From Labilithrix sp. (GTDB lineage: Bacteria > Myxococcota_A > Polyangia > Polyangiales > Polyangiaceae), in assembly GCA_019637225.1 (NCBI GenBank), contig JAHBWC010000007.1, positions 62,001 through 126,000 on the forward strand: a DNA stretch of 64,000 nucleotides, given 5' to 3'. Under the pieces are notes generated by a model. It was not told the origin of the DNA. It saw only the letters and a program-made list of their open reading frames with translations, and ran no database searches. Every line of letters begins with the position of its first letter. Position 1 is the stretch's first letter. The translations under genes and the position numbers were made by a program. Of the stretch, positions 1 to 64,000 are shown one piece after another.

Positions 1-195
1 CGGCGGTCGACTGCCGTCGCGCTCGAGGTTCCTGATAGAATTCGAGCCATCGCGTCCCATCCTCCGCCAGCGCCGGGCCTCGGTCCGCGGCTGCCGGGGA
101 GGGAACGCACCGATACAGCGCACCTCTCCAAGCTCCGCCGAACACGGGCCTCGGGTCCGCCGCCGCCGGAGTGACGCCTCCAATCCCCTCCGATC

Positions 196-2136
196 GTGTA
201 CCCGCAGGTCTTCGGCAAGTACGTCCTCGAGCGCGAGCTGTCGCGGGGTGGGATGGCGCGCGTCGTCCTCGCGACCCTGAGGGGCGCAGGCGGCTTCGAG
301 AAGAAGCTCGTCGTGAAGCAGATCCGCGACGAGCTCGCCTTCGACCAGCAGTTCGTCCGGCGCTTCGTCGAAGAGGCGAAGACGACGGTAGCCCTCAGCC
401 ATCCGAACATCGTCCCGGTCTACGAGCTCGGCGTCGAGCAGGGGACCTACTTCCTCGCGATGGAGCTCGTCGAGGGCGTGAGCGTCGCCGAGCTCCTGCG
501 CGAGCGGGACGAGGACGGATCGCGCCGCGTCCTGACGCCGGAGGAGGGCGCTTACCTGGGCGTCGAGGTGTGCCGCGCGCTCGACTACGCGCACCGCCGC
601 ATGAAGGTCGTCCACCGCGACATCACGCCGAGGAACGTGATGATCGACGAGGAAGGGCAGATCAAGCTGATCGATTTCGGCATCGCCGCGCCCGCGCTCG
701 TGTCGGGTCACGAGATCCTCGGCTCGCCCGGGCACATGGCGCCCGAGCAGGTCGACGGCGGCGAGCTCGGGCCGCCGACCGACATCTTCGCGGTCGCCGT
801 GCTCCTGATGGAGGCGTGGACGGGGGCGGCGCCGTTCCGTCGCGCCACTCCGGAGGAGTGCGCGGCCGCGGTGCGCGAGCCGCACCCGCGGCCGAGCGAC
901 TTCGATCCGCGCCTGCTCCCGCTCGACGCCGAGATCGCCCGCGCGATGGACGTGAATCCGCGCGTGCGGCAACAGGAGGCGAGCGATCTCGCGCGGGCGC
1001 TGCGCTCGTTCGTCCAGGGCCTCGACGTCGCCGACATCGCGCGGGCGCTCGGCGACCGTGTCCGTGACCTCCGCGAAGAGGCGTCGTCGCCGTCGCCGCC
1101 GTCGCGCACCACGGCGCCCCGCGCGTCGGCGGCGAGCCACGGTGACCTCGGCACGAAGACGTTCGCCGCGCGCGAGGAGGCGCTCCGCTGGTCGAACCCG
1201 CCGCCGGGCCTCGACGCGGATGACGGTCCGCCGGCCGCGAGCACGCGGCGCCTCGAGGAGAGCACGCCGAAGCTGCCGGCCTCGGCGCCGCCGCCTCGCG
1301 GTCGCCGCGACGATCCCGCGATGAGCATCCCGACGCCGCTCATGGTGGACGTCGAAGAGCTCGAGCGGATCCACGGCGACATCGCGGCGGCGCGGGCGGA
1401 CAAGCGCTCGGAGCGGCCGGGAGCGGCGCGGCCCGGGCCGAAGCAGACGGACATCCCGACGGTGCGCCGCGCCAAGTTCTCGCGCCCCGAGAGCACGGCT
1501 CCCGAGAAGCTCGAGACGATCGCGACGCGGCCGTTCGAGACGCCGGTGCGTGCGTTCGAGACGGCCGAGGCGCCTGCCGCGAGCGCGAAGCCGCGCCGGC
1601 GCCTGCTCGCGCTCGGCGTCGCGGGCCTCGCCGCGATCGGCGCCGTCGCCGTGTGGCAGACGCGCGGCGGCGTCACGATCGATTCGGGGCGTCCCGTCGC
1701 GACGACGGCGGCGGCGCCTCCGACGGCGCTCACCGCCGCGCCCTCCGTCACGCCGCCGCCCGAGCCGGTGTCGTCGGCGCCCGAGCCGGTCCGCTCCGCG
1801 CCGAGCGCGCCCGCGACGCCGGTGTCCGCGTCGGCACCGGCGACCTCTGCGCCGGCGATCTCCGCGCCGACCACGTTGGGGTCCGCGCCGCTCGGCGCGG
1901 GCAAGGCCCTCGTGACGTTCCTCGGGGAACCCGGCACGCGCGTGTCGATCGACGGCGCGTCGCGCGGTCCGTGCCCCGTCCGCGTCACGCTCGCGGACGG
2001 GCCGCACGACGTGCGCTTCACGTTCGACCCCACGGGCGAGAGCCGCGGCGAGCGGTTCACCGTGAAGGCGGGCGACCGCGTGACGGTGCGCGCCGAGTTC
2101 ACCGGCGCGACGCCGACGGTCAAGATCCAGCGCTGA
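196..2136 (+). CDS. Membrane Ser/Thr protein kinase with C-terminal PEGA domain
   Basis: This is a 646-residue Hanks-type kinase predicted to phosphorylate Ser/Thr on unknown partners. The glycine loop is near residues 16-23, the ATP-anchoring Lys is K41, the catalytic loop HRDITPRN starts at H140, and DFG is at 160-162, followed by an APE-type MAPEQ. An Ala/Pro/Ser-rich linker leads to one membrane segment (about 470-487), another Pro/Ala/Ser linker, and a PEGA-like beta domain (about 570-640), which in this family lies outside the membrane. All core catalytic residues are present, so it should be active. The start is GTG with no obvious Shine-Dalgarno sequence. It stands alone, reading toward the tandem-HTH regulator. 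Function as kinase is secure; its signal and targets are unknown. Confidence 0.93.
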   Translation: MYPQVFGKYVLERELSRGGMARVVLATLRGAGGFEKKLVVKQIRDELAFDQQFVRRFVEEAKTTVALSHPNIVPVYELGVEQGTYFLAMELVEGVSVAELLRERDEDGSRRVLTPEEGAYLGVEVCRALDYAHRRMKVVHRDITPRNVMIDEEGQIKLIDFGIAAPALVSGHEILGSPGHMAPEQVDGGELGPPTDIFAVAVLLMEAWTGAAPFRRATPEECAAAVREPHPRPSDFDPRLLPLDAEIARAMDVNPRVRQQEASDLARALRSFVQGLDVADIARALGDRVRDLREEASSPSPPSRTTAPRASAASHGDLGTKTFAAREEALRWSNPPPGLDADDGPPAASTRRLEESTPKLPASAPPPRGRRDDPAMSIPTPLMVDVEELERIHGDIAAARADKRSERPGAARPGPKQTDIPTVRRAKFSRPESTAPEKLETIATRPFETPVRAFETAEAPAASAKPRRRLLALGVAGLAAIGAVAVWQTRGGVTIDSGRPVATTAAAPPTALTAAPSVTPPPEPVSSAPEPVRSAPSAPATPVSASAPATSAPAISAPTTLGSAPLGAGKALVTFLGEPGTRVSIDGASRGPCPVRVTLADGPHDVRFTFDPTGESRGERFTVKAGDRVTVRAEFTGATPTVKIQR

Positions 2137-2291
2137 GCGCGGCGGCTGCGCGGCGCCTCGCACCGCGGGCGGCGTGCTTGTCCATGGTCATTTGTTTTCG
2201 ACGTCGCCTGGCTCCGCGCGCGTCGAGCGGGATGTCGGAGCGCGCGGAAGAGTCGGCTACGCTGCACCGTGGAGCGGAGGGGAGGGGGGAA

Positions 2292-3488
2292 GTGACCAGC
2301 ATCGTTCGCCGGCGAGGCGACTGGGCAGGGTTGGTCGAGGCCGCGCAGCAGGACGCGCGCGACGACGAGACATGGGCGCGATCGGTCGTCGGAGCCGCGA
2401 AGGGAGTGCTCGCGACCGCGTTCGAGCCGTCTCTGGCGGTCGTCGAGCACTCGCCGGCCTGCGATTCGGTGAAGTACACGGGCCTCGTGATGGCGCACCC
2501 CGAGATGACGGCGGCCGCGCGAGACGGCGGCCTGTCGGTGCTCGGCGTCTCCGGCTTTCGTGCGTTCTTCTACCCCGAGACCGTCGCCACGACCCACCTC
2601 GAGGTCGAGCGAACGGTCGGGCCCCAAGCGGCCGCCGGAGCGGTGGACCTTCGCCGTCGGGCCAACATCCACGACGCCGTCGGCCTCTTTGCGTTCCCGG
2701 AGCCGGGCGTCGTCGTCAGTCTCTTCGTGGGTCACGATCGAGAGATTCGCCTGAGCCGCGCGGAGCGCACTCTCCTCGCTCGCGTCGCATTGCACATCGA
2801 GACGAGCTATCGCCTTCGCCGGCGACCGGAGGTCGTGAAGGCGGTCCTCGACTTCGAGGGGCGCGTGCTCGAGGGGGGCGACGACGCTCCCCCATCGCAC
2901 GTCCTCCGCGAGCACGCCGCAACCATCGCGCGAGCGCGCGAGCATCGCGCGAGCCCGGACGCGCTCGCCCTCTGGCCCGCCCTCGTCGACGGGCGCCTCA
3001 GCCTCGTCGAGCGAGGCGCGGGGCAGAAGCGACGCTATCTCCTCGTCGAGAACGCGCCTCCGCTGCAGCCCTTTCGCGCGCTCTCGCCAGACGAGGTGGA
3101 GGTGATCTCGCAAGCGGCACGCGGTCACTCGACGAAGCTCATCGCGTACGCGCTCGGCGTGTCGTCGTCCGCCGTGTCGACACGCCTCGCGACCGCGGCG
3201 TCCAAGGTCGGCGCGTCGTCGCGCATGGATCTCGTTCGGCTCGCCGCGATGCTCACGCGTGACCCGCGCGCGCGCTTCGCCGAGGTCGCGCTCACCGACG
3301 CCGAGAGGGACGTCCTCGAGCTGCTCCGGCAAGGCCTCTCGAACGAGGAGATCGCGACGATACGATCGCGTTCGGTGCGTACGATCGCAAACCAGGTCGC
3401 GTCGCTGCTCCGGAAGACCAAGAGCGGCTCGCGACGCGAGCTCGTCGTGGCCCCGCGGCCAGCTCCCGCGCATCTTCTCGCAGAGTGA
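2292..3488 (+). CDS. Regulator with two tandem C-terminal LuxR-type HTH domains
   Basis: This 398-residue protein has an unrecognised N-terminal half, possibly a sensor domain, followed by two LuxR/GerE-type DNA-binding domains. HTH1 (about residues 264-320) begins LSPDEVEVISQAARGHS; HTH2 (about 333-388) begins LTDAERDVLELLRQGLSNEEI. The GTG at 2292 was chosen because GGAGGGGGGA lies directly before it. An in-frame ATG at 2232 is the alternative and would add 20 residues. No receiver domain is seen, so it is not a standard response regulator. The tandem arrangement is unusual because most LuxR proteins carry one HTH. It probably regulates transcription; its targets are unknown. Confidence 0.8.
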   Translation: MTSIVRRRGDWAGLVEAAQQDARDDETWARSVVGAAKGVLATAFEPSLAVVEHSPACDSVKYTGLVMAHPEMTAAARDGGLSVLGVSGFRAFFYPETVATTHLEVERTVGPQAAAGAVDLRRRANIHDAVGLFAFPEPGVVVSLFVGHDREIRLSRAERTLLARVALHIETSYRLRRRPEVVKAVLDFEGRVLEGGDDAPPSHVLREHAATIARAREHRASPDALALWPALVDGRLSLVERGAGQKRRYLLVENAPPLQPFRALSPDEVEVISQAARGHSTKLIAYALGVSSSAVSTRLATAASKVGASSRMDLVRLAAMLTRDPRARFAEVALTDAERDVLELLRQGLSNEEIATIRSRSVRTIANQVASLLRKTKSGSRRELVVAPRPAPAHLLAE

Positions 3489-3533
3489 GCGGATGGCCAG
3501 CGGCTCTGACGCCGAGCGCGCCGCGACTCCGAG

Positions 3534-4934
3534 CTACGGAGCCCCGTCGACCGAGGCGACGGTCGGGCCTCGCGCGAGCGGCGCGTATCCGCCGGCGTTC
3601 GTGCGGTCGAAGCGGACGACGAAGAGCGCGGCGAGCGTGAGCGATTGCAAGACGAGCGTCGCGTTGACGGCCCACGCCACGCCGAGCCCGCCCTGTCCCA
3701 TCCTCACCGCGAAGAGGTACGCGAGCGGGAGCCGCGCGAGCGCGATCACGAGGCCGACGACGACCGGAGGCACGGTGTCGCCCGTCGCGCCGAACGCGGC
3801 CTCGAGGACGGAGCGCGCGCCTACGAAGACGAGGCCGACGGACGCGATCGCGAGGACCTGCGCTCCGACGTGCACGAACTCGGGCTCGCTGCAGATCCAG
3901 GCGACGACCGGTCCGGGAGCGAGCCTGAGGATCGCCGCTCCGCCGATCGCGAGCATCACGACGACTCCGAGCGCGAGCCGGACGACGCGGAGCGCGTCGC
4001 GTCGTCGGTTTCGCCCGAGGTTGTAGCCTACGAGGGTCGCCGCCGCCGGTGCGATCCCGTCCGTCGGGATGTTGAGGACCTGCGTGAGCCGCTCCTCGGC
4101 GCCCTGCGCCGCGACGTACTCCACGCCGTAGCGCGAGAGGAACGCGAAGAGGCCGAACCACACGGCGCCGTGGACGACGGCGTCGGCGGTCAGCGGCGCG
4201 CCGATGCGGAAGACGGGCCAGAGCTCGCGCAGGTTCGCGACGCGCTCCCTCCACGGCATCGCGGCGCCCGGGTGCGCGGCTCCGCGCAAGGCGCGGAGGC
4301 CGATCGCGTAGCCGACCGCGTCTCCGGCGACCTGCGCGACGCCGGCGCCCCACACGCCCGTGCCGAGCCCCCGCAGCAAGAGCGGCGTCATGACGAAGCT
4401 GACGGTGAACGAGGCGGTGCTCGCGATCATGCTCGCGCGCGGCGCGCCGAGGCCGACGAGCGCGCCGCTCATCGCCATCATCCCGAAGGCGAACGGCAGG
4501 CCGAGGAGGAGCACGTGGAGGTAGCGCGCCGCCTCGACGCGCGGCGGGCCCGCGAGGTGGAGCGCGTCGAGCGCGAAGGGCGAGGCCGCGAGCGCAGCGC
4601 CGGCGATCGTCGCGCCGAGGACGAGCGCGAGGGCCGTCGCCTTCTGGGCGATGCGCGAGGCGTCGCGCCGGCGACCCTCGCCGAGCATGCGGCCGATGAC
4701 CGCCGAGGTCCCCGCGCTCGTGAGGCCGGCGAACATGTGCGAGAGCGACATGAACGCGCCGAGCGCCGTCACGATCGAGAGCGCCTCGACGCCGAGCTTT
4801 CCGATCCAGTACGCCGTCGAGAGCTCGACGGCGTAGCGGACGGCGGCGCTCAGTGCGAGCGGCAGCGCGATGAGGAGCAAGCCGCTGCCCGGCGTCCTCC
4901 GCGCGAACGCGTCGTCCGCGAGCGCGTCGCTCAT
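3534..4934 (-). CDS. MATE-family efflux transporter
   Basis: This 466-residue polytopic membrane protein has about 12 hydrophobic segments in two homologous halves, as in MATE (NorM/DinF-type) cation-coupled exporters. Recognisable stretches include GKLGVEALSIVTALGAFMS near the N-terminus and VGYNLGRNRRRDALRVVRLA in the middle. The ATG at 4934 overlaps the stop of the upstream ATP-grasp gene in an ATGA arrangement, so translation is probably coupled. It is the last gene of the kamA / ATP-grasp / ATP-grasp / MATE unit, which suggests it exports the product of those enzymes. The family is clear; the substrate is inferred from context only. Confidence 0.93.
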   Translation of the reverse strand: MSDALADDAFARRTPGSGLLLIALPLALSAAVRYAVELSTAYWIGKLGVEALSIVTALGAFMSLSHMFAGLTSAGTSAVIGRMLGEGRRRDASRIAQKATALALVLGATIAGAALAASPFALDALHLAGPPRVEAARYLHVLLLGLPFAFGMMAMSGALVGLGAPRASMIASTASFTVSFVMTPLLLRGLGTGVWGAGVAQVAGDAVGYAIGLRALRGAAHPGAAMPWRERVANLRELWPVFRIGAPLTADAVVHGAVWFGLFAFLSRYGVEYVAAQGAEERLTQVLNIPTDGIAPAAATLVGYNLGRNRRRDALRVVRLALGVVVMLAIGGAAILRLAPGPVVAWICSEPEFVHVGAQVLAIASVGLVFVGARSVLEAAFGATGDTVPPVVVGLVIALARLPLAYLFAVRMGQGGLGVAWAVNATLVLQSLTLAALFVVRFDRTNAGGYAPLARGPTVASVDGAP

Positions 4935-5986
4935 CGCGCCGCGGCGCGCGCCGGCGCCCCCGCGCGAGCGAGCGCGCCGGTCACCAGGGTCGCGACCACC
5001 TGCCCGTGATCGAGCCCGGAGCGCTTCGCCGCGAGCATGAAGCCGCCGTCGCGGGAGAGATCGCAGTTCGGGTTCGCGTCGATGACGAACGCGCGCCCCG
5101 AGCGGTCGACGCGGAAGTCGATGCGCCCGTAGTCGCGCATCCCGAGCGCTGCGGCGGCGCGGCGCGCGAGGACCGAGAGGCGCCGATGGAGCTCCGGCGA
5201 GAGCGCGGCCTCGGTCGAGCGCGTCCCGACGTAGTCGACCGAGGTCTCGTCCCACTTCGAGGCGTACGTCAGGATGCGTGGCCGGCCCGAGAAGGCGTCG
5301 GCGTCGTAGAGGATCTCCCCCGGCGAGAGGACCCGCGGGTTCGTACCGCCGAGGAGCGCGAGCGCGACCTCGCGACCGTCGATGTACTGCTGGAGCACCG
5401 CGGGGCGACCGTCGGCGGCGAGGCCCGCGACCTTGCGCGAGAGCGAGGCCGCGTCGTGGACCACGGAGTCGGCGTCGATGCCGACGGAGCCGTCCTCGCG
5501 CTCCGGCTTCACGATGAGCGGGAAGGGCGACGCGGGGAGGGGCACGCCGGCGCGGTACGTGGCGGGGACGGGGACGCCGGCGCGCGCGAGCGCGCTCGAT
5601 GTGTCGAACTTGTCGAGGCAAAGCCGGAGGCACGACGAGGAGCTGCCGGTGAACGGGACGCCGAGGCGCTCGAGCAGGTGCGGCACCTCCGGCTCGTCGG
5701 CGCTCCGCCCGCCGACCGACTCGCAAGCGTTGAAGACGACGTCGGGCTGGTGCTCGAAGAGCGCCGTCTCGACGTCCTGGAGGCACGTGATCGACGCGTG
5801 GACCACATCCCAGCGCCCTCGAGCCTTCAGCGAGTCGAGGAGGTCGCGCGTGACCGCGCCGAGATCGGTGTCGGGCCGTGGAGCCGGGTCGAGCGGCGTG
5901 AGGAGCAGCACGCGCGCCTCGCGCGGCCCGCGGCGCGGCGCGCGGTGGCGCGGTCGCGGCGGACGTAGGGAGGACGAGCAACGCAT
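4931..5986 (-). CDS. D-Ala-D-Ala ligase-like ATP-grasp enzyme (divergent copy)
   Basis: This ATP-grasp ligase is up to 351 residues long and would join a carboxylate to an amine via an acyl-phosphate. The Ddl-like features are FNACESVGG, LGVPFTGSS, LDKFDTS, IVKPEREDGSVGI for ATP binding, and the Mg-binding segment YGRIDFRVD then DANPNCDLS. The canonical EvNPxPGLT..S segment of true Ddl enzymes is altered to DANPNCDLSRDGGF, so the substrate probably differs from D-alanine. ATG 5986 lies 10 nt after the preceding gene's stop. GTG 5911, preceded by GAGG, would remove a non-conserved Arg-rich leader and may be the true start. It sits in the kamA unit next to a second, more canonical copy. Confidence 0.85.
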   Translation of the reverse strand: MRCSSSLRPPRPRHRAPRRGPREARVLLLTPLDPAPRPDTDLGAVTRDLLDSLKARGRWDVVHASITCLQDVETALFEHQPDVVFNACESVGGRSADEPEVPHLLERLGVPFTGSSSSCLRLCLDKFDTSSALARAGVPVPATYRAGVPLPASPFPLIVKPEREDGSVGIDADSVVHDAASLSRKVAGLAADGRPAVLQQYIDGREVALALLGGTNPRVLSPGEILYDADAFSGRPRILTYASKWDETSVDYVGTRSTEAALSPELHRRLSVLARRAAAALGMRDYGRIDFRVDRSGRAFVIDANPNCDLSRDGGFMLAAKRSGLDHGQVVATLVTGALARAGAPARAAAR

Positions 5987-5996
5987 GGCGTGACCG

Positions 5997-7007
5997 TCAG
6001 AGCGAGAGGTGGACGGCCTCGCGCGGGGGAAAAGTCGCCCGCCGCGCGCGCCGGAGCGCGGGCTCGAGGATCCGGCCGATGAGGGTCGCGTAGTCGACTC
6101 CGGCGGCCTCCGAGATGAGGCAGAGGTCCGACCATCCCGGCGTGAGACCGGGGAGCGGATTGCACTCGATGAACGCAGGGCGGCCTGCGGCGTCGAGGCG
6201 GACGTCGATCCGAGCCACGTCGCGGCAGCCGAGGGCCGCGAACGAGCGGGCGGCGAGGTCTCGGATCTCGCGGTCGAGCTCGCTCGGGATCTGCGCGGGC
6301 GCCTCGTAGGTCACCTCGTCCGTCGGCTCGAGCTTGTGGTCGAAGCTGTAGACCGGGAACGGATCGCCGCTGCGGAGGATGATCTCCATCGGCGGCAGGA
6401 CGGTCTCGCCGAGGACGGCGACCGTGAACTCGCGACCTGGGAGGTACTCCTCCACCAGCGCGCCCTGGGCGTAGCGCGCCGCGACACGCCGCGCCAGGGT
6501 TCGCGCCTCGTCCTCGGACGTCGCTACGCTCGCCGGCAGGACGCCCTTGCTGCTCCCCTCGGCGACGGGCTTGACGATCGCGGGGAACGCGAGGCTGGCG
6601 GGCAGCGGCTCGTCGCCAGTGACCATCACGACGCCGCTCGGCGTGCGCACGCCGGCGTCGCGGACGATCGCCTTCGCGACCGCCTTGTCGAGCGTCGTGA
6701 CGAGGCTCGCCGGATCCGAGCCCGTGTAAGGAATGCCGAGGAGCTCGAGCACGGCAGGCACGTGGGCCTCGCGGCTCCGCCCTCGCGCGCCCTCGGACAC
6801 GTTGAACACGACGTCGACCCGAGCCCCGAGCAGCGCCGCCGGGAACGTGGCGTCGGCTTCGAGCAGGATGACGTCGTGACCGAACGAGGCGATTGCCTCC
6901 GCGATCGCCTCGATGGTCGACGGGGCGTCGTACTCCGCCTCGTCGTCCTGAGCGCCGCCGGCCCTGGGTTTCAGTCGCTTCAGGTTGAACGCGATACCTA
7001 TGCGCAT
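5997..7007 (-). CDS. D-Ala-D-Ala ligase family ATP-grasp enzyme
   Basis: This 336-residue protein has the whole Ddl-type ATP-grasp plan: N-terminal MRIGIAFNL strand, FNVSEG, LGIPYTGSDP, LDKAVAK, the ATP loop KPVAEGSSKGV, EEYLPGREFTVAVLG, and C-terminal RIDVRLD followed by ECNPLPGLTPGWSD. The Mg-binding and ATP-binding residues all appear to be present. The ATG at 7007 overlaps the 3' end of the kamA-type gene by 10 bp, and the gene is followed 10 nt later by the second ATP-grasp gene. A housekeeping Ddl would be expected in the cell-wall cluster, so a role in joining a beta-amino acid made by the adjacent radical SAM enzyme is more likely. The substrate is inferred. Confidence 0.9.
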   Translation of the reverse strand: MRIGIAFNLKRLKPRAGGAQDDEAEYDAPSTIEAIAEAIASFGHDVILLEADATFPAALLGARVDVVFNVSEGARGRSREAHVPAVLELLGIPYTGSDPASLVTTLDKAVAKAIVRDAGVRTPSGVVMVTGDEPLPASLAFPAIVKPVAEGSSKGVLPASVATSEDEARTLARRVAARYAQGALVEEYLPGREFTVAVLGETVLPPMEIILRSGDPFPVYSFDHKLEPTDEVTYEAPAQIPSELDREIRDLAARSFAALGCRDVARIDVRLDAAGRPAFIECNPLPGLTPGWSDLCLISEAAGVDYATLIGRILEPALRRARRATFPPREAVHLSL

Positions 7008-8362
7008 GACTCGCTTCGCCTCTCTCCGCCGGCCGCGGCGAGCGCGGCGCGGATCATCTCGGCCCGCTCGCGCCCGTCTGCCCAGCGTCGCCGCGCGACG
7101 CTCGACAGACCGTGGAGCGGGTCGAAGTGGGTGAACAGGCGGCCGGGCTTGACGCTCGGCGCCTCGTAGACGCTGATGCCGGTGTCTCGGTCGTAGTGCT
7201 CGTAGGAGTGGGCGTCGCGCTTGCCGCCGCCGCCGGCGGTGTCGACGACGAACGTCGGGGTGTTGAAGCCGGCGGTCGAGCCGCGCACGTGCTTCTCGAG
7301 CCGGATCGCGACGTCCACGGACGTGCGGAGGTCCTCCACGCCGCGCACGAGATCGTGCACGTACACGTAGTACGGCTGCACGTTGACGTGACCGAGGCGC
7401 TTCACCAGCGTCGTCATGACCTCGGGCGTGTCGTTCACGCCTCGCTGGAGGACGCTCTGGTTGCGCACGATGACGCCGCGGCCGAAGAGCACGCCGATCG
7501 CCTCCTCGGTGAGCGCGGTGATCTCGGACGGGTGGTTGAAGTGCGTGTGGACGGCGACCTGCTTGCCGAGCCTCCGCCCCTTGTCGACGACGCGGCAGAG
7601 CGCGTCGGTCCACGCGGCGTCCGTCAGGAGCTTCTGCGGCATGACCGCCAGGCCCTTCGTCGCGAAGCGCAGCCGACGGACGCTCGGCGTGGCGAGGAGC
7701 GCGTCGCCGATCTCCTCGAGCTGCTGCGCACGGAGCTGGTAGGCGTCGCCGCCGGAGACGACCACGTCCTCGATCTCCGGCCGCGAGGCGACGTAGGCGA
7801 AGGCGCGCGCCCAGCGCTCGTTCGACACCTTGAGGCTGACCTTCTCGATCTGCTCGGTGTCGACGCCGACGGCGTAGCTGCGCGTGCAGAAGCGGCAGTA
7901 GACCGGGCACGTGTCGAGCGCGAGGAACAGCGCCTTGTCGGAGTAGCGGTGGGTGAGGCCGGGGACCGGCGCGTCGGCTTGCTCGTGGAGAGCGTCGAGC
8001 GCGAGCTCCGGATGGTCGGGGAGGAGGCGCGAGGCGAGCGGGATGAACTGGATCCGGAGCGGGTCCGCGACGGGGTTCGCCCAGTCGATCAGGCTCATGA
8101 CGTACGGCGTGACGCGCACCGACATCGGCGACCGGGCGAGCCCCTCCTCGACGTCGGCGACGAGCTCGGCGGAGGCGAGGCCCCGCAGCGCGGCGACGAG
8201 CTTGGTCGCGTTGGTGATCGTGTTCTTCGCTTGCCAGGCGTGGTCGCGGAAGTCGCGCTCCGTGACGTCGGCGTAGGCGGGGATCGTCCGCCAGAACTCT
8301 CCGCCGAGCAGGTCTCGGTGGAGCGAGGCGCCCGCCCTCGCGAGCGGTAAGGAGGCGAGCAT
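6998..8362 (-). CDS. kamA: Lysine 2,3-aminomutase family radical SAM enzyme (KamA-type)
   Basis: This 454-residue protein is predicted to interconvert L-lysine and L-beta-lysine using S-adenosylmethionine, a [4Fe-4S] cluster and PLP. The radical SAM motif CPVYCRFC has cluster cysteines C152, C156 and C159. The PLP-binding Lys in GGGGK is K381. In characterised lysine 2,3-aminomutase two aspartates bind the lysine side-chain amine; the equivalents D311 (RGVND) and D337 (YVYVHD) are both present, whereas glutamate 2,3-aminomutases replace them. This supports lysine as substrate. The length fits KamA rather than the shorter EpmB. It is the first gene of the four-gene unit, divergent from the GNAT gene across a repeat-bearing intergenic region. 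Family assignment is firm; the substrate is well supported but untested. Confidence 0.93.
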   Translation of the reverse strand: MLASLPLARAGASLHRDLLGGEFWRTIPAYADVTERDFRDHAWQAKNTITNATKLVAALRGLASAELVADVEEGLARSPMSVRVTPYVMSLIDWANPVADPLRIQFIPLASRLLPDHPELALDALHEQADAPVPGLTHRYSDKALFLALDTCPVYCRFCTRSYAVGVDTEQIEKVSLKVSNERWARAFAYVASRPEIEDVVVSGGDAYQLRAQQLEEIGDALLATPSVRRLRFATKGLAVMPQKLLTDAAWTDALCRVVDKGRRLGKQVAVHTHFNHPSEITALTEEAIGVLFGRGVIVRNQSVLQRGVNDTPEVMTTLVKRLGHVNVQPYYVYVHDLVRGVEDLRTSVDVAIRLEKHVRGSTAGFNTPTFVVDTAGGGGKRDAHSYEHYDRDTGISVYEAPSVKPGRLFTHFDPLHGLSSVARRRWADGRERAEMIRAALAAAGGERRSESCA

Positions 8363-8476
8363 CGAAGGCGAGTCTGGTGAACGGTCGGGGGCCGGTCAAA
8401 GCCGTCATCGTGGCGCGCTCCCTCGGGCGTCGTCGATCGGTAAGACAATCGCGAGGATCGCTCGCGGTCGATGAAC

Positions 8477-8563
8477 GAGAATTCATGTCCTCGAGGCCGC
8501 ACATGAAGCGTCGTTAATCCGCTCTCCGGGCGCGCGCGGTCGTTCATTAAAGAGAATTCATGT
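8477..8563. repeat. Two direct repeats GAGAATTCATGT in the kamA/GNAT divergent region
   Basis: The 12-mer GAGAATTCATGT occurs at 8477-8488 and 8552-8563, exactly 75 bp apart, and an inverted partial copy (ACATGAAG) lies at 8501-8508. The first copy overlaps an inverted repeat, ATGAA-N6-TTCAT, at 8471-8486. These are among the most AT-rich bases in the neighbourhood and lie between divergent genes, so an operator for a regulator of kamA and/or the GNAT gene is plausible. No regulator is assigned. Confidence 0.5.
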
Positions 8564-8601
8564 GGGTCGGCGTTCGGGGTTTGCCATCCTGTCCTTCGCC
8601 G

Positions 8602-9183
8602 ATGCCACCATCGTTCGAGCTCACCTGGGAGACCGAGGATCGCTCGTTCGCGGCGATCGAGCCCGACGCCGCGCTCGTCGCACGGAGCGCCGAGCAGCTC
8701 CGTGACTGGTACAACGCGCACGACAACGCCTCGATGATGGAGGGCTCGGGCGTCATGTCGTGCGACGACGTCATCGAGTTCTGGCGCGAGCTCCGCGCCT
8801 CCGGCGGCCGCGGCTTCCTCGGGTTCGTCGACGGCCGGCTCGTCGGCGACGCGGACCTCCGGAGCATCCACGACGGCGCGGCCGAGTTCGCCCTCATGAT
8901 CGGACCGGCCGCGGAGAAGGGGCGCGGGTTCGGCCGCGCGCTCGCGTCGATCATCCACGTGTTCGCCTTTCGCGAGCTCGCGCTCTCGCGCGTCTTCGTC
9001 CCGCCGCGTCGCGACAATCATCGCGTCCACGCGCTCAACGCGTTTCTCGGCTACGAGCGCGACGAGAGCGCGGCCGCGCGCGCGTTCGCGGACGGACCGG
9101 ACTCGGAGACGTACTCGCTCGCGGCGGAGACCTTCCGCGCGAAGCACCGCGCGGCCTGGCGAGAGGTCGAGGTGCGCCCGTGA
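8602..9183 (+). CDS. GNAT-family N-acetyltransferase
   Basis: This 193-residue protein has a RimJ/GNAT-like fold. It contains FLGFVDGRLVGDADLRSI (beta strands), an acetyl-CoA loop-like stretch GPAAEKGRGFGRALAS, and the C-terminal NHRVHALNAFLGYERDE typical of this family. It would transfer an acetyl group from acetyl-CoA to an amine. ATG 8602 was chosen over an upstream in-frame ATG at 8560, whose extra 14 residues do not look like family sequence. It is divergent from kamA and overlaps the downstream response regulator by 4 bp (GTGA). A beta-lysine acetyltransferase role is conceivable because kamA/GNAT pairs make acetyl-beta-lysine elsewhere, but it does not closely resemble AblB. Substrate unknown. 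Confidence 0.85.
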   Translation: MPPSFELTWETEDRSFAAIEPDAALVARSAEQLRDWYNAHDNASMMEGSGVMSCDDVIEFWRELRASGGRGFLGFVDGRLVGDADLRSIHDGAAEFALMIGPAAEKGRGFGRALASIIHVFAFRELALSRVFVPPRRDNHRVHALNAFLGYERDESAAARAFADGPDSETYSLAAETFRAKHRAAWREVEVRP

Positions 9184-9854
9184 GGCTGCTCGTCGTCGAG
9201 GATGACAGGAAGCTCTCGCGCTTCCTCGCGAAGGCCCTCTCCGAGGAAGGCTACACGGTCGACGCGTGCAAGAGCGGTCGCGACGCCGTCGCGCAGGCGG
9301 CACGCAACACGTACGCCCTCGTCGTGCTCGACTGGATGCTGCCGGAGCTCGACGGCATCAACGTCTGTCGCGAGCTCCGGCGCGCCGGGAGCACGGTCCC
9401 GATCGTCATGGTGTCGGCGCGGGTCGACGTCGCCGAGCGCGTCACCGCGCTCGACGCCGGCGCGGACGACTTCCTCACCAAGCCGTTTCACCTCGACGAG
9501 CTGCTCGCGCGCGTCCGCGCGGCCATCCGCCGTGGGCGCGTCGAGGAGCGCGCGCTTCGCGTCGGTTCGCTCGCGCTCGACGTCGTCGATCGCATCGTCC
9601 TCGTCGACGGCAAGCGCGTCGACCTCCGGCCGCGCGAGTACGCGCTGCTCCTCTTGCTCGCCCGGCACGCGGGGCGGACGCTGTCGCGCAGCGAGATCCT
9701 CGCGCAGGTGTGGCGCCTGACGCACGACCCCGGCAGCAACCTCGTCGAGGTGAACGTCAGGAACCTGCGCGAGAAGCTCGGCGTCACCGCTCCGACGCTC
9801 GAGACGGTGCGCGGCGCGGGGTACCGGCTCGCGGCCAGCGAGCTCACGAAGTGA
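9180..9854 (+). CDS. OmpR/PhoB-family response regulator
   Basis: This 224-residue response regulator starts with a receiver domain: acidic pair at ED, phosphoacceptor D51 in VVLDWMLPELDG, and the conserved Lys K101 in LTKPF. The C-terminal winged-helix domain (about residues 125-220) contains LRPREYALLLLLARHAG and VRGAGYRL. The GTG start overlaps the GNAT stop by 4 bp, and its own stop overlaps the start of the sensor kinase by 4 bp, so GNAT, regulator and kinase form one translationally coupled unit. It is predicted to be phosphorylated by the adjacent kinase. The target promoters are unknown; the kamA/GNAT divergent region is a candidate. Confidence 0.95.
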   Translation: MRLLVVEDDRKLSRFLAKALSEEGYTVDACKSGRDAVAQAARNTYALVVLDWMLPELDGINVCRELRRAGSTVPIVMVSARVDVAERVTALDAGADDFLTKPFHLDELLARVRAAIRRGRVEERALRVGSLALDVVDRIVLVDGKRVDLRPREYALLLLLARHAGRTLSRSEILAQVWRLTHDPGSNLVEVNVRNLREKLGVTAPTLETVRGAGYRLAASELTK

Positions 9855-11245
9855 AGCTGCGTCATCGCTTCGCGCTGACGTTCGCGCTCGCGTCGCTCGG
9901 GACGCTCGTGCTCGCGCGCGTCGTCACGATCGTCTCGTTCACGCGGCTGCAAGAGTACGAGCTCGATCAGGGCCTGCGCGCGCGAGCCCGCGAAGAGAGC
10001 AACGAGGTCGCGTTGCTCGGTCGCAAGGCGCTCGAGCGGGAGCACGTCTCCGACGACGACGCCGATCCGCTCGAGCAGCTCGTGACGTACGGCGCTCTCT
10101 ACCGGGCCGACGGCACGGTCGTCGCCGACACGCGGTCGTTCCCCCACGCGCCCGCGCTGCACGAGCTCGGCGCGAGCCCGACGATCTCGAGCGGCGCGTG
10201 CTTCGACTTTCGTTTCCGCGACAAGATGCTCCGCGGCGTCATCGTGGAGCTCTCTGGTCAGGAGGGCGGCGAGCGGCAGTACCTCCTCCTGGCGGCGTCG
10301 CGACGCGAGATCGACGACGACGCTCGGCAGCTGCTCGCGCTCGGGTGGTGGATCGTCGCGGCCTGCTTGCCGCTCTCGCTCGCGCTCGGCTGGCTGCTCG
10401 GGCGCCGAATGACGAGAGGGGTCGAGACGCTCGCCACGGCCGCCGGTCGGGTGACCGCGGGCGAGCTCGACATGGACCTCTCGTCGAGCACGCCGGGCGA
10501 CGACGAGGTGGCCGCGCTCGGCCGGGCGCTGCGCGAGATGGTCGCGTGGCTCAAGGGCCTCATCGAGACCGAGCGGCGCTTCGCCTCGCACGCGGCGCAC
10601 GAGCTCCGCTCTCCGCTCGCGGCGCTGCGCGGCGAGCTCGAGCTCGCGCTGCGCCGGAAGCGGACCGGCGCGGAGTACGAGTCGATGCTGCGGGACGCCC
10701 TCGAGGATACGAACCGGCTCGTCGATCTCGCCGAGGACCTGCTCGTCGTCGCGCGCATCGAGCGCGGCGTCATCGACGACCGCGCCGAGGAGATCGACGC
10801 TCGCACGCTCGTCGAGGACGCCGTCGCGGCGTCGGCGGCGCGGGCGCCGGACGACGTCGTGATCGACGCCGCCGACGAGCGGATCGTCGTGCGCGGCGCC
10901 CGCGTGGCGCTCGTGCGCATGCTGCGGAACCTCGTGGACAACGCCGTCGTGCACGGCGCCGCGCCGGCGCACGGCGGGCTCCGCGTGCGCGTGCGACGGA
11001 CCGACGAGGCGGGAGCCGTCCTGGCGCGCATCGAGGTCGAGGACGACGGACCTGGCGTCGCGCCCGAGGATCGCGAGCACCTGTTCGAGCCGTTCCATCG
11101 CGGCGCGGCGGCGCGTCAGGAGCCCGGTGCGGGCTTGGGCCTCGGGATCGCGCGCGAGATCGCTCGGCGCCACGGGGGCGACGTCGTGATGGCCTCGTCC
11201 GCGGACCCGACGCGCTTCGTGGTCACGCTGCGCGCCGAGGCCTGA
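9851..11245 (+). CDS. Membrane sensor histidine kinase
   Basis: This 464-residue kinase has an N-terminal membrane segment (about 9-29), a periplasmic region (about 30-160), a second segment (about 163-184), a HAMP linker, the dimerisation/phosphoacceptor helix with H250 in SHAAHELRSPLAALRGE, and an HATPase_c domain with NLVDNAVVHG, DDGPGV and GAGLGLGIA. The GTG start overlaps the stop of the response regulator by 4 bp, making an obvious cognate pair. The sensed signal cannot be told from the sequence. All catalytic boxes (H, N, G1, G2) are visible. Confidence 0.95.
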   Translation: MKLRHRFALTFALASLGTLVLARVVTIVSFTRLQEYELDQGLRARAREESNEVALLGRKALEREHVSDDDADPLEQLVTYGALYRADGTVVADTRSFPHAPALHELGASPTISSGACFDFRFRDKMLRGVIVELSGQEGGERQYLLLAASRREIDDDARQLLALGWWIVAACLPLSLALGWLLGRRMTRGVETLATAAGRVTAGELDMDLSSSTPGDDEVAALGRALREMVAWLKGLIETERRFASHAAHELRSPLAALRGELELALRRKRTGAEYESMLRDALEDTNRLVDLAEDLLVVARIERGVIDDRAEEIDARTLVEDAVAASAARAPDDVVIDAADERIVVRGARVALVRMLRNLVDNAVVHGAAPAHGGLRVRVRRTDEAGAVLARIEVEDDGPGVAPEDREHLFEPFHRGAAARQEPGAGLGLGIAREIARRHGGDVVMASSADPTRFVVTLRAEA

Positions 11246-11379
11246 GAGCTCGACCCATCGCTCTCGATCGGTCGAGGTACGACCCCGAGAATGCACGGCG
11301 GGCGGACGGTCCACGAGCTCCGCCCTGCCACCGGAACCAGGGCGGGCGCACGGCTTGCGTGATCGGGAGCGAGCGCGAC

Positions 11380-12567
11380 ATGGCGGGACACCGGACAGCG
11401 GTCGGGGCACGAGGCGCGCGCGCCTCGAAGGGACGCGGGGCTTCGCGCACCCTCGGACTCCTTCGACGAGCGCGGTCAAAAGGCTTCGTCGCCCTCCTCG
11501 GTCTCGTCGGGATCGCCTCGCTCGCCGCGTATCGTCGCGCGTCGACGAGCGGGGCGGAATGCTGTGCGCCGCCGCCTTCGCGCGTCAGCCTTTCCGGCGC
11601 GAAGCTCGACGGAGAGGGAGAGGCCGCGGCGTCGGGCGAGGCGGCGACACCCGACGGCATGGTCTTCGTTCCGGGCGGCTCGTTCTGGATGGGCAGCGAC
11701 GAGCCGCGGATGCGGGACGCACGGCCGTGGCACGAGGTCACCGTCGACGGCTTCTGGATGGACCGAACCGAGGTGACGAACGAGGAGTTTCTCCGCTTCG
11801 TCGAGGCGACCGGTCACGTCACGACCGCCGAGCGCCCGCTCGATGCGGCACGGTATCCGGGCGCGTCCGAAGAGGCGCGACAGCCTGCCGGCATCGTGTT
11901 CGAGAAGCCGACGCACCCGGTGAGCCTCGACGCGCCGCTCTCCTGGTGGCGGCTCGTTCCCGGCGCGTCGTTCCGCCACCCCGAGGGGCCGCGGAGCTCG
12001 ATCCTCGGACGTGAGCGGTATCCGGTCGTCCAGATCAGCTGGGACGACGCGGTCGCGTACGCGAAGTGGGCGAACAAGCGCCTCCCCACGGAGGCCGAGT
12101 GGGAGCGTGCCGCGCGCGGGGGGCTCGTGAAGAAGCGATTCGCGTGGGGAGACGAGCTCCGGCCCGATCACCGGTGGCTCGCCAACGTGTGGCAAGGCGA
12201 CTTCCCCACCGAAGACACCGCCGAGGACGGCTTCGCAGGCATCGCTCCCGTCGCCTCGTTCCCGCCGAACGGCTTCGGCCTGTTCGACATGGCGGGGAAC
12301 GTCTGGGAGTGGACCGCGGACTGGTATCGAGCGGACTCCTACGGACGGAGCGCCGCGAAGAATCCTCGCGGGCCGGACGTGCCCTTCGACCCCGCCGAGC
12401 CGACGGTGGCGAAGCGCGTCACGCGCGGAGGGTCGTTTCTCTGCGCCGAGAACGTCTGCCAGCGCTACCAGCCCGGCGGTCGAGGCAAGGCCGCGCCGGA
12501 CAGCGGCACGTCGCACACGGGCTTTCGCTGCGTGCGCTCGGCGTCCTCGAGCGTGGCCCCGCGTTGA
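11380..12567 (+). CDS. Formylglycine-generating enzyme (sulfatase-modifying factor)
   Basis: This 395-residue protein has a short basic N-terminus, a membrane anchor (about 36-51), then the FGE-sulfatase domain: PGGSFWMGSDEPR, RLPTEAEWERAARGG, GLFDMAGNVWEWTADWY, and the C-terminal block with GGSFLCAENVC and HTGFRC. The Cys pair C355/C360 matches the redox/copper-binding pair of true formylglycine-generating enzymes, which convert a sulfatase active-site Cys to formylglycine. Many relatives with this domain lack these cysteines, so this copy should be catalytically competent. No sulfatase gene is visible here. ATG 11380 has a weak upstream GGGAG; GTG 11359 is an alternative. It lies 134 bp after the sensor kinase and may be a separate transcript. 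Confidence 0.9.
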   Translation: MAGHRTAVGARGARASKGRGASRTLGLLRRARSKGFVALLGLVGIASLAAYRRASTSGAECCAPPPSRVSLSGAKLDGEGEAAASGEAATPDGMVFVPGGSFWMGSDEPRMRDARPWHEVTVDGFWMDRTEVTNEEFLRFVEATGHVTTAERPLDAARYPGASEEARQPAGIVFEKPTHPVSLDAPLSWWRLVPGASFRHPEGPRSSILGRERYPVVQISWDDAVAYAKWANKRLPTEAEWERAARGGLVKKRFAWGDELRPDHRWLANVWQGDFPTEDTAEDGFAGIAPVASFPPNGFGLFDMAGNVWEWTADWYRADSYGRSAAKNPRGPDVPFDPAEPTVAKRVTRGGSFLCAENVCQRYQPGGRGKAAPDSGTSHTGFRCVRSASSSVAPR

Positions 12568-12582
12568 GCCGGGCGCGCGGCG

Positions 12583-13086
12583 TCAGTCGCCGAACTCGTA
12601 GCCGGGCTCGGGCGCCGCGCTCGCCGCGCGGACGAGGTCCGGGTGCGTCGTCAGCGCACGGAGGCAGCGGTTGTAGTGGAGGATCGGCGCGGGATCATCC
12701 GGCGAGCCGAGCGTGTCGGCGCGCTCGAACCTGCCGATCGCCTCCTCGAAGGCGTGGATCGCGTTGTCCGCGCGGCCGGCGACGAGCTGGGCCTTGGCGT
12801 AGCGCTCCCAGGCGACGCCTGTATAGTACATTCGTTCGTACTCCGACCGTAGCCGGGCGAACGCGGCGCACGCGTCGTCGAACAGCGTCATCCACGCCGT
12901 CGGGAACTGGTCGGTGAGCGCGAGCCCCAACGTCCGACGTGCGTCCTCGTTGTCGGGAGCCACGTCGAGGACGTCGCGGCAGATGCTCTCGGCGTCCTCG
13001 GGTTGATTGAGATCGCGATAGTGCTTCGCGAGATCGACAGCGGCCGACAGATCGCGCGCGCGAAGTTGCTTCAGTTCCCGCCCCAT
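12583..13086 (-). CDS. TPR-repeat protein
   Basis: This 167-residue soluble protein consists of helical tetratricopeptide-like repeats, for example DLAKHYRDLNQPEDAESIC, VAPDNEDARRTLGLAL and AKAQLVAGRADNAIHAFEEAI. Such repeats mediate protein-protein contacts; no catalytic domain is seen. The ATG at 13086 has no Shine-Dalgarno sequence but a TATGAT -10-like hexamer ends 11 nt upstream. It converges on the FGE gene with 15 bp between them and is divergent from the DUF4403 gene. Its partner is unknown. Confidence 0.8.
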   Translation of the reverse strand: MGRELKQLRARDLSAAVDLAKHYRDLNQPEDAESICRDVLDVAPDNEDARRTLGLALTDQFPTAWMTLFDDACAAFARLRSEYERMYYTGVAWERYAKAQLVAGRADNAIHAFEEAIGRFERADTLGSPDDPAPILHYNRCLRALTTHPDLVRAASAAPEPGYEFGD

Positions 13087-13097
13087 ATCGTTGGCGT

Positions 13098-13103
13098 ATC
13101 ATA
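13098..13103 (-). promoter_or_regulatory. Candidate -10 element of the TPR gene
   Basis: On the minus strand TATGAT (5 of 6 matches to the sigma70 consensus) ends 11 nt before the ATG at 13086, which has no Shine-Dalgarno sequence. A plus-strand TATCAT overlaps it and could serve the divergent DUF4403 gene. No convincing -35 was found on either strand. Confidence 0.4.
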
Positions 13104-13157
13104 CCGGGCGCCCTGTAGAGCCCCCACGTGCGGTATCCCTCCCTTGCCTCGAGCTCG

Positions 13158-14567
13158 ATGACACATCACCCCAAGCGCTCGCCGCGGCGCGACATGCTCG
13201 CAGCCATACTGATCTCGCTCGGTTGCGCGTGTGGCGGCCGTGACGCTGCGTCGCCGAGCCCCCCTCCGCCGCTCGCCGAGACCTGCCGCGTCACGCTCGG
13301 TCCCCGGCCGGAGGCCCTCGCCCCGGCGGCCCCCGCGCCCGCCCCGCCCGCGCCGACGCGGTCGTCGCGGCTCGTCGCGCACGTCGAGCTCAGGCTCGCG
13401 ACGCTCGCGAAGGAGCTCGAAGGCAAGGTCGGGACGCGCCTCGCGGAGGAGCGAAACAAGAGCATCGGCATCGCGGGGCGCCTCGACTACACGGTCGACC
13501 GCGGGCCGTTCAGCGTGGCGGTCGAAGGCGACGCGCTCGTCGTTCGCACGGACATCAAGGCGCGCGCCCAGGCTTGTCGCGGGAAGTCTTGTTACGCCTC
13601 GTGCGAGCCGCAGGGCCGAGCGACGGCGACGGTGCCCCTCCGTCTCACGCCGGAGTATCGCTTCGCGCCCTCGCGCGTCACGTTCGCGTTCACGCGCGGC
13701 TGCGAGGTGCGCGCGCTCGGCGGCATGGTGAAGATCGACGTCACGCCGACGCTCCAGTCCGCCCTCGCGCCGTCGCTCCGGCGTGTCGAGCAGGAGATCG
13801 ACGGCAAGCTGCCTTCGCTCCGCTCGCAGGCGGAGCGCTTGTGGACGGAGCTCGGCAAGTCGCGGAGTCTGCCGCTCGGCGGCTGCGTCGTCACGAACCC
13901 GCGCGGCATCGTCCAGGGGCCGACCGCCGGACGTCCGGAGGCGCTCCGCGTCCGCTTCGGGCTCGTCGCCTACCCGGAGATCCGCGCGCGCTGCGGCGAG
14001 GTTCCCACTTCGCGTCCGCTGCCGCCGTTGACGCAGGATCCGGCGCTGCCCGTCGAGGACGACCTCGTCCTCGCGCTCGTCTCGCCGCTCGCGACGGTGG
14101 CGTCGGGCCTCGAGGGCGGCGATCCGTTCGACGCCGGCGGCGCGCGCGCTCGCATCGCGCGGGCCATCGCGGTCCCCGCGGGCGCGCTCGCGCAGCTCGA
14201 TCTCGGGCTCCGCGGCGAGGCGTGTGGAGACCTCGCGGTGCGCTCCCCGCTCGGCTGGACCGAGGACGGACGCTCTCTCCGGCTCGCTTCGCCGGCGTTC
14301 ACGACCGGCGAGCGTGAGCGCGCCGCGCGTGCCTCGCTCGCGCCGGAGACGCTCGTGAGGTCGCTCTCGCAGGCGCGCTTCGCGCCGCCCGTCCCGCCGG
14401 AGACGCTGAAGGAGCTCGTCCCGTCGATCGCGTCGAGCATGTCGGACGCGTCGCTCGAGGTGAGCGCGAAGGTCGCCGGCGTCGAGCCGCTCGACGTCGT
14501 CCTGCGCGGTGAGGATCTCGCCGCGTCCGTGCTCGTGCGTGGGAGCGTCGAGCTGAAGCAGCGCTGA
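13158..14567 (+). CDS. DUF4403-like lipoprotein
   Basis: This 469-residue exported protein has a basic n-region, a hydrophobic stretch (LAAILISLG), and a lipobox-like SLGC/ACGG that should make it a lipoprotein. The mature part matches the DUF4403 plan: a repeated BPI/TULIP-like beta-rich fold with strands such as PLRLTPEYRFAPSRVTFAF and RVRFGLVAYPEIRARCGE followed by a PLPPLT segment. DUF4403 proteins have no established function; a lipid-binding fold has been suggested for the group. ATG 13158 gives a normal lipoprotein signal. GTG 13128 and ATG 13194 are alternatives. It ends 6 bp from the convergent PQQ-repeat gene. Confidence 0.72.
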   Translation: MTHHPKRSPRRDMLAAILISLGCACGGRDAASPSPPPPLAETCRVTLGPRPEALAPAAPAPAPPAPTRSSRLVAHVELRLATLAKELEGKVGTRLAEERNKSIGIAGRLDYTVDRGPFSVAVEGDALVVRTDIKARAQACRGKSCYASCEPQGRATATVPLRLTPEYRFAPSRVTFAFTRGCEVRALGGMVKIDVTPTLQSALAPSLRRVEQEIDGKLPSLRSQAERLWTELGKSRSLPLGGCVVTNPRGIVQGPTAGRPEALRVRFGLVAYPEIRARCGEVPTSRPLPPLTQDPALPVEDDLVLALVSPLATVASGLEGGDPFDAGGARARIARAIAVPAGALAQLDLGLRGEACGDLAVRSPLGWTEDGRSLRLASPAFTTGERERAARASLAPETLVRSLSQARFAPPVPPETLKELVPSIASSMSDASLEVSAKVAGVEPLDVVLRGEDLAASVLVRGSVELKQR

Positions 14568-14573
14568 GGCGCG

Positions 14574-15851
14574 TCAGTCGTGGAGCGCGAGCAACGTGTT
14601 GTTGTTCGCGGCGATGAAGATGGTCCCGTCGCGGCCGATCGCGAAGCCGAACGGGTTCGTCGCGATGTCGGCCTCCCAGCGCTTGGCGCCGTCCGGCGCG
14701 TACGAGAACATCTTGTTGTCGCCGCCGACGTAGATGTCGCCGTCGGGATCGACGACCACGGAGGTCCGCAGCGATACGCCCGTGTCGATCTCCCACTTCA
14801 GGCTGCCGTTGGTCGGGTCGAGCGCGGCGAGCCAGCTGCTCGTCGCCGTGTAGATCGTGCCGTCCTTGCCGAGCGCGGGGAGCATCTGCCACGCGACGCT
14901 CCCGCGCGTCGACACGCTCCACTTCGGCCCGCCGTCGGCGTGGACCGCGTGCAGGCGGTTGCTGAGCGTCCCGGCGTAGATCGTCCCGTCGTCCGCGATG
15001 ACGGCCGCGCATCGGACCTCGCCGTTGGTGTCGTACGTCCAGCTCACGCCGCCGTCGCGCTTGAGCGCGTGGAGCGTGTTCCCGGCGCCGACGTAGAGCT
15101 CGCCCGTCGGGCCGATCGCCACCGCCGCCCAGACGTCGGAGCCGAGGTTTCGCTCCCAGCGCCTGCCCCCGTCGGGCGAGAGCGCGTAGAGCCGGTCGCT
15201 GAACGATCCGCAGTAGACGGCGCCGTCTTCGTCGACCGTGGTCGACGTGTCGATCTCTCCGCCGGTCGGGAAGCGCCAGTAGGTCCCGCTCTTGCGGTGC
15301 GCCACGACGTTGCGTTCGGCGCCGAAGTAGAGCGTCCCGTCGACGCCGATCGAAGGCACGTTCGTGACGTTGTTCGGGGTGCCGGTGCCGGAGTCGGCGT
15401 AGGGGCGCCGGCCGCCGTCCGGATCGAAGGCGAGGATCCCGCTGACGTCCGCCGGGACGTAAACGGTGTCGTCGGCGCCGATGACCGGTTGCGTCTCGCG
15501 CGTCGTGATGGTCGTCTTCCAGACGATCTCCGGCTTCGTCTTTGGTCCGCGATGGACGGTGCGCCCGGCGTGGCCGACGCAGCCGCCGATCATCGGCCAC
15601 GGGGCGCCGCGCTCGGAGCCCGGCCACGTGCAGGTCTCGGCGAACGGCGTCGCGTCCGCATCGATCGCGCCGTCCCGCGCGCCGCCTTCGCCTCCGGGGT
15701 CCGTGTCGGCTCCGCCTTCGCCGTCCGGCGCGGGGCTCTCCGTTCCGGTGACGTCCGCGCCGACGACGTCGAGCCCGCACGCGGCGAAGCCGAGCGCCAC
15801 GCCCGGGGCCACGAGGGTCCACGCGAGGGTCCTCTTGAGCGAGAGCGCCAC
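14574..15851 (-). CDS. PQQ-like beta-propeller lipoprotein
   Basis: This 425-residue protein begins with a signal ending in the lipobox GFAAC, then an Asp/Gly/Ala-rich linker (about 26-68), then seven or so PQQ/BamB-type blades of the form DGTIYAGTLSNRLHAVHADGG. Such propellers usually act as protein-interaction scaffolds at the cell surface, and no quinoprotein active site is evident. The start is GTG with no Shine-Dalgarno sequence; a TAGACT hexamer ends 9 nt upstream. A BamB role is unlikely because it has one domain type only and no outer-membrane assembly neighbours. Confidence 0.82.
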   Translation of the reverse strand: MALSLKRTLAWTLVAPGVALGFAACGLDVVGADVTGTESPAPDGEGGADTDPGGEGGARDGAIDADATPFAETCTWPGSERGAPWPMIGGCVGHAGRTVHRGPKTKPEIVWKTTITTRETQPVIGADDTVYVPADVSGILAFDPDGGRRPYADSGTGTPNNVTNVPSIGVDGTLYFGAERNVVAHRKSGTYWRFPTGGEIDTSTTVDEDGAVYCGSFSDRLYALSPDGGRRWERNLGSDVWAAVAIGPTGELYVGAGNTLHALKRDGGVSWTYDTNGEVRCAAVIADDGTIYAGTLSNRLHAVHADGGPKWSVSTRGSVAWQMLPALGKDGTIYTATSSWLAALDPTNGSLKWEIDTGVSLRTSVVVDPDGDIYVGGDNKMFSYAPDGAKRWEADIATNPFGFAIGRDGTIFIAANNNTLLALHD

Positions 15852-15860
15852 GACGACGAC

Positions 15861-15866
15861 AGTCTA
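15861..15866 (-). promoter_or_regulatory. Candidate -10 element of the PQQ-repeat lipoprotein gene
   Basis: On the minus strand TAGACT (4 of 6 to TATAAT) lies 9 nt before the GTG at 15851, and no Shine-Dalgarno sequence is present. The spacing predicts transcription starting within a few bases of the start codon. The -35 region is weak. Confidence 0.4.
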
Positions 15867-15881
15867 GCAGCTGGCGGCGGA

Positions 15882-15901
15882 GAGCCCAGTTTTGCGGGCT
15901 C
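15882..15901. terminator. Hairpin downstream of sdhB
   Basis: GAGCCC (15882-15887) and GGGCTC (15896-15901) form a 6-bp stem with an 8-nt loop, 22 nt beyond the sdhB stop and before the start of the next minus-strand gene. There is no T-run after it, so an intrinsic terminator is possible but weak. Confidence 0.3.
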
Positions 15902-15922
15902 CCCGAGGCTCGAGCCGCGTGA

Positions 15923-16855
15923 TCACTCCTCGGCGTCGGCCGCCTCGGAGGGCTTCGTCTTCGCGGCGTCGCCGCGCGCGTCGAGGCGGGGCGTGTCGCC
16001 CTGCACCACCGGCAGCTGCTTCTTGTGCTTCGGCGGGAAGAGCTTCCGCGCGACCCAGCGGAGCGGATCGTAGAAGTCGTCCGCGACGCGCTCCTTCAGC
16101 GGGATGATCGCGTTGTCGGTGATCACGATGTGCTCGGGGCAGACCTCGGTGCAGCAACGCGTGATGTTGCAGTAGCCGACGCCGAACTCCTCCTTGATCA
16201 TCGGGTGGCGGTCGACGGTGTCGAGCGGGTGCATGTCGAGCGTCGCCAGGTGGATCATGAAGCGCGGCCCGGCGAACTCCTCGGTCTTGTGGTGGTCACG
16301 GAGCACGTGACACACGTCCTGGCAGAGGAAGCACTCGATGCACTTGCGGAACTCCTGGATGCGGTCGATGTCCTCCTGCTTCATCCGCCAGTGGCCGTCC
16401 GCGTCGCGCGGGCGCGGCTTGAACGGGGGGATCTTCTTCGCCACGCGGTAGTTGTGGCTCACGTCGGTGACGAGGTCCTTGATGAGGGGCCACGTCTTCA
16501 TCGGCGTCACGACGATCGGCTCGGCCGGGTCGAAGTTGCTCATCCGCGTCATGCAGAGCAGCTTCGGCTTGCCGTTGATCTCCGCGCTGCACGAGCCGCA
16601 GCGGCCCGCCTTGCAGTTCCAGCGAACCGCGAGATCGGGCGCTTGTTTCGCCTGGACGTCGTGGATCGCGTCGAGGACGACCATGCCGGGGTAGGTCTCG
16701 ACCTCGTACTCGACGAACTCGCCGCTTCGCTCGACGCTGGCGTCGGCGCGCCAGATCTTCAGCTTGAACTTCGCTCCCGCGCTCGCGCCCGAGCCGCGGG
16801 GCGTTTCGCCCTCGGCGGAGCCGCGCGGACCGTCGATCGGAGTCTCGTCGGCCAT
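15923..16855 (-). CDS. sdhB: Succinate dehydrogenase/fumarate reductase iron-sulfur subunit
   Basis: This 310-residue subunit carries electrons from the flavoprotein to quinone. The plant-type [2Fe-2S] ligands are in NCKAGRCGSCSAE with a distal Cys in PKLLC. The C-terminal ferredoxin-like part has CIECFLCQDVCH and CNITRCCTEVCPEH for the [4Fe-4S] and [3Fe-4S] clusters. It carries short non-conserved N- and C-terminal extensions rich in Gly/Ser and Lys/Asp. The ATG at 16855 lies 2 nt after the sdhA stop, so sdhC-sdhA-sdhB is one operon. Confidence 0.95.
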   Translation of the reverse strand: MADETPIDGPRGSAEGETPRGSGASAGAKFKLKIWRADASVERSGEFVEYEVETYPGMVVLDAIHDVQAKQAPDLAVRWNCKAGRCGSCSAEINGKPKLLCMTRMSNFDPAEPIVVTPMKTWPLIKDLVTDVSHNYRVAKKIPPFKPRPRDADGHWRMKQEDIDRIQEFRKCIECFLCQDVCHVLRDHHKTEEFAGPRFMIHLATLDMHPLDTVDRHPMIKEEFGVGYCNITRCCTEVCPEHIVITDNAIIPLKERVADDFYDPLRWVARKLFPPKHKKQLPVVQGDTPRLDARGDAAKTKPSEAADAEE

Positions 16856-16857
16856 GG

Positions 16858-18705
16858 CTACTTGTCCTCCTCGAGCACCTTCTTGATCTCGTCGGGCACG
16901 TCGGGGAGCGGTACCGCCTCGAGCTCCATGCCGTTCTTTCCGGCGCGGCAGACGTGGTTGATCTTGCCGAACGCCGCATCCATCTCGGCGAAGTCGTCGC
17001 GGGCGTGACCGCCGCGGCTCTCCTTGCGCGCGAGCGCCGAGCGCGCCATCGCCTCCGAGACGATGAGCATGTTGCGGAGGTCGATGACCTCGTGCCAGCC
17101 GGTGTTGTAGTGGCGGTTCCCGCCGCCGATCTTCGTGCGGGAGGCGGCCTCGTTGAGCCGATCGAGCTCCTTCAGGCAGGTCTGGAGGTCCTTTTCGTTC
17201 CGCATGATGCCGCAGTAGGTCTGCATCACGTTCATGAGGTCCTCGTGGACCGCGAAGGGGTTGACGCCTTCGGTGCGGTTGAACGGCTCGAGGGCGTCGC
17301 TGGCGAACTGGTCGATTTGCGCCGGATCGACGCTCTTCGCGCTCGCCGCCTTCGCGAACTTGCCCGCGTGGAGACCGGCGATGCGGCCGAACACGAGGAG
17401 ATCGGAGAGCGAGTTGCCGCCGAGCCGGTTCGCGCCGTGCATTCCGGCCGCGCACTCGCCCGCCGCGAAGAGACCCTTCACGCAGGTCTCCTGCGTCTCG
17501 GGGTCGACGCGGATCCCGCCCATCGTGTAGTGCGCCGTCGGGCCGACCTCCATCGGCTCCTTCGTGATGTCGACGTCTCCCAGTTCCTTGAACTGGTGGT
17601 ACATCGCGGGGAGCTTCTTCTTGATGTCGTCGGCGCTGCGGCGCGAGAAGATGTCGAGGAACACGCCGCCGTGCGGGGACCCGCGGCCTTCCTTCACCTC
17701 GGTGTGGATCGCGCGGGCGACGATGTCGCGCGGGAGAAGATCCGGCGTGCGCCGCGCCGTCGACGTGATGCCGCTCGTCGACTCCTTCAGCCAGCGATCG
17801 GCCTCCGCCTCCGTGTCCGCCGTCTCGTTGGCGTAGAGCGGGTGGATGTAGTCGAACATGATGCGCTTGCCGTCCTTGTTCCGGAGCGTTCCGCCCTCTC
17901 CGCGGACGCCCTCCGTGATCAAGGTGCCGCGCACGCTCGGCGGCCACACCATGCCGGTCGGGTGAAACTGCATGAACTCCTGGTCCATGATCTCGGCGCC
18001 GAGGAGATAAGCGAGGCCCTGCCCGTCGCCCGTGCACTCCCACGAGTTCGAGTTGACCTTGAACGCGCGGCCGATGCCGCCGGTGGCGAGCACGACGGCC
18101 TTCGCCTCGAAGACGACGAACTTCCCGTTCTCGCGCCAGTAGCCGAACGCGCCGGTGACCCGCCCGGGCGTCCGGCTCGCGCCCGTGCCCGTCGGGCTCT
18201 CGCCGAGGAGGCGCGTGATCGTGCACTCCATGTAGACGTGCATGCCGGTGTGGATGCCGTGCTGCTGGAGCGTGCGGATCATCTCGAGGCCGGTGCGGTC
18301 GCCGACGTGCGCGAGGCGCGGGTACTTGTGGCCGCCGAAGTTGCGCTGGAGGATGCGCCCGTCCTTCGTGCGGTCGAAGAGGGCGCCCCACTCCTCGAGC
18401 TCGTTCACGCGGTCGGGCGCCTCCATCGCGTGGAGCTGCGCCATGCGCCACTGGTTCAGGTAGCGCCCGCCCTTCATCGTGTCGCGGAAGTGGACCTTCC
18501 AGTTGTCCTTGGGCTCGACGTTGCCGAGCGCCGCGGCGACGCCGCCCTCGGCCATCACGGTGTGCGCCTTGCCGAGCAGCGACTTGCAGATCAGCCCGAC
18601 GGAGAGGCCCATCGCGCTCGCCTCGATCGCGGCGCGGAGGCCCGCGCCGCCCGCGCCGATCACCAGCACTTCGTGCTGGTGCGTCTCGTACTTGGTCTCG
18701 GCCAT
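16858..18705 (-). CDS. sdhA: Succinate dehydrogenase/fumarate reductase flavoprotein subunit
   Basis: This 615-residue catalytic subunit oxidises succinate to fumarate in the TCA cycle and respiratory complex II. The N-terminal FAD Rossmann motif is VLVIGAGGAGLRAAIEA. HTVMAEGGVAAALGN contains a His in the position that covalently binds FAD in this family. The substrate-site segments FHPTGM, GGIRVDPETQ and GANRLGGNSLSDLLVFG are present. The length suits the B-type enzymes, whose flavoprotein is longer than the E. coli one. The ATG lies 17 nt after sdhC. Confidence 0.96.
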   Translation of the reverse strand: MAETKYETHQHEVLVIGAGGAGLRAAIEASAMGLSVGLICKSLLGKAHTVMAEGGVAAALGNVEPKDNWKVHFRDTMKGGRYLNQWRMAQLHAMEAPDRVNELEEWGALFDRTKDGRILQRNFGGHKYPRLAHVGDRTGLEMIRTLQQHGIHTGMHVYMECTITRLLGESPTGTGASRTPGRVTGAFGYWRENGKFVVFEAKAVVLATGGIGRAFKVNSNSWECTGDGQGLAYLLGAEIMDQEFMQFHPTGMVWPPSVRGTLITEGVRGEGGTLRNKDGKRIMFDYIHPLYANETADTEAEADRWLKESTSGITSTARRTPDLLPRDIVARAIHTEVKEGRGSPHGGVFLDIFSRRSADDIKKKLPAMYHQFKELGDVDITKEPMEVGPTAHYTMGGIRVDPETQETCVKGLFAAGECAAGMHGANRLGGNSLSDLLVFGRIAGLHAGKFAKAASAKSVDPAQIDQFASDALEPFNRTEGVNPFAVHEDLMNVMQTYCGIMRNEKDLQTCLKELDRLNEAASRTKIGGGNRHYNTGWHEVIDLRNMLIVSEAMARSALARKESRGGHARDDFAEMDAAFGKINHVCRAGKNGMELEAVPLPDVPDEIKKVLEEDK

Positions 18706-18722
18706 GTGCTTCGTCCCCCGAG

Positions 18723-19484
18723 TCAGAAGAGGCGGATGTCCTGGATCGCGCCCGTCGCGACCGAGCGGATGTAGACGTCGCAGAGGACGACGCCGAAGAG
18801 GCTGATCCAGGCGAACGCCATGTGGTTGACGTTGAGCCGCGAGACCCACGACCAGACCTTGTGGCGGAGCATGCCGAGAGGCGCCGTCGAGTAGCTGTCG
18901 ACGCTGCCGCCCACGAGGTGGCGGAACGAGTGACACGACGTCGTGTAGAGCGTGAGGAACGCGCAGTTCAGGAAGATGACGAACGACCCCACGCCGAACC
19001 CGAGCTCGCCGTTCCAGAGGAGCGACTTCACGAAGTCGTGCCAGAGGAAGACGAGGAACAAGAGCGCGAAGTACATCGCGTAGCGATGGAGGTTCTGGAA
19101 GAGCAGGAGCTTCCGCTCTCCGTTGTAGTGGCCGGGGCTGCGCGCGCCGACGGCGCAGGCGGGCGGCGTCATCGCGAACGAGCGGTAGTAGGCCTTCCGG
19201 TAGTAGTAACAGGTGAAACGGAAGAGGCCGGGGAAGGGCAGGATGAGGATCGCCGGCGTGAGCAGCGGGATGCCGAGGTCCTTCGTCTCGAAGTACGGCG
19301 ACGCGAGCGGCGACAGGTACGGCCCCCAGGCGTAGTTCGTCCCCTCGAAGGCGCGGAACGTCGCGTAGACGACGAAGCCGGTGAGCACGCAGAAGGTGAC
19401 CAGCGGGCCGACCCACCAGTTGTCCTTCCGCAGCGTGTTGCCGAGGCCGTCGACCACGGGCAAACGCACGACCTTTTCAGCCAT
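18723..19484 (-). CDS. sdhC: Succinate dehydrogenase cytochrome b membrane subunit
   Basis: This 253-residue membrane subunit has about five transmembrane segments and anchors SdhAB, passing electrons to quinone. Candidate haem-ligand histidines occur in NLHRYAMYF, LWHDFVKS, CHSFRHLVGG and NVNHMAFAW. A single long subunit replacing separate SdhC and SdhD fits B-type complex II. The ATG is preceded by a strong GGGAGGGAAGG. It is the first gene of the sdhCAB operon. Confidence 0.9.
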   Translation of the reverse strand: MAEKVVRLPVVDGLGNTLRKDNWWVGPLVTFCVLTGFVVYATFRAFEGTNYAWGPYLSPLASPYFETKDLGIPLLTPAILILPFPGLFRFTCYYYRKAYYRSFAMTPPACAVGARSPGHYNGERKLLLFQNLHRYAMYFALLFLVFLWHDFVKSLLWNGELGFGVGSFVIFLNCAFLTLYTTSCHSFRHLVGGSVDSYSTAPLGMLRHKVWSWVSRLNVNHMAFAWISLFGVVLCDVYIRSVATGAIQDIRLF

Positions 19485-19531
19485 CCCGCCTTCCCTCCCT
19501 GCGGGCTCGACGCTGAAGCCCCCGGATCTTC

Positions 19532-19559
19532 TTTAGTCCCAGCGGAGGTAGTGTGGCAA
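19532..19559 (-). promoter_or_regulatory. Candidate sigma70 promoter of sdhCAB
   Basis: On the minus strand TTGCCA (19559-19554) is followed after 16 nt by ACTAAA (19537-19532), about 48 nt before the sdhC start. The -35 is good and the -10 is mediocre (T3, A4 and A5 match). Position and AT-richness relative to the surroundings support it. Confidence 0.35.
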
Positions 19560-19642
19560 GCGAAGTGTTTTCGTAGGGTTCGGCTGGAGCCCGAGGCGCC
19601 GGGGGCACCCGCTCGCCGCCACGAAACGACGGGCCCGCGTCC

Positions 19643-20188
19643 TCAGCCGATGAACGTGTCCGCGAGCGATCCGCTCTGTCGGAGCGCCTCGAAGAGCGCG
19701 ATGCCCACGGCGTTGGCGAGGTTGAGCGAACGAACCGCGCCGAGCGTCGGGATCCCGACGAGGCGGTCGTGGTATTTCGTCGTCAGCTCCTCGGGCAGAC
19801 CGACGCTCTCCTTACCGAACACGAGCGCGTCGCCTGGCTGGAAGCCGGCGTCGAGGTAGCTCCGCTCGGCGAGCGCGCTGAAGAGGAAGAGGCGCCCGCC
19901 CGGTGACTCGTTCTCGAACGCGTGGACGAACTGCGGAAAGTCCACGTGCGTGCGCACGTCGACGAGGTGCCAGTAGTCGACGCCGGCGCGCCGGACGCTC
20001 TGCTCGTCGATGCGGAAGCCGAGCCTGCCGACGAGGTGGAGAGGCGAGCCGGTCGCGGCGCCGAGGCGGGCGACGTTCCCCGTGTTCGGCGGGATCTCGG
20101 GCTCGACGAGCACGACGTGGAAAGGCGGCGCGCCCCGGGCCTGGAGAGGCGAGGCGCGAAGGCGTGGTGAAGGGAGCGGGCGCGACAT
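19643..20188 (-). CDS. trmL: tRNA (cytidine/uridine-34-2'-O)-methyltransferase (TrmL-type)
   Basis: This 181-residue SPOUT methyltransferase modifies the ribose at the tRNA wobble position. The three family motifs are clear: EIPPNTGNVARLGAATG, DALVFGKESVGLPEEL, and VGIPTLGAVRSLNLANAVG, which forms the trefoil-knot SAM site. The length matches TrmL rather than longer TrmH proteins with extra RNA-binding domains. The first 20 residues are Arg/Pro-rich and may not all be native. It is divergent from the outer-membrane protein gene. Confidence 0.92.
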   Translation of the reverse strand: MSRPLPSPRLRASPLQARGAPPFHVVLVEPEIPPNTGNVARLGAATGSPLHLVGRLGFRIDEQSVRRAGVDYWHLVDVRTHVDFPQFVHAFENESPGGRLFLFSALAERSYLDAGFQPGDALVFGKESVGLPEELTTKYHDRLVGIPTLGAVRSLNLANAVGIALFEALRQSGSLADTFIG

Positions 20189-20359
20189 GGCTCGAGGTGC
20201 GTGCGGTGGGCCGCCGGAGCCGATCGATACCAGGGCCGGCGCCGGCGATCGAGGCGCGCCGCGCGCTCCGCGACGGCTGGAGGAGCTCTCGACGCGGGGG
20301 AGCGCCGGCGCCGGGACCGGAAAAACCGGGCGATGCTCTCGCCGGACGCCACGCCGTCC

Positions 20360-20389
20360 TTGACGGGCGTCCGATCAGGAACGTAGCCT
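20360..20389 (+). promoter_or_regulatory. Candidate promoter giving a near-leaderless mRNA
   Basis: TTGACG (20360-20365) is separated by 18 nt from TAGCCT (20384-20389). The GTG at 20398 begins only 8 nt later and has no Shine-Dalgarno sequence, so the transcript would start within about 2 nt of the start codon. Confidence 0.45.
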
Positions 20390-20397
20390 CAGCCGTC

Positions 20398-21519
20398 GTG
20401 CGCATCCGTCGCGCCTCGCTTGGTTTTCTCGCCGCCGCTACGTTGAGCGTCCTGGTGCCCCGTGAGGCACGCGCTGGGGACATGGACCCGACGCCGGAGC
20501 GCCTCGTCAACCAGCCGGCGGGCCTGCCTGCGGGCCAGACCTGCCAGAGCATCGCGGCGAACCCTGGGGCGCTCGTCTCGGCGGGGCTTCGGCCTCAGGA
20601 CTTCCCGTGCCGGCCGAACAACCCCGCCTTCGCGAACATGATCTCGGAGCTCGGCTTCGCGATCGCGCCGACGTCGTTCTACCCGGCGCGCACGACGGGC
20701 GTCGGTGGCTTCCAGGTCTCGATCGAGGCGAGCTACACGGGCATCAGCGCCGACCGGTCCGTCCCGCAGAACAACGGCGGCTCAATGCAGTACTGGCACC
20801 TCGGCACGCGCGGGGCGCAGGACCAGAACACGCGGCAGTCGTCGGTCGTCAACTCGTCGCCCGACAACGTGCTCCAGATCTACGCGCTCAAGGCTCGCAA
20901 GGGGCTCCCGCTCGGCTTCGAGCTCGCCGGCAGCCTCGGGTACGTGTCGAACACGACGCTGTGGGTGGGCGGCGGCGACATTCGCTGGTCGATGCTCGAG
21001 GGCTTCCGCTCGGGCGTGCTCGGGTTCCTCCCGGACATCTCCGTCGGCGGCGGCATCCGCACGCTCACGGGGACGTCGCGGTTCTACCTGACGACCCTGG
21101 GCATCGACGTCCGCGCGTCGAAGCCGATCACGCTCCAGGACAGCTCGCAGCTCATCCCGAGCCTCGGCTTCCAGCGCCTCGTCATCTTCGGCGACTCGAA
21201 CGTCGTCGACGGGACGCCGAACGTCGACGCGGTCGCGCAGTGCGGTTTCGGCGGCCTCGACGAGACCAGCGGCGCGCCGACGTGCCGGAACAAGCTCCCG
21301 AACGGGACCGACGCGAACACGGACTTCGCGAACAACTTCACCTTCAACAAGGTCCGTGTCCACCGTAACCGCGGCATGGTCGCTCTCAACTATCGGTACG
21401 AGATCGTCTGGCTCGGCTCGCAGATCGCGTTCGACATCAACGAGCCCAGGGACGAAAACCCGGGCATCGTGGGCAAGCGGCAGTGGACGCTCTCATTCGA
21501 AGGCGGCGTGCACTTCTGA
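20398..21519 (+). CDS. Outer-membrane beta-barrel-type protein
   Basis: This 373-residue exported protein has a signal peptide (basic VRIRRAS, hydrophobic core, cleavage expected after AREARA). The mature protein alternates Gly/aromatic strands such as GFELAGSLGYVSNTTLWVGG and ends in GGVHF. A C-terminal Phe is the typical BamA recognition signal of barrel proteins. No specific porin or transporter family was recognised. The two central cysteines are in QCGFGGLDETSGAPTC. Its 3' end overlaps the P460 lipoprotein gene by 37 bp, so the two are likely co-transcribed. Confidence 0.7.
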   Translation: MRIRRASLGFLAAATLSVLVPREARAGDMDPTPERLVNQPAGLPAGQTCQSIAANPGALVSAGLRPQDFPCRPNNPAFANMISELGFAIAPTSFYPARTTGVGGFQVSIEASYTGISADRSVPQNNGGSMQYWHLGTRGAQDQNTRQSSVVNSSPDNVLQIYALKARKGLPLGFELAGSLGYVSNTTLWVGGGDIRWSMLEGFRSGVLGFLPDISVGGGIRTLTGTSRFYLTTLGIDVRASKPITLQDSSQLIPSLGFQRLVIFGDSNVVDGTPNVDAVAQCGFGGLDETSGAPTCRNKLPNGTDANTDFANNFTFNKVRVHRNRGMVALNYRYEIVWLGSQIAFDINEPRDENPGIVGKRQWTLSFEGGVHF

Positions 21520-22070
21520 TCGTCCTCGGCGGCGTGACGGCGAGCGCGCTCGTCGTCGCGTGTGCTGGGCGTGACGGCGCCGGCGGAGCGGTCGGCGTGA
21601 GCGACAAGGTGTCCGGCGGGTACTCGGCGCGCGACGCCGGTGACGACGCTCCGCTCGACGGCGCCGTCGCGTTGCCTCCGGGGTACCGGGAGTCGTTCAT
21701 CAAGGTGAACAAGGCGCGGTTCGTCTCGCAGGGCCACGCCGCGGGGCGCTGGGAGGTCGACGTCTGGGCGAACGAGCTCGCGGCCAAGGCGCTGGCGGCG
21801 CGCGCGCGCGAGGTGCCGCCGGGCGCGATCGTCGTGGAGGAGCACTTCGAGCGTGGCGCCGCCGTCGACGCCTCGGCGGAGGGCGAGAGGCCGAGCGGCC
21901 CGATCATGGTGATGGAGAAGAAGCCCGCGGGGTTCGCGAAGGAGCACGGCGACTGGCGCTGGGCCGTCGTCGGATCGCAAGGTCAGCTCGTTCGCGACGG
22001 CGTGATCGAGACGTGCGCCGGCTGCCACGACGACGCGCCGATGGACGGCCTCTTCCCGATCGTCGAGTGA
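21483..22070 (+). CDS. Cytochrome P460-family lipoprotein
   Basis: This 195-residue protein has a basic n-region (RRRR), a lipobox VVAC (C27), a short linker, and a cytochrome P460-like domain: LPPGYRESFIKVNKAR, a central beta region, and a C-terminal c-type haem motif CAGCH (178-182). P460 proteins carry a haem cross-linked to Lys and can oxidise hydroxylamine or act on NO; the role of this relative is unknown. The GTG start is inside the upstream barrel gene, giving a 37-bp overlap and suggesting coupled expression of a surface barrel and a haem lipoprotein. Confidence 0.78.
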   Translation: MDALIRRRRALLIVLGGVTASALVVACAGRDGAGGAVGVSDKVSGGYSARDAGDDAPLDGAVALPPGYRESFIKVNKARFVSQGHAAGRWEVDVWANELAAKALAARAREVPPGAIVVEEHFERGAAVDASAEGERPSGPIMVMEKKPAGFAKEHGDWRWAVVGSQGQLVRDGVIETCAGCHDDAPMDGLFPIVE

Positions 22071-22116
22071 TCGCGGCGCCGCCGCGTGACCGAGCGGTTC
22101 ACGTCGAGCCGGCGCC

Positions 22117-23001
22117 TCAGATCAAGACGAGCGCGGCGATCGCCACGAGGATCGCGACGGCGAAGACGAGCGTCGCGACGCTCGCGCCCACGTACGAGAT
22201 GGCGAGCGCGGCGCGGCTGCGCTCGCCCTCGAGTCGATAGCAGCCTCGGACGAACGCGTTCGTCGCGCGCGTCGGTAGACCCGACAGTGCGCCCGCGAGG
22301 CCGAGGGCGGCCTGCATGCCCTCCTTCACCGCGACCACGATCGCGCCGAGCGGGCCCATCACGAGATCCCACCCGCACGCGTAGAGGCCGAAGCGAAGCG
22401 CGCGCGAACGCGCTCCGCGCGCGCCCTGGCGTGTCGCGCCGACGTCGATCGACAGGCCGTGCGCCGCGTGCGCGGCGACGAGGAGCGCGGCGAACGCGGG
22501 GAGCCCGAAGAGGACGACACGCAAGGTCACCGAGCGCGCCGCCGGATCGCGCGCGAGGTGGCCGAGCCACTCGGGGGCGATCACCGCCGCGACGGCGACG
22601 AACGACGCGAACGCCGCGCCGGAGGCGAGCAGCTCGGAGAGCACGGCGAAGCGCAGCGCGGGCATCAGCGGCCCGTCGGGCAGGAGCTCGAAGAAGCCCT
22701 CGGCGTCGCGCGTGGTCGACCGCGCCGTCGACCACAGGCGCGAGAAGACCGGCACGCCGGCGCGCTCCCACGCGACGACCGACACGATGCCGGAGCGCGA
22801 GAGATCCTCGAGATCGTCGCGGCACCCGGAGCAGTCGGCGTCACCGCAGAACGCGCAGACGACGGCGGCCGGGACGTCGAGCAGATCGGGGCCCGAGCCT
22901 CGGTCCGTCGCCTCCGCGGCTTCGCGCGCCTCGCGCTCGATGCGCTCCTCGAGCGACTCTTCGCGCTCGAGCTCGCCGGAACGTCGTCGCGCGGCCGCCA
23001 T
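22117..23001 (-). CDS. Multipass membrane protein with an N-terminal Cys motif, unknown function
   Basis: I do not recognise this 294-residue protein. An Arg/Glu-rich N-terminus is followed by a cytoplasmic Cys cluster, CAFCGDADCSGC (a possible zinc or Fe-S site), then about four hydrophobic segments, the last at the extreme C-terminus. ATG 23001 is used. A TTG at 23040 would add 13 residues, but a perfect hairpin ends one base before ATG 23001. It converges on the P460 gene and is preceded on the same strand by the zinc-ribbon membrane protein. A Yip1-like membrane protein is one possibility. Confidence 0.6.
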   Translation of the reverse strand: MAAARRRSGELEREESLEERIEREAREAAEATDRGSGPDLLDVPAAVVCAFCGDADCSGCRDDLEDLSRSGIVSVVAWERAGVPVFSRLWSTARSTTRDAEGFFELLPDGPLMPALRFAVLSELLASGAAFASFVAVAAVIAPEWLGHLARDPAARSVTLRVVLFGLPAFAALLVAAHAAHGLSIDVGATRQGARGARSRALRFGLYACGWDLVMGPLGAIVVAVKEGMQAALGLAGALSGLPTRATNAFVRGCYRLEGERSRAALAISYVGASVATLVFAVAILVAIAALVLI

Positions 23002-23002
23002 C

Positions 23003-23027
23003 GTGGATGGAGCATGGCTCCATCCAC
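23003..23027. promoter_or_regulatory. Perfect 10-bp inverted repeat directly before the start codon
   Basis: GTGGATGGAG (23003-23012) and CTCCATCCAC (23018-23027) flank a 5-nt loop. On the minus strand the hairpin ends 1 nt before the ATG at 23001 and holds the only Shine-Dalgarno-like GGAG within its 5' arm. It could be an operator or an RNA hairpin limiting translation. Confidence 0.5.
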
Positions 23028-23138
23028 CGGAGTGCGCCAACTTCGACGGCGGGTGCGCTCCGCGGCGCGCACGTCGCAGCCCATGTGGGTGACGCGGTCA
23101 CCGAGATCTCGCGAGACGCGCCTCGGTCGAAGCTCGCT

Positions 23139-23762
23139 TCAGTGCAGCGCCTGGCCCTTCGACGAGCCGCGCTTCACGTCGATGACGTCGATCGATCCGC
23201 CGAGCCGGATGGAGACGACCACCGCCGCGAGCGACACGGCCAGGGTCGCCCACATCGGCCAGTCCCACGTGTAACGGATCGGGATGATTCCGCGCGGAGG
23301 CTTCAGCAAGAGCACGGCGATCGCGACCGCGGGGATCGCGCTCAGGAAGGCGGCCGCCACCCGCGCCCCGCGCATCTGGACGATGGACCGGCGGCTGAGG
23401 ACCGTCGGAACGAGGACCACCCACGCCGCGCAGCACGCCCAGAGCCAGCCGATGCGCTCGTGCGCGAGGTTGAAGGCCGACTTGGCGTCGATGTAGGGCA
23501 TCGTCAGGCGCACCCACGGCAAGAAGAAGAAGGCGAGGCCGAGCAGGCCGAGGACCGCGAGCGGTCCTTTGCCGCGTCCGAGGAAGGTGAGCGGCATCCG
23601 CTCGAGCTCGGGCGCCGTCGGCACGCCGGCCTCGTCGTGCATCGCGTCGATCGAGGGCGGGAGCTTGTGGAGCTTGGCCAGCGGCATCTGGCACACCGGA
23701 CAGGCCTCGGCCTCGCCTTCCTCGAACATCTCCCGGCAGAAAGGGCAGGCGAGCAGTCCCAC
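23139..23762 (-). CDS. Zinc-ribbon membrane protein, unknown function
   Basis: This 207-residue protein begins with two CxxC pairs, CPFCREMFEEGEAEACPVC, forming a likely rubredoxin-type zinc ribbon in the cytoplasm. About four transmembrane helices follow, from LAVLGLLGLAFFFLPWV onward. The GTG at 23762 is preferred because a TATGCT hexamer ends 6 nt before it and the zinc ribbon starts within the next six residues. The family is not recognised. It lies upstream of the other Cys-motif membrane protein, with a 137-bp gap. Confidence 0.65.
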   Translation of the reverse strand: MGLLACPFCREMFEEGEAEACPVCQMPLAKLHKLPPSIDAMHDEAGVPTAPELERMPLTFLGRGKGPLAVLGLLGLAFFFLPWVRLTMPYIDAKSAFNLAHERIGWLWACCAAWVVLVPTVLSRRSIVQMRGARVAAAFLSAIPAVAIAVLLLKPPRGIIPIRYTWDWPMWATLAVSLAAVVVSIRLGGSIDVIDVKRGSSKGQALH

Positions 23763-23768
23763 GCGACG

Positions 23769-23774
23769 AGCATA
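23769..23774 (-). promoter_or_regulatory. Candidate -10 element of the zinc-ribbon protein gene
   Basis: On the minus strand TATGCT (4 of 6) ends 6 nt before the GTG at 23762. Transcription would be expected to start at about the G of the start codon, giving a leaderless mRNA. Confidence 0.4.
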
Positions 23775-23866
23775 GCCAAAGGCGAGGAGGGTAGAGCGGT
23801 TCACCCTTCCACCGACAGGCGAACGGGGACGGGGTTCCCGCGCACAGCTCGTGGTATCGAGGTGGG

Positions 23867-24154
23867 ATGGCTCGACCGTCGAAGCTCGAACGCCCCGCCG
23901 TCGACGCCTGGCTGGCGCAGCACGCCGGCTGGGCCGAAGAGGAAGGCGCCCTCGTCCGGACCTTCGCGATGCCGGACTTCGGTGCCGCGCTCGCGTTCGC
24001 CGTCCGTCTGGGGATGATCGCGGAGAAGCGCGACCACCACCCCGACATCCTGATCGGCTGGGGCAAGGCGCGCGTCGCGTGGACGACCCACGACGCCGGG
24101 GGCATCTCGCAGCTCGATCTGGACCTGGCCGAGGCCACCGACGCGCTCGGTTGA
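23867..24154 (+). CDS. phhB: 4a-hydroxytetrahydrobiopterin dehydratase
   Basis: This 95-residue protein has the usual length and motif of pterin-4a-carbinolamine dehydratases, which dehydrate the pterin product of aromatic amino-acid hydroxylases. The conserved core is EKRDHHPDILIGWGKARVAWTTHD, with the catalytic HHP. It stands alone between a divergent membrane protein gene and rnc, and no phenylalanine hydroxylase is nearby. The ATG is preceded by GAGGTGGG. Confidence 0.9.
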   Translation: MARPSKLERPAVDAWLAQHAGWAEEEGALVRTFAMPDFGAALAFAVRLGMIAEKRDHHPDILIGWGKARVAWTTHDAGGISQLDLDLAEATDALG

Positions 24155-24234
24155 GGTCCTCGGACCGGGAATCCGAGGCGTCACCCGCACAGGGGGCTTG
24201 CATCCGAGGCGTGTAGGTTGCAATTGACTGGAAC

Positions 24235-24981
24235 GTGACCGCACGCGAGACGGAGCTCTTGGCGGCGCGCGCCCGGCTGAAGGCGCGCGTGATCGAGATC
24301 GTCGGGGAGGGGGAGATCCCTCGGCTCGACGAGGCGCTCACGCATCCGAGCTACGCGAACGAGTCGAGCGAGCCGGACAACCAGCGGCTCGAGTTCCTCG
24401 GGGACGCCGTGCTCGGCCTCTGCGTGAGCGAGCTTCTGAGCCGCGAGCAGCCGGAGGCCGACGAGGGGGTGCTCACGCGCATGCGGAGCGCGCTCGTGAA
24501 CGCGGAGGCGCTCGCGCTCTGGGCGCGCGCCGAGAAGATCGGCGAGGCGCTCGCCCTCGGCAAGGGCGCCCGCGCGGGCAGCGAGCGCGAGCAGACGAAC
24601 GTGCTCGCCGACGCCGTCGAGGCGCTCGTCGCCTGCGTCTACGAGGCACGCGGGATCGACGGCGCGCGGCGGCTCGTCGAGCACGTCATCCGGGAGCCGA
24701 TGCAGGAGGCAGCGCGGCTCGGCACGCGCGATCCGAAGAGCCTCCTCCAGGAGCAGGTCCAGGCGCGAGGCCTACCGGCGCCGACCTACCGCGTGCGCGG
24801 CGTCAGCGGTCCGCAGCACGATCCGACGTTCGAGGTCGAGGTGATCGTCGGCGACGCCGTCGCGGGCGTCGGCGAGGGGCGCTCGAAGCGCGTGGCCGAG
24901 CGGGTCGCCGCGCTCGCGGCCCTCACGGCGCGGGTCGAGGACCTGCCTCCGGAGCCCGAGGGATCGAGCGAGGCAGGCTGA
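24235..24981 (+). CDS. rnc: Ribonuclease III
   Basis: This 248-residue endonuclease cleaves double-stranded RNA in rRNA and mRNA processing. The catalytic domain includes LTHPSYANE, the signature NQRLEFLGDAVLGL with metal-binding Glu and Asp, and the downstream acidic site NVLADAVEALVACVYE. A double-stranded RNA-binding domain follows (about 165-232) with DPTFEVEVIVGD and GRSKRVAERVAALAAL. The start is GTG. Its last 59 bp overlap the 3' end of the convergent peptidyl-prolyl isomerase gene. Confidence 0.95.
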   Translation: MTARETELLAARARLKARVIEIVGEGEIPRLDEALTHPSYANESSEPDNQRLEFLGDAVLGLCVSELLSREQPEADEGVLTRMRSALVNAEALALWARAEKIGEALALGKGARAGSEREQTNVLADAVEALVACVYEARGIDGARRLVEHVIREPMQEAARLGTRDPKSLLQEQVQARGLPAPTYRVRGVSGPQHDPTFEVEVIVGDAVAGVGEGRSKRVAERVAALAALTARVEDLPPEPEGSSEAG

Positions 24982-25936
24982 TTCCCGCGTCGAACGCGGG
25001 GAACTCGATGATCTTGAGCGGGTCGATGTTGACGTCGCGCAGGTGCTTGGCGCGCAGCTCGTCGATGAGCTTCCGCTCGCTCGCCTCGGTGCGCTCGCGG
25101 TAGAGCGTCGCCCGGATCTGCGCCGTCGCTTCCTCGAGCGAGCGCCGGGTCGCCGGGACCGTCGTGCGGCGCCAGACGATCGCGAACGCGGAGCCCTCGG
25201 GGATCGGTTCGGGGACGAGCTCGCCGTCGCCCACCGCGGCCGCGGCCTTCACCAGCGTGGGATCGACCTTCACGCCCGCCTCGTTGCTGACGCCGTCGGG
25301 CGCGACGAAGCCGAGGTTGCCGCCGCGGAAGTTGGTGGCCTTGTCGATGCTGTGGTCGCGCGCGAGATCGTTGTACTTCGCGATCGTCAGGTCGCGCTTG
25401 GCCGCCGCGAGCACCGTGTCGGCCTCGTCGCGCGTCTTGCAGAGGATCCGCCACAGGTTCACGCGCTCGGGCGAGTCGAAGCGCGAGCGGTTGTCCTCGT
25501 AGTACTTCTTCACGTCCTCGGCCGGGATCGTGGCGGGAGACCTTAGCTCACCCGAGCGGAGGGCGCGGAGGGTCGCCGTGCTGCGGGCCCGCAGGAGCTG
25601 GTGGCTCGTGGGGAGCCTCTGGTCGAGCTTCTTCTGCTCGGCGCCGGCGCCGAGGAGCAGATCGCGGACGAGCACCTGATCGACGTAGGCGCGCACGATC
25701 TCCTCGCGCGAGGCGCCGAAGACGGCGGCCTGGAACGGCGGGATCTCGGCGAGGCGATCCTCGAGCTCGGCGACGGTGACGGTCCGCGAGCCCACCGTGA
25801 CTGCGATCTTCGCGCGGCGCGCGGCTTCGTCCGCGTCGGCCGCTCCCGCCTCCGCGGGGGCCGCATGCGAGGCGGCGGTGGCCGCGAGCGAGGCGACGAG
25901 CACCCCGGCGAAGATCCCTCTGCGGTTCTGGAGCAT
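24923..25936 (-). CDS. Parvulin-type peptidyl-prolyl isomerase / SurA-like chaperone
   Basis: This 337-residue periplasmic protein starts with a signal peptide (MLQNRRGIFAGVLVASLAAT, cleavage near SHA-AP). A SurA_N/trigger-like helical region follows (AVFGASREEIVRAYVDQVLVRDLL) and then a rotamase domain (about 170-275) with YNDLARDHS, RGGNLGFVAPDG and VGDGELVPEPI. It should assist folding of exported or outer-membrane proteins. The 3' end runs 59 bp antisense into rnc. It is preceded on the same strand by the basic protein at 26050-26571. Confidence 0.85.
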   Translation of the reverse strand: MLQNRRGIFAGVLVASLAATAASHAAPAEAGAADADEAARRAKIAVTVGSRTVTVAELEDRLAEIPPFQAAVFGASREEIVRAYVDQVLVRDLLLGAGAEQKKLDQRLPTSHQLLRARSTATLRALRSGELRSPATIPAEDVKKYYEDNRSRFDSPERVNLWRILCKTRDEADTVLAAAKRDLTIAKYNDLARDHSIDKATNFRGGNLGFVAPDGVSNEAGVKVDPTLVKAAAAVGDGELVPEPIPEGSAFAIVWRRTTVPATRRSLEEATAQIRATLYRERTEASERKLIDELRAKHLRDVNIDPLKIIEFPAFDAGISLPRSIPRAPEAGPRPAP

Positions 25937-26019
25937 GCGGTACGACGATCGCTCGACCAAGAGGACGTGGCTAGTAGCAAATCCGCCGGCCGGCGTCAGG
26001 CTCGGGTCGCCGGGGCCGT

Positions 26020-26043
26020 GGGCTCGGGCTCGGGCTCGGGCTC
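26020..26043. repeat. Hexamer tandem repeat (GGGCTC)n
   Basis: Four perfect GGGCTC units run through 26020-26043, between the downstream end of the basic-protein gene and the start of the isomerase gene. This is a slippage-prone microsatellite with no coding frame of interest; it may vary between strains. Confidence 0.7.
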
Positions 26044-26049
26044 GGGGCG

Positions 26050-26571
26050 CTAGGCGCCGGGGCGCGGGCGGGGGCGGCCTCGCTTCGCGGCTTCGGCGAG
26101 GACGCCGGCTTCGCGGAGGACCTCCTCGCCGATCCCTACGAAGCGGTAGACCTCGGGGCGGAAGCTGTACGCGCGGTGGAGGCGCTCGACGACGTCGACG
26201 ATCGAGTCCGGCGAGACGGCGGTCTTCTTCACCTTGGCGACCTTGCGGATCGAGCTGAGGGGCTCGCCGAGATCCATCAGCTCCTGCACGCGCTGCAGGA
26301 TGTCGAGCGGCTTGAGCTCGCGTGAGCCGCGGGCCTTGCCCGCCTCGAGCTCCTTCAGCAGGCGCTGGCGACGCTTCTCCGTGCGGCCGTCGAGCTTGTG
26401 CGAGGCGGCGCCGTGACCGCCCAGGATGTCGTTGAAGACGCGGGCGACGCGGCGCTTCTCGATCGCCTCGGGGCTCCCGCGCCGGTTCGGCGGCCGCGCG
26501 CGCGCCGCCTCCTGCTTGTCGTCGGACCGCTGGCTCTTCCCTGCCTTCGCGCGAGCCTTCACCGCTGCCAT
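26050..26571 (-). CDS. Basic helical protein of unknown function
   Basis: This 173-residue protein is not recognised. It has a Lys/Arg-rich N-terminus (AAVKARAKAGKSQRSDDKQ), a helical middle with SPEAIEKRRVARVFNDILGG and DILQRVQELMDLGEPLSSI, and a Pro/Arg tail. No signal peptide or membrane segment is seen, so it is cytoplasmic and may bind nucleic acid. The start is ATG 26571, because a perfect TTGACA -35 and a TACCGT -10 end 8 nt upstream. The upstream TTG at 26595 lies within that promoter. Confidence 0.6.
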   Translation of the reverse strand: MAAVKARAKAGKSQRSDDKQEAARARPPNRRGSPEAIEKRRVARVFNDILGGHGAASHKLDGRTEKRRQRLLKELEAGKARGSRELKPLDILQRVQELMDLGEPLSSIRKVAKVKKTAVSPDSIVDVVERLHRAYSFRPEVYRFVGIGEEVLREAGVLAEAAKRGRPRPRPGA

Positions 26572-26579
26572 CGCCCCCG

Positions 26580-26608
26580 ACGGTACGGTGCTCAAATGAG
26601 CATGTCAA
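26580..26608 (-). promoter_or_regulatory. Sigma70-type promoter, near-leaderless, of the basic-protein gene
   Basis: On the minus strand a consensus TTGACA (26608-26603) is followed by a 17-nt spacer and TACCGT (26585-26580), which ends 8 nt before the ATG at 26571. This is the best -35/spacer pair in the window and supports the chosen start. Confidence 0.6.
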
Positions 26609-26659
26609 CTCGGGTTTGTCCGCTTCAATGGCCAGAACAACCCGGAAAACAAATCGCCT

Positions 26660-27985
26660 TCATTGGCAGCGTTCCGCGAGGCCGATCGCGAGCGCGAGCG
26701 CGCCGAGGGCGACGAGCGGCCACGCGCGCCGGAAGAAGTCCGGCACGCTGTGGCCGAGGACCGCGAGCGTCCGCCGCGTCGACTCGCCGCGGCCGACGAC
26801 GCGAGCGACCTCGCGATCGATCTCCGCGCGCTCCTCGTCGTCCGTCGGATCGTCGCCGCGGAGGTAAGAGACGTGGTGCTCGAGCTCGTGGTGGATCGTC
26901 TCGCGGAGCTCGTCCTCCCAGTCGAACGGCCCCTCCTCGCGCTCGATCTTGGCGAACGTCTGGTAGTAGACGGTGACCCGCGGCGGCACCGCCGGCACCG
27001 GTGCGCCTGGCGGCGGAGGAGGCACGTAGCAGCCGAGGAGCGGCTCGCCGCCGTTGTCGACCTCGGGGGTTCCGGCCTCGACGACGAGCTCGGCCTTCTC
27101 TCCGGGGATCTCGGCGATGAGCGGCTCGGCGATCGCGTGGGCGAGCTCGACGAAGTCCGCCAGCGGAGGGAGCGCGTCGTGCTCGCGATCTCCCTCGCCC
27201 GGCTCGCGCTCGCCTTGGGCCGCCCGGTCGGCGTCGAGCGACGGCGCGAGCTCGCGGTCGATCGGGGCGTCGACCGTGTTCCTCGCCCTGCACTTCGGGC
27301 AGAACACGTCGCACGCGAGCCGGAGCGGGTAGTGCGCGGCGAGGAAGACGTCGGCGACGGCGTCGAGCGCCGCCTCGCCTCCGTCCGCGAGCGCGCGGGC
27401 GACGCGGCGCGGGCCGCGAATCGGCCCGATCGCCTCGATCCCCATCGCGTCCACCGCCGCTTCGTCCGGCACGAACGGCGCCCGCGCCAGCGCCGTCCAG
27501 AGCGGCATCGCCTCGCGGACCGTGCGGGGCGCGAGCGTGACGGTGCGCGCCTCGCGCACGCGTCCGAGCGGGATCGGTCGGCTCTCGAGCGGGACGCCGA
27601 GCTCCGCGGTTTGGTCGAGCTCCGGATCGCCGAGCTCGCCGTCCTCCCACGGGCCCGTCTCGAGGCCGCCGCACGGGCGCACCACGAGGAGCTCTCCGCA
27701 GTTGTGGCAGTCGATCTCGACCTCCTCTTCGTGGACGAGGCCCGCCTTGATCAGGAAGGCGCGGACGACGTGGAAGTCGGCGAGCGGGAGGTCGTGCACG
27801 TCGAGCTCCGAGTCGTTCTTCACGATCGCCACGTCGCGGTCGAAGAGCGCGAGGACGTCGGAGAAGAGCGGCGCTTCCGGCGCGAGCGCCGTCGCCTCCG
27901 CCGGGCTCGATGTGGTTCGGCGGAGCGTGACCCTCGCGCCGCTCGGCAGCGTGAGCGTGCGCGGGAGCGCGAAGGCCACGCTCAC
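26660..27985 (-). CDS. Tail-anchored zincin-type metallopeptidase with zinc-ribbon cysteines
   Basis: This 441-residue protein has two CxxC pairs (CHNC and CPKC) in its N-terminal two-thirds, an acidic linker, a Pro-rich loop, then a zincin motif HHELEHH (HExxH at 366-370) followed by acidic residues, as in the small MpmA/DUF1025-like metallopeptidases. A C-terminal hydrophobic segment (about 421-437) would anchor it with the catalytic part in the cytoplasm. Its ATG overlaps the yhhQ stop (ATGA), so it is co-translated with a queuosine-precursor transporter. The substrate is unknown, and the Cys-bearing region does not match a family I can name. Confidence 0.7.
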   Translation of the reverse strand: MSVAFALPRTLTLPSGARVTLRRTTSSPAEATALAPEAPLFSDVLALFDRDVAIVKNDSELDVHDLPLADFHVVRAFLIKAGLVHEEEVEIDCHNCGELLVVRPCGGLETGPWEDGELGDPELDQTAELGVPLESRPIPLGRVREARTVTLAPRTVREAMPLWTALARAPFVPDEAAVDAMGIEAIGPIRGPRRVARALADGGEAALDAVADVFLAAHYPLRLACDVFCPKCRARNTVDAPIDRELAPSLDADRAAQGEREPGEGDREHDALPPLADFVELAHAIAEPLIAEIPGEKAELVVEAGTPEVDNGGEPLLGCYVPPPPPGAPVPAVPPRVTVYYQTFAKIEREEGPFDWEDELRETIHHELEHHVSYLRGDDPTDDEERAEIDREVARVVGRGESTRRTLAVLGHSVPDFFRRAWPLVALGALALAIGLAERCQ

Positions 27986-28740
27986 CCCCCGCCGCGTGTC
28001 CCCGGACCCTCGTGCGCTTCGGGCCGGATCCGGAGCACGCGGACGACGAAGGCGTGGATCCCGTAGACGGCGGGAGTGAGCAGGATCGCCACGACGACCT
28101 TGATGCCGTACTCGCGGCCGATCTTGGCGAAGACCCAGGTCCAGCGCTCACCGAACGCCATCTTGCCGAGGAACGAGTCCGGCGCCGAGGCCGCCGTCCA
28201 GCCCCAGAAAATGACGTTGATCACGACGGTGTCCACGATCTGACTGAGGAGCGTCGAGCCGGTCGCCCGGAGCCAGAGGTGCTTCGACTGCGTGAGCGCT
28301 TTCCAGAACTGGAAGACCTGGATGTCGAGGAACTGGCCGAGCAGGTAGGCGATCATCGAGGCGACGAAGAGCTGCGCGCTGCCGCCGAAGATCTTCTCGA
28401 ACTCCGCCTGCGTGAAGTAGGTCGAGTCGTGCGCCGGGAGCACCGTTCCGACCTGGAGGAGCACCCAGGCGAGGACCGCCATCGCGAAGCCGAGCAGCGT
28501 GAGGAAGCGCGCGCCGCGCCGGCCGTAGAAGTCGTTCACCACGTCGGTCAGGAGGAACGTGACGGGGAACGGAATGACGCCGACGGAGATCGGCCCGAGC
28601 GGCGTCGGGATCGTCTTTCCGCCGATGACGTCGCCGATCAAGAGGCACGATACGAAGACGGCGGCGAGGCACACGAAGAGCTTGTGCGTCGCGTTCATCT
28701 GCGCGAAGGGCCCGCGTTCTTCGGTCGCTGGGTGCGTCAC
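27982..28740 (-). CDS. yhhQ: Queuosine precursor transporter (YhhQ family)
   Basis: This 252-residue membrane protein has about six helices and family motifs IGDVIGGKTI, FPVTFLLTDVVNDFYGRR, IAYLLGQFLDIQVFQFWK, and LLSQIVDTVVINVIF. YhhQ/QueT-like proteins import queuine precursors for tRNA modification. The GTG at 28740 is preceded by AAGGAGG at good spacing; an internal ATG (MNATHKL) is less supported. It lies 42 nt after the NtrY-like kinase and overlaps the metallopeptidase gene by 4 bp. Confidence 0.92.
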   Translation of the reverse strand: MTHPATEERGPFAQMNATHKLFVCLAAVFVSCLLIGDVIGGKTIPTPLGPISVGVIPFPVTFLLTDVVNDFYGRRGARFLTLLGFAMAVLAWVLLQVGTVLPAHDSTYFTQAEFEKIFGGSAQLFVASMIAYLLGQFLDIQVFQFWKALTQSKHLWLRATGSTLLSQIVDTVVINVIFWGWTAASAPDSFLGKMAFGERWTWVFAKIGREYGIKVVVAILLTPAVYGIHAFVVRVLRIRPEAHEGPGTRGGG

Positions 28741-28782
28741 TCTCGAGAGCCTCCTTCGGCTTCCGGCGACTATCGCATCTCT

Positions 28783-30501
28783 TCAGCCGTCTGACGACGG
28801 CGGCGGCGCCTCGCTCGCGGCGGCGGGGCCCTCGACCGGGAGAACGAGCCGGAAGACCGCACCCTTGCCGTTCGCGCTGGCGCCGACGTACGAGAGCTCG
28901 CCGTCGTGCTCGTAGGCGATGCGCTGCGCGATCGCGAGCCCGAGCCCGGTGCCGCTCGACTTCGTCGTCGCATACGGCTCGAAGAGGCGCCCCGCGAACT
29001 CGGGCGCGATCCCCGATCCGTTGTCCGCGACGGAGAAGGAGACGTAGTGCCCGTCGGTGTCGGTGGTGAGCGTCACGGCGCCCCCTGGGACGTCCTTCAC
29101 GGCGTCGAGCGCGTTCTGCACCAGGTTCGTCAGCACCTGGATGACCTGATCGCGGTCGGCGCGGATCGCCGGCGCGCGGCGCTGGGTGACGTGTGCGAGG
29201 TGGAGGTCGCCGGCGGCGGCCTTGTGCGCCTGGACGACGTGGCGAGCGACGTCTTCGACGTCCATGTCCTGAGGTCGCGGCGGCGGGAGGCGCGCGAATC
29301 GGGTGAACTCCGTCACGATGTTCGAGATGCGGTGCACCTCGTCGAGCACGGTGCGCGTCGCCTCGTCGAAATACTCGTCGAAGCGCGGGTCCTCGCGCGC
29401 GCGGAGGCGCCGGAGCGTCTCGACGGCCGCGCGGATCGGCGCGAGCGGGTTCTTGACCTCGTGCGCGACGCGCCGCGCGACCTCGCGCCAGGCCGCCACC
29501 CGGCTCGCGGCGGCGAGGCGGCGGCGCGTGACGGCGAGGTCCGTGATCATCCGGTCGAACGCGAGGCCGAGCTCGCGCACCTCGCCGGAGCCGCGCACCT
29601 GGAGCGGCTGCGCCTCGCCCGCGGCGACCTTGCCGGCCTCCTGCGCGAGTACCGACAGCGGTCGCCCGATGCTGCGCGCGAGCACGACGGCGACGAGGAA
29701 CGCGACGACGGCCGCGACGATCGCGAGGACCCCGACGGCGCGATCGACCTCGGCGAGGTTGGCCTCGAGCTCGCGCGTGGGCTTCACGATCTCGAACGGA
29801 AGCGCGGCGCCGCGGGCGTCCTCGATCTGGCACGTCGCGCGCTCGGCGCCGCCGGCGACGTTCGCGGCGGCGGTCGCTGACGACGCGACCGGCGGTGACT
29901 TCACGGCGCGCGGCCACGAGGGCACGACCGTGATGCCGAGGGTCCGCGCGATCCGGTCCATCATCGGATCGACGTGGCGCGCGGCGACCATCCCGACGAG
30001 CCGGCCGTTCGGCGAGGCCTTCGTGCAGCGCGTGACGATCGCCGGGACGGGCGTCATCCGGAGCGCGAACGTCGACGCATCGCCGCGGATGAGCGCGTCG
30101 ACCTCGGCCGGCGTCACGCCGATCAGCGTGGTCGGGCTGGCCCCGACGATGTCGCCCTTCTCGGCGCCGACGAGCAGCTCGTCCATGCCGAACGCCTTCC
30201 GTTCGGTGTGGACGCGGGCGGAGAACGAGAGCCGGCGCTCGTCGATCTCGCCGTTGTCGATCGCGAGGCCGACGTGCTCGACGAGCTCGTTGCCCTCGCA
30301 GAAGCCCGTGATGAGGGTCCGGTCCGCGTCGGCCTGCCGCCTCACCTCGCCCTTGATGCGCTCGCAGACGCCGCGGACGTCCTCGCGGAAGCGCTCGGTC
30401 TCCGTCGCCACGAGCCGGTAGCGGATCGCGACGCCGACGAGCGCGCTCGACGCCGCCGCGAGGAGGCCGAACGTGAGCGCGAGTCGGAGAGCGAGACGCA
30501 A
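28783..30501 (-). CDS. NtrY-like membrane sensor histidine kinase
   Basis: This 572-residue kinase has membrane segments at about 8-27 and 257-276 bounding a large extracytoplasmic sensor domain, a HAMP domain (about 277-330), the phosphoacceptor H347 in RRVAHEVKNPLAPIR, and an ATPase domain with NLVQNALDAV, DNGSGIAPE and GTGLGLAIA. HEVKNPL and the domain order resemble NtrY. No response regulator is adjacent. The start codon appears to be TTG (30501), with AAGG a few bases upstream. An imperfect tandem repeat lies immediately before it. Confidence 0.9.
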   Translation of the reverse strand: MRLALRLALTFGLLAAASSALVGVAIRYRLVATETERFREDVRGVCERIKGEVRRQADADRTLITGFCEGNELVEHVGLAIDNGEIDERRLSFSARVHTERKAFGMDELLVGAEKGDIVGASPTTLIGVTPAEVDALIRGDASTFALRMTPVPAIVTRCTKASPNGRLVGMVAARHVDPMMDRIARTLGITVVPSWPRAVKSPPVASSATAAANVAGGAERATCQIEDARGAALPFEIVKPTRELEANLAEVDRAVGVLAIVAAVVAFLVAVVLARSIGRPLSVLAQEAGKVAAGEAQPLQVRGSGEVRELGLAFDRMITDLAVTRRRLAAASRVAAWREVARRVAHEVKNPLAPIRAAVETLRRLRAREDPRFDEYFDEATRTVLDEVHRISNIVTEFTRFARLPPPRPQDMDVEDVARHVVQAHKAAAGDLHLAHVTQRRAPAIRADRDQVIQVLTNLVQNALDAVKDVPGGAVTLTTDTDGHYVSFSVADNGSGIAPEFAGRLFEPYATTKSSGTGLGLAIAQRIAYEHDGELSYVGASANGKGAVFRLVLPVEGPAAASEAPPPSSDG

Positions 30502-30514
30502 GCGGAGCCTTGGC

Positions 30515-30586
30515 GTGGAAGGGAGCCGTCAGCCGTGGAGCCGTCAGCTGTGGAAGGGAGCCGTCCGCCGTGGAGCAGCCGTCCGG
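30515..30586. repeat. Degenerate A-B-A-B tandem repeat before the NtrY-like gene
   Basis: Four units begin with GTGGA and contain AGCCGTC: 20 bp (30515-30534), 15 bp (30535-30549), 20 bp (30550-30569) and 17 bp (30570-30586). Units 1 and 3 are nearly identical (GTGGAAGGGAGCCGTCAGCC and GTGGAAGGGAGCCGTCCGCC). They end 14 bp upstream of the TTG start of the minus-strand kinase. Confidence 0.65.
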
Positions 30587-30748
30587 GGTGAAGCGAGCAC
30601 CAGGCTACAGCCTCGACGGCCCTACGGGAAAACGCCTCGAAGGCCGGGTGCATTCGCCGCGTCCGCTCGCGGTTCCATGCGGGGCGCGGCGCATCCTGCA
30701 GCGCCCGGGTTGCCCGCCGCCGCGCGTTGCCGTAGGAGATCGAGCTCG

Positions 30749-31270
30749 ATGCGGTCGATCCTCTCCGTGCTCCTCGGCGGTGCGCTCGCGCTCGCAGGCG
30801 CCGGCGCCGCTTGCGGCGGCGACGACGCGGCCGAGCCTTCCGCCGACGCCGCCTCGGCCGACGCCGCGGTCGAAGCCGGCGACGCGAATGCAGGGGGGCA
30901 CGACGGTCACGACGCCGGGCGTGTCGACGCGGGGCCGCCTCCGATCCGGTGCACGGACGAGGAGCTCGCCGCGAACGACAAGACCGACGGTGGCGCGCTC
31001 GTCATCACGTTCCTCAACGCCGCCAACCCGAGGCAGTACGAGAACCGCTGCGCGACGGTGAAGGTCGGCGCGAGCGTGACTTTTTCGGGCGGCTTCGCGC
31101 AGCACCCGCTGCAGGCCGCCGGCGGCGACTCGCCGAACCCGATCCCCTACGTCGCCGAGGACCAGCCCGGCGACGAGCTCGTCGTCACGATGCCGAACGC
31201 CGGCACGTTCGGCTACGAGTGCGAGTTCCACCCGACGCTGATGTTCGGCGCGATCCGCGTCGTTCCTTGA
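30749..31270 (+). CDS. Plastocyanin/azurin-like blue copper lipoprotein
   Basis: This 173-residue protein has a signal with lipobox AAC (C22), an Asp/Ala/His-rich linker with HDGHD (about 23-62), and a cupredoxin domain. The type-1 copper ligands are all visible: H119 (AQHPL), C158 (YECEF), H161 and M165 (HPTLM). It should carry electrons at the cell surface or periplasmic face. The ATG is preceded by TAGGAGA. It is monocistronic and followed by a Cys-rich lipoprotein gene. Confidence 0.88.
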   Translation: MRSILSVLLGGALALAGAGAACGGDDAAEPSADAASADAAVEAGDANAGGHDGHDAGRVDAGPPPIRCTDEELAANDKTDGGALVITFLNAANPRQYENRCATVKVGASVTFSGGFAQHPLQAAGGDSPNPIPYVAEDQPGDELVVTMPNAGTFGYECEFHPTLMFGAIRVVP

Positions 31271-31396
31271 GCGGCCTCGCCTGACGCCGCAGAGCGACCA
31301 GGGGCCACGCGGCCCTGCTCCGCCCTCGGCCGAAGATGGCTCATCCGTTGCTGGGCCGCGCCCGCGCGCCGGGCAGGCGCGCGAGCGGAGGGAACA

Positions 31397-31903
31397 ATGC
31401 GCCAAATCATCGTAGGTGTCGTGAGCGTCGTTCCGGTCATCGTCGTGGCGTGCAGCTCGTCGGACCTCTCGACGGATCTCGGAGGGAAAGAAACGAAGGA
31501 CGCGGCGTCGGCGGAGGCGTCGTCGGACAAGGACGCCGACGCTCCGCCCGCGCCGAAGGACACCCCGCCGGTGCAGGCGGGCACCTGCAGCGCAAGCCAA
31601 GGAGCCGAAGCGTGCTTCGCGTGCTGCGAGGAGAAGAACCCGAACGGCGCGCAGGTGTACGACCAGGCGATGCACACGTGTCTCTGCGCGCCGTCGGCCT
31701 GTGCGACGGAGTGCGCAGAGACCGAGTGCGCGGCGCAGCCGGTGGAGCCGGCGCCGGGCGACGACTGCGCGACCTGCATCGATGACGCGACCGAGTGCGC
31801 GCAGGCTGCCGAGACGGCCTGCGCCGCGAGCGCGGCGTGCGGTGGCCTCGCGGACTGCATCGAGGCGAGCGGCTGCGAGCCGGAGGCGGACGGCGGGACA
31901 TGA
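31397..31903 (+). CDS. Small Cys-rich lipoprotein, unknown function
   Basis: This 168-residue protein has a signal ending in VVAC, a Lys/Asp/Ala-rich linker, and a C-terminal half with about 17 cysteines in spacings such as CFACC, CATECAETEC and CATC. The even Cys count and export signal suggest a disulfide-stabilised domain. The ATG has a strong upstream GGAGGG. No known family recognised; it resembles short Cys-rich lipoproteins common in myxobacterial genomes. Confidence 0.75.
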   Translation: MRQIIVGVVSVVPVIVVACSSSDLSTDLGGKETKDAASAEASSDKDADAPPAPKDTPPVQAGTCSASQGAEACFACCEEKNPNGAQVYDQAMHTCLCAPSACATECAETECAAQPVEPAPGDDCATCIDDATECAQAAETACAASAACGGLADCIEASGCEPEADGGT

Positions 31904-32028
31904 CGGCGACGGCCGCGGCGGACGGCGCGATCGCGTCCGCCGCGGCGCCCGGCGTGTGGCTCGACGGGGCTGTGCCGGAGGGCTCACCTGACCCGAGCGC
32001 GAAGCCGTTTCGTCACGGCCGAGCGAGG

Positions 32029-32050
32029 CGCCGGCGATCGATCGCCGGCG
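32029..32050. promoter_or_regulatory. Perfect 22-bp palindrome upstream of the NrsF-like gene
   Basis: CGCCGGCGATC is followed directly by its exact reverse complement. It sits 75 bp before the ATG at 32126. The GATCGATC centre and length fit an operator site, but its GC-richness means a folded RNA element is also possible. Confidence 0.5.
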
Positions 32051-32125
32051 TCTGCGACCGCGGGCCTCGCGCGCGGACGACGGCTGCGGCATGCGCGCCG
32101 CTTCGCGAGAGATTCCGATCGGGGC

Positions 32126-32878
32126 ATGGAAATTCGGACTGGCCTCGTCGCGCGAGTGTCGTATGCGTTGGGCCTCGATCCGTTCCGTCGGGGGCCTCGG
32201 ATGAATCAGGTTGGGCAGGGGGGCGCGGGCCGCGACGGCTCGCCCGTCGGCGCGCGGGGCGCGCGCGGTGTCGGGATGCTCGCTCGGATCGGCGCTACGC
32301 CGTCGCGCGCGATCGTGCAAAAGGCGACGGCCACGCTCGTCGTGGTGTCGCTCTCGATGGCGCTCCTCGTGTTCGACCTCGCCGGTGGGCTCGAGCACGG
32401 CTCGGGTCGACCGCTCGCCGTCACGGTGCGGCTCGCGGGCGGCTGGACGACGGCCGCGATCGCGCTCACGTGGCTCACGCTCGCGCCCCGTCGCGCGCGC
32501 CCGTCGCCCGCGCTCCTCGCGGCCAGCGCGACGGCGGCGCCGCTCGGCCTCTTCGCGTGGATGCAGCGCTTTCACGAAAGCTACTTCGTACCGCTCGAGG
32601 GCGCGGCCTACGGTTGCGTCGCCCTCACGCTCGGTCTGGCGCTCCTGCCGTTCGTGGGCTTCTTCGCGCTCCACCGCGGTGTGGGGTCCGGTCGAGCGGG
32701 GCCGCTCGGGGCGGCGGCCGGAGCGGCGTGTGGAGCGTGGGCGGGCGTCGTCGTCGAGCTCTGGTGTCCGGTCACGAGCGCCGTGCACGCGCTCGTGGGG
32801 CACGCCGCGCCGGTGGCGCTCCTCGTCGTCGCCGGCACCCTCGCCGGCGCGCGGCTCCTCGCCGCGCCCGCGTCCTGA
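32126..32878 (+). CDS. NrsF/DUF1109-like membrane protein
   Basis: This 250-residue protein has about six membrane segments and ends with a layout like DUF1109/NrsF proteins, in which a Cys/His-containing loop (ELWCPVTSAVHALVGH) precedes the last helix. NrsF proteins inhibit an ECF-type sigma factor encoded beside them. No sigma factor gene is present here, so if this is a true NrsF it acts on a distant partner. The start is uncertain: ATG 32126 or ATG 32201 (MNQVGQ). Confidence 0.6.
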   Translation: MEIRTGLVARVSYALGLDPFRRGPRMNQVGQGGAGRDGSPVGARGARGVGMLARIGATPSRAIVQKATATLVVVSLSMALLVFDLAGGLEHGSGRPLAVTVRLAGGWTTAAIALTWLTLAPRRARPSPALLAASATAAPLGLFAWMQRFHESYFVPLEGAAYGCVALTLGLALLPFVGFFALHRGVGSGRAGPLGAAAGAACGAWAGVVVELWCPVTSAVHALVGHAAPVALLVVAGTLAGARLLAAPAS

Positions 32879-32885
32879 GCGGCGT

Positions 32886-32925
32886 CCGCGTCTCGAGCGC
32901 GGCGCTCGCGTCTCGAGCGCGGCGC
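32886..32925. repeat. Two 20-bp tandem direct repeats between convergent genes
   Basis: YCGCGTCTCGAGCGCGGCGC occurs at 32886-32905 and 32906-32925, with one mismatch (the first base). The unit contains the near-palindrome CGCGTCTCGAGCGCG. It fills most of the 57-bp gap between the converging NrsF-like and FHA/AAA+ genes. Confidence 0.6.
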
Positions 32926-32935
32926 CCGCGCGCCG

Positions 32936-34252
32936 TCAGACGCCGTGCTTCTTGATGAGCCGGTAGAGGTACGTGCGCTCGAGGCCCGCTTCGCGTGACG
33001 CCGCCGAGCTCGAGCGGCTGGTGCGCAACATCAAGCGACGGAGGTACTCGCGCTCGCCGAGGTCGATCCAGCGCTCGCGGAACTCCTTGAAGCCGATCAA
33101 AAACCAAGGCTCGAGCGCGATCGGGAGCATGCGTCCGATGTCGGCCGCCGGGGGCTCGGAGCCGAGGAGCGTCGGGAGGGTCGGCGCCTCCATCGTGCCG
33201 AGCTCGCCTTCCGCGTGGCGGACGCTGCGGAAGTCGTCGAAGTCGACGGCGTCGAGGTGCGCGGTCGCGACGGCGCGGACGAGGTCGCCCGAGCGGAGGC
33301 GCTCCGCGTAGAGCTCGAGCTCGCGGACGTTGCCCATCCACGGCAGTCGCTCGAGGTCCGCGAGGAGGTTCGGCGTCGCGAGCGCCGCCTGATCGCCGAG
33401 GAAGCGCTCGAGCAGAGGGACGAGATCGCCCTGACGCGCGCGGAGCGGCGGGACGCGGACGGTCGCGCCCGCGATGCGGAAGTAGAGGTTCTCGCGGAAG
33501 GCGCCCTGGTTGACGAGTCGGCGGAGATCGCGCTGCGTCGTGACGATGACCCGGAACGCCTTCGCGTCGAGCGGTGGCGTGAGCTCGCGCTGAACGGCGA
33601 GCGGAAGCTCGGCCGGCGCGTCGAGGACGAGCGTCCCGCCCTCGGCGCTCCCGAGCGCCTCTTCGAGCGCCTCGGCGATCTCCGACTGGTTCGGCAGGCC
33701 GGCGCACTCGACGACCACGAAGGGTTGGCCCGCGCGTGACGATGCGTCGTGGATCGCCCGCGCGAGCGCCTTCTTCCCGGTCCCCGGCTCGCCCTCGATG
33801 ATGATCGAGCTCTCGCTCTTCGCGAGCGTCGAGAGCGTCCTGAAGACGTCGCGCATCGACGCCGACCACCCCTCGAGCCCGCCGAAGGAGACCTGTTCGT
33901 CTCCTTGCGGATCGGCCATCGGCTCGGGGTTGCCGTACGCGACCGTCATGTCCGTCGTGCCGACGCGGATCACCGAGCCCGCCGGGACGCGCGCCTCGAC
34001 GATCTTCACGCCGTTCACGTAGGTCCCGTTGCGGCTGCCGAGGTCACGGACCCAGAGCCCGTCGGGTTGCGGATCGAGCTCGAAGTGGAGGCGCGAGACC
34101 GCCTTGTCCGCGACGACGAGCTCGCAGTGGACGGCGGAGCCCGCGGTGCGGGTCTCGGCGAGCTCGAGCGCGTGGCTGCCCGCGGCGTCCGTCCACGTGA
34201 GCTGAGGGCGGCACCGAGGCACCCTCGGCTCGAGCTCGCGCGCCGTGGTCAC
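32936..34252 (-). CDS. FHA-domain AAA+ regulator lacking the GAFTGA loop
   Basis: This 438-residue protein has an N-terminal FHA phosphothreonine-binding domain (about 35-105; SRLHFEL and LGSRNGTYVNG), a sigma54-activator-like AAA+ domain, and a C-terminal Fis-type HTH (AGLERTYLYRLIKKHGV). Walker A GEPGTGK is intact (154-160). The segment between Walker A and Walker B is about 18 residues shorter than in NtrC: the ELFGHEKGAFTGA loop is missing, and Walker B reads VLDAPAEL instead of FLDEIGEL. Without these it should not remodel sigma54 holoenzyme in the usual way. FRENLYFRI and WMGNVREL are kept. FHA suggests control by one of the Ser/Thr kinases. The GTG start has AGGAA upstream. Confidence 0.85.
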   Translation of the reverse strand: MTTARELEPRVPRCRPQLTWTDAAGSHALELAETRTAGSAVHCELVVADKAVSRLHFELDPQPDGLWVRDLGSRNGTYVNGVKIVEARVPAGSVIRVGTTDMTVAYGNPEPMADPQGDEQVSFGGLEGWSASMRDVFRTLSTLAKSESSIIIEGEPGTGKKALARAIHDASSRAGQPFVVVECAGLPNQSEIAEALEEALGSAEGGTLVLDAPAELPLAVQRELTPPLDAKAFRVIVTTQRDLRRLVNQGAFRENLYFRIAGATVRVPPLRARQGDLVPLLERFLGDQAALATPNLLADLERLPWMGNVRELELYAERLRSGDLVRAVATAHLDAVDFDDFRSVRHAEGELGTMEAPTLPTLLGSEPPAADIGRMLPIALEPWFLIGFKEFRERWIDLGEREYLRRLMLRTSRSSSAASREAGLERTYLYRLIKKHGV

Positions 34253-34318
34253 GGCGCGTTCCTGCCCGCGGCTCGCGCCGGCGCATCGACCCGCGGTCGA
34301 CCCTCGGGCCGCGGCATG

Positions 34319-36034
34319 TCAGTTCACTCCGGGATCCTTCGGCGGAACGAGGAACAGCACGCTGCGCTTGTCGAGCTGGACGTTGCCCTGCACGCCGACG
34401 ACGTCGACGAAGGCGTTGTAGAACTGGGGCTCGTTCGAGGGCGGCACGGTGGTGTTCTTGGCCGGGATCACCTCGAAGCATACCTTCGTTCCGACGACGA
34501 CGTTGACGAACGTGTCCTTGACGCCGTCGTTGTCGCTGTCCCTGGCGGTGCGCGCCGGGCAGCCCGCGGCCGCGTTGCCCTCGTCCATCGCGCGCAGGGC
34601 CTGGACGAACTTGGTCGCGTCGACGCCCTTCGCGTTCTTCGGATCGTTCGAGACGACGGCCTTCACGTCGTACGACGCGCCGACGCTGATCGCCTGGATC
34701 GCGTTGACGACGCCGGCGCTCACGCCGTTTCCGTTGTTGTGGAGGAAGTTCAGCCGGCAGGTTCCGCCGGGACCGGTCGCGCCGCGCGCGGCGCCGTTCA
34801 CGCCGGTGCAGCACTGCCCGGCGCCGCACGTGCCGAACGCGGACGGCGGGACGCTGCTGCTCGTCGCGTCGGAGAGCTCGTTGGCTTGCCCCTCGTCGCC
34901 CGAGGTGACGTTGACGAAGAACGCGTTCTTCGCTGTGAACGCGGTCTTGAGCGACGCCATCGTCGGAGTCGCGAAGTTGTACGGAACGTTGCTCTCGCTG
35001 TGCCACGTGATGTCGGTGATGTTGACGACGACGGGGACGGAGCCGGGCCGGAAGTCGACCGCGCCGAAGTGACCCGGCGCCGGCGACGCCGCCGCGACGC
35101 TGCCGCCCGACCACGAGAGCGCTTCGCCCGTGAGGATGTGCTGCATCGCCGGGATCTGCGACTCCGGACCGTCGCCGCCTCCGCCCGCGGCGTACTTGTT
35201 CACGGCGGACTGCGCCGCCGTGAGCGTCGTCGTGATCTTCTGGTGGACCTTCGCCGGCCAGTCGCCGGGCGTGGCCGGGATGAGGGGCGGGAGCCCCGAG
35301 CTCCCGGGTGAGCCGTAGGGCGAGACCGGGTAGTCGCGGTAGTCGGCGATCGCGAGGCCGACGTTCGGGATCGCCGCCTGGAGATCGGCGAGCAGCGTCC
35401 CGGAGAGCGCGTTCTTCAGGTTGTTGATCGAACCCTGCATCGAGCCGGTCGTGTCCATCGCGAACGCGACGTCGACCTGCTTGATGTTGGTGCCGAACTC
35501 GAGGACGTCGCTCTTCGGCGACGGCGCCTGCTGGTAGGGGACGATGAAGAAGAAGTCGCGCTGCGCGCCGGTCTTGCGGAGCTTGACGAGCGTGAGCCGC
35601 CCGAGCGCCTGACCGTCGGGCGTCGTCGCCTTGACCGTCGTGCTGACGCCGAGCTTGTCGCCGGGGAGCGCGTCCGTCGACAGGAACGCCGGACCGGCGA
35701 AGCTGCCGAGCGTCGGATCCGCGAGCTCGAGCTTCGCCGTCGACGACGCGTCCTTGCCCATCGACGTGACCTTGTAGGTGACCGTGGCGCGCGTCACCGG
35801 GTCGGTCGCCGAGTCGATGATGATCGTCGTGTTCTTCGGATCGAGCTCGACGTCGCCGGTGACGTCGCCGCCGAAGCCGCCGCCCGGCGTGTCGTCGCCG
35901 TTCGAGTCGCCCGGGGTCGACGGATTCGTCGTTTGCTCTTGCTCGTCGTAACCGGAGCGCGTGCCTGCACCGCAGCCGACCGCCACGAGAAGTCCAGTGA
36001 CGATACCGAGAGAACGAAGCGTCGCGAGCCGCAT
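34319..36034 (-). CDS. von Willebrand factor type A domain lipoprotein
   Basis: This 571-residue protein has lipobox VAVGC (C21), a Gly/Asp/Thr-rich linker, a beta-rich N-terminal domain (about 60-165), and a VWA domain beginning VDVAFAMDTTGSM (194-198, the metal-ion-dependent adhesion site in the DxTGS form). The C-terminal part contains CGAGQCC and DSDNDGVKD, a calcium-binding-like loop. It probably mediates contacts at the cell surface. ATG 36034 is chosen because it has a strong GGAGGAGG and gives a standard lipoprotein signal. Confidence 0.85.
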   Translation of the reverse strand: MRLATLRSLGIVTGLLVAVGCGAGTRSGYDEQEQTTNPSTPGDSNGDDTPGGGFGGDVTGDVELDPKNTTIIIDSATDPVTRATVTYKVTSMGKDASSTAKLELADPTLGSFAGPAFLSTDALPGDKLGVSTTVKATTPDGQALGRLTLVKLRKTGAQRDFFFIVPYQQAPSPKSDVLEFGTNIKQVDVAFAMDTTGSMQGSINNLKNALSGTLLADLQAAIPNVGLAIADYRDYPVSPYGSPGSSGLPPLIPATPGDWPAKVHQKITTTLTAAQSAVNKYAAGGGGDGPESQIPAMQHILTGEALSWSGGSVAAASPAPGHFGAVDFRPGSVPVVVNITDITWHSESNVPYNFATPTMASLKTAFTAKNAFFVNVTSGDEGQANELSDATSSSVPPSAFGTCGAGQCCTGVNGAARGATGPGGTCRLNFLHNNGNGVSAGVVNAIQAISVGASYDVKAVVSNDPKNAKGVDATKFVQALRAMDEGNAAAGCPARTARDSDNDGVKDTFVNVVVGTKVCFEVIPAKNTTVPPSNEPQFYNAFVDVVGVQGNVQLDKRSVLFLVPPKDPGVN

Positions 36035-36242
36035 GGGGATCCTCCTCCGAAGAGCGGGGCAATCATGGACGGCGCCGTCTGGGTGAACCATTTCAATTGC
36101 GTTTCAACTCGCGCGCGGAGACAGCGGCGCACATGTGGGCGAGCGATGACGTCACATCCGACGGCGATCGGGGATCTCCCCGAGATCGAAACGGATCGTG
36201 CCCGCTTCCGCCGCGGACGCGTCATGGTAGAGAGGTAGGGAA

Positions 36243-37331
<1,089 letters not shown>

Positions 37332-37349
37332 CAGGACAAGGAACGAACC

Positions 37350-39836
37350 ATGAAGGCCTCCTATCGCTGGCTCCGCGAGCTCGTTCCGTCGCTCGAAGCG
37401 TCGCCGGCGGACGTCGCCGCGCGACTCACCCACGCCGGGCTCGAGGTCGAGGGCACGAGCGAATACGGCGCGGGCACCGAGTCGTGCCTCGTCGTCCGCG
37501 TGTCCGGCGTGCGCCCGCACCCGACCAAGAGCGGCCTCCGCCTCGTCACGGTCGACCGCGGCGCGGCAGCGGCGCAGGAGGTCGTCTGCGGCGCCCCGAA
37601 CGTGCCCGAGCCGGGAGGACTGGTCGTCCTCGCGCCGCTCGGCGCCTACCTGCCCGCGAAGGACCTCACGATCGCGCCGCGCGCGATCGCGGGCGTCACG
37701 AGCGAGGGCATGCTGTGCAGCGAGTCGGAGCTCGGGCTCTCCGACGAGAGCGGCGGGATCATCGTGCTCCCGCCCGGCACCGCGGAGCCGGGGACGCCGC
37801 TCGCCGTCGCGGTCCCGAACGCGCGCGACACGATCTACGAGATCGGCCTCACGCCGAACCGGCCGGACGGCCTCGGTCACGTCGGCCTCGCGCGGGAGCT
37901 CGCCGCGCTCTTCGAGATCCCGTTCGGGATGCCGCGGCCGAAGCCGGAGGCGCTCGCGAAGGTCGCGGACGTCGCGACGAAAGACCTCGTCGCCATCGCG
38001 GTCGAGGACGCCGAGCGCTGCCCGCACTACGGCGCAGCCGGCGCCGTCGACGTGACCATCGGCCCGGCGCCGCTCTGGGCGAAGTACCGCCTCCAGGCGC
38101 TCGGCGTCCGCTCGATCTCGAACGTCGTCGACGTCACGAACCTCGTGATGCTCGAGTACGGCCACCCGATGCACGCGTTCGATCTCGATCGCGTGCGCCC
38201 CGACGCGAGCGGCTCGCGGCGCATCGTCGTCCGTCGCGCGAAGGACGGCGAGAGCCTGAAGACGCTCGACGGCGTGGACCGGAAGCTCGTCGCCGACGAC
38301 CTCTTGATCTGCGACGGCGCGGGCCCGGTCGCGCTCGCCGGTGTGATGGGCGGGGCCTCGAGCGAGATCCAGGACGACACGAAGCGCGTCCTCTTCGAGT
38401 GCGCCTTCTTCGAGCCGCGCGGCGTGCGCCGCACGGCCCGCCGCAACGCGATGCACACCGAGTCGAGCCACCGCTTCGAGCGCGGCGTCGATCCGGGCGA
38501 CGTCGCCGCCGTCCTCGATCGCGCCGTCGCGCTCACGATCGAGCTCGCCGGCGCCGCCGCGACGAGGGGTCGCGTGCACGTGCAGCCGGGCGCGCCGGCG
38601 GGACAGGCGGAGCCGGCGCCGACCGCGAAGCGCGCGCTCCGCTTCCGCGGCCAGCGGGTTCGCGAGGTCACCGGCGTCGACGTCCCGTTCGCGGTCTCGG
38701 CCGGGATCCTCGCGCGGCTCGGCTGCGAGATCGCGAAGACCGAGGGCGACACGTGCGAGGTCCTCGTCCCGACGCACCGCCCCGACCTCGGCCGCGAGGT
38801 CGACCTCGTCGAGGAGGTCATTCGCGTGCACGGCATGGACTCCGTGCCGGCCGAGCTCCCGCCGATCCGCGCCTCGCGCGACGTGGGCGGGCGCGAGGAG
38901 CTCGCGCGCCGCGCCAAGGAGGTCTGCGCGGCGATCGGCCTCTCCGAGGCGATCACCTTCAGCTTCACGTCGGAGCGCGCCCTCGAGGCGCTCGCGGCCC
39001 CCGCGCCCGCGGTGAAGCTCGACAACCCGATGGCGGAGCACCAGAACGTGCTCCGGACGACGCTCCTGGTCGGTCTCCTCGACGCGGTGAAGAACGCGCG
39101 TCGCCGCGACGAGCGCGACGTCCGCGAGTTCACGGTCGGGCCCGTCTTCCTCGCGCCCGCCGCGGCGGCGACACGAGCGGAGGTCGACGCCGTCCTGCCG
39201 GACGAGCGGTTGCGCGTCGCGTTCGCGCTCGCCGGCGATCGGCCCGCGTGGCTCGAGAAGCCGAAGCCGCTCGAGGTCTGGGACGCGAAGGGCTACGCGC
39301 TCGAGATCGCGCGCCGCCTGACGGGCAAGCCGGCGAGCGTCGTCCCCGCTTCGCGCGCCGAGGCGCCGGCGCACCTGCATCCGCGCGGCGCCGCGTTCGT
39401 CGAGGTCGACGGCCAGCGCGTCGGGGCGTTCGGGCCGCTTCATCCAGACGCGGTCGACGCGCTCGAGCTCGACGGCGAGGTGCTCGTCTTCGAGATGGAG
39501 CTCGATCCGTTCGCGGCCGGCGCTGCGACGCCGAAGTTCGCGGCGATCCCCCGCTTCCCCGCGAGCGCGCGCGACGTCGCGCTCGTCGTGAAGGACGGCA
39601 TCCCCGCCGGTGAGGTCGAGGCCGCCGTGCGGGCGGCGGCGGGACCGCTCGCGGAGGCCGTGCGCCTCTTCGATCGGTTCGTGGGCGGCCAGGTCCCGGC
39701 GGGGCACGCGAGCCTCGCGTTCCGCGTCGTCTACCGCTCGCCGGAGCGCACGCTGACGGACGCCGAGGTCGACGCCGCCCACGCGAACGTCGTCGCGACG
39801 GCGTCGTCGAAGTTCGGGGCGACGCTCCGCGCCTGA
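37350..39836 (+). CDS. pheT: Phenylalanine-tRNA ligase beta subunit
   Basis: This 828-residue subunit has the full bacterial layout: an OB-fold tRNA-binding domain (about 40-150), the B3/B4 editing domain (IYEIGLTPNRPDGLGHVGLARE onward), the B5 domain, a catalytic-like core with LVEEVIRVHGMDSVP, and the C-terminal FDX-ACB domain (about 735-828, beginning FAAIPRFPASARDVALV). It shares an operon with pheS. Starts ATG with AAGGA upstream. No internal frameshift was seen. Confidence 0.97.
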   Translation: MKASYRWLRELVPSLEASPADVAARLTHAGLEVEGTSEYGAGTESCLVVRVSGVRPHPTKSGLRLVTVDRGAAAAQEVVCGAPNVPEPGGLVVLAPLGAYLPAKDLTIAPRAIAGVTSEGMLCSESELGLSDESGGIIVLPPGTAEPGTPLAVAVPNARDTIYEIGLTPNRPDGLGHVGLARELAALFEIPFGMPRPKPEALAKVADVATKDLVAIAVEDAERCPHYGAAGAVDVTIGPAPLWAKYRLQALGVRSISNVVDVTNLVMLEYGHPMHAFDLDRVRPDASGSRRIVVRRAKDGESLKTLDGVDRKLVADDLLICDGAGPVALAGVMGGASSEIQDDTKRVLFECAFFEPRGVRRTARRNAMHTESSHRFERGVDPGDVAAVLDRAVALTIELAGAAATRGRVHVQPGAPAGQAEPAPTAKRALRFRGQRVREVTGVDVPFAVSAGILARLGCEIAKTEGDTCEVLVPTHRPDLGREVDLVEEVIRVHGMDSVPAELPPIRASRDVGGREELARRAKEVCAAIGLSEAITFSFTSERALEALAAPAPAVKLDNPMAEHQNVLRTTLLVGLLDAVKNARRRDERDVREFTVGPVFLAPAAAATRAEVDAVLPDERLRVAFALAGDRPAWLEKPKPLEVWDAKGYALEIARRLTGKPASVVPASRAEAPAHLHPRGAAFVEVDGQRVGAFGPLHPDAVDALELDGEVLVFEMELDPFAAGAATPKFAAIPRFPASARDVALVVKDGIPAGEVEAAVRAAAGPLAEAVRLFDRFVGGQVPAGHASLAFRVVYRSPERTLTDAEVDAAHANVVATASSKFGATLRA

Positions 39837-39904
39837 TCGCGCGTCGGCGAGGCCGGCCCGCGACGGCGCGTTCGGAGTGCGCGAGCTTCTCCAGCCCGAT
39901 GATG

Positions 39905-39910
39905 TAGGAT
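39905..39910 (+). promoter_or_regulatory. Candidate -10 element of the Ser/Thr kinase gene at 39917
   Basis: TAGGAT (4 of 6) ends 6 nt before the GTG at 39917. The expected transcription start coincides with the start codon, and there is no well-placed Shine-Dalgarno sequence. The -35 region is not convincing. Confidence 0.4.
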
Positions 39911-39916
39911 CGTGGC

Positions 39917-41197
<1,281 letters not shown>

Positions 41198-41231
41198 CGT
41201 TCCGACGCCTCGGGCCGCCGGCGTTCACGCT

Positions 41232-41260
41232 TTCACAGCGGCGCGGAGTTCCGCTAGCCT
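41232..41260 (+). promoter_or_regulatory. Candidate promoter of the DUF1232 gene
   Basis: TTCACA (5 of 6 to the -35 consensus, 41232-41237) is separated by 17 nt from TAGCCT (41255-41260), which ends 12 nt before the ATG at 41273. No Shine-Dalgarno sequence follows, so a very short leader of about 6 nt is predicted. Confidence 0.55.
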
Positions 41261-41272
41261 CGGGCGTCCGTC

Positions 41273-41818
41273 ATGACGACCACCGATACGGCTGCCCTCG
41301 CCCGCTTCCTCGACGTCTTTCCGGACTGGCTCCGCACGCTCGGCGAAGACGCCGGCGCGCTCGGAAACGTCGTGACGACCCGGTCGGACGACGAGGTCGC
41401 GCGCTACGTCGCGTCGGGTCTCAACTACATCTTCAAGTCGCTCGACCTCATCCCGGACGGGATCGACGACCTCGGCTTCTGCGACGACGCCTTCGTCATC
41501 CGCGTCGCGTCGGCGCTGGCGTGCGACGCCGACGGAGCCGCGCGCGAGGGCGTGCTCGGCCGCCTCGCCGACGAGGCGAAGCAGGTCGAAGAGTTCCTCG
41601 AGGACGACTACGCGCGTCTCGTCACGTACGTCACGGGCCTTCGCAAGGGCGCCGCGCGCGGCCGCACGGTCGAGGACATCATGACGGACACCTCCGTCCG
41701 CTCCGCCTTCGTCCACGAGGTCAACGCGTGGGCAGGGGAGTACCAGGTGCCCGCCTTCACGCGTGACGTGAAGACGCTCATCAAGCTCAAGGCGTTCCTC
41801 AACGCCAAGCTCGCCTGA
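41273..41818 (+). CDS. DUF1232 (YkvA-like) protein
   Basis: This 181-residue protein contains the DUF1232 core YIFKSLDLIPDGIDDLGFCDDAFVI, a short amphipathic/hydrophobic motif seen in YkvA-like proteins of unknown function. The rest is acidic and helical (DEAKQVEEFLEDDYARL). No signal peptide. It has its own near-leaderless promoter. It converges on the Rpn-like gene. Confidence 0.8.
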   Translation: MTTTDTAALARFLDVFPDWLRTLGEDAGALGNVVTTRSDDEVARYVASGLNYIFKSLDLIPDGIDDLGFCDDAFVIRVASALACDADGAAREGVLGRLADEAKQVEEFLEDDYARLVTYVTGLRKGAARGRTVEDIMTDTSVRSAFVHEVNAWAGEYQVPAFTRDVKTLIKLKAFLNAKLA

Positions 41819-41822
41819 GCCG

Positions 41823-41847
41823 CGCCGGCGCGAAGTGAGCGCCGGCG
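41823..41847. terminator. GC-rich hairpin between convergent genes
   Basis: CGCCGGCG at 41823-41830 and 41840-41847 can pair (8-bp stem, 9-nt loop) 5 nt after the DUF1232 stop and 42 nt from the end of the convergent Rpn-like gene. There is no T-tract, so it may be a weak bidirectional terminator or transcript-stabilising hairpin. Confidence 0.35.
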
Positions 41848-41889
41848 GTTCGACTGCGCGGGCCCTCACGCCGCGGGCGTAGGCTCGCC

Positions 41890-42750
41890 TCAGACGTCGT
41901 CGGCGAAGACGTCGTCGATGCGCTCCACGATCGCGGCCCGACGGATCCAGCGCTCGAGCGTGACGACGCTCGAGCATGCGTCGACGCGTCGACGCGCTCG
42001 CTCGGGCAGCTCCAGGTTACGGGCTGCGATCACCGCGATGAGCGCCTGCCGAGCCCCTTCTTCGCGCCCCTGAGCCAGGTACTTCTTGGCGAAGTCGCTC
42101 TTGTATTCGTAGCTACCGAGCGGCATGAGTGCCTCCAACGCTACCTTGGCGAGCTCTCCGAGCGTCGCGTACGCCAAATCAAAATACGTCCGCATCCGCT
42201 CTTCGTCCAGGCACGCTGCCGCACGCAATGCCGCCTCGATCACGGGCGCGCCGTCCGGCTCGGCCCCGTGCACGAGCGCGCTCAGCATCGCGAGCTCCGG
42301 CAGAGCCCCGGCAGCCTCCGTGATGCGCGGGATCTGGCGCGGCCCGATGACGATTGGGACGAGCGGGCTCGTCGGCTGCATCGTGTCGATCGGCCGTCCC
42401 GCCCACGAAGCCACGTCCTCGAACGGTGTGATCACGACGAGTCGTGACGTTCCACGCACCCTCGCATGCAACGACGCGAGGTAGAGCGGCCAGGTGTACC
42501 GCTTCTCGGGATCGATGCCGAGCTGCGCCTCGACCACGAACGCCGCAGCGATGCCTTCCGAGCTCTCGAGCATCACTACGGCATCCGCGCGACGCTCGAG
42601 CGGCACGACCTGGGTGAAGTCGGCGTCGCCCAGACGTGCCACGGCTCCCTCCGGCGTGGAAAGCCCGATGGCGTACTCGAGGAGGCTCGTGACGAGCGCC
42701 GGCTCTTGGCGGAGGAGCAAGAGCGGAGCCTCATGCAGCGCGGAGGGCAC
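41890..42750 (-). CDS. Rpn/PD-(D/E)XK nuclease-superfamily-like protein
   Basis: This 286-residue protein has a restriction-fold-like core: RRADAVVML (D56) followed by FVVEAQLGID with E74-x-Q76, in which Gln replaces the usual Lys, then a helix with RYTWPLYLASLHAR. The C-terminal YKSDFAKKYLAQGREEGARQALI is typical of the Rpn/transposase-like family expanded in myxobacteria and cyanobacteria. A nuclease role is inferred from the fold; activity with the E-x-Q variant is unproven. The start is GTG. It shares no operon with neighbours. Confidence 0.7.
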   Translation of the reverse strand: MPSALHEAPLLLLRQEPALVTSLLEYAIGLSTPEGAVARLGDADFTQVVPLERRADAVVMLESSEGIAAAFVVEAQLGIDPEKRYTWPLYLASLHARVRGTSRLVVITPFEDVASWAGRPIDTMQPTSPLVPIVIGPRQIPRITEAAGALPELAMLSALVHGAEPDGAPVIEAALRAAACLDEERMRTYFDLAYATLGELAKVALEALMPLGSYEYKSDFAKKYLAQGREEGARQALIAVIAARNLELPERARRRVDACSSVVTLERWIRRAAIVERIDDVFADDV

Positions 42751-42900
42751 GGGCTCGCAGGTTCACGCGACGTGCCGGGGACGGCTGCCAACCGCATCGC
42801 GGGGTTGAGCGCGCTTCGCGACGGCCGGGCCACCTCAGGGCCGGCCCCGCGCCACGGCACCAGGCCCGTCGGGCCGGAGCGCCGGCTCGTCAGGAGCGCG

Positions 42901-44625
<1,725 letters not shown>

Positions 44626-44838
44626 TCTTCCTTCGACCAGCCGACGCTGCGCGTCGGAGCACACTTGGGGAAGAGGCCGCCTTCGACGGAGCCGGCGCTC
44701 GTGGCGTCGGCGGAGTGCGGCGGCCGCCGAGATCGTTCGGGGTTCTGCTTGAGGCTACACGCTCCGCGGCGGAAAGGAACAGGGGCTTTGTGGCCGCCCG
44801 CCCGCGCCCCGGCCGCCCGCCTCGCGTCCCGCCCGATC

Positions 44839-45597
44839 TCAGAACGTGACGCGGACGACGGGGAAGCGGAGCTCGCTGCCGCGGTTGTCCGCGCCCATAC
44901 GCGCGCGCTCGGCGGTGCCGAGGACCGGGCGGACCTCGGGGAGCGGGACGCCGACGTAGAAGTCGCCGTTCCTCAGGTTGAAGAGCGAAGACTGCGGGGA
45001 CTGCGGCGCACGCGGCGCCTGCGTACCACCACCACCGCCACCCTCGCTCGGAGCGGGCGCGGGAGGGGGCGGAGCGTCCTGTCCCGGCGTGGCGGGCGTC
45101 GTCGCGCTGCCCGGTCCCGGCGCGGTCGCCGGCGGGGTTCCGGGCTCCGCGCCAACGACGCTGCTGCCGCCGGGCTTGCCCGGATCGGACGGCGGAACGT
45201 CCACGGGCTTGTCTTCGCGTGCGCCCTCGGTGGGCATGTAGCGGGTCGCGTCGAGCGCGACGACGATCGCGGGGATGAGGAGCGCGAGCCCGCCCGCGAG
45301 CATGTAGGCCGGGATGCGTCCGTCGTCGACGGCCTGCTCGACGAAGTAGCCGCCCACGCCGCCAGCCACCGCGCCGGCGCCGGCGCCGACGAGGTATGCG
45401 GTCGTCGAACGCACCCCGAAGAGCGCCTCGCCGAACACGACGAGCTCTCCACCGAGCAGCGCGCCGCCGGCGATTCCCTTCGCCGTGGGCGTGACCTCTT
45501 CGGCGTGAGCCGAGCCCGGAACAGCGAGGATCGCACCGGCCGCGACGGCGGCGAGTACGGTGGCGCGGAGCTTCTTTCCGTCGTGCTTTGTGGCCAT
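44839..45597 (-). CDS. Exported Gly/Pro-rich membrane protein, unknown function
   Basis: This 252-residue protein starts with a signal sequence (KKLRATVLAAVAAGAILAV, cleavage near SAHA-EE), followed by glycine-rich hydrophobic segments (GIAGGALLGGELVVFGEALFG and YLVGAGAGAVAGGVGGYF) like glycine-zipper membrane proteins. A low-complexity Pro/Gly/Thr linker (about 127-200) follows. The C-terminus FNLRNGDFYVGVPLPEVRPV recalls an outer-membrane-associated segment. No family was recognised. A cell-envelope location is likely. Confidence 0.65.
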   Translation of the reverse strand: MATKHDGKKLRATVLAAVAAGAILAVPGSAHAEEVTPTAKGIAGGALLGGELVVFGEALFGVRSTTAYLVGAGAGAVAGGVGGYFVEQAVDDGRIPAYMLAGGLALLIPAIVVALDATRYMPTEGAREDKPVDVPPSDPGKPGGSSVVGAEPGTPPATAPGPGSATTPATPGQDAPPPPAPAPSEGGGGGGTQAPRAPQSPQSSLFNLRNGDFYVGVPLPEVRPVLGTAERARMGADNRGSELRFPVVRVTF

Positions 45598-45951
45598 GGG
45601 CTTCGTCCGAGGAGGGAAACGTGCGAGATGCTTGGTGCCCGAAGCTAACACGACGTTCACTGTCGCCGGAAGGCTCGGGCCGGTGCGGCTCCCTGGCGGG
45701 CCCCGGCCGGCCGCCGGCGCGTGTAGATTCCCTCGGCTGCTGCCCGGTTTACCCCACGTCGCGGTCGGGCCCGCCTCCCGACATCGCCCGCCCGGTCCCG
45801 GCCATTTCCGCCCTGCCATGAAACGACGCCCCCATCCTCGATCCGAACGCGAGCGCATGGAAACGTCGCCGCTCGGCGCTCGCGCGTGCGGGAGGTGGTG
45901 CCCAGGGGGCGCGGACGGAGCGGCCGCGCGTCGAGCCGTGGTGACCCCTCG
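45598..45951. other. 354-bp non-coding gap between divergent genes
   Basis: This region separates the exported Gly/Pro-rich protein gene (minus) from the membrane protein gene at 45952 (plus). It is extremely GC-rich around 45680-45720 (GGCCCCGGCCGGCCGCCGGC). I see no convincing gene, promoter pair or palindrome of note. It must contain at least one promoter. Confidence 0.4.
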
Positions 45952-46998
45952 ATGAACGCGCTCGCCGAGAGGCTCCGGACGCTGCGTCGCGATCCGATGG
46001 CGCTGCCCTCGCTCCTCGCGGCGGCCTCGGCGACGGCGCTCATCCTCGGCGCCGCGCTGATCGGCGCGACGATCCGGCTCCTGCCCTGGGCGCTCGACCC
46101 GACGATCCCGTGGAGCACGCTCGCGCCCTTCGCGAAGAGCCTTCTCGCGGTCGCGTTCGAGGCCGCGCTGATGACGGGCTGGCCCGTCGGTTGGGCGCTC
46201 GCCACGCAGCGGCTCGTCGAGCGCGGCGAGGCGCGGGTGCTCGCCTCGCTCGGTGAGCCTCCTCACCGGACGATCGGCCGTCTCCTCCCGCAAGCGTCGG
46301 TCCTCGGCGCCGTGCTCGTCCTGTCGTCGAGCGTGCTGGGCTACGAAGCCGCCGCGCCGGGGAAGGTCGTCAACGCGCTCCTGGCCGACGGCCGTGCGAC
46401 GTGCGAGCCGGGCGCCACCCACGGCGTTCCGTTCGTCTCGGCGACCTGGCTCTGTCCCGCCGGGGCCGAGGGCCCGATCGGTGACGAGCGCCCGCGTCTC
46501 GTCGGGCGCGCGCCCCTCGGCGGCGTCGTCTTCACGGCCGAAGACGCGAAGGTGAGCGATGACCTCCGCCGCATCGAGCTCGTGGGAGCGCGGCTCCTGC
46601 TGCCCACCGGCTCGCCGTCGACGCGCGTGCGCGTGCGCGTCGACACGCTCGTCCTCCGTGGCCTGGCGCCCTGGGCCCGGGCCTCGTCGCTCCCGCCCGC
46701 GCTCCGCGCGGGGGTCGTCGCGGGCTCGTCGCTCGTCGCGGGGTGCGCCGCGGCGGCGGCGATCCTCCGCGGACGGAGGCGCCGGGTCGGCGGCGTCGCG
46801 GCCGCCGCGATCGGCGCGGCCGGCCCGCTGGCGGCGCTCGTAACGCTCCGTGCGCTCGAGCTTCGGGTGCCGGAAACCGCATCGGGATGGTGGCTGTCGC
46901 TTTTCGGGCTCGTTCCGCTCGCGGCGCTCGTTGCCGTCCTCGCTGCGGCCGCGCTCGTGACGGCCTTGCCCGAGAGACGCGGCGCTGATAGCAAATAA
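45952..46998 (+). CDS. Polytopic membrane protein upstream of tatA, unknown function
   Basis: This 348-residue protein has about six hydrophobic segments: three in the first 135 residues, then a soluble domain (about 140-240) with two cysteines in TCEPGATHGVPFVSATWLC, then three more. This permease-like layout with a central extracytoplasmic domain resembles LptF/LptG in outline, but I see no convincing sequence match. ATG 45952 is chosen over ATG 45886, whose extra residues are Arg/Gly-rich. It is 62 bp from tatA and may share its transcript. Confidence 0.65.
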   Translation: MNALAERLRTLRRDPMALPSLLAAASATALILGAALIGATIRLLPWALDPTIPWSTLAPFAKSLLAVAFEAALMTGWPVGWALATQRLVERGEARVLASLGEPPHRTIGRLLPQASVLGAVLVLSSSVLGYEAAAPGKVVNALLADGRATCEPGATHGVPFVSATWLCPAGAEGPIGDERPRLVGRAPLGGVVFTAEDAKVSDDLRRIELVGARLLLPTGSPSTRVRVRVDTLVLRGLAPWARASSLPPALRAGVVAGSSLVAGCAAAAAILRGRRRRVGGVAAAAIGAAGPLAALVTLRALELRVPETASGWWLSLFGLVPLAALVAVLAAAALVTALPERRGADSK

Positions 46999-47060
46999 GG
47001 AAGGCCGTGTGGTGACACGGTGCATCGCCTCGAAGGTCCTCGCGACCGCCGGAGAACGTC

Positions 47061-47315
47061 ATGCTGGGTGGACTCGGAGCACCGGAGCTCATCGTCATCG
47101 CGCTGATCGCGCTGCTGCTCTTTGGTGCCGGCCGCATCGCGGACATCGGCAAGGGGCTCGGTCAGGGCATCAAGAACTTCAAGCAGGGCTTGAAGGAAGT
47201 CGACGCCGAGGAAGACGACGACGAAGTCGTCGAGGCGAAGGCGAAGAAGGGCGACAAGCCCAAGGCCGAGAAGGCCGAGAAGGCGAAGAAGGAAGCGGCG
47301 GCCGAAGAGGCCTGA
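47061..47315 (+). CDS. tatA: Sec-independent translocase subunit TatA
   Basis: This 84-residue protein has the TatA layout: a short N-terminus, one membrane helix (LIVIALIALLLFG) ending in FG, the amphipathic helix GAGRIADIGKGLGQGIKNFK, and a charged Lys/Glu/Asp tail. TatA forms the pore for folded twin-arginine proteins. tatB and tatC are not in the window. The ATG has GGAG seven bases upstream. It converges with a gene encoding a likely Tat substrate. Confidence 0.93.
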   Translation: MLGGLGAPELIVIALIALLLFGAGRIADIGKGLGQGIKNFKQGLKEVDAEEDDDEVVEAKAKKGDKPKAEKAEKAKKEAAAEEA

Positions 47316-47324
47316 GCCGCGGCG

Positions 47325-48140
47325 TCAGACGCCGCTCTTCTTCAGCCACGCGAGCATCTTCAGCCACGCGTCGTCCGCGGCGGCCTTCGAGTACGTCGGA
47401 CGGTAGTCGGCGTAGAAGGCGTGCTCGGCCTCCGGGTACACTTCGATCTCGGAGCCGCTCGTGCCCTTCGCGATCTCGCGGCGCATCAGCTCGACGTGCG
47501 TGACCGGGATGCCGGTGTCGCGTCCGCCGTAGAGGCCGAGCACCGGGACCTTCAACTTCGCGCCGACGTCGAGCGGCGTCGTCGTCTGGTTCGCGTTCAC
47601 CGCGTGCGAGAGGCGCCCGTACCACGCGGCGCCGGCCTTGGCGCCGCCGCGCGCGGCGTAGAGCCAGACGACGCGTCCGCCCCAGCAGAAGCCGGTGATC
47701 GCCACGCGATCGCCGTCGACCTTGCCGGTCTTCTTCGCCCACGCCTTCGCGGCGTCGAGATCGCTCATCACCTCGCGGTCCGGCACCTTGCTCACGACCT
47801 CGAGGATCTCCTTGAAGCCCGCTAGCTTCGAGACGTCGCCGTGTCGCGCGAAGAGGTCGGGCGCGACCGCCATGTAGCCCGCTTTCGCGAGCCGCCGGCA
47901 GACGTCCTTGATGTGCTCGTGCACGCCGAAGATCTCGTGGACGACGAGCACGAGCGGAAAGGGGCCCTTGCCTTCGGGCATCGCGCGGTAAGCCGGCATC
48001 GCGCCGATGGTCACGTCGCCCGCGACGAGGCCGCTCGGGTCGGTGGTGATCGTCTCGGCCGAGACGGGGCGGACCGCGAGCGCGAAGCCCGCGGCGAGGG
48101 AGCTGGCGACGAACGCGCGGCGCGACAGATCGGTGCTCAT
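47325..48140 (-). CDS. Dienelactone hydrolase family protein with Tat signal
   Basis: This 271-residue alpha/beta hydrolase has a twin-arginine-type signal (LSRRAFVASSLAAGFALA; R7-R8) and a cut near SAE. The DLH fold carries HEIFGVHEHIKDV, the nucleophile C152 in GFCWGGR, the Asp in YGGRDTGIP and the His in EAEHAFYADYR. These are the Cys-Asp-His triad that hydrolyses cyclic lactones in carboxymethylenebutenolidases. It is exported, which is common for Tat-linked members, so the substrate may be extracellular. It lies 9 bp from the convergent tatA. Confidence 0.9.
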   Translation of the reverse strand: MSTDLSRRAFVASSLAAGFALAVRPVSAETITTDPSGLVAGDVTIGAMPAYRAMPEGKGPFPLVLVVHEIFGVHEHIKDVCRRLAKAGYMAVAPDLFARHGDVSKLAGFKEILEVVSKVPDREVMSDLDAAKAWAKKTGKVDGDRVAITGFCWGGRVVWLYAARGGAKAGAAWYGRLSHAVNANQTTTPLDVGAKLKVPVLGLYGGRDTGIPVTHVELMRREIAKGTSGSEIEVYPEAEHAFYADYRPTYSKAAADDAWLKMLAWLKKSGV

Positions 48141-48198
48141 CCCGCGAGCGTTAGCACACCGGCAGGTGGCGCCGGCGCGTGCCGACCGACGCCCCGCG

Positions 48199-49554
48199 CT
48201 ACGGCGACTTCGGGTTCGTGACGCGGCCGGCGAAGAGAAGGCGGCCGTGCTTGGTGTCGTGGATGAGGAAGAGGAACGGATGGTCGGCGCGGAACTCGAC
48301 GACGGGTCCGGTGATCATGCTCGTCGTGCGCATGGTCGCGGCGGTGGCGGCGGCGGCCTCGGTGCCGAGCTCGTCGACCGAGATCCACGTCTGGTGGATG
48401 ACCTGGCTCACGAAGAGCCGCTCGCTCGCGTGCGGATCGGCGATGCCGCTGAAGTCCGCCTTGTCGGTGAACGCCGTCTTCATCCCGAGCTCCTGCAGCG
48501 GCGTGTTCATCGCGCCGCCGGAGCGGAAGACGAAGCGCGGGAGCGTGACGTTGACGCGCGCCGTCGCCAGCGCGGCCGTCCACTTGTCGACCGTGTCGGG
48601 ATCGAGGCTCGCCTCGACCTTCGCGAGCGCGCTCGGCTGCGGGTCGTCCGGCAGGACGACGAGCATCGCGAGCTGGCTGTCGGCGTAGCGAAGCTCGAGC
48701 ACCTTCAGGCCGGGCTCGGTCGCGACGCGGAGCGAGTCGGTCTGGTGCATGAGCGGGACGGTCACCGATTTCTTGCCGTCGGTCTTGAACGGCCCGTCCT
48801 TCGTCTCGGGCTTGCGGAAGGGGAACTCCCAGCGTCCCTTGAACCAGATCGCGTTGGTGACGACGAGGCGCGTCCGCGCGTCGACGGCGCCTTGCGGGAG
48901 GAGATCGGGGATCTTGTCCTTGGTCTTCTCGGCGACCCAGGTGTTGATCGCCTTCCGCGCGTCTTCGGACTTCGCGAAGTCGACGCTCGCCGGCGCGGCG
49001 CCGAAGGACGTCTCGGCGGTCTTCGCGAAGGCCGGCTGGATCGCGAAGTCGTCGTCGATCCAGAGGCGCGTGGCGATGTTGAGCTCGGCGCCGCCCTTCG
49101 AGTCCTGCCACGCGTCGAGCTCGGCGCGCGCGAGGCGCGCCGCGACGTTCGCGTCGTTGTCGAGCCCGAGCGCGGTCGCCATCTCGCGCGCCGTCGATCC
49201 TCGCGCGCCGAGGTACGTGATGCCGAGCGCGTTCCGCACGCTCGTGCCGGAGATCATCGCGTTGTCGGTCGGCTTCTTCATCCGCGCGAGCGCCTTGAAC
49301 GTGAAGGCGTTCGCGTTGCGCACGTCGGCCGACAGCTCGGCGTTCGCGATCGGCGCGCCGTTGGCGGCGGCGGGCCCGGGGAGCTCCTCGGACTTCACCG
49401 GCGGGGACGGATCGGTGGTCGCGGTCGTGAGGGGCGGTACGTCGGCTGGCTGTCCCTTCGCGGCCGCCGACGTTCGGCTCGGCGCCGCGCCGTCGCAACC
49501 CGCGAGGGCGAGACCGAACGGGAGGACCCACGAAGGCACGCGCGGCAGGAGCAT
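48199..49554 (-). CDS. Serpin-family lipoprotein
   Basis: This 451-residue protein has lipobox LALAGC (C20), a Pro/Thr-rich linker, and a full serpin domain: LVVTNAIWFKGRWEFPF, MNTPLQELGM, DELGTEAAAATAA and DHPFLFLIHD. The hinge GTEAAAATA (397-405) is of the inhibitory type with small residues, so it should be able to trap a serine or cysteine protease by loop insertion. The scissile P1 residue falls within the RTTSM stretch; its exact position is ambiguous because the loop may be two residues longer than in alpha-1-antitrypsin. As a lipoprotein it would guard the envelope. GGGAG precedes the ATG directly. Confidence 0.93.
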   Translation of the reverse strand: MLLPRVPSWVLPFGLALAGCDGAAPSRTSAAAKGQPADVPPLTTATTDPSPPVKSEELPGPAAANGAPIANAELSADVRNANAFTFKALARMKKPTDNAMISGTSVRNALGITYLGARGSTAREMATALGLDNDANVAARLARAELDAWQDSKGGAELNIATRLWIDDDFAIQPAFAKTAETSFGAAPASVDFAKSEDARKAINTWVAEKTKDKIPDLLPQGAVDARTRLVVTNAIWFKGRWEFPFRKPETKDGPFKTDGKKSVTVPLMHQTDSLRVATEPGLKVLELRYADSQLAMLVVLPDDPQPSALAKVEASLDPDTVDKWTAALATARVNVTLPRFVFRSGGAMNTPLQELGMKTAFTDKADFSGIADPHASERLFVSQVIHQTWISVDELGTEAAAATAATMRTTSMITGPVVEFRADHPFLFLIHDTKHGRLLFAGRVTNPKSP

Positions 49555-49606
49555 CTCCCACCAGCTATGGCCGCGCGTCGTCGAGCGTCAAGCCGCGCGG
49601 CCATTT

Positions 49607-50446
49607 CTAGTCGCGGATGCCGCCAGCCCATGCGATCGCCTCGCGCAGCGTCTCCGGGTCCTCTGCGGCGTACGTGTGTCCGACCGCGCCGAGGTCGTAG
49701 AAGCGCGCGTCGATCCCCTCGCGCTGGAGGCGCTTGGCGTCCGCGATGAGCGGCGCGTACGCGGCGTCCCACGAGCCGGCCGCGAGCGCGACGCGGACGA
49801 CGCCGGCGTCGCGGAGCTTCTCCGCGCTCGGGTGCGCCTCGGGCGCGGCGATGAGCACGAGCCCACGGAAGCGCGCCTGGCGCGACTTCACGAGATCGAG
49901 CGCGACGTAGCCGCCCTGCGAGAAGCCGACGGCGACGCCGGGTGCGGACGACGCGCCCTTCGCCTCCGCGGCGCGCGTCGCGCGCGCGACGACGGCGCCC
50001 TGCTCCGCGAGGTCACCGCCCCACGACGCCGTCCCGTTCGCCTCGCGCCGCGCCGCTTCGGGGCACACGAGCCAGCCGAGCTCGCGCGCGCCGCCGCGGA
50101 ACCACGGGCACCCGTTCTGCGCGCGGCCGTGGATGCCGTGCAGGTAGACCACCGTCATCGGGTGCGCGGCGGCCTCCGCGGACGGCGGGTAGGCGAGGAG
50201 CGCTCGCCCCTCGGCCTCGAGAGTCACCGGCGTGGACGCGTCGCGCCCGCGGGCCTCGCCGCCGAGCGTCGCGCCGGAGAGCGCCGTCGTACGCGCCGCC
50301 GTCCTCGCGCCTTCCTCGCCGGGCGCGCCCTCGCTCGCTCCGGTGCCGGCCTTCGCGCGGCTCACGAAGACGGTGCCGAGCGACGCGGCGACCACGAGAC
50401 AAAAGACGGCGAAACGCGCGCCGAGGCGCGACGACGAGATCGACAT
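49607..50446 (-). CDS. Secreted or periplasmic alpha/beta hydrolase
   Basis: This 279-residue protein has an N-terminal hydrophobic signal (FAVFCLVVAASLGTVFVSRAKA), then an alpha/beta hydrolase fold with VVYLHGIHGRAQNG (oxyanion region), the nucleophile Ser in GVAVGFSQGGYVALD, and a late His in GAVGHTYAAED. The mature part most resembles carboxylesterase/poly(3-hydroxybutyrate) depolymerase-like hydrolases, but the substrate is not evident. TGGAG lies a few bases before the ATG. It follows the same strand as the serpin, 52 bp upstream of it. Confidence 0.8.
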   Translation of the reverse strand: MSISSSRLGARFAVFCLVVAASLGTVFVSRAKAGTGASEGAPGEEGARTAARTTALSGATLGGEARGRDASTPVTLEAEGRALLAYPPSAEAAAHPMTVVYLHGIHGRAQNGCPWFRGGARELGWLVCPEAARREANGTASWGGDLAEQGAVVARATRAAEAKGASSAPGVAVGFSQGGYVALDLVKSRQARFRGLVLIAAPEAHPSAEKLRDAGVVRVALAAGSWDAAYAPLIADAKRLQREGIDARFYDLGAVGHTYAAEDPETLREAIAWAGGIRD

Positions 50447-50723
50447 GAGCGAGCTCCAGGACTGCTGGCGGGTGGAGGACGGCAGATCGCGTGGCGCGGC
50501 TCGCGAGGAGCGCGTCAGCGGAGGGGACGGCGGTCGTCGGTTTCTCGGCCGAGCACGCCGAAGCTCTGGGTCAAAGGAACTGCAGCGCTCATGCCGCCCC
50601 TCGCGGGGCCGCGCGCCGGGTCACTTCTCGCGAGCCTGCGAGTACTTCGTTCGACGACGCCGGACTGTGACGTGGGGATCGACACACGCGTCGTGTCTCC
50701 GCTCGCCCGCTCGCCGCGCGTGC

Positions 50724-50741
50724 GTCACCCGATCGGGCGAC
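50724..50741. promoter_or_regulatory. Palindromic operator candidate, copy 1
   Basis: GTCACCCGATCGGGCGAC is an 18-bp palindrome with one mismatch pair. It lies 136 bp upstream of the aminotransferase start, and its centre is 80 bp from copy 2. Confidence 0.55.
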
Positions 50742-50803
50742 AGGCCGTCATTCGCCTCATCGTCGCCTCATCATCGCGTCACGATCGCGTCATGCGGTCG
50801 CGC

Positions 50804-50821
50804 GTCACCCGATCGGGTGAC
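50804..50821. promoter_or_regulatory. Palindromic operator candidate, copy 2 (perfect)
   Basis: GTCACCCGATCGGGTGAC is a perfect 18-bp palindrome. It lies 41 bp upstream of the -10-like hexamer of the aminotransferase gene, where a bound regulator could affect initiation. Confidence 0.6.
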
Positions 50822-50862
50822 GAAGGCTCACGCGAGCTCTCGCCATGGTGCGAGAGCCTGAG

Positions 50863-50868
50863 TAGGCT
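50863..50868 (+). promoter_or_regulatory. Candidate -10 element of the aminotransferase gene
   Basis: TAGGCT ends 9 nt before the ATG at 50878, with no Shine-Dalgarno sequence between. Transcription would start about 3 nt before the codon. The -35 is weak, which would fit activator control by the nearby palindromes. Confidence 0.45.
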
Positions 50869-50877
50869 ACCCGCCAA

Positions 50878-52080
50878 ATGCCGAACTCCCTCGCCCGCCG
50901 CCTCGATGCCGTCCAGCCCAGCGTGACCCTCGCGATGAACGCGAAGGCCGCCGAGCTCCGCACCAAGGGCGCCGACGTCTACGCGTTCGGCGTCGGAGAG
51001 CCCGACTTCGAGCCGCCCGCGTTCGTCCTCGAGGCCGCGCGCGCGGCGCTGGAGAAGGGCGTCTCGAAGTACACGGCGGTGAGCGGCATCCCGGCGCTCA
51101 AGCAGGCGATCTGCGCGCGCACGAGCGAGATGCGCGGCTGGTCGCCGAAGCCCGCGCAGGTGACGGTGTCCGTGGGCGCGAAGCACGCGCTCTTCAACCT
51201 CGCCCTCGCGCTCTACGAGCCGGGCGACGAGGTCGTCATCCCGGCGCCGTACTGGGTGAGCTACCCCGAGCAGGTGAAGCTTTGCGGCGCCACGCCGGTC
51301 TTCGTCGAGACGACGGTGGAGCAGGGCTTCAAGATGTCGCCGCAGGCGTTCCAGAAGGCGCTCTCGCCGCGGACGAAGGCGGTGATCCTCTGCACGCCGT
51401 CGAACCCGACGGGATCGGCGTACACGGGGGACGAGCTCCGGGCGATCGTCGACGTGTGGAAGAAGAGCGACGCGTGGCTCATCGTCGACGAGATCTACGC
51501 GGACCTCGTCTACGACGGCTTCAAGCACGTGTCGGCCGCGACGCTCGCCGGCGACGCGATGGATCGCCTCGTCATCGTCGACGGCGTCTCGAAGACCTAC
51601 GCGATGACCGGCTGGCGCATCGGCTGGAGCATCGCGCCCGAGCGCCTCTCGAAGGCGCTCGACACGGTGCAGGGACAGAGCACGACGAACGCGACGGCGA
51701 TCGCGCAGCACGCTGCGCTCGCGGCGATCACCGGACCGCAGGACGAGGTCGCGAAGATGCGCGCCGAGTTCGAGAAGCGCCGCTCCGTCATGGTCGAGGG
51801 CCTCTGCTCGATCCCCGGCGTGAAGTGCCGCGTGCCGGAGGGCGCGTTCTACGCGTTCGCCGACTGCCGCTCGCTCTACGGCGTCCCCTTCAAGGGCAAG
51901 CCGATCGCGAGCGACGAGGACGTCGCCTTCTTCATGCTCGAAGAAGCGCACGTGGCGGCGGTTCCGGGCGGCGCGTTCGGCGCGCCGGGGTACGTCCGAT
52001 TCAGCTACGCGACGAACGAGGAGCGGATCCGCGGCGGCATCGCGGCGATCAAGGCCGCCGTCGAGCGCGCGCGTGCGTGA
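50878..52080 (+). CDS. Class I pyridoxal-phosphate aminotransferase (aspartate-type)
   Basis: This 400-residue enzyme belongs to fold-type I, subgroup I-beta (thermophilic-type aspartate/prephenate aminotransferases). It has the substrate loop FGVGEPDFEPP, the PLP-phosphate segment GAKHALFNL, the site Asn in TPSNPTGSAY, the Asp in WLIVDEIYADLVYDG, and the Schiff-base Lys in VDGVSKTYAMTGWRIG. It transfers amino groups between aspartate and 2-oxoglutarate, possibly also aromatic partners. It is monocistronic and flanked on both sides by CCCGATCGGG palindromes, so its regulation is likely specific. Confidence 0.95.
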   Translation: MPNSLARRLDAVQPSVTLAMNAKAAELRTKGADVYAFGVGEPDFEPPAFVLEAARAALEKGVSKYTAVSGIPALKQAICARTSEMRGWSPKPAQVTVSVGAKHALFNLALALYEPGDEVVIPAPYWVSYPEQVKLCGATPVFVETTVEQGFKMSPQAFQKALSPRTKAVILCTPSNPTGSAYTGDELRAIVDVWKKSDAWLIVDEIYADLVYDGFKHVSAATLAGDAMDRLVIVDGVSKTYAMTGWRIGWSIAPERLSKALDTVQGQSTTNATAIAQHAALAAITGPQDEVAKMRAEFEKRRSVMVEGLCSIPGVKCRVPEGAFYAFADCRSLYGVPFKGKPIASDEDVAFFMLEEAHVAAVPGGAFGAPGYVRFSYATNEERIRGGIAAIKAAVERARA

Positions 52081-52118
52081 GTGACGGTCGTGTTCGCTCC
52101 GCGCGATCGCCATATCGA

Positions 52119-52134
52119 TCGCCCGATCGGGTGA
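52119..52134. promoter_or_regulatory. Palindromic operator candidate, copy 3
   Basis: TCGCCCGATCGGGTGA shares the core of the two copies upstream of the aminotransferase and starts 39 bp after that gene's stop codon. A weaker relative, TCGCCCGACCGGGGCG, occurs at 57170-57185. Confidence 0.5.
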
Positions 52135-52164
52135 GAGCACAGAGTTCCGCCAGCGACGCTTCTT

Positions 52165-52180
52165 CTCCGTGATCACGGAG
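52165..52180. promoter_or_regulatory. Perfect 16-bp palindrome
   Basis: CTCCGTGATCACGGAG reads identically on both strands. It is in the gap upstream of the Cys-rich lipoprotein gene and resembles a dimeric repressor site; no binding protein is assigned. Confidence 0.5.
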
Positions 52181-52230
52181 AGCCGTTCGACGATGACGGA
52201 CGCGAGGAGAGCGACGAGCACCTTGGCCGC

Positions 52231-52282
52231 CATGACATCGCTGTCATGGAAGCCGCACCGAACTGTGGTGTCCTCACCACAG
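52231..52282. promoter_or_regulatory. Two adjacent inverted repeats
   Basis: CATGACA-TCGC-TGTCATG spans 52231-52248, and CTGTGGTG-TCCT-CACCACAG spans 52263-52282. Both are perfect, with 4-nt loops. They could be operators or, if transcribed, stable tetraloop hairpins. Confidence 0.5.
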
Positions 52283-52534
52283 CACCGCGAAGTGCGCGGA
52301 AGGCGCCTCTCACGTTCGGTGGGGTTTTCTGCAACGAGCTTCTTTCCGGCCGCAGTTTTCGTGTAGGCTCGCGCCGCGGCCCTGGTCCTGCCTGGGTTGT
52401 CATGGAGGAACGGGTCGCACGATCGACAATCCGATTTGGATTCATCGACGAGCAACTTCGTCAATCGACAGTCGGGGCGTCGTACGGGCCCAGCCCGTGT
52501 GAGGACGTCTCCAGTTAGAGAAGGAGAGCTTCGC

Positions 52535-53812
52535 ATGTTGTCAAAACGCTTTCACGGCGCCGCCCTCATGGCTGCCGTCACGCTCACGGCGGTCGTCGGC
52601 TGCGGGGAAGACCCGCTCGCCAGTGCATGCTGCACGGAGTTCAAGGTTGGCGCGGATCTGAGCGGCGTCGACTTCGGCGTCGACGCGTCGATCAAGGGCC
52701 AGTTCAACGCGTTCGCGCAGGCGTCCGCGGACCTCTCGGGCGCGGCCAGCGGCGCGCTCGACGGCGTGACCGGCGCGTGCAAGGGCATGGCGCAGGTCGG
52801 CGGCGCGAACGCGACCGCGGACGAGCCGGCCGATCCGGGGGCCCGCGTGAAGTTCTGGTGCGACCTCGCGGTCGCGAAGATCCAGGCGTCCTTCCAGGCC
52901 CAGGGCGGCGCGTCGGCCGCGCTGAACATCCAGGTGACGCCCGCGGAGTGCAAGGCGTCGTTCAAGGCGGAGGCGAACTGCCAGGCGAGCTGCCAGGTGG
53001 ACGCGAGCTGCGACGCGTCGGCGAAGCCGCCGACGTGCGAGGGCGGCAAGCTCGAAGTGTCGTGCGAGGGCGGCTGCGAGGGCGAGGCCAACGCGAGCAT
53101 CGCGTGCGAAGGCGGCTGCACTGGCACCTGCGAGGGCTCCTGCACCGCGGAGGGCGGCGTCGCCGTCGACTGCGAGGGCAAGTGCGAGGGCACGTGCACT
53201 GCGAAGGCGGGCGCCAGCGATGGCGGCGCGCAGGCGGACGGCAGCTGCAAGGGCGAGTGCAACGGTACCTGCACGGCGAGCGCGACGGCGCCGAAGGTCG
53301 AGTGCAAGGGCACCTGCAAGGGCTCGTGCAGCGCGAAGTGCGAGGCGAAGGCTGGCGCGACGGTCAAGTGCGACGGCAAGTGCTCGGGCAAGGCCGAGCC
53401 GCTGTCCTGCAAGGGCGGCGAGCTCAAGGCGCAGTGCGAGGTCAACGCGGAGTGCGGTGGCAACTGCTCGGCGAGCGCGTCGGCGAAGGCGGAGTGCACC
53501 CCGCCGAAGCTCGACATCGCGTTCTCGGCCTCCGCCCAGGGCTCGGCGTCGGGTGAGGCCGCGCTGATGGTCGAGGCGATCCGCCTCTACCTCCCGGAGA
53601 TCCTCCTCGTGTTCCAGGCGCGCGGTAAGGCGTTCGTGGACCTCACGGGCAAGGTCGTGGCGTCCGGCTCGGCGACGCTCGATCCGGGCAAGCTCGGCCT
53701 CAAGGGCGCGGCGTGCCTCGGCGCGATCGTCCCGGTCGTCGTCCAGGCGGGCGCGAACGTGACCGCGGCGTTCGAGGCTTCGGGCAAGGTGGCTGGCCAG
53801 TTCAGCCTCTGA
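52535..53812 (+). CDS. Cys-rich repeat lipoprotein, unknown function
   Basis: This 425-residue protein has lipobox VVGC (C23), an N-terminal helical Ala/Gln-rich part, and a central region (about 150-320) dominated by C-(E/K/N/T/D)-G-x-C units such as CEGGC, CTGTC, CEGKC, CKGEC and CKGSC. I count 34 cysteines in total. The C-terminus is Cys-poor and hydrophobic/Gly-rich. The regular spacing suggests a disulfide-laddered or metal-binding solenoid at the cell surface. AGAAGGAG precedes the ATG. It is followed by an intrinsic terminator. No family recognised. Confidence 0.8.
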   Translation: MLSKRFHGAALMAAVTLTAVVGCGEDPLASACCTEFKVGADLSGVDFGVDASIKGQFNAFAQASADLSGAASGALDGVTGACKGMAQVGGANATADEPADPGARVKFWCDLAVAKIQASFQAQGGASAALNIQVTPAECKASFKAEANCQASCQVDASCDASAKPPTCEGGKLEVSCEGGCEGEANASIACEGGCTGTCEGSCTAEGGVAVDCEGKCEGTCTAKAGASDGGAQADGSCKGECNGTCTASATAPKVECKGTCKGSCSAKCEAKAGATVKCDGKCSGKAEPLSCKGGELKAQCEVNAECGGNCSASASAKAECTPPKLDIAFSASAQGSASGEAALMVEAIRLYLPEILLVFQARGKAFVDLTGKVVASGSATLDPGKLGLKGAACLGAIVPVVVQAGANVTAAFEASGKVAGQFSL

Positions 53813-53824
53813 TTCGCAGCTGAC

Positions 53825-53842
53825 GTGACGCGAGCGCGTCAC
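53825..53842. repeat. Inverted repeat just after the Cys-rich lipoprotein gene
   Basis: GTGACGC-GAGC-GCGTCAC forms a perfect 7-bp stem with a 4-nt loop 12 bp after the stop codon, immediately before the terminator hairpin. It may be an mRNA-stabilising hairpin. Confidence 0.45.
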
Positions 53843-53850
53843 GACATCGA

Positions 53851-53890
53851 CGAGGCGGTGCATCTCAGGGTGCATCGCCTCGTTGCTTTT
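53851..53890 (+). terminator. Intrinsic terminator of the Cys-rich lipoprotein gene
   Basis: CGAGGCGGTGCAT (53851-53863) pairs with GTGCATCGCCTCG (53870-53882): 13 bp including two G-U pairs, loop 6 nt. TTGCTTTT follows directly. It begins 39 nt after the stop codon at 53812 and is the clearest rho-independent terminator in the window. Confidence 0.75.
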
Positions 53891-53956
53891 CTGGGACAAC
53901 GCGTCATCGTATCGAGCATCCCAGGGGGCACGCTTTTCACTCGAGGTCATTGCCGC

Positions 53957-54382
53957 ATGCTTCGCCGTCGCTTCTTCACCGTCTTGGCTCTCTCCGTTCC
54001 GGTCATGATGATGCTCGCGTGCAGCGCCGACGACGAGGCCGCCGCGCCCGTGAACGGCGTCAACGACGTCGGCAAGGCCTGCGCGATCCGCGCGCAGTGG
54101 ACGAAGCGGAGCACCATGGACTGCTCCGACTGCCTGGGCGTCGCCGTCACCCCGCTCTGCGACTGCACCGCGCCGAAGCCCTACGCGGGGAAGTGCCACG
54201 ATCAGCAGAACGCGAAGTACCAGGAGCCCACCTGCAGCGGCGTCGGAGAGTGCGTCTTCAAGTGCTCGGCGGAGGACTGCGGATGCGTCGAGGCGTGTTA
54301 CGCAGGCAAAGACGAGTGTCGGGTGCGCGGCGCGGCGGTCGACGGCTGCATCGCCGAGGTCTGCGACACGTACTGCCGGTGA
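53957..54382 (+). CDS. Small Cys-rich lipoprotein, unknown function
   Basis: This 141-residue protein has a basic n-region (MLRRRFF), lipobox MLAC, and a mature part with about 17 cysteines (CSDC, CDCTAPKPYAGKC, CVFKCSAEDCGCVEACY). It is a compact disulfide-rich domain with no recognised family. ATG 53957 gives a standard lipoprotein signal; an upstream in-frame ATG at 53825 would run through the terminator hairpin and is rejected. It has a GAGG about 11 bp upstream. Confidence 0.75.
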   Translation: MLRRRFFTVLALSVPVMMMLACSADDEAAAPVNGVNDVGKACAIRAQWTKRSTMDCSDCLGVAVTPLCDCTAPKPYAGKCHDQQNAKYQEPTCSGVGECVFKCSAEDCGCVEACYAGKDECRVRGAAVDGCIAEVCDTYCR

Positions 54383-54396
54383 GGGCGTGAGCCTCC

Positions 54397-54415
54397 CGTC
54401 GCGCGCGACGCTTTT
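54397..54415 (+). terminator. Short terminator-like hairpin
   Basis: CGTCGCGCGCGACG (54397-54410) is a perfect palindrome able to form a 5-bp stem with a CGCG loop, followed by CTTTT, 15 nt after the stop codon of the Cys-rich lipoprotein. Confidence 0.45.
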
Positions 54416-54490
54416 GGTGGCCGCGGCGTCGATCGGCGCGCCGCTGTTCGCGATCGCTCCAGCCCTCGATCGGCGCGGCCTCGCGCGATC

Positions 54491-55393
54491 CTAGCGGCCG
54501 CCGACGTCGCGTGTCGTGACGGACTCGTAGATCCCGAGGACCTCCTCGCGACCGAGCTTCGCCGCGCCGGCGTCGAGCGCGTCGAGCGTCGCCGTCGCGA
54601 GCCGCACGGGCAGCGCGCAGAAGGCGACGACGCCGCGCGCCGCGCCGGCGTCCACGAGCGCCGCCACGTAGCGCTCGGCGCGGACGAGATCGCCGCGCGC
54701 CAGATCGACGATCGCGCCGCGAGAGACGCTCGTGGGCAGGTACGCGCGGCCCTCGCGCGCGTCCGCCGGCGCGTCCTTCAGGATGTTCACGAGCTGGAGC
54801 CCCTCGCCGAACGCCGCGGCGTCCGCGTCGAGCGGCGCGCGCGCGGCGGCCACGCGCGGATCGGCGATGGCGAAGAGATCGGTCAGGAGCTCGCCGACGA
54901 TGCCCGCGACGGCGTAGGCGTACCGTCGAAGGTCGTCGATGTCCGCGAGCGCGATGCCGCCGCTCTCGTCCTGACGCGCGACGAACTCGGCCATCCCGAG
55001 CGCCGTCCGCTTCGTGTGATGGACGATCGCCGTCGCGGCGCGGGCGTCCGTCGCGCGCGCGGCCGCGAGCACGTCGTCTGCCCGCGCGAGTAGCTCGAGG
55101 CAGCCCGCGTCGTCCGTCGGCGGCGCTCGCTCGACGAGCTCCGTCCAGCGCTCGGGGCCGGCGTCGTCGCCGTCGAGCCAGCGCGCGAACGACGCGAGCG
55201 CGGCCGCGCGCCGATCGCGGCCCCAGCGCGGCGCGTCCTCGAGCTCGTCGGCGATCCGGAACAAGAGGTACGCGACGCCGACCTCTCGCGCGAGCGGCGG
55301 CTCGAGCAGAGGGATCGCGAGCGCGAACGTCCGGCTCGTGCGCTCGAGGAGTCGCGCGAGATCCGCATCGGAGAGCGCGCCGGCCGTGCTCAT
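54491..55393 (-). CDS. Squalene/phytoene synthase-family protein
   Basis: This 300-residue protein is of the head-to-head prenyl synthase family, which condenses two polyprenyl diphosphates. The first Asp-rich region is FRIADELEDAPRWG, the second is QLVNILKDAPADAREGRAYLP, and the intervening TKRTALGMAEFVA matches the family's helix. The Asp-rich motifs are shifted from the textbook DxxxD, so squalene versus phytoene or another product cannot be decided. It stands alone, with no other terpene gene nearby. ATG 55393 is divergent from the aldehyde dehydrogenase. Confidence 0.88.
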   Translation of the reverse strand: MSTAGALSDADLARLLERTSRTFALAIPLLEPPLAREVGVAYLLFRIADELEDAPRWGRDRRAAALASFARWLDGDDAGPERWTELVERAPPTDDAGCLELLARADDVLAAARATDARAATAIVHHTKRTALGMAEFVARQDESGGIALADIDDLRRYAYAVAGIVGELLTDLFAIADPRVAAARAPLDADAAAFGEGLQLVNILKDAPADAREGRAYLPTSVSRGAIVDLARGDLVRAERYVAALVDAGAARGVVAFCALPVRLATATLDALDAGAAKLGREEVLGIYESVTTRDVGGR

Positions 55394-55459
55394 CGCCCAA
55401 GCTCGTAGCCATACTCGGGGTCCGCCACAAGCCGCGCCTCACGACAGGGCCCGCGGCGC

Positions 55460-55465
55460 TATGCT
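55460..55465 (+). promoter_or_regulatory. Candidate -10 element of the aldehyde dehydrogenase gene
   Basis: TATGCT ends 9 nt before the ATG at 55475, with no Shine-Dalgarno sequence. A short or absent leader is predicted. The -35 region is weak. Confidence 0.4.
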
Positions 55466-55474
55466 CCGGACGTC

Positions 55475-57163
55475 ATGGCGGACCACCGAGACCCCCCGAG
55501 CACGGACAAGGACCTCGACGACGCCGATCCGACCACGATCGACACCGTCGCCGCGAACACGGCGCGGATCCTTGGCCCCGAGCACGCGCCGTCCGCGTCG
55601 ACGTCGATCTCCGTCGCGCCGGCGGCGTCCGTTCTGACGTTGCCGCCCGGCGCCGCGCTCGCCGTGACGTTGCCGCCCGGCGGGGCGCCCGCCATGACGA
55701 TGCCTCCCGGTGCGATGCCGCCCGAGTCGGTCGCGCTCCCCGACGGCGCGCTCCACGTCGCCGGACGGCGCTTCGAGGACGGCGAGCTCGCCTGGGTCAC
55801 CGATCCGTGGACCGGCGATCGCATCGCGCCCGTCGTGCAGGCCGACGCCGCGCGCGCCGCGCAGGCGGCCGAAGCGGCGAAGGACGCCTTCGAGGCGACG
55901 CGCCGGATGGCGAGCTTCGCGCGCCGGCGTCTCCTCAAGGAGATCACGCGGCGCATCACCGTCGCGCGCGAGGAGCTCGCGAACCTGATCGTGCGCGAGT
56001 CCGGCAAGCCGAAGACGCTCGCGCGCTTCGAGGTCGATCGCGCGATCGTCACGTTCGGCCTCGGCGCAGAGGAGGCCGTGCGTATCGGCGGTGAGGTCGT
56101 GCCGCTCGACGTCACCGAGTCGACCGCGCCGTACCGCGGGCACTGGCGCCGCGTGCCGCGCGGGCCGGTCCTCGCGATCACGCCCTTCAACTTCCCGCTG
56201 AACCTCGTCGCGCACAAGGTCGCGCCCGCGCTCGCGTGCGGGGCGCCCGTCGTCCTGAAGCCCGCGCCGCAGACGCCGCTCACGGCGCTGAAGCTCGCCG
56301 AGATCATCCGCGAGTCGGGCGCGCCGCCGGACGCGCTGCAGGTCGTGCCGTGCTCGAACGAGGTCGCCGAGACGCTCGTGCGGCACGACGCCTTCGCCGT
56401 CCTCACGTTCACCGGGAGCGACAAGGTCGGCTGGCACCTCCGGGCGATCGCCGGGAAGAAGCACGTCGTGCTCGAGCTCGGCGGCAACGCGGCGTGCATC
56501 GTCCACGAAGACGCGCCGAACCTCGCGCAGCTCGCCGCCGTGCTCTCCGCGAGCGCGTTCAACTACGCCGGTCAGGTGTGCATCAAGACGCAGCGCCTCT
56601 ACGCCCACCGCGCTATCGCCGAGCGGCTGTTGACCGATCTCGTCCCGCGCGCCTGCGCCTACGAGCCGCAAGACCCGAAGAGCACGACCGCGGCGATCGG
56701 CCCGATGATCGACGAGCGGGCGGCGGCGCGCGTCGAGCGCTGGATCGAAGAGGCGCGCGCTGCCGGCGCTCATCCGCTCGCGTTCGGGACGCGCTCGGGC
56801 AACCGTCTCCCCGCGGCGCTGCTCCGCTTCGACGGCGACGGGCGCGGCCTCTCGATCGTCGAAGAAGAGGCGTTCGGGCCGGTCCTCACGGTGCACGTGT
56901 ACGACGACTTCGCCGACGCGCTCCGCATGGCGGGCGCGACGCGCTACGGCCTCCAGGTCGGCGTCTACACCGACTCGCTCTCCCGCGTGCGCGAGGCGTT
57001 CGACCGGCTCGACGTGGGAGCGATCGTCGTGAACGACGTCCCGAGCGTGCGCGTCGACGCGATGCCCTACGGCGGCCGCCGCGACTCGGGCATCGGCCGC
57101 GAGGGCGTCCGCTACGCGATCGAGGAGATGACCGATCGCAAGATGCTCGTCGTGCGCGGCTGA
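55475..57163 (+). CDS. NAD(P)-dependent aldehyde dehydrogenase with repeat-bearing N-terminal extension
   Basis: This 562-residue enzyme oxidises an aldehyde to the acid. The catalytic Glu is E334 (LELGGNA) and the nucleophile is C369 (GQVCIKTQR). The cofactor segment PFNFPLNLVAHKVAPALACG is also present. It resembles the succinate-semialdehyde / glyceraldehyde-3-phosphate (non-phosphorylating) type. Unusually, about 85 residues precede the domain, including three exact 10-residue-spaced units TLPPGAALAV, TLPPGGAPAM and TMPPGAMPPE (55-84). The extension is not needed for the fold and could be a tether or localisation segment. Confidence 0.93.
   Translation: MADHRDPPSTDKDLDDADPTTIDTVAANTARILGPEHAPSASTSISVAPAASVLTLPPGAALAVTLPPGGAPAMTMPPGAMPPESVALPDGALHVAGRRFEDGELAWVTDPWTGDRIAPVVQADAARAAQAAEAAKDAFEATRRMASFARRRLLKEITRRITVAREELANLIVRESGKPKTLARFEVDRAIVTFGLGAEEAVRIGGEVVPLDVTESTAPYRGHWRRVPRGPVLAITPFNFPLNLVAHKVAPALACGAPVVLKPAPQTPLTALKLAEIIRESGAPPDALQVVPCSNEVAETLVRHDAFAVLTFTGSDKVGWHLRAIAGKKHVVLELGGNAACIVHEDAPNLAQLAAVLSASAFNYAGQVCIKTQRLYAHRAIAERLLTDLVPRACAYEPQDPKSTTAAIGPMIDERAAARVERWIEEARAAGAHPLAFGTRSGNRLPAALLRFDGDGRGLSIVEEEAFGPVLTVHVYDDFADALRMAGATRYGLQVGVYTDSLSRVREAFDRLDVGAIVVNDVPSVRVDAMPYGGRRDSGIGREGVRYAIEEMTDRKMLVVRG
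55637..55726 (+). repeat. Coding 30-bp tandem repeat in the aldehyde dehydrogenase gene
   Basis: Three 30-bp units encode T(L/M)PPG followed by five Ala/Gly/Pro/Met-rich residues. The unit length is a multiple of three, so copy number can change without a frameshift. Confidence 0.7.
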
Positions 57164-57324
57164 GTCATATCGCCCGACCGGGGCGCGGTCGGCGACCGTG
57201 GACGCCGGTTTACGCGCGCCGCCACCTCCGTTCACAGCTTCTTTCGCGCCTGCGAACGCGGCCTTACGAAGCGATCGCCGACAAATCTCGGACGAACCGG
57301 CCGGCTTCGCTCGATGGCACCCCG

Positions 57325-57330
57325 TATGCT
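57325..57330 (+). promoter_or_regulatory. Candidate -10 element of the lipoprotein gene at 57377
   Basis: TATGCT lies 46 nt upstream of the ATG at 57377, which has its own strong GGAGGTGA. Unlike the leaderless group, this gene would have a normal 5' leader. The -35 is not convincing. Confidence 0.3.
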
Positions 57331-57376
57331 AACCAGACGAGGCGCGAGCGAGCTCGAGCCCTCGCGGAGGTGATTC

Positions 57377-58225
57377 ATGCGCGGCCGCTTCCTTCTCCTC
57401 GGTCCTGTCGTGTGCATGCTCGCTGCCTGCGGCGACTACGGCGACGGCGACTACGGCTACAGCCAGAACGAGATCGTCTTCGGCATTCGCCAGCGCGTCG
57501 ACGTCGCGTCGGGCAAGACCGAGGTCACCGCCGGCTACGAGTACCTCGGGCTCGCCCACCGGGGTGGCTGGGTCCCGCGCGTCTTCCGCGACGGTGACGG
57601 CGAGGGCACCTGCTACTTCGAGCGCTACGACGCCCGCCTCGGCCAGCCGCACGTCGAGAGCGGCGTCGCGACGTGGACGGGAGGCAAGCTCCCGGCGCCG
57701 GGCCTCCAGGTGCTCGCCAACCAGCCCGAGCCGTCGAAGCTCGAAGGGGAGGGTTGGACCGCCGATGACACCCTCACGTTCGAGGTCTCGGGCTTCGCGA
57801 TGCCGCGCCTCCAGGCGGTGAGCATGAGGGCGCCGCGCATCGACCTCGACGTCACGGCGATCGCGCCTGCGGCGGCCGAAGGCGACACCGAGACGACCGT
57901 CAAGCCGACCGACGACGTCGGCGTCACGTGGACCCCGAGCGCGCCCGCCGCGGGGACGCGCGTCATGGTGACGCTCGAGACGGAGGAGGAAGACGGCCCC
58001 GGAGGCGGCGTCCGCTGCTTCGGCGCTTCGAGCTCGGGCAGCGCGATCATCCCCGCGATGTGGGTGGCGAGGCTCTTCTCGTCGGTCGATCCGGCCAAGC
58101 CGATCAAGGGCCGCATCGCGGTCTCCTCGCACCGCCAGATCACGTACCACACGCGCGGGAGCTGGACCGCGTACATCGTCGCGACGACGCTCCACCGCGA
58201 GCAGGCCTTCACGGGCGTGCGGTAG
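57377..58225 (+). CDS. Lipoprotein, unknown function
   Basis: This 282-residue protein has lipobox LAAC (C18), a Gly/Asp/Tyr-rich start (GDYGDGDYGY), and a beta-rich mature part that includes a possible second domain (PTDDVGVTWTPSAPAAGTRVMVTL). A single Cys pair (C in GTCYFERY and GVRCFG) could form a disulfide. GGAGGTGATTC gives a strong ribosome-binding site. No family recognised. It is followed by the Uma2-like remnant. Confidence 0.75.
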   Translation: MRGRFLLLGPVVCMLAACGDYGDGDYGYSQNEIVFGIRQRVDVASGKTEVTAGYEYLGLAHRGGWVPRVFRDGDGEGTCYFERYDARLGQPHVESGVATWTGGKLPAPGLQVLANQPEPSKLEGEGWTADDTLTFEVSGFAMPRLQAVSMRAPRIDLDVTAIAPAAAEGDTETTVKPTDDVGVTWTPSAPAAGTRVMVTLETEEEDGPGGGVRCFGASSSGSAIIPAMWVARLFSSVDPAKPIKGRIAVSSHRQITYHTRGSWTAYIVATTLHREQAFTGVR

Positions 58226-58257
58226 CGGCGCCGCGCTAGGATCTCGCCAGGCACGCG

Positions 58258-58380
58258 TTGAAGAAGCTCGCGACCTACGACGATCTCGTTCGAGGCCGTC
58301 GAGATCGAGGTCACGCGCTTCTTTCCGCCGCTCGCGCCGACCGAGCCGGCGCCCGAGGGAGAGCCCGAGCCGTAGGATGA
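58258..58380 (+). pseudogene. Probable Uma2-family endonuclease remnant
   Basis: From TTG 58258 one frame begins LKKLATYDDL, which matches the N-terminus of Uma2-family proteins (usually KLATYDDLLALP...). After about ten codons the reading changes: another frame gives FEAVEIEVTRFFPPLAPTEPAPEG and stops at 58373-58375, resembling the C-terminal DAIELDL...W segment of the same family. The roughly 150-residue middle is absent. This fits an internal deletion plus frame change of an Uma2 gene. Evidence is limited to two short family-like stretches. Confidence 0.4.
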
Positions 58381-58437
58381 CGAAGCCGGTGCGCCACCGA
58401 GCGCCGGCGAGGCGATCCTGCCGCGGCGCGGGTTGAT

Positions 58438-58466
58438 TTGACGGCACATCGCAGGCGGCCTACGTG
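58438..58466 (+). promoter_or_regulatory. Candidate promoter of the Mrp-type ATPase gene
   Basis: TTGACG (5 of 6) at 58438-58443 is separated by 17 nt from TACGTG at 58461-58466, which ends 11 nt before the ATG at 58478. There is no Shine-Dalgarno sequence, so a leader of only about 5 nt is predicted. Confidence 0.5.
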
Positions 58467-58477
58467 GTCGTCGAGTC

Positions 58478-59392
58478 ATGTCCGACGCCGAGACCTCCGC
58501 GCAGAAGAGCACTTCCCCCAAGAGCCGAACGGTAGGCCCCGACGATCCGGTGCCCGGCGTCGCGCACGTCGTGCTCGTGATGAGCGGCAAGGGGGGCGTC
58601 GGCAAGAGCACGACGGCGACGAACCTCGCGCTCGCCCTCGCGCGATCGGGCTACCGCACGGGCCTGCTCGACGCGGACATCTACGGGCCGTCGATCCCGA
58701 CGATGCTCGGCGTCACGGGCCGTCCCGTCTCGACCGACGGCAAGACGATCGAGCCGCTCGAGCGCTTCGGCCTCAAGCTGATGAGCATCGGCTTCCTCCT
58801 CGAGGATCCGAAGGCCGCCGTCATCTGGCGCGGTCCGATGCTCCACGGCGCGCTCCAGCAGTTCCTGAAGGACGTCGCCTGGGGCGACCTCGACTTCCTC
58901 GTGCTCGACCTCCCGCCCGGCACCGGCGACGTCGCGCTCTCGCTGTCGCAGCGTCTCGGCGTCTCCGGCGCGGTGATGGTGACCACGCCGCAGCCCGTCG
59001 CGACGGACGACGTCTACAAGGCCGTGTCGATGTGCCGGAAGGTCAACATCCCGATCCTCGGCATCGTCGAGAACATGAGCTGGTTCGTCGACACCGCCGG
59101 CGTGAAGCACGAGCTCTTCGGCAAGGGCGGCGGTCAGGCGGTCGCCGACTTCTCCGAGGCGCCGCTGCTCGCGCAGATCCCGATCGACCAGAGCGTGCGC
59201 GAGTGGGGCGACAAGGGCACGCCGGTGGTGCAGGCCGCGCCCGAAGGCGCGATCGGCCAGGCGTTCATGAAGCTCGCCGAGGAGGTCGTCGGCGTCGTCA
59301 CCGCGAAGGCCGACGAAGGCGGCGATCAGGCGCCGGTCATCGATCGAAGCGGCGGCGGCGGCGGGCGCCGTCGTCTTCCGGTCACGAAGTAG
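58478..59392 (+). CDS. mrp: Mrp/ApbC-family P-loop ATPase lacking the CxxC motif
   Basis: This 304-residue MinD-like ATPase has the deviant Walker A GKGGVGKS (37-44), DADIYGPSIPTMLG, and the Walker B region LDFLVLDLPPGTGD. Mrp/ApbC/Nbp35 proteins normally carry or transfer Fe-S clusters through a CxxC near the C-terminus, following IVENMS. Here that segment reads IVENMSWFVDTAGVKHELFG with no cysteine at the expected place (about 205-208). It therefore may not bind a cluster and could act on another assembly task. The N-terminal DUF59 domain of longer relatives is also absent. The promoter is near-leaderless. Confidence 0.9.
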   Translation: MSDAETSAQKSTSPKSRTVGPDDPVPGVAHVVLVMSGKGGVGKSTTATNLALALARSGYRTGLLDADIYGPSIPTMLGVTGRPVSTDGKTIEPLERFGLKLMSIGFLLEDPKAAVIWRGPMLHGALQQFLKDVAWGDLDFLVLDLPPGTGDVALSLSQRLGVSGAVMVTTPQPVATDDVYKAVSMCRKVNIPILGIVENMSWFVDTAGVKHELFGKGGGQAVADFSEAPLLAQIPIDQSVREWGDKGTPVVQAAPEGAIGQAFMKLAEEVVGVVTAKADEGGDQAPVIDRSGGGGGRRRLPVTK

Positions 59393-59550
59393 CCGTTTCG
59401 CGCGCGTTGCCGGCCGTCGCCCTCGATGGCTCGAGCCCGCACGTCCTCTGCCTGCGCGGCCGTGGGCGCTGTCTTTTGGGCATTTTCGTGGGCCCGCCGG
59501 GCTCGGCCTCGCGCGGCGTCGTCGACGCTGGTGGATCGGATGCCGTCCAT

Positions 59551-59579
59551 CTGACGGCGCGAGGGGCGTGTGCTTTAAT
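59551..59579 (+). promoter_or_regulatory. Sigma70-type promoter of the lipoprotein gene at 59665
   Basis: CTGACG (59551-59556), a 17-nt spacer, and TTTAAT (59574-59579) give a start about 78 nt before the ATG. The leader contains the hairpin GCCGAC-GTCG-GTCGGC (59605-59620) and a GGTGGG ribosome-binding site. Confidence 0.5.
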
Positions 59580-59664
59580 CGATGCTGCACCTGCGTTTCC
59601 AGGCGCCGACGTCGGTCGGCGGAATCGACGGAACGCTTCCTTCACACGAACACTCGGTGGGACG

Positions 59665-60711
59665 ATGACCCTCTCCTCGCGGAACCTGGTGATCTCGCTG
59701 CTCGCTTCGGCGTCCGTCGCCGCGATCGTGATCGCGTGCGGCTCGGACGAGAGCAAGTTCGACGACGGCTCGATCGGGCCGGCCGTCTTCGGTGAAGGCG
59801 GCTTCGGCGAAGGCGGAGATCCGCGGGACGACCTCTACAAGAACGATCCGCCGCCGCCGTGGTGCGGCCCGGACTCGGGCGTCATTCCCCCGCCGATCGG
59901 CGGGACCGAGGAGTGTCCCGACGACAAGAACAAGCCGGGCTGCGGGTGCGAGACCCCCAACGAGGAGAAGCCGTGCTGGACCGGGCTCCGGAGGCACCGG
60001 AACCTCGGCATCTGCAAGGACGGCGTCGCCAAGTGCAAGCCGAAGAACGAGAACTCGAACGTCTGGGGCGAGTGCGAGGGGCAGGTGCTCCCCAAGCTCG
60101 ACGGCAAGGGCGCCGAGGCGTGCAGCTGCTTCTCGGTCGGCGAGTGGAAGATCGCCAACACGTCGCCGTGCCTGCGGAACACCAGCGCCGGCTACTACGC
60201 GTACTCGACGGTCCTCGACAACGGCCAGGCGACCAACTGCGGGTTCGACAGTAAGCCGATCCCGCCGCCGGGTCAGGCGCCGTCCGGCATCTGGTCGACC
60301 AACACGCTGAAGGTCGACTGTGCGGGCGAGTTCCGGCTCTGCTTCCGGATCCGTGCGGGCAACTACGAGCAGCCCAAGGCCGACGACTGCATCCTCGGTG
60401 AGGTCTGCACGGATGCAGTCTACAACGAGCCGAACGTCGAGCAGGCGCTCCCGGATCTCAAGACCTGGGCGGGCAAGGACAACGCCTGCGCGAAGAAGTG
60501 GGAGAGCGACACCCCGGCGAACGTCAGCCCCGGCTACGGCGAGATGATCGTCAAGGGGCAGACCGTCCGCTGCGACGCCATCGACGACGGCGCCGGTCAG
60601 GACTACGTCTTCCACCGCGTGCAGTACTGCGCGCGGAGCTGCCGCAACCCGGCCAACGCCAACAACCCGGAGTGCGTCGAGTGCCAGCTCGCGGGCAAGG
60701 GCAGCTTCTGA
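59665..60711 (+). CDS. Cys-rich lipoprotein, unknown function
   Basis: This 348-residue protein has lipobox VIAC, a Gly/Asp/Phe-rich linker, then a mature region with about 26 cysteines in pairs (CGCETPNEEKPC, CSCFSVGE, CVEC). The middle contains beta-rich stretches such as EFRLCFRIRAGNYEQP. It is probably a surface-exposed, disulfide-stabilised protein. No family recognised. It ends just before the duplicated moxR tail. Confidence 0.75.
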   Translation: MTLSSRNLVISLLASASVAAIVIACGSDESKFDDGSIGPAVFGEGGFGEGGDPRDDLYKNDPPPPWCGPDSGVIPPPIGGTEECPDDKNKPGCGCETPNEEKPCWTGLRRHRNLGICKDGVAKCKPKNENSNVWGECEGQVLPKLDGKGAEACSCFSVGEWKIANTSPCLRNTSAGYYAYSTVLDNGQATNCGFDSKPIPPPGQAPSGIWSTNTLKVDCAGEFRLCFRIRAGNYEQPKADDCILGEVCTDAVYNEPNVEQALPDLKTWAGKDNACAKKWESDTPANVSPGYGEMIVKGQTVRCDAIDDGAGQDYVFHRVQYCARSCRNPANANNPECVECQLAGKGSF

Positions 60712-60803
60712 CGCGGCGGGCGCCGCCGCGTCGCCTCAGCTCTTCCAGCCGCCGCTGCGCTACGCCTGCGTGAGCGTCTCGAGGCGGCGGGCGCCGGGCC
60801 GCC

Positions 60804-61636
<833 letters not shown>

Positions 61637-61640
<4 letters not shown>

Positions 61641-64000
61641 GACGACGTGGTTACCACACGGGGCGCGGGCTCGACGGCCGAATCCGCCGCGTGAAGCGGG
61701 GGAGGCTCGGGCGTCGCGGACCGCTCGGCCTCGCTCGGCCGCGTGACCTCGAGCCAGGCCGCGAGCGCGCGGCGCCGGTCGCCGTCGAGCTCGAGCTTGC
61801 CGACGGCCTCGCGAAACTCGGCGCGCCGCGTGAGCGGCTGCCGGCGGACTGCGCGGAGGAGCATCGCGACCGTCGGCGTGTCGTCGAGCTCGACGTAGAG
61901 CCGCGCGAGATCGGCCGCCGCCGCGTCGGCCGCGAGCGCGCTCGCGATCGAGCGGAGCTGATCGAGCGTCTCGGCCTCGATCGCGTCCTCGACGTCGTGG
62001 GCCTCGAGGATCCGGAGGGCGGTCCGCTCGAGGAGGCCTTCGACGGAGAGTCCACGCGCCTTCGCCTCGCGCTCCGCGGCCCAGACGCGCGCGCACCAGT
62101 GGGGGCCGCTACGCGCCGCGATCGTGCGGACGAGCGCGTCGCGCACCTCCTCGAGCTGCCAGGCGTCCACGACGATCCGCGGAGGGAGCGAGCTCCGCGG
62201 ACGCTCCTCGAGGATCCGGATCGCGGTCTTCGCGTCCAGGCGCTCGCGAACCGAGGAGGCGAGCAGTCGCTCGAAGTCGACGACGCCCCGCGCGTCGCAT
62301 CGAAGGACGACGTCCCGCGCGGCGTCGCGCGAGGCTTCGCCTCCCGACTCGTCCTCGAGCGCGCGTCGCGCGAGGTCGACGTAGCCTGCGTCGGCGTGAG
62401 GTGTCGTTCCGACGTCGGGGTCGACCCTCCCGCGCTCGCTGGCGGCGACCTGATCGGCGAGCGACGTGGCCGTCGCGCGGCACGCCCGAAGCGATGCGTG
62501 CGTGGCCGCGTCGGCCTTGGCGGCTCGTGGCGCGTGGCTCGTCGCGGCGCGCGGCTTCACGTGCTCGAGCGCGCCGAGGCGCTTCAGATCTGCGAGGAGC
62601 GCGAGCTGCTCCATCGCGCGCGTCACGGTGCGTGGCGCGCGGGCCGCGCGCGCGAAGAGGCCGTCGCGAAGCTCGGGATCCGACCGGCGTCGTCGCCACG
62701 CGAGCTCCCACGGACCGGGCGCCCAGGCGTCGATGTCGGCGACGCGCGCCGTCTCGCCGAGCACGAGCTCGAGGTCGGCGCACGTCAGCACGAGATCGCG
62801 CAGCGCCTCGAAGGGCGGCGACGAAGGCCGGGGCGCTCGGCGCGCGATCGCCTCGGTGACGCGATCGATCCGCGCCTGACGGACGAGCGCCGCGATGCCG
62901 TCCGGCGAAGCGGCGAGCTCGGGACGGAGCGTCGCGAGCCGCGTGAGCGCGCGATCGCCGTTCGGGAGCACATGCCGCGCCGCGACGCGGAGCGCCGCGC
63001 GCTGCGCCGTCGCGGTGCGGTGGCGGCTCATGAGGGCGGCGACGACGACGTCGGAGTCGGGCGCGCGGTCGTAGATCGTCTCGACGACGTCGGCCGAACA
63101 CTCGACCGCCGTCGCGACGCAGCCCTCGCACGAGGGCAACGCTCGCGTCACGTGGAGCCACGCGGGCTCCACGCTGTCGAGCAAGTCGAGGGCGCCCGCG
63201 ACGTCGTCGAACGTCGCAGGCAGCTCGGACAGCGTGAGGTGCGCGAGGCCGTGGTCGGTCGTCCGCGCGTGGCGCTTCATCGCGCGGAGCCCGATGTCGA
63301 CGAGCGCGACGCCGAGCTTCGGCGACGGCGGGAACCGCGCGAGGAGCGGGCTCAAGCGGTGGTGGGCGATCGGCTCCGGCATGCGGACGGCGAGGTCGAG
63401 GGCTCGGAGCATGCCGTACTCGCCCTCGTCCGCGAGCGCGCGCGCGAGCGCGACGAAGACGCTCGAGTCGTCCGCCGCTCGCTTCTCCGCGGCGCGCGGG
63501 CCGAGTCTCTCGACGATCCAGCGCCCGAGGCCTCGGTTCGCGGCGCCGGTGTCGTACGCGGAGAGGACGCCGAGCGCCGAGTCGACGTCGCCCGTCTCGC
63601 ACGCCTTCCAGGCCTGCGCCTCTTTTCCGAGCGTCTCGTACCCCTTCGGCGGCGGCGGTAAGCCGAGCGACCGCGTGTACGCCGCGACGTCGACGTCTTC
63701 GTCGAAGGGCACCGTGCCGTCGTCGTACCAGAAGCCCTCGTGGAGCTCCGCCGGCTCGCCGGTCGCCGCGAGCGGGGCGCCGGTGTCGCGCGCGAGCTCG
63801 CAGCACGTCTCTCGCACCGCGGCGCGGATCGCGCGCTCCTCGGCGCCGCGGACGGAGACGTAGAGGTTGTAGCCGATGAGCCGCGCGTCCTTCGAGATCG
63901 CGAGGAGCTTCCGCGCGACGACGCGACCGTTCGCGTTTCGCACGTAGAGCACGCGTTTGTTCGCGTCGATCGCGTTCAGCACGGTCGACGCTGCGTTGCA
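61637..64000 (-). CDS. Large unknown protein, cut by the window edge
   Basis: At least 787 residues are visible; the gene continues beyond the right end of the window, so the start is not seen. An in-frame GTG at 63982 exists but is preceded by coding-like CNAAST and is unlikely to be the start. The visible N-terminus CNAASTVLNAIDANKRVLYV then NGRVVARKLLAISKDARLIGY looks like a recurrent beta/alpha module. The rest is Arg/Ala/Glu-rich and helical, like a long solenoid. It is translationally coupled to moxR. I do not recognise the family. A scaffold or substrate of the MoxR ATPase is the contextual guess. Confidence 0.55.

Follow-up and report, generated by a model that had tools for sequence, protein, structure and literature searches.

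The window analysed here is a 64,000-nucleotide stretch of a Labilithrix sp. contig (JAHBWC010000007.1), in which four minus-strand genes form one block encoding KamA, the Ddl-type ATP-grasp proteins G1 and G2, and a MATE exporter, adjoined by a divergent GNAT gene. The features of the locus are as follows:

6998..8362, minus strand: KamA, a radical SAM/PLP aminomutase of the lysine 2,3-aminomutase type and a cluster-dedicated paralogue (profiles, alignment, tree)
5997..7007, minus strand: G1, a Ddl-fold ATP-grasp ligase, candidate beta-lysine ligase (profiles, tree, residue alignment, predicted structure)
4931..5986, minus strand: G2, a Ddl-fold ATP-grasp ligase with an altered substrate side, NPNCDLS (profiles, tree, residues, predicted structure)
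3534..4934, minus strand: MATE family exporter (profile match; present in all eight clusters of the order)
8560..9183, plus strand: divergent GNAT acetyltransferase (Pfam match; present in all eight clusters of the order)
9192..9854, plus strand: response regulator of the OmpR type that likely controls the cluster (Pfam; a homologue adjoins five of the eight clusters)
9893..11245, plus strand: sensor histidine kinase that pairs with this response regulator (Pfam; a homologue adjoins five of the eight clusters)

The MATE and G2 genes overlap by 4 bp and the G1 and KamA genes by 10 bp, with a gap of 10 bp between G2 and G1, which confirms the overlapping or nearly touching arrangement given in the preliminary description. 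The start codon of G2 is uncertain, the first ~20 residues being poorly predicted in the structure model. KamA and the divergent GNAT lie 197 bp apart. The exporter exceeds the cut-off of TIGR00797 (149.8 against 147.4 bits) and the acetyltransferase that of PF13523 (39.8 against 27 bits). A domain scan of the 13 proteins of the window and of one upstream protein detected no NRPS domain.

The window KamA scores above the curated cut-off of the KamA family radical SAM model TIGR00238 (232.6 against 199.2 bits). It falls below the equivalog cut-off of the lysine 2,3-aminomutase AblA model TIGR03820 (252.7 against 525.4), as it does below every substrate-specific NCBIfam cut-off, and the lysine model is the best-scoring of these specific models. 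The C-terminal LAM_C domain (PF12544) is likewise below its cut-off, at 23.1 against 26.7 bits and over 24 residues only. The retention of the radical SAM cysteines, the PLP lysine and both aspartates of the lysine pocket, reported earlier from the sequence, was verified: cysteines 152, 156 and 159, together with R161, D337, D374 and K381, are identical in all 47 KamA sequences compared. D337 and D374 align with Asp293 and Asp330 of PDB 2a5h, the pair that binds the lysine side chain. Twelve KamA copies unlinked to the cluster share 194 invariant positions, and only three of these are changed in all three KamAs encoded within clusters of the order. These three, the window protein included, form one clade apart from the unlinked copies (support 100/98), with long branches of 0.18 and 0.28.

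A housekeeping Ddl function was ruled out for G1 and G2 by profile scores, phylogeny and the residues on the D-Ala side. Both miss the cut-off of the general Ddl model TIGR01205 (245.65), with 148.8 bits for G1 and 76.7 bits for G2, and two stronger Ddl candidates are encoded elsewhere in the same genome. In the ATP-grasp tree neither protein groups with the five Ddl sequences included, which make up their own branch (SH-aLRT 99, by a quick method), although the tree program gave a long-branch warning. The set labelled G1 is not a single branch in this tree (85 rows, two changes): 18 of its members share a side of the tree with G2 and Ddl, and the window G1 sits in the larger part. The D-Ala-side residues H63, E68, Y216, S281 and L282 of DdlB correspond to E, R, L, S and D in G1 and to E, D, W, G and G in G2, so that only S281 is retained, and in G1 only; Glu15 of DdlB was left out of the G1 comparison, the alignment being ambiguous there. 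The proposal that one ligase is canonical and the other altered was thus incorrect, both being changed on the D-Ala side. The altered segment DANPNCDLS does occur in G2, where the column of its cysteine holds C in 7 of 34 G2 rows and P in 26. In the alignment with DdlB, the ATP/Mg residues K97, K144, K215, R255, D257 and N272 are retained in both proteins. The predicted structures of G1 and G2 (pLDDT 93.2 and 92.4; based on 49 and 38 rows, respectively, drawn from 83 and 32 stop-free rows plus the cluster copies) have Ddl-type ligases as their listed PDB matches. G2 is also far below the cut-offs of the PylC (21.2 against 248.3) and RimK-type (29.7 against 143.4) models.

G1, G2, MATE and GNAT occur together in all eight genomes of the order with a GNAT at least 45% identical, so that the assignment of MATE and GNAT to the gene set is borne out. 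Of the four minus-strand genes, G1, G2 and MATE are constant in these genomes, and KamA lies inside the cluster in only three of the eight, among them the window; KamA as a constant member is therefore ruled out. The core in the order is G1-G2-GNAT-MATE, to which KamA is an optional, if dedicated, addition. A KamA of the same clade as the window protein is nevertheless encoded in every one of the eight genomes, whether in or outside the cluster. Of the five clusters lacking KamA, four contain genes for an oxygenase-like protein and a glycosyltransferase; these two never share a cluster with KamA, and the fifth cluster has neither. Such an exchange is only suggestive, because the three KamAs are one clade, G316 is unresolved in the cluster tree and one cluster has neither alternative. 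Methyltransferase, oxygenase-like and glycosyltransferase genes are found in other clusters and are missing from the window locus, suggesting that the product may vary. Neither the oxygenase nor the glycosyltransferase had a match in other parts of the genome that carries the window, in searches run without a positive control.

Distant relatives were sampled as the best 80 loci by likeness to the window G1, and the counts that follow describe that sample. G1 adjoins a KamA of a different clade in 32 of the 80 loci, which span 12 phyla, Bathyarchaeota included; the two genes are always on the same strand, with gaps of 0-1650 bp. KamA, G1, G2 and GNAT are present together in 18 of these 32 loci, the GNAT being of another type than that of the window. 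In seven of the 32, five of them on loci longer than 20 kb, KamA and G1 occur without a detected G2, an indication that G1 is the first partner of KamA. Within the sample MATE was not found in the far loci, which are mostly MAG contigs, and mechanical clustering, affected by antisense noise, gave no convincing further common gene. The genes are thus conserved together both in the order and at the far KamA-G1 loci, and the presence of one ligase family next to two KamA lineages suggests a shared pathway. Neither of the results named beforehand as refutations, grouping of the ligases with housekeeping Ddl or a lack of joint conservation, was obtained. In a 192-genome sample of the class, a KamA of the window's clade was encoded in 62 of 71 genomes with a close G1 (E 1.6e-80 or better, fragments counted) and in 48 of 121 without one (Fisher p 3e-11, a value that ignores relatedness), which is weak evidence for an association. 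The same figures place this KamA clade without a close G1 in 48 of 110 carriers, so that it has some other role too.

Taken together, the data lean moderately towards a small cluster that makes, without an NRPS, a peptide-like metabolite containing beta-lysine for export, and the earlier interpretation as a whole is partly supported. L-lysine would be converted to L-beta-lysine by KamA. G1, the likely beta-lysine ligase, would activate a carboxylate with ATP as an acyl phosphate and join an amine to it, beta-lysine most likely being one of its two substrates. A second amide bond could be formed by G2 with its reshaped substrate side, GNAT may acetylate an amine as a cap or for self-protection, and MATE would export the product; expression is probably controlled by the flanking two-component pair. 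This reading is supported by the tight packing of the genes, by the constancy of G1, G2, MATE and GNAT in eight genomes that all encode a KamA of the clade, by the single clade of cluster KamAs and the separate KamA clade beside G1 at far loci, and by the combination of retained catalytic and changed substrate residues. It is further supported by the KamA of far locus L106, which passes the TIGR03820 equivalog cut-off (549.9 against 525.4). The absence of KamA from five clusters, the occurrence of its clade without G1, the additional genes of other clusters, and the different GNAT, undetected MATE and mostly MAG origin of the far loci (among the best 80) count against it.

Alternatively, beta-lysine may be an optional part of the peptide product, with G1, G2, GNAT and MATE building a scaffold that is tailored either by KamA or by the oxygenase/glycosyltransferase pair. 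This is possible but rather unlikely: the mutual exclusion of the two gene sets favours it, whereas few independent events underlie that pattern and every one of the eight genomes has a KamA of the clade. KamA might instead act on another amino acid and supply a different beta-amino acid to the peptide, as its scores below all substrate-specific cut-offs and the long branches of the cluster clade would allow; the invariant lysine-pocket aspartates, the mere three altered positions and the best specific score, obtained with the lysine model, make this improbable.

An intracellular compatible solute, in which a relative of N-acetyl-beta-lysine is extended by the ligases and MATE does something else, appears about equally doubtful. 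The ablA and ablB genes are those of the N-epsilon-acetyl-beta-lysine pathway, and no AblB-named model was among the matches at E 0.001 of the window GNAT or of three far GNATs, in a library that we take to contain an AblB model. Such a solute would not need two ligases, and MATE is constant in the order. In its favour, lysine 2,3-aminomutase and an acetyltransferase are known to produce N-acetyl-beta-lysine as a compatible solute (PMC2412884), and GNAT accompanies KamA, G1 and G2 at more than half of the 32 far loci (among the best 80). A role of G1 and G2 in the cell wall, as alternative Ddl or cross-bridge ligases with KamA as a bystander, would agree with their fold and closest solved structures, but is very unlikely given their position outside the Ddl branch, their D-Ala-side changes, the stronger Ddl candidates in the genome and the KamA adjacency seen in two KamA clades.

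Returning to the exported beta-lysine metabolite, a broader proposal is offered tentatively, as falling somewhat short of an even chance: that G1 represents a widespread unrecognised family of beta-lysine ligases, that KamA-G1-G2-GNAT makes an undescribed beta-lysine peptide in bacteria and some archaea, and that the myxobacteria of this order reassembled the pathway around an aminomutase of their own, so that it now yields an exported secondary metabolite that diversifies. No description of the KamA-G1-G2-MATE-GNAT set was found in the literature searched; related neighbourhoods may be listed in a survey from 2009 of the genes surrounding ATP-grasp amidoligases. If the proposal is correct, beta-amino-acid peptides made independently of both ribosome and NRPS would form a class present in many phyla, whose genes have been annotated as those of a cell-wall Ddl and a stray aminomutase. 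Two or three soluble enzymes would be enough for testing, beta-lysine amides could be made with G1 as a tool, and some of the many Ddl paralogues found in Myxococcota would acquire a candidate role.

Ddl-type dipeptide ligases of natural-product pathways are free-standing amide ligases that operate without an NRPS, and G1 and G2 resemble them in their Ddl fold; we know of none paired with an aminomutase. In pyrrolysine synthesis the radical SAM lysine mutase PylB passes its product to the ATP-grasp ligase PylC, an order of mutase and ligase like that proposed here, although the mutase chemistry differs and G2 scores far below the PylC cut-off. In streptothricin synthesis beta-lysine is added by NRPS-type enzymes, unlike at the window locus, where no NRPS domain was detected among the proteins scanned. 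Streptothricin is a secreted product with beta-lysine residues, and acetylation of its beta-lysine serves self-protection (PMC13316988). In the Pbo cluster of Pseudomonas syringae, a radical SAM protein resembling lysine-2,3-aminomutase is listed next to an ATP-grasp protein and a 2OG-Fe dioxygenase (PMC8473136). Its one ATP-grasp protein was matched there to an L-amino acid ligase (PMC8473136), and is likened to G1 and G2 by description only. The window locus shares with the ablA/ablB pathway the combination of a lysine 2,3-aminomutase and an acetyltransferase, as outlined in PMC2412884, and differs from it in having two ATP-grasp ligases and an exporter.

Four minus-strand genes and a divergently starting acetyltransferase gene, assigned to families by profile models, make up the cluster:

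3534-4934, minus strand, MATE exporter
4931-5986, minus strand, ATP-grasp ligase G2
5997-7007, minus strand, ATP-grasp ligase G1
6998-8362, minus strand, KamA, a lysine 2,3-aminomutase-type radical SAM/PLP enzyme
8560-9183, divergent start, GNAT acetyltransferase

These coordinates, with overlaps of 10 and 4 bp and one 10-bp gap, bear out the near-touching block of four genes and divergent GNAT reported in the preliminary description. The window covers positions 62001-126000 of contig C150 in a source genome that comprises 8.2 Mb in 182 contigs (completeness 83%). A LuxR-family regulator gene with two GerE-type helix-turn-helix stretches (2436-3488, plus strand) stops roughly 45 bp from where the MATE gene ends. 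The plus strand also encodes a Ser/Thr protein kinase that weakly matches PEGA (196-2136) and a formylglycine-generating-enzyme-like (FGE-sulfatase) domain protein (11482-12567).

Within the order Polyangiales, 14 of 183 genomes contain a match to the window GNAT with an E-value no higher than 1e-15; in eight of them, counting the window genome itself, identity reaches at least 45%. Twelve stretches beyond the window, plus locus L054, were examined. The expected co-occurrence of four families held for G1, G2 and MATE, found together with GNAT in all eight genomes of the closer group, but not for KamA, which lies inside only three clusters (window, G315 and G316). A KamA of the myxobacterial clade is encoded somewhere in all eight genomes. 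Four KamA-free clusters (G313, G314, G317 and G170) carry a group-1 glycosyltransferase and an oxygenase-like gene, the latter scoring below the cut-off of 2OG-Fe(II) models (21.8 against 27); the G272 cluster has neither KamA nor this pair. G313, of the same genus as the window genome, corresponds to record L083 ('Myxococcales bacterium 68-20'), with the KamA place shared and cluster genes identical. A methyltransferase-like gene occurs in six of the eight clusters, its L083 copy matching Pfam and its L054 copy giving no Pfam match, and homologues of the response regulator and histidine kinase encoded in the window adjoin five. In the six genomes with GNAT at 33-42% identity, where two of the matches lie on short contigs (6 and 8 kb), no G1, G2, MATE or KamA was found. 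Outside the order, five genomes in a phylum sample of 377 match GNAT at E 1e-20 (36-39% identity).

The sole solved relative found for the window KamA is lysine 2,3-aminomutase 2a5h (E 8e-65); the protein scores above the KamA-family cut-off and below that of the AblA equivalog. The Asp pair, PLP lysine and radical SAM cysteines noted previously, plus an Arg, are identical in all 47 sequences compared, namely 16 from the myxobacterial clade (the three cluster copies, twelve unlinked ones and L061) and 31 adjoining G1 elsewhere; the two Asp are those that contact lysine in known lysine 2,3-aminomutase. A second KamA of the window genome, on contig C12, is 74% identical to the cluster copy, and no ligase was found in the stretch read around it. 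A careful 24-sequence tree unites the cluster KamAs of the window, G315 and G316 in one clade (100/98) and joins the C12 copy to the unlinked KamA of G313 (99/99), which makes the cluster KamA a dedicated paralogue. No further KamA of this clade was found in G315 and G316 (completeness 96 and 88%); the window genome is therefore the only one seen with both copies.

Confident models were predicted for both ligases (mean pLDDT 93.2 for G1, 92.4 for G2); every one of the 50 PDB matches listed per protein is a Ddl or D-Ala-D-lactate ligase (identity up to 30% and 25%, respectively). Both retain DdlB residues K97, K144, K215, R255, D257 and N272. The view that one ligase is canonical was not upheld, since substrate-side residues are altered in G1 as well as G2: Glu replaces H63 (85/85 G1, 33/34 G2), Arg replaces E68 (85/85 G1) and Asp L282 (68/85 G1), while in G2 Trp occupies Y216 (34/34) and Asp G276 (30/34). 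Two stronger Ddl candidates are encoded elsewhere in the genome. In a 157-sequence tree (85 G1, 34 G2, 33 of the other G1 partner, ligase A, and five Ddl), built by a quick method that gave a long-branch warning, G2, ligase A and Ddl are each separated from all other rows by a single branch (SH-aLRT 99, 100 and 99), Ddl thus splitting off on its own; the G1 rows are not, two changes being needed. The L083 and L054 copies group with window G1, and likewise with window G2 (support 96-100 in the quick tree), as co-inherited genes would. L061 and L054 carry tandem or fused A+G1 pairs (open frames roughly 670-990 aa long), an arrangement that is also common across the class sample. G2-like ligases also lie outside KamA loci, at L056 (8239-9754, one adjoining a GNAT), L057 (8827-9813), L058 and L059.

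A genome-collection scan with a five-row G1 alignment gave at least 580 stretches, 555 of them confirmed. Among the best 80 of the 555, KamA lies within 4.5 kb of G1 in 32 loci, always on the same strand (gaps 0-1650 bp); 33 have ligase A, joined in two cases by G2 and GNAT. A further 14 lack all of these genes, and the remaining locus is L083. The 32 loci, mostly from MAGs, belong by record title to Bacillota, Chloroflexota, Planctomycetota, Lentisphaerota, Ignavibacteriota, Kryptoniota, Calditrichota, Nitrospirota, Elusimicrobiota, Pseudomonadota, Thermodesulfobacteriota and Bathyarchaeota. Eighteen contain G2 and GNAT, seven G2 only and seven neither (some at contig ends, five on loci above 20 kb; a diverged G2 could be overlooked). 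G2 and GNAT are fused into one protein in L060 and L118. Of four far KamAs scanned, L106 exceeds the lysine 2,3-aminomutase equivalog cut-off of 525.4 bits; the others, two from cut stretches, reach 478-519. At L101 (Caproicibacter fermentans, 9974-14722), genes that by eye resemble those of an amino-acid ABC transporter come after G1 and KamA. Among the 48 of these 80 genomes that lack a KamA close to G1, a KamA-family match lies at another place in 43, and in 17 of those it is at least 47% identical to the window KamA; the weaker matches may be other KamA relatives.

The far KamAs separate from the myxobacterial clade with support 100. Two KamA lineages, that of the window, G315, G316 and L061 and that of the 32 far loci among the best 80 of 555, adjoin one ligase family, which is hard to explain unless a substrate is shared. 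The smallest arrangement pairs KamA with G1 alone, which makes G1 the leading candidate for a beta-lysine-using enzyme. G2 would add a residue and GNAT may cap or protect the product, which in the myxobacterial version could be exported by MATE.

Taken separately, dipeptides made by ligases, lysine aminomutase and products containing beta-lysine are all known. A 2009 survey of ATP-grasp neighbourhoods reportedly could already mention parts of this gene set. No description of KamA combined with these ligases was found in the literature searched. The nearest published arrangement found is the Pbo cluster, whose gene table lists aminomutase-like, ATP-grasp and 2OG-dioxygenase proteins (PMC8473136).
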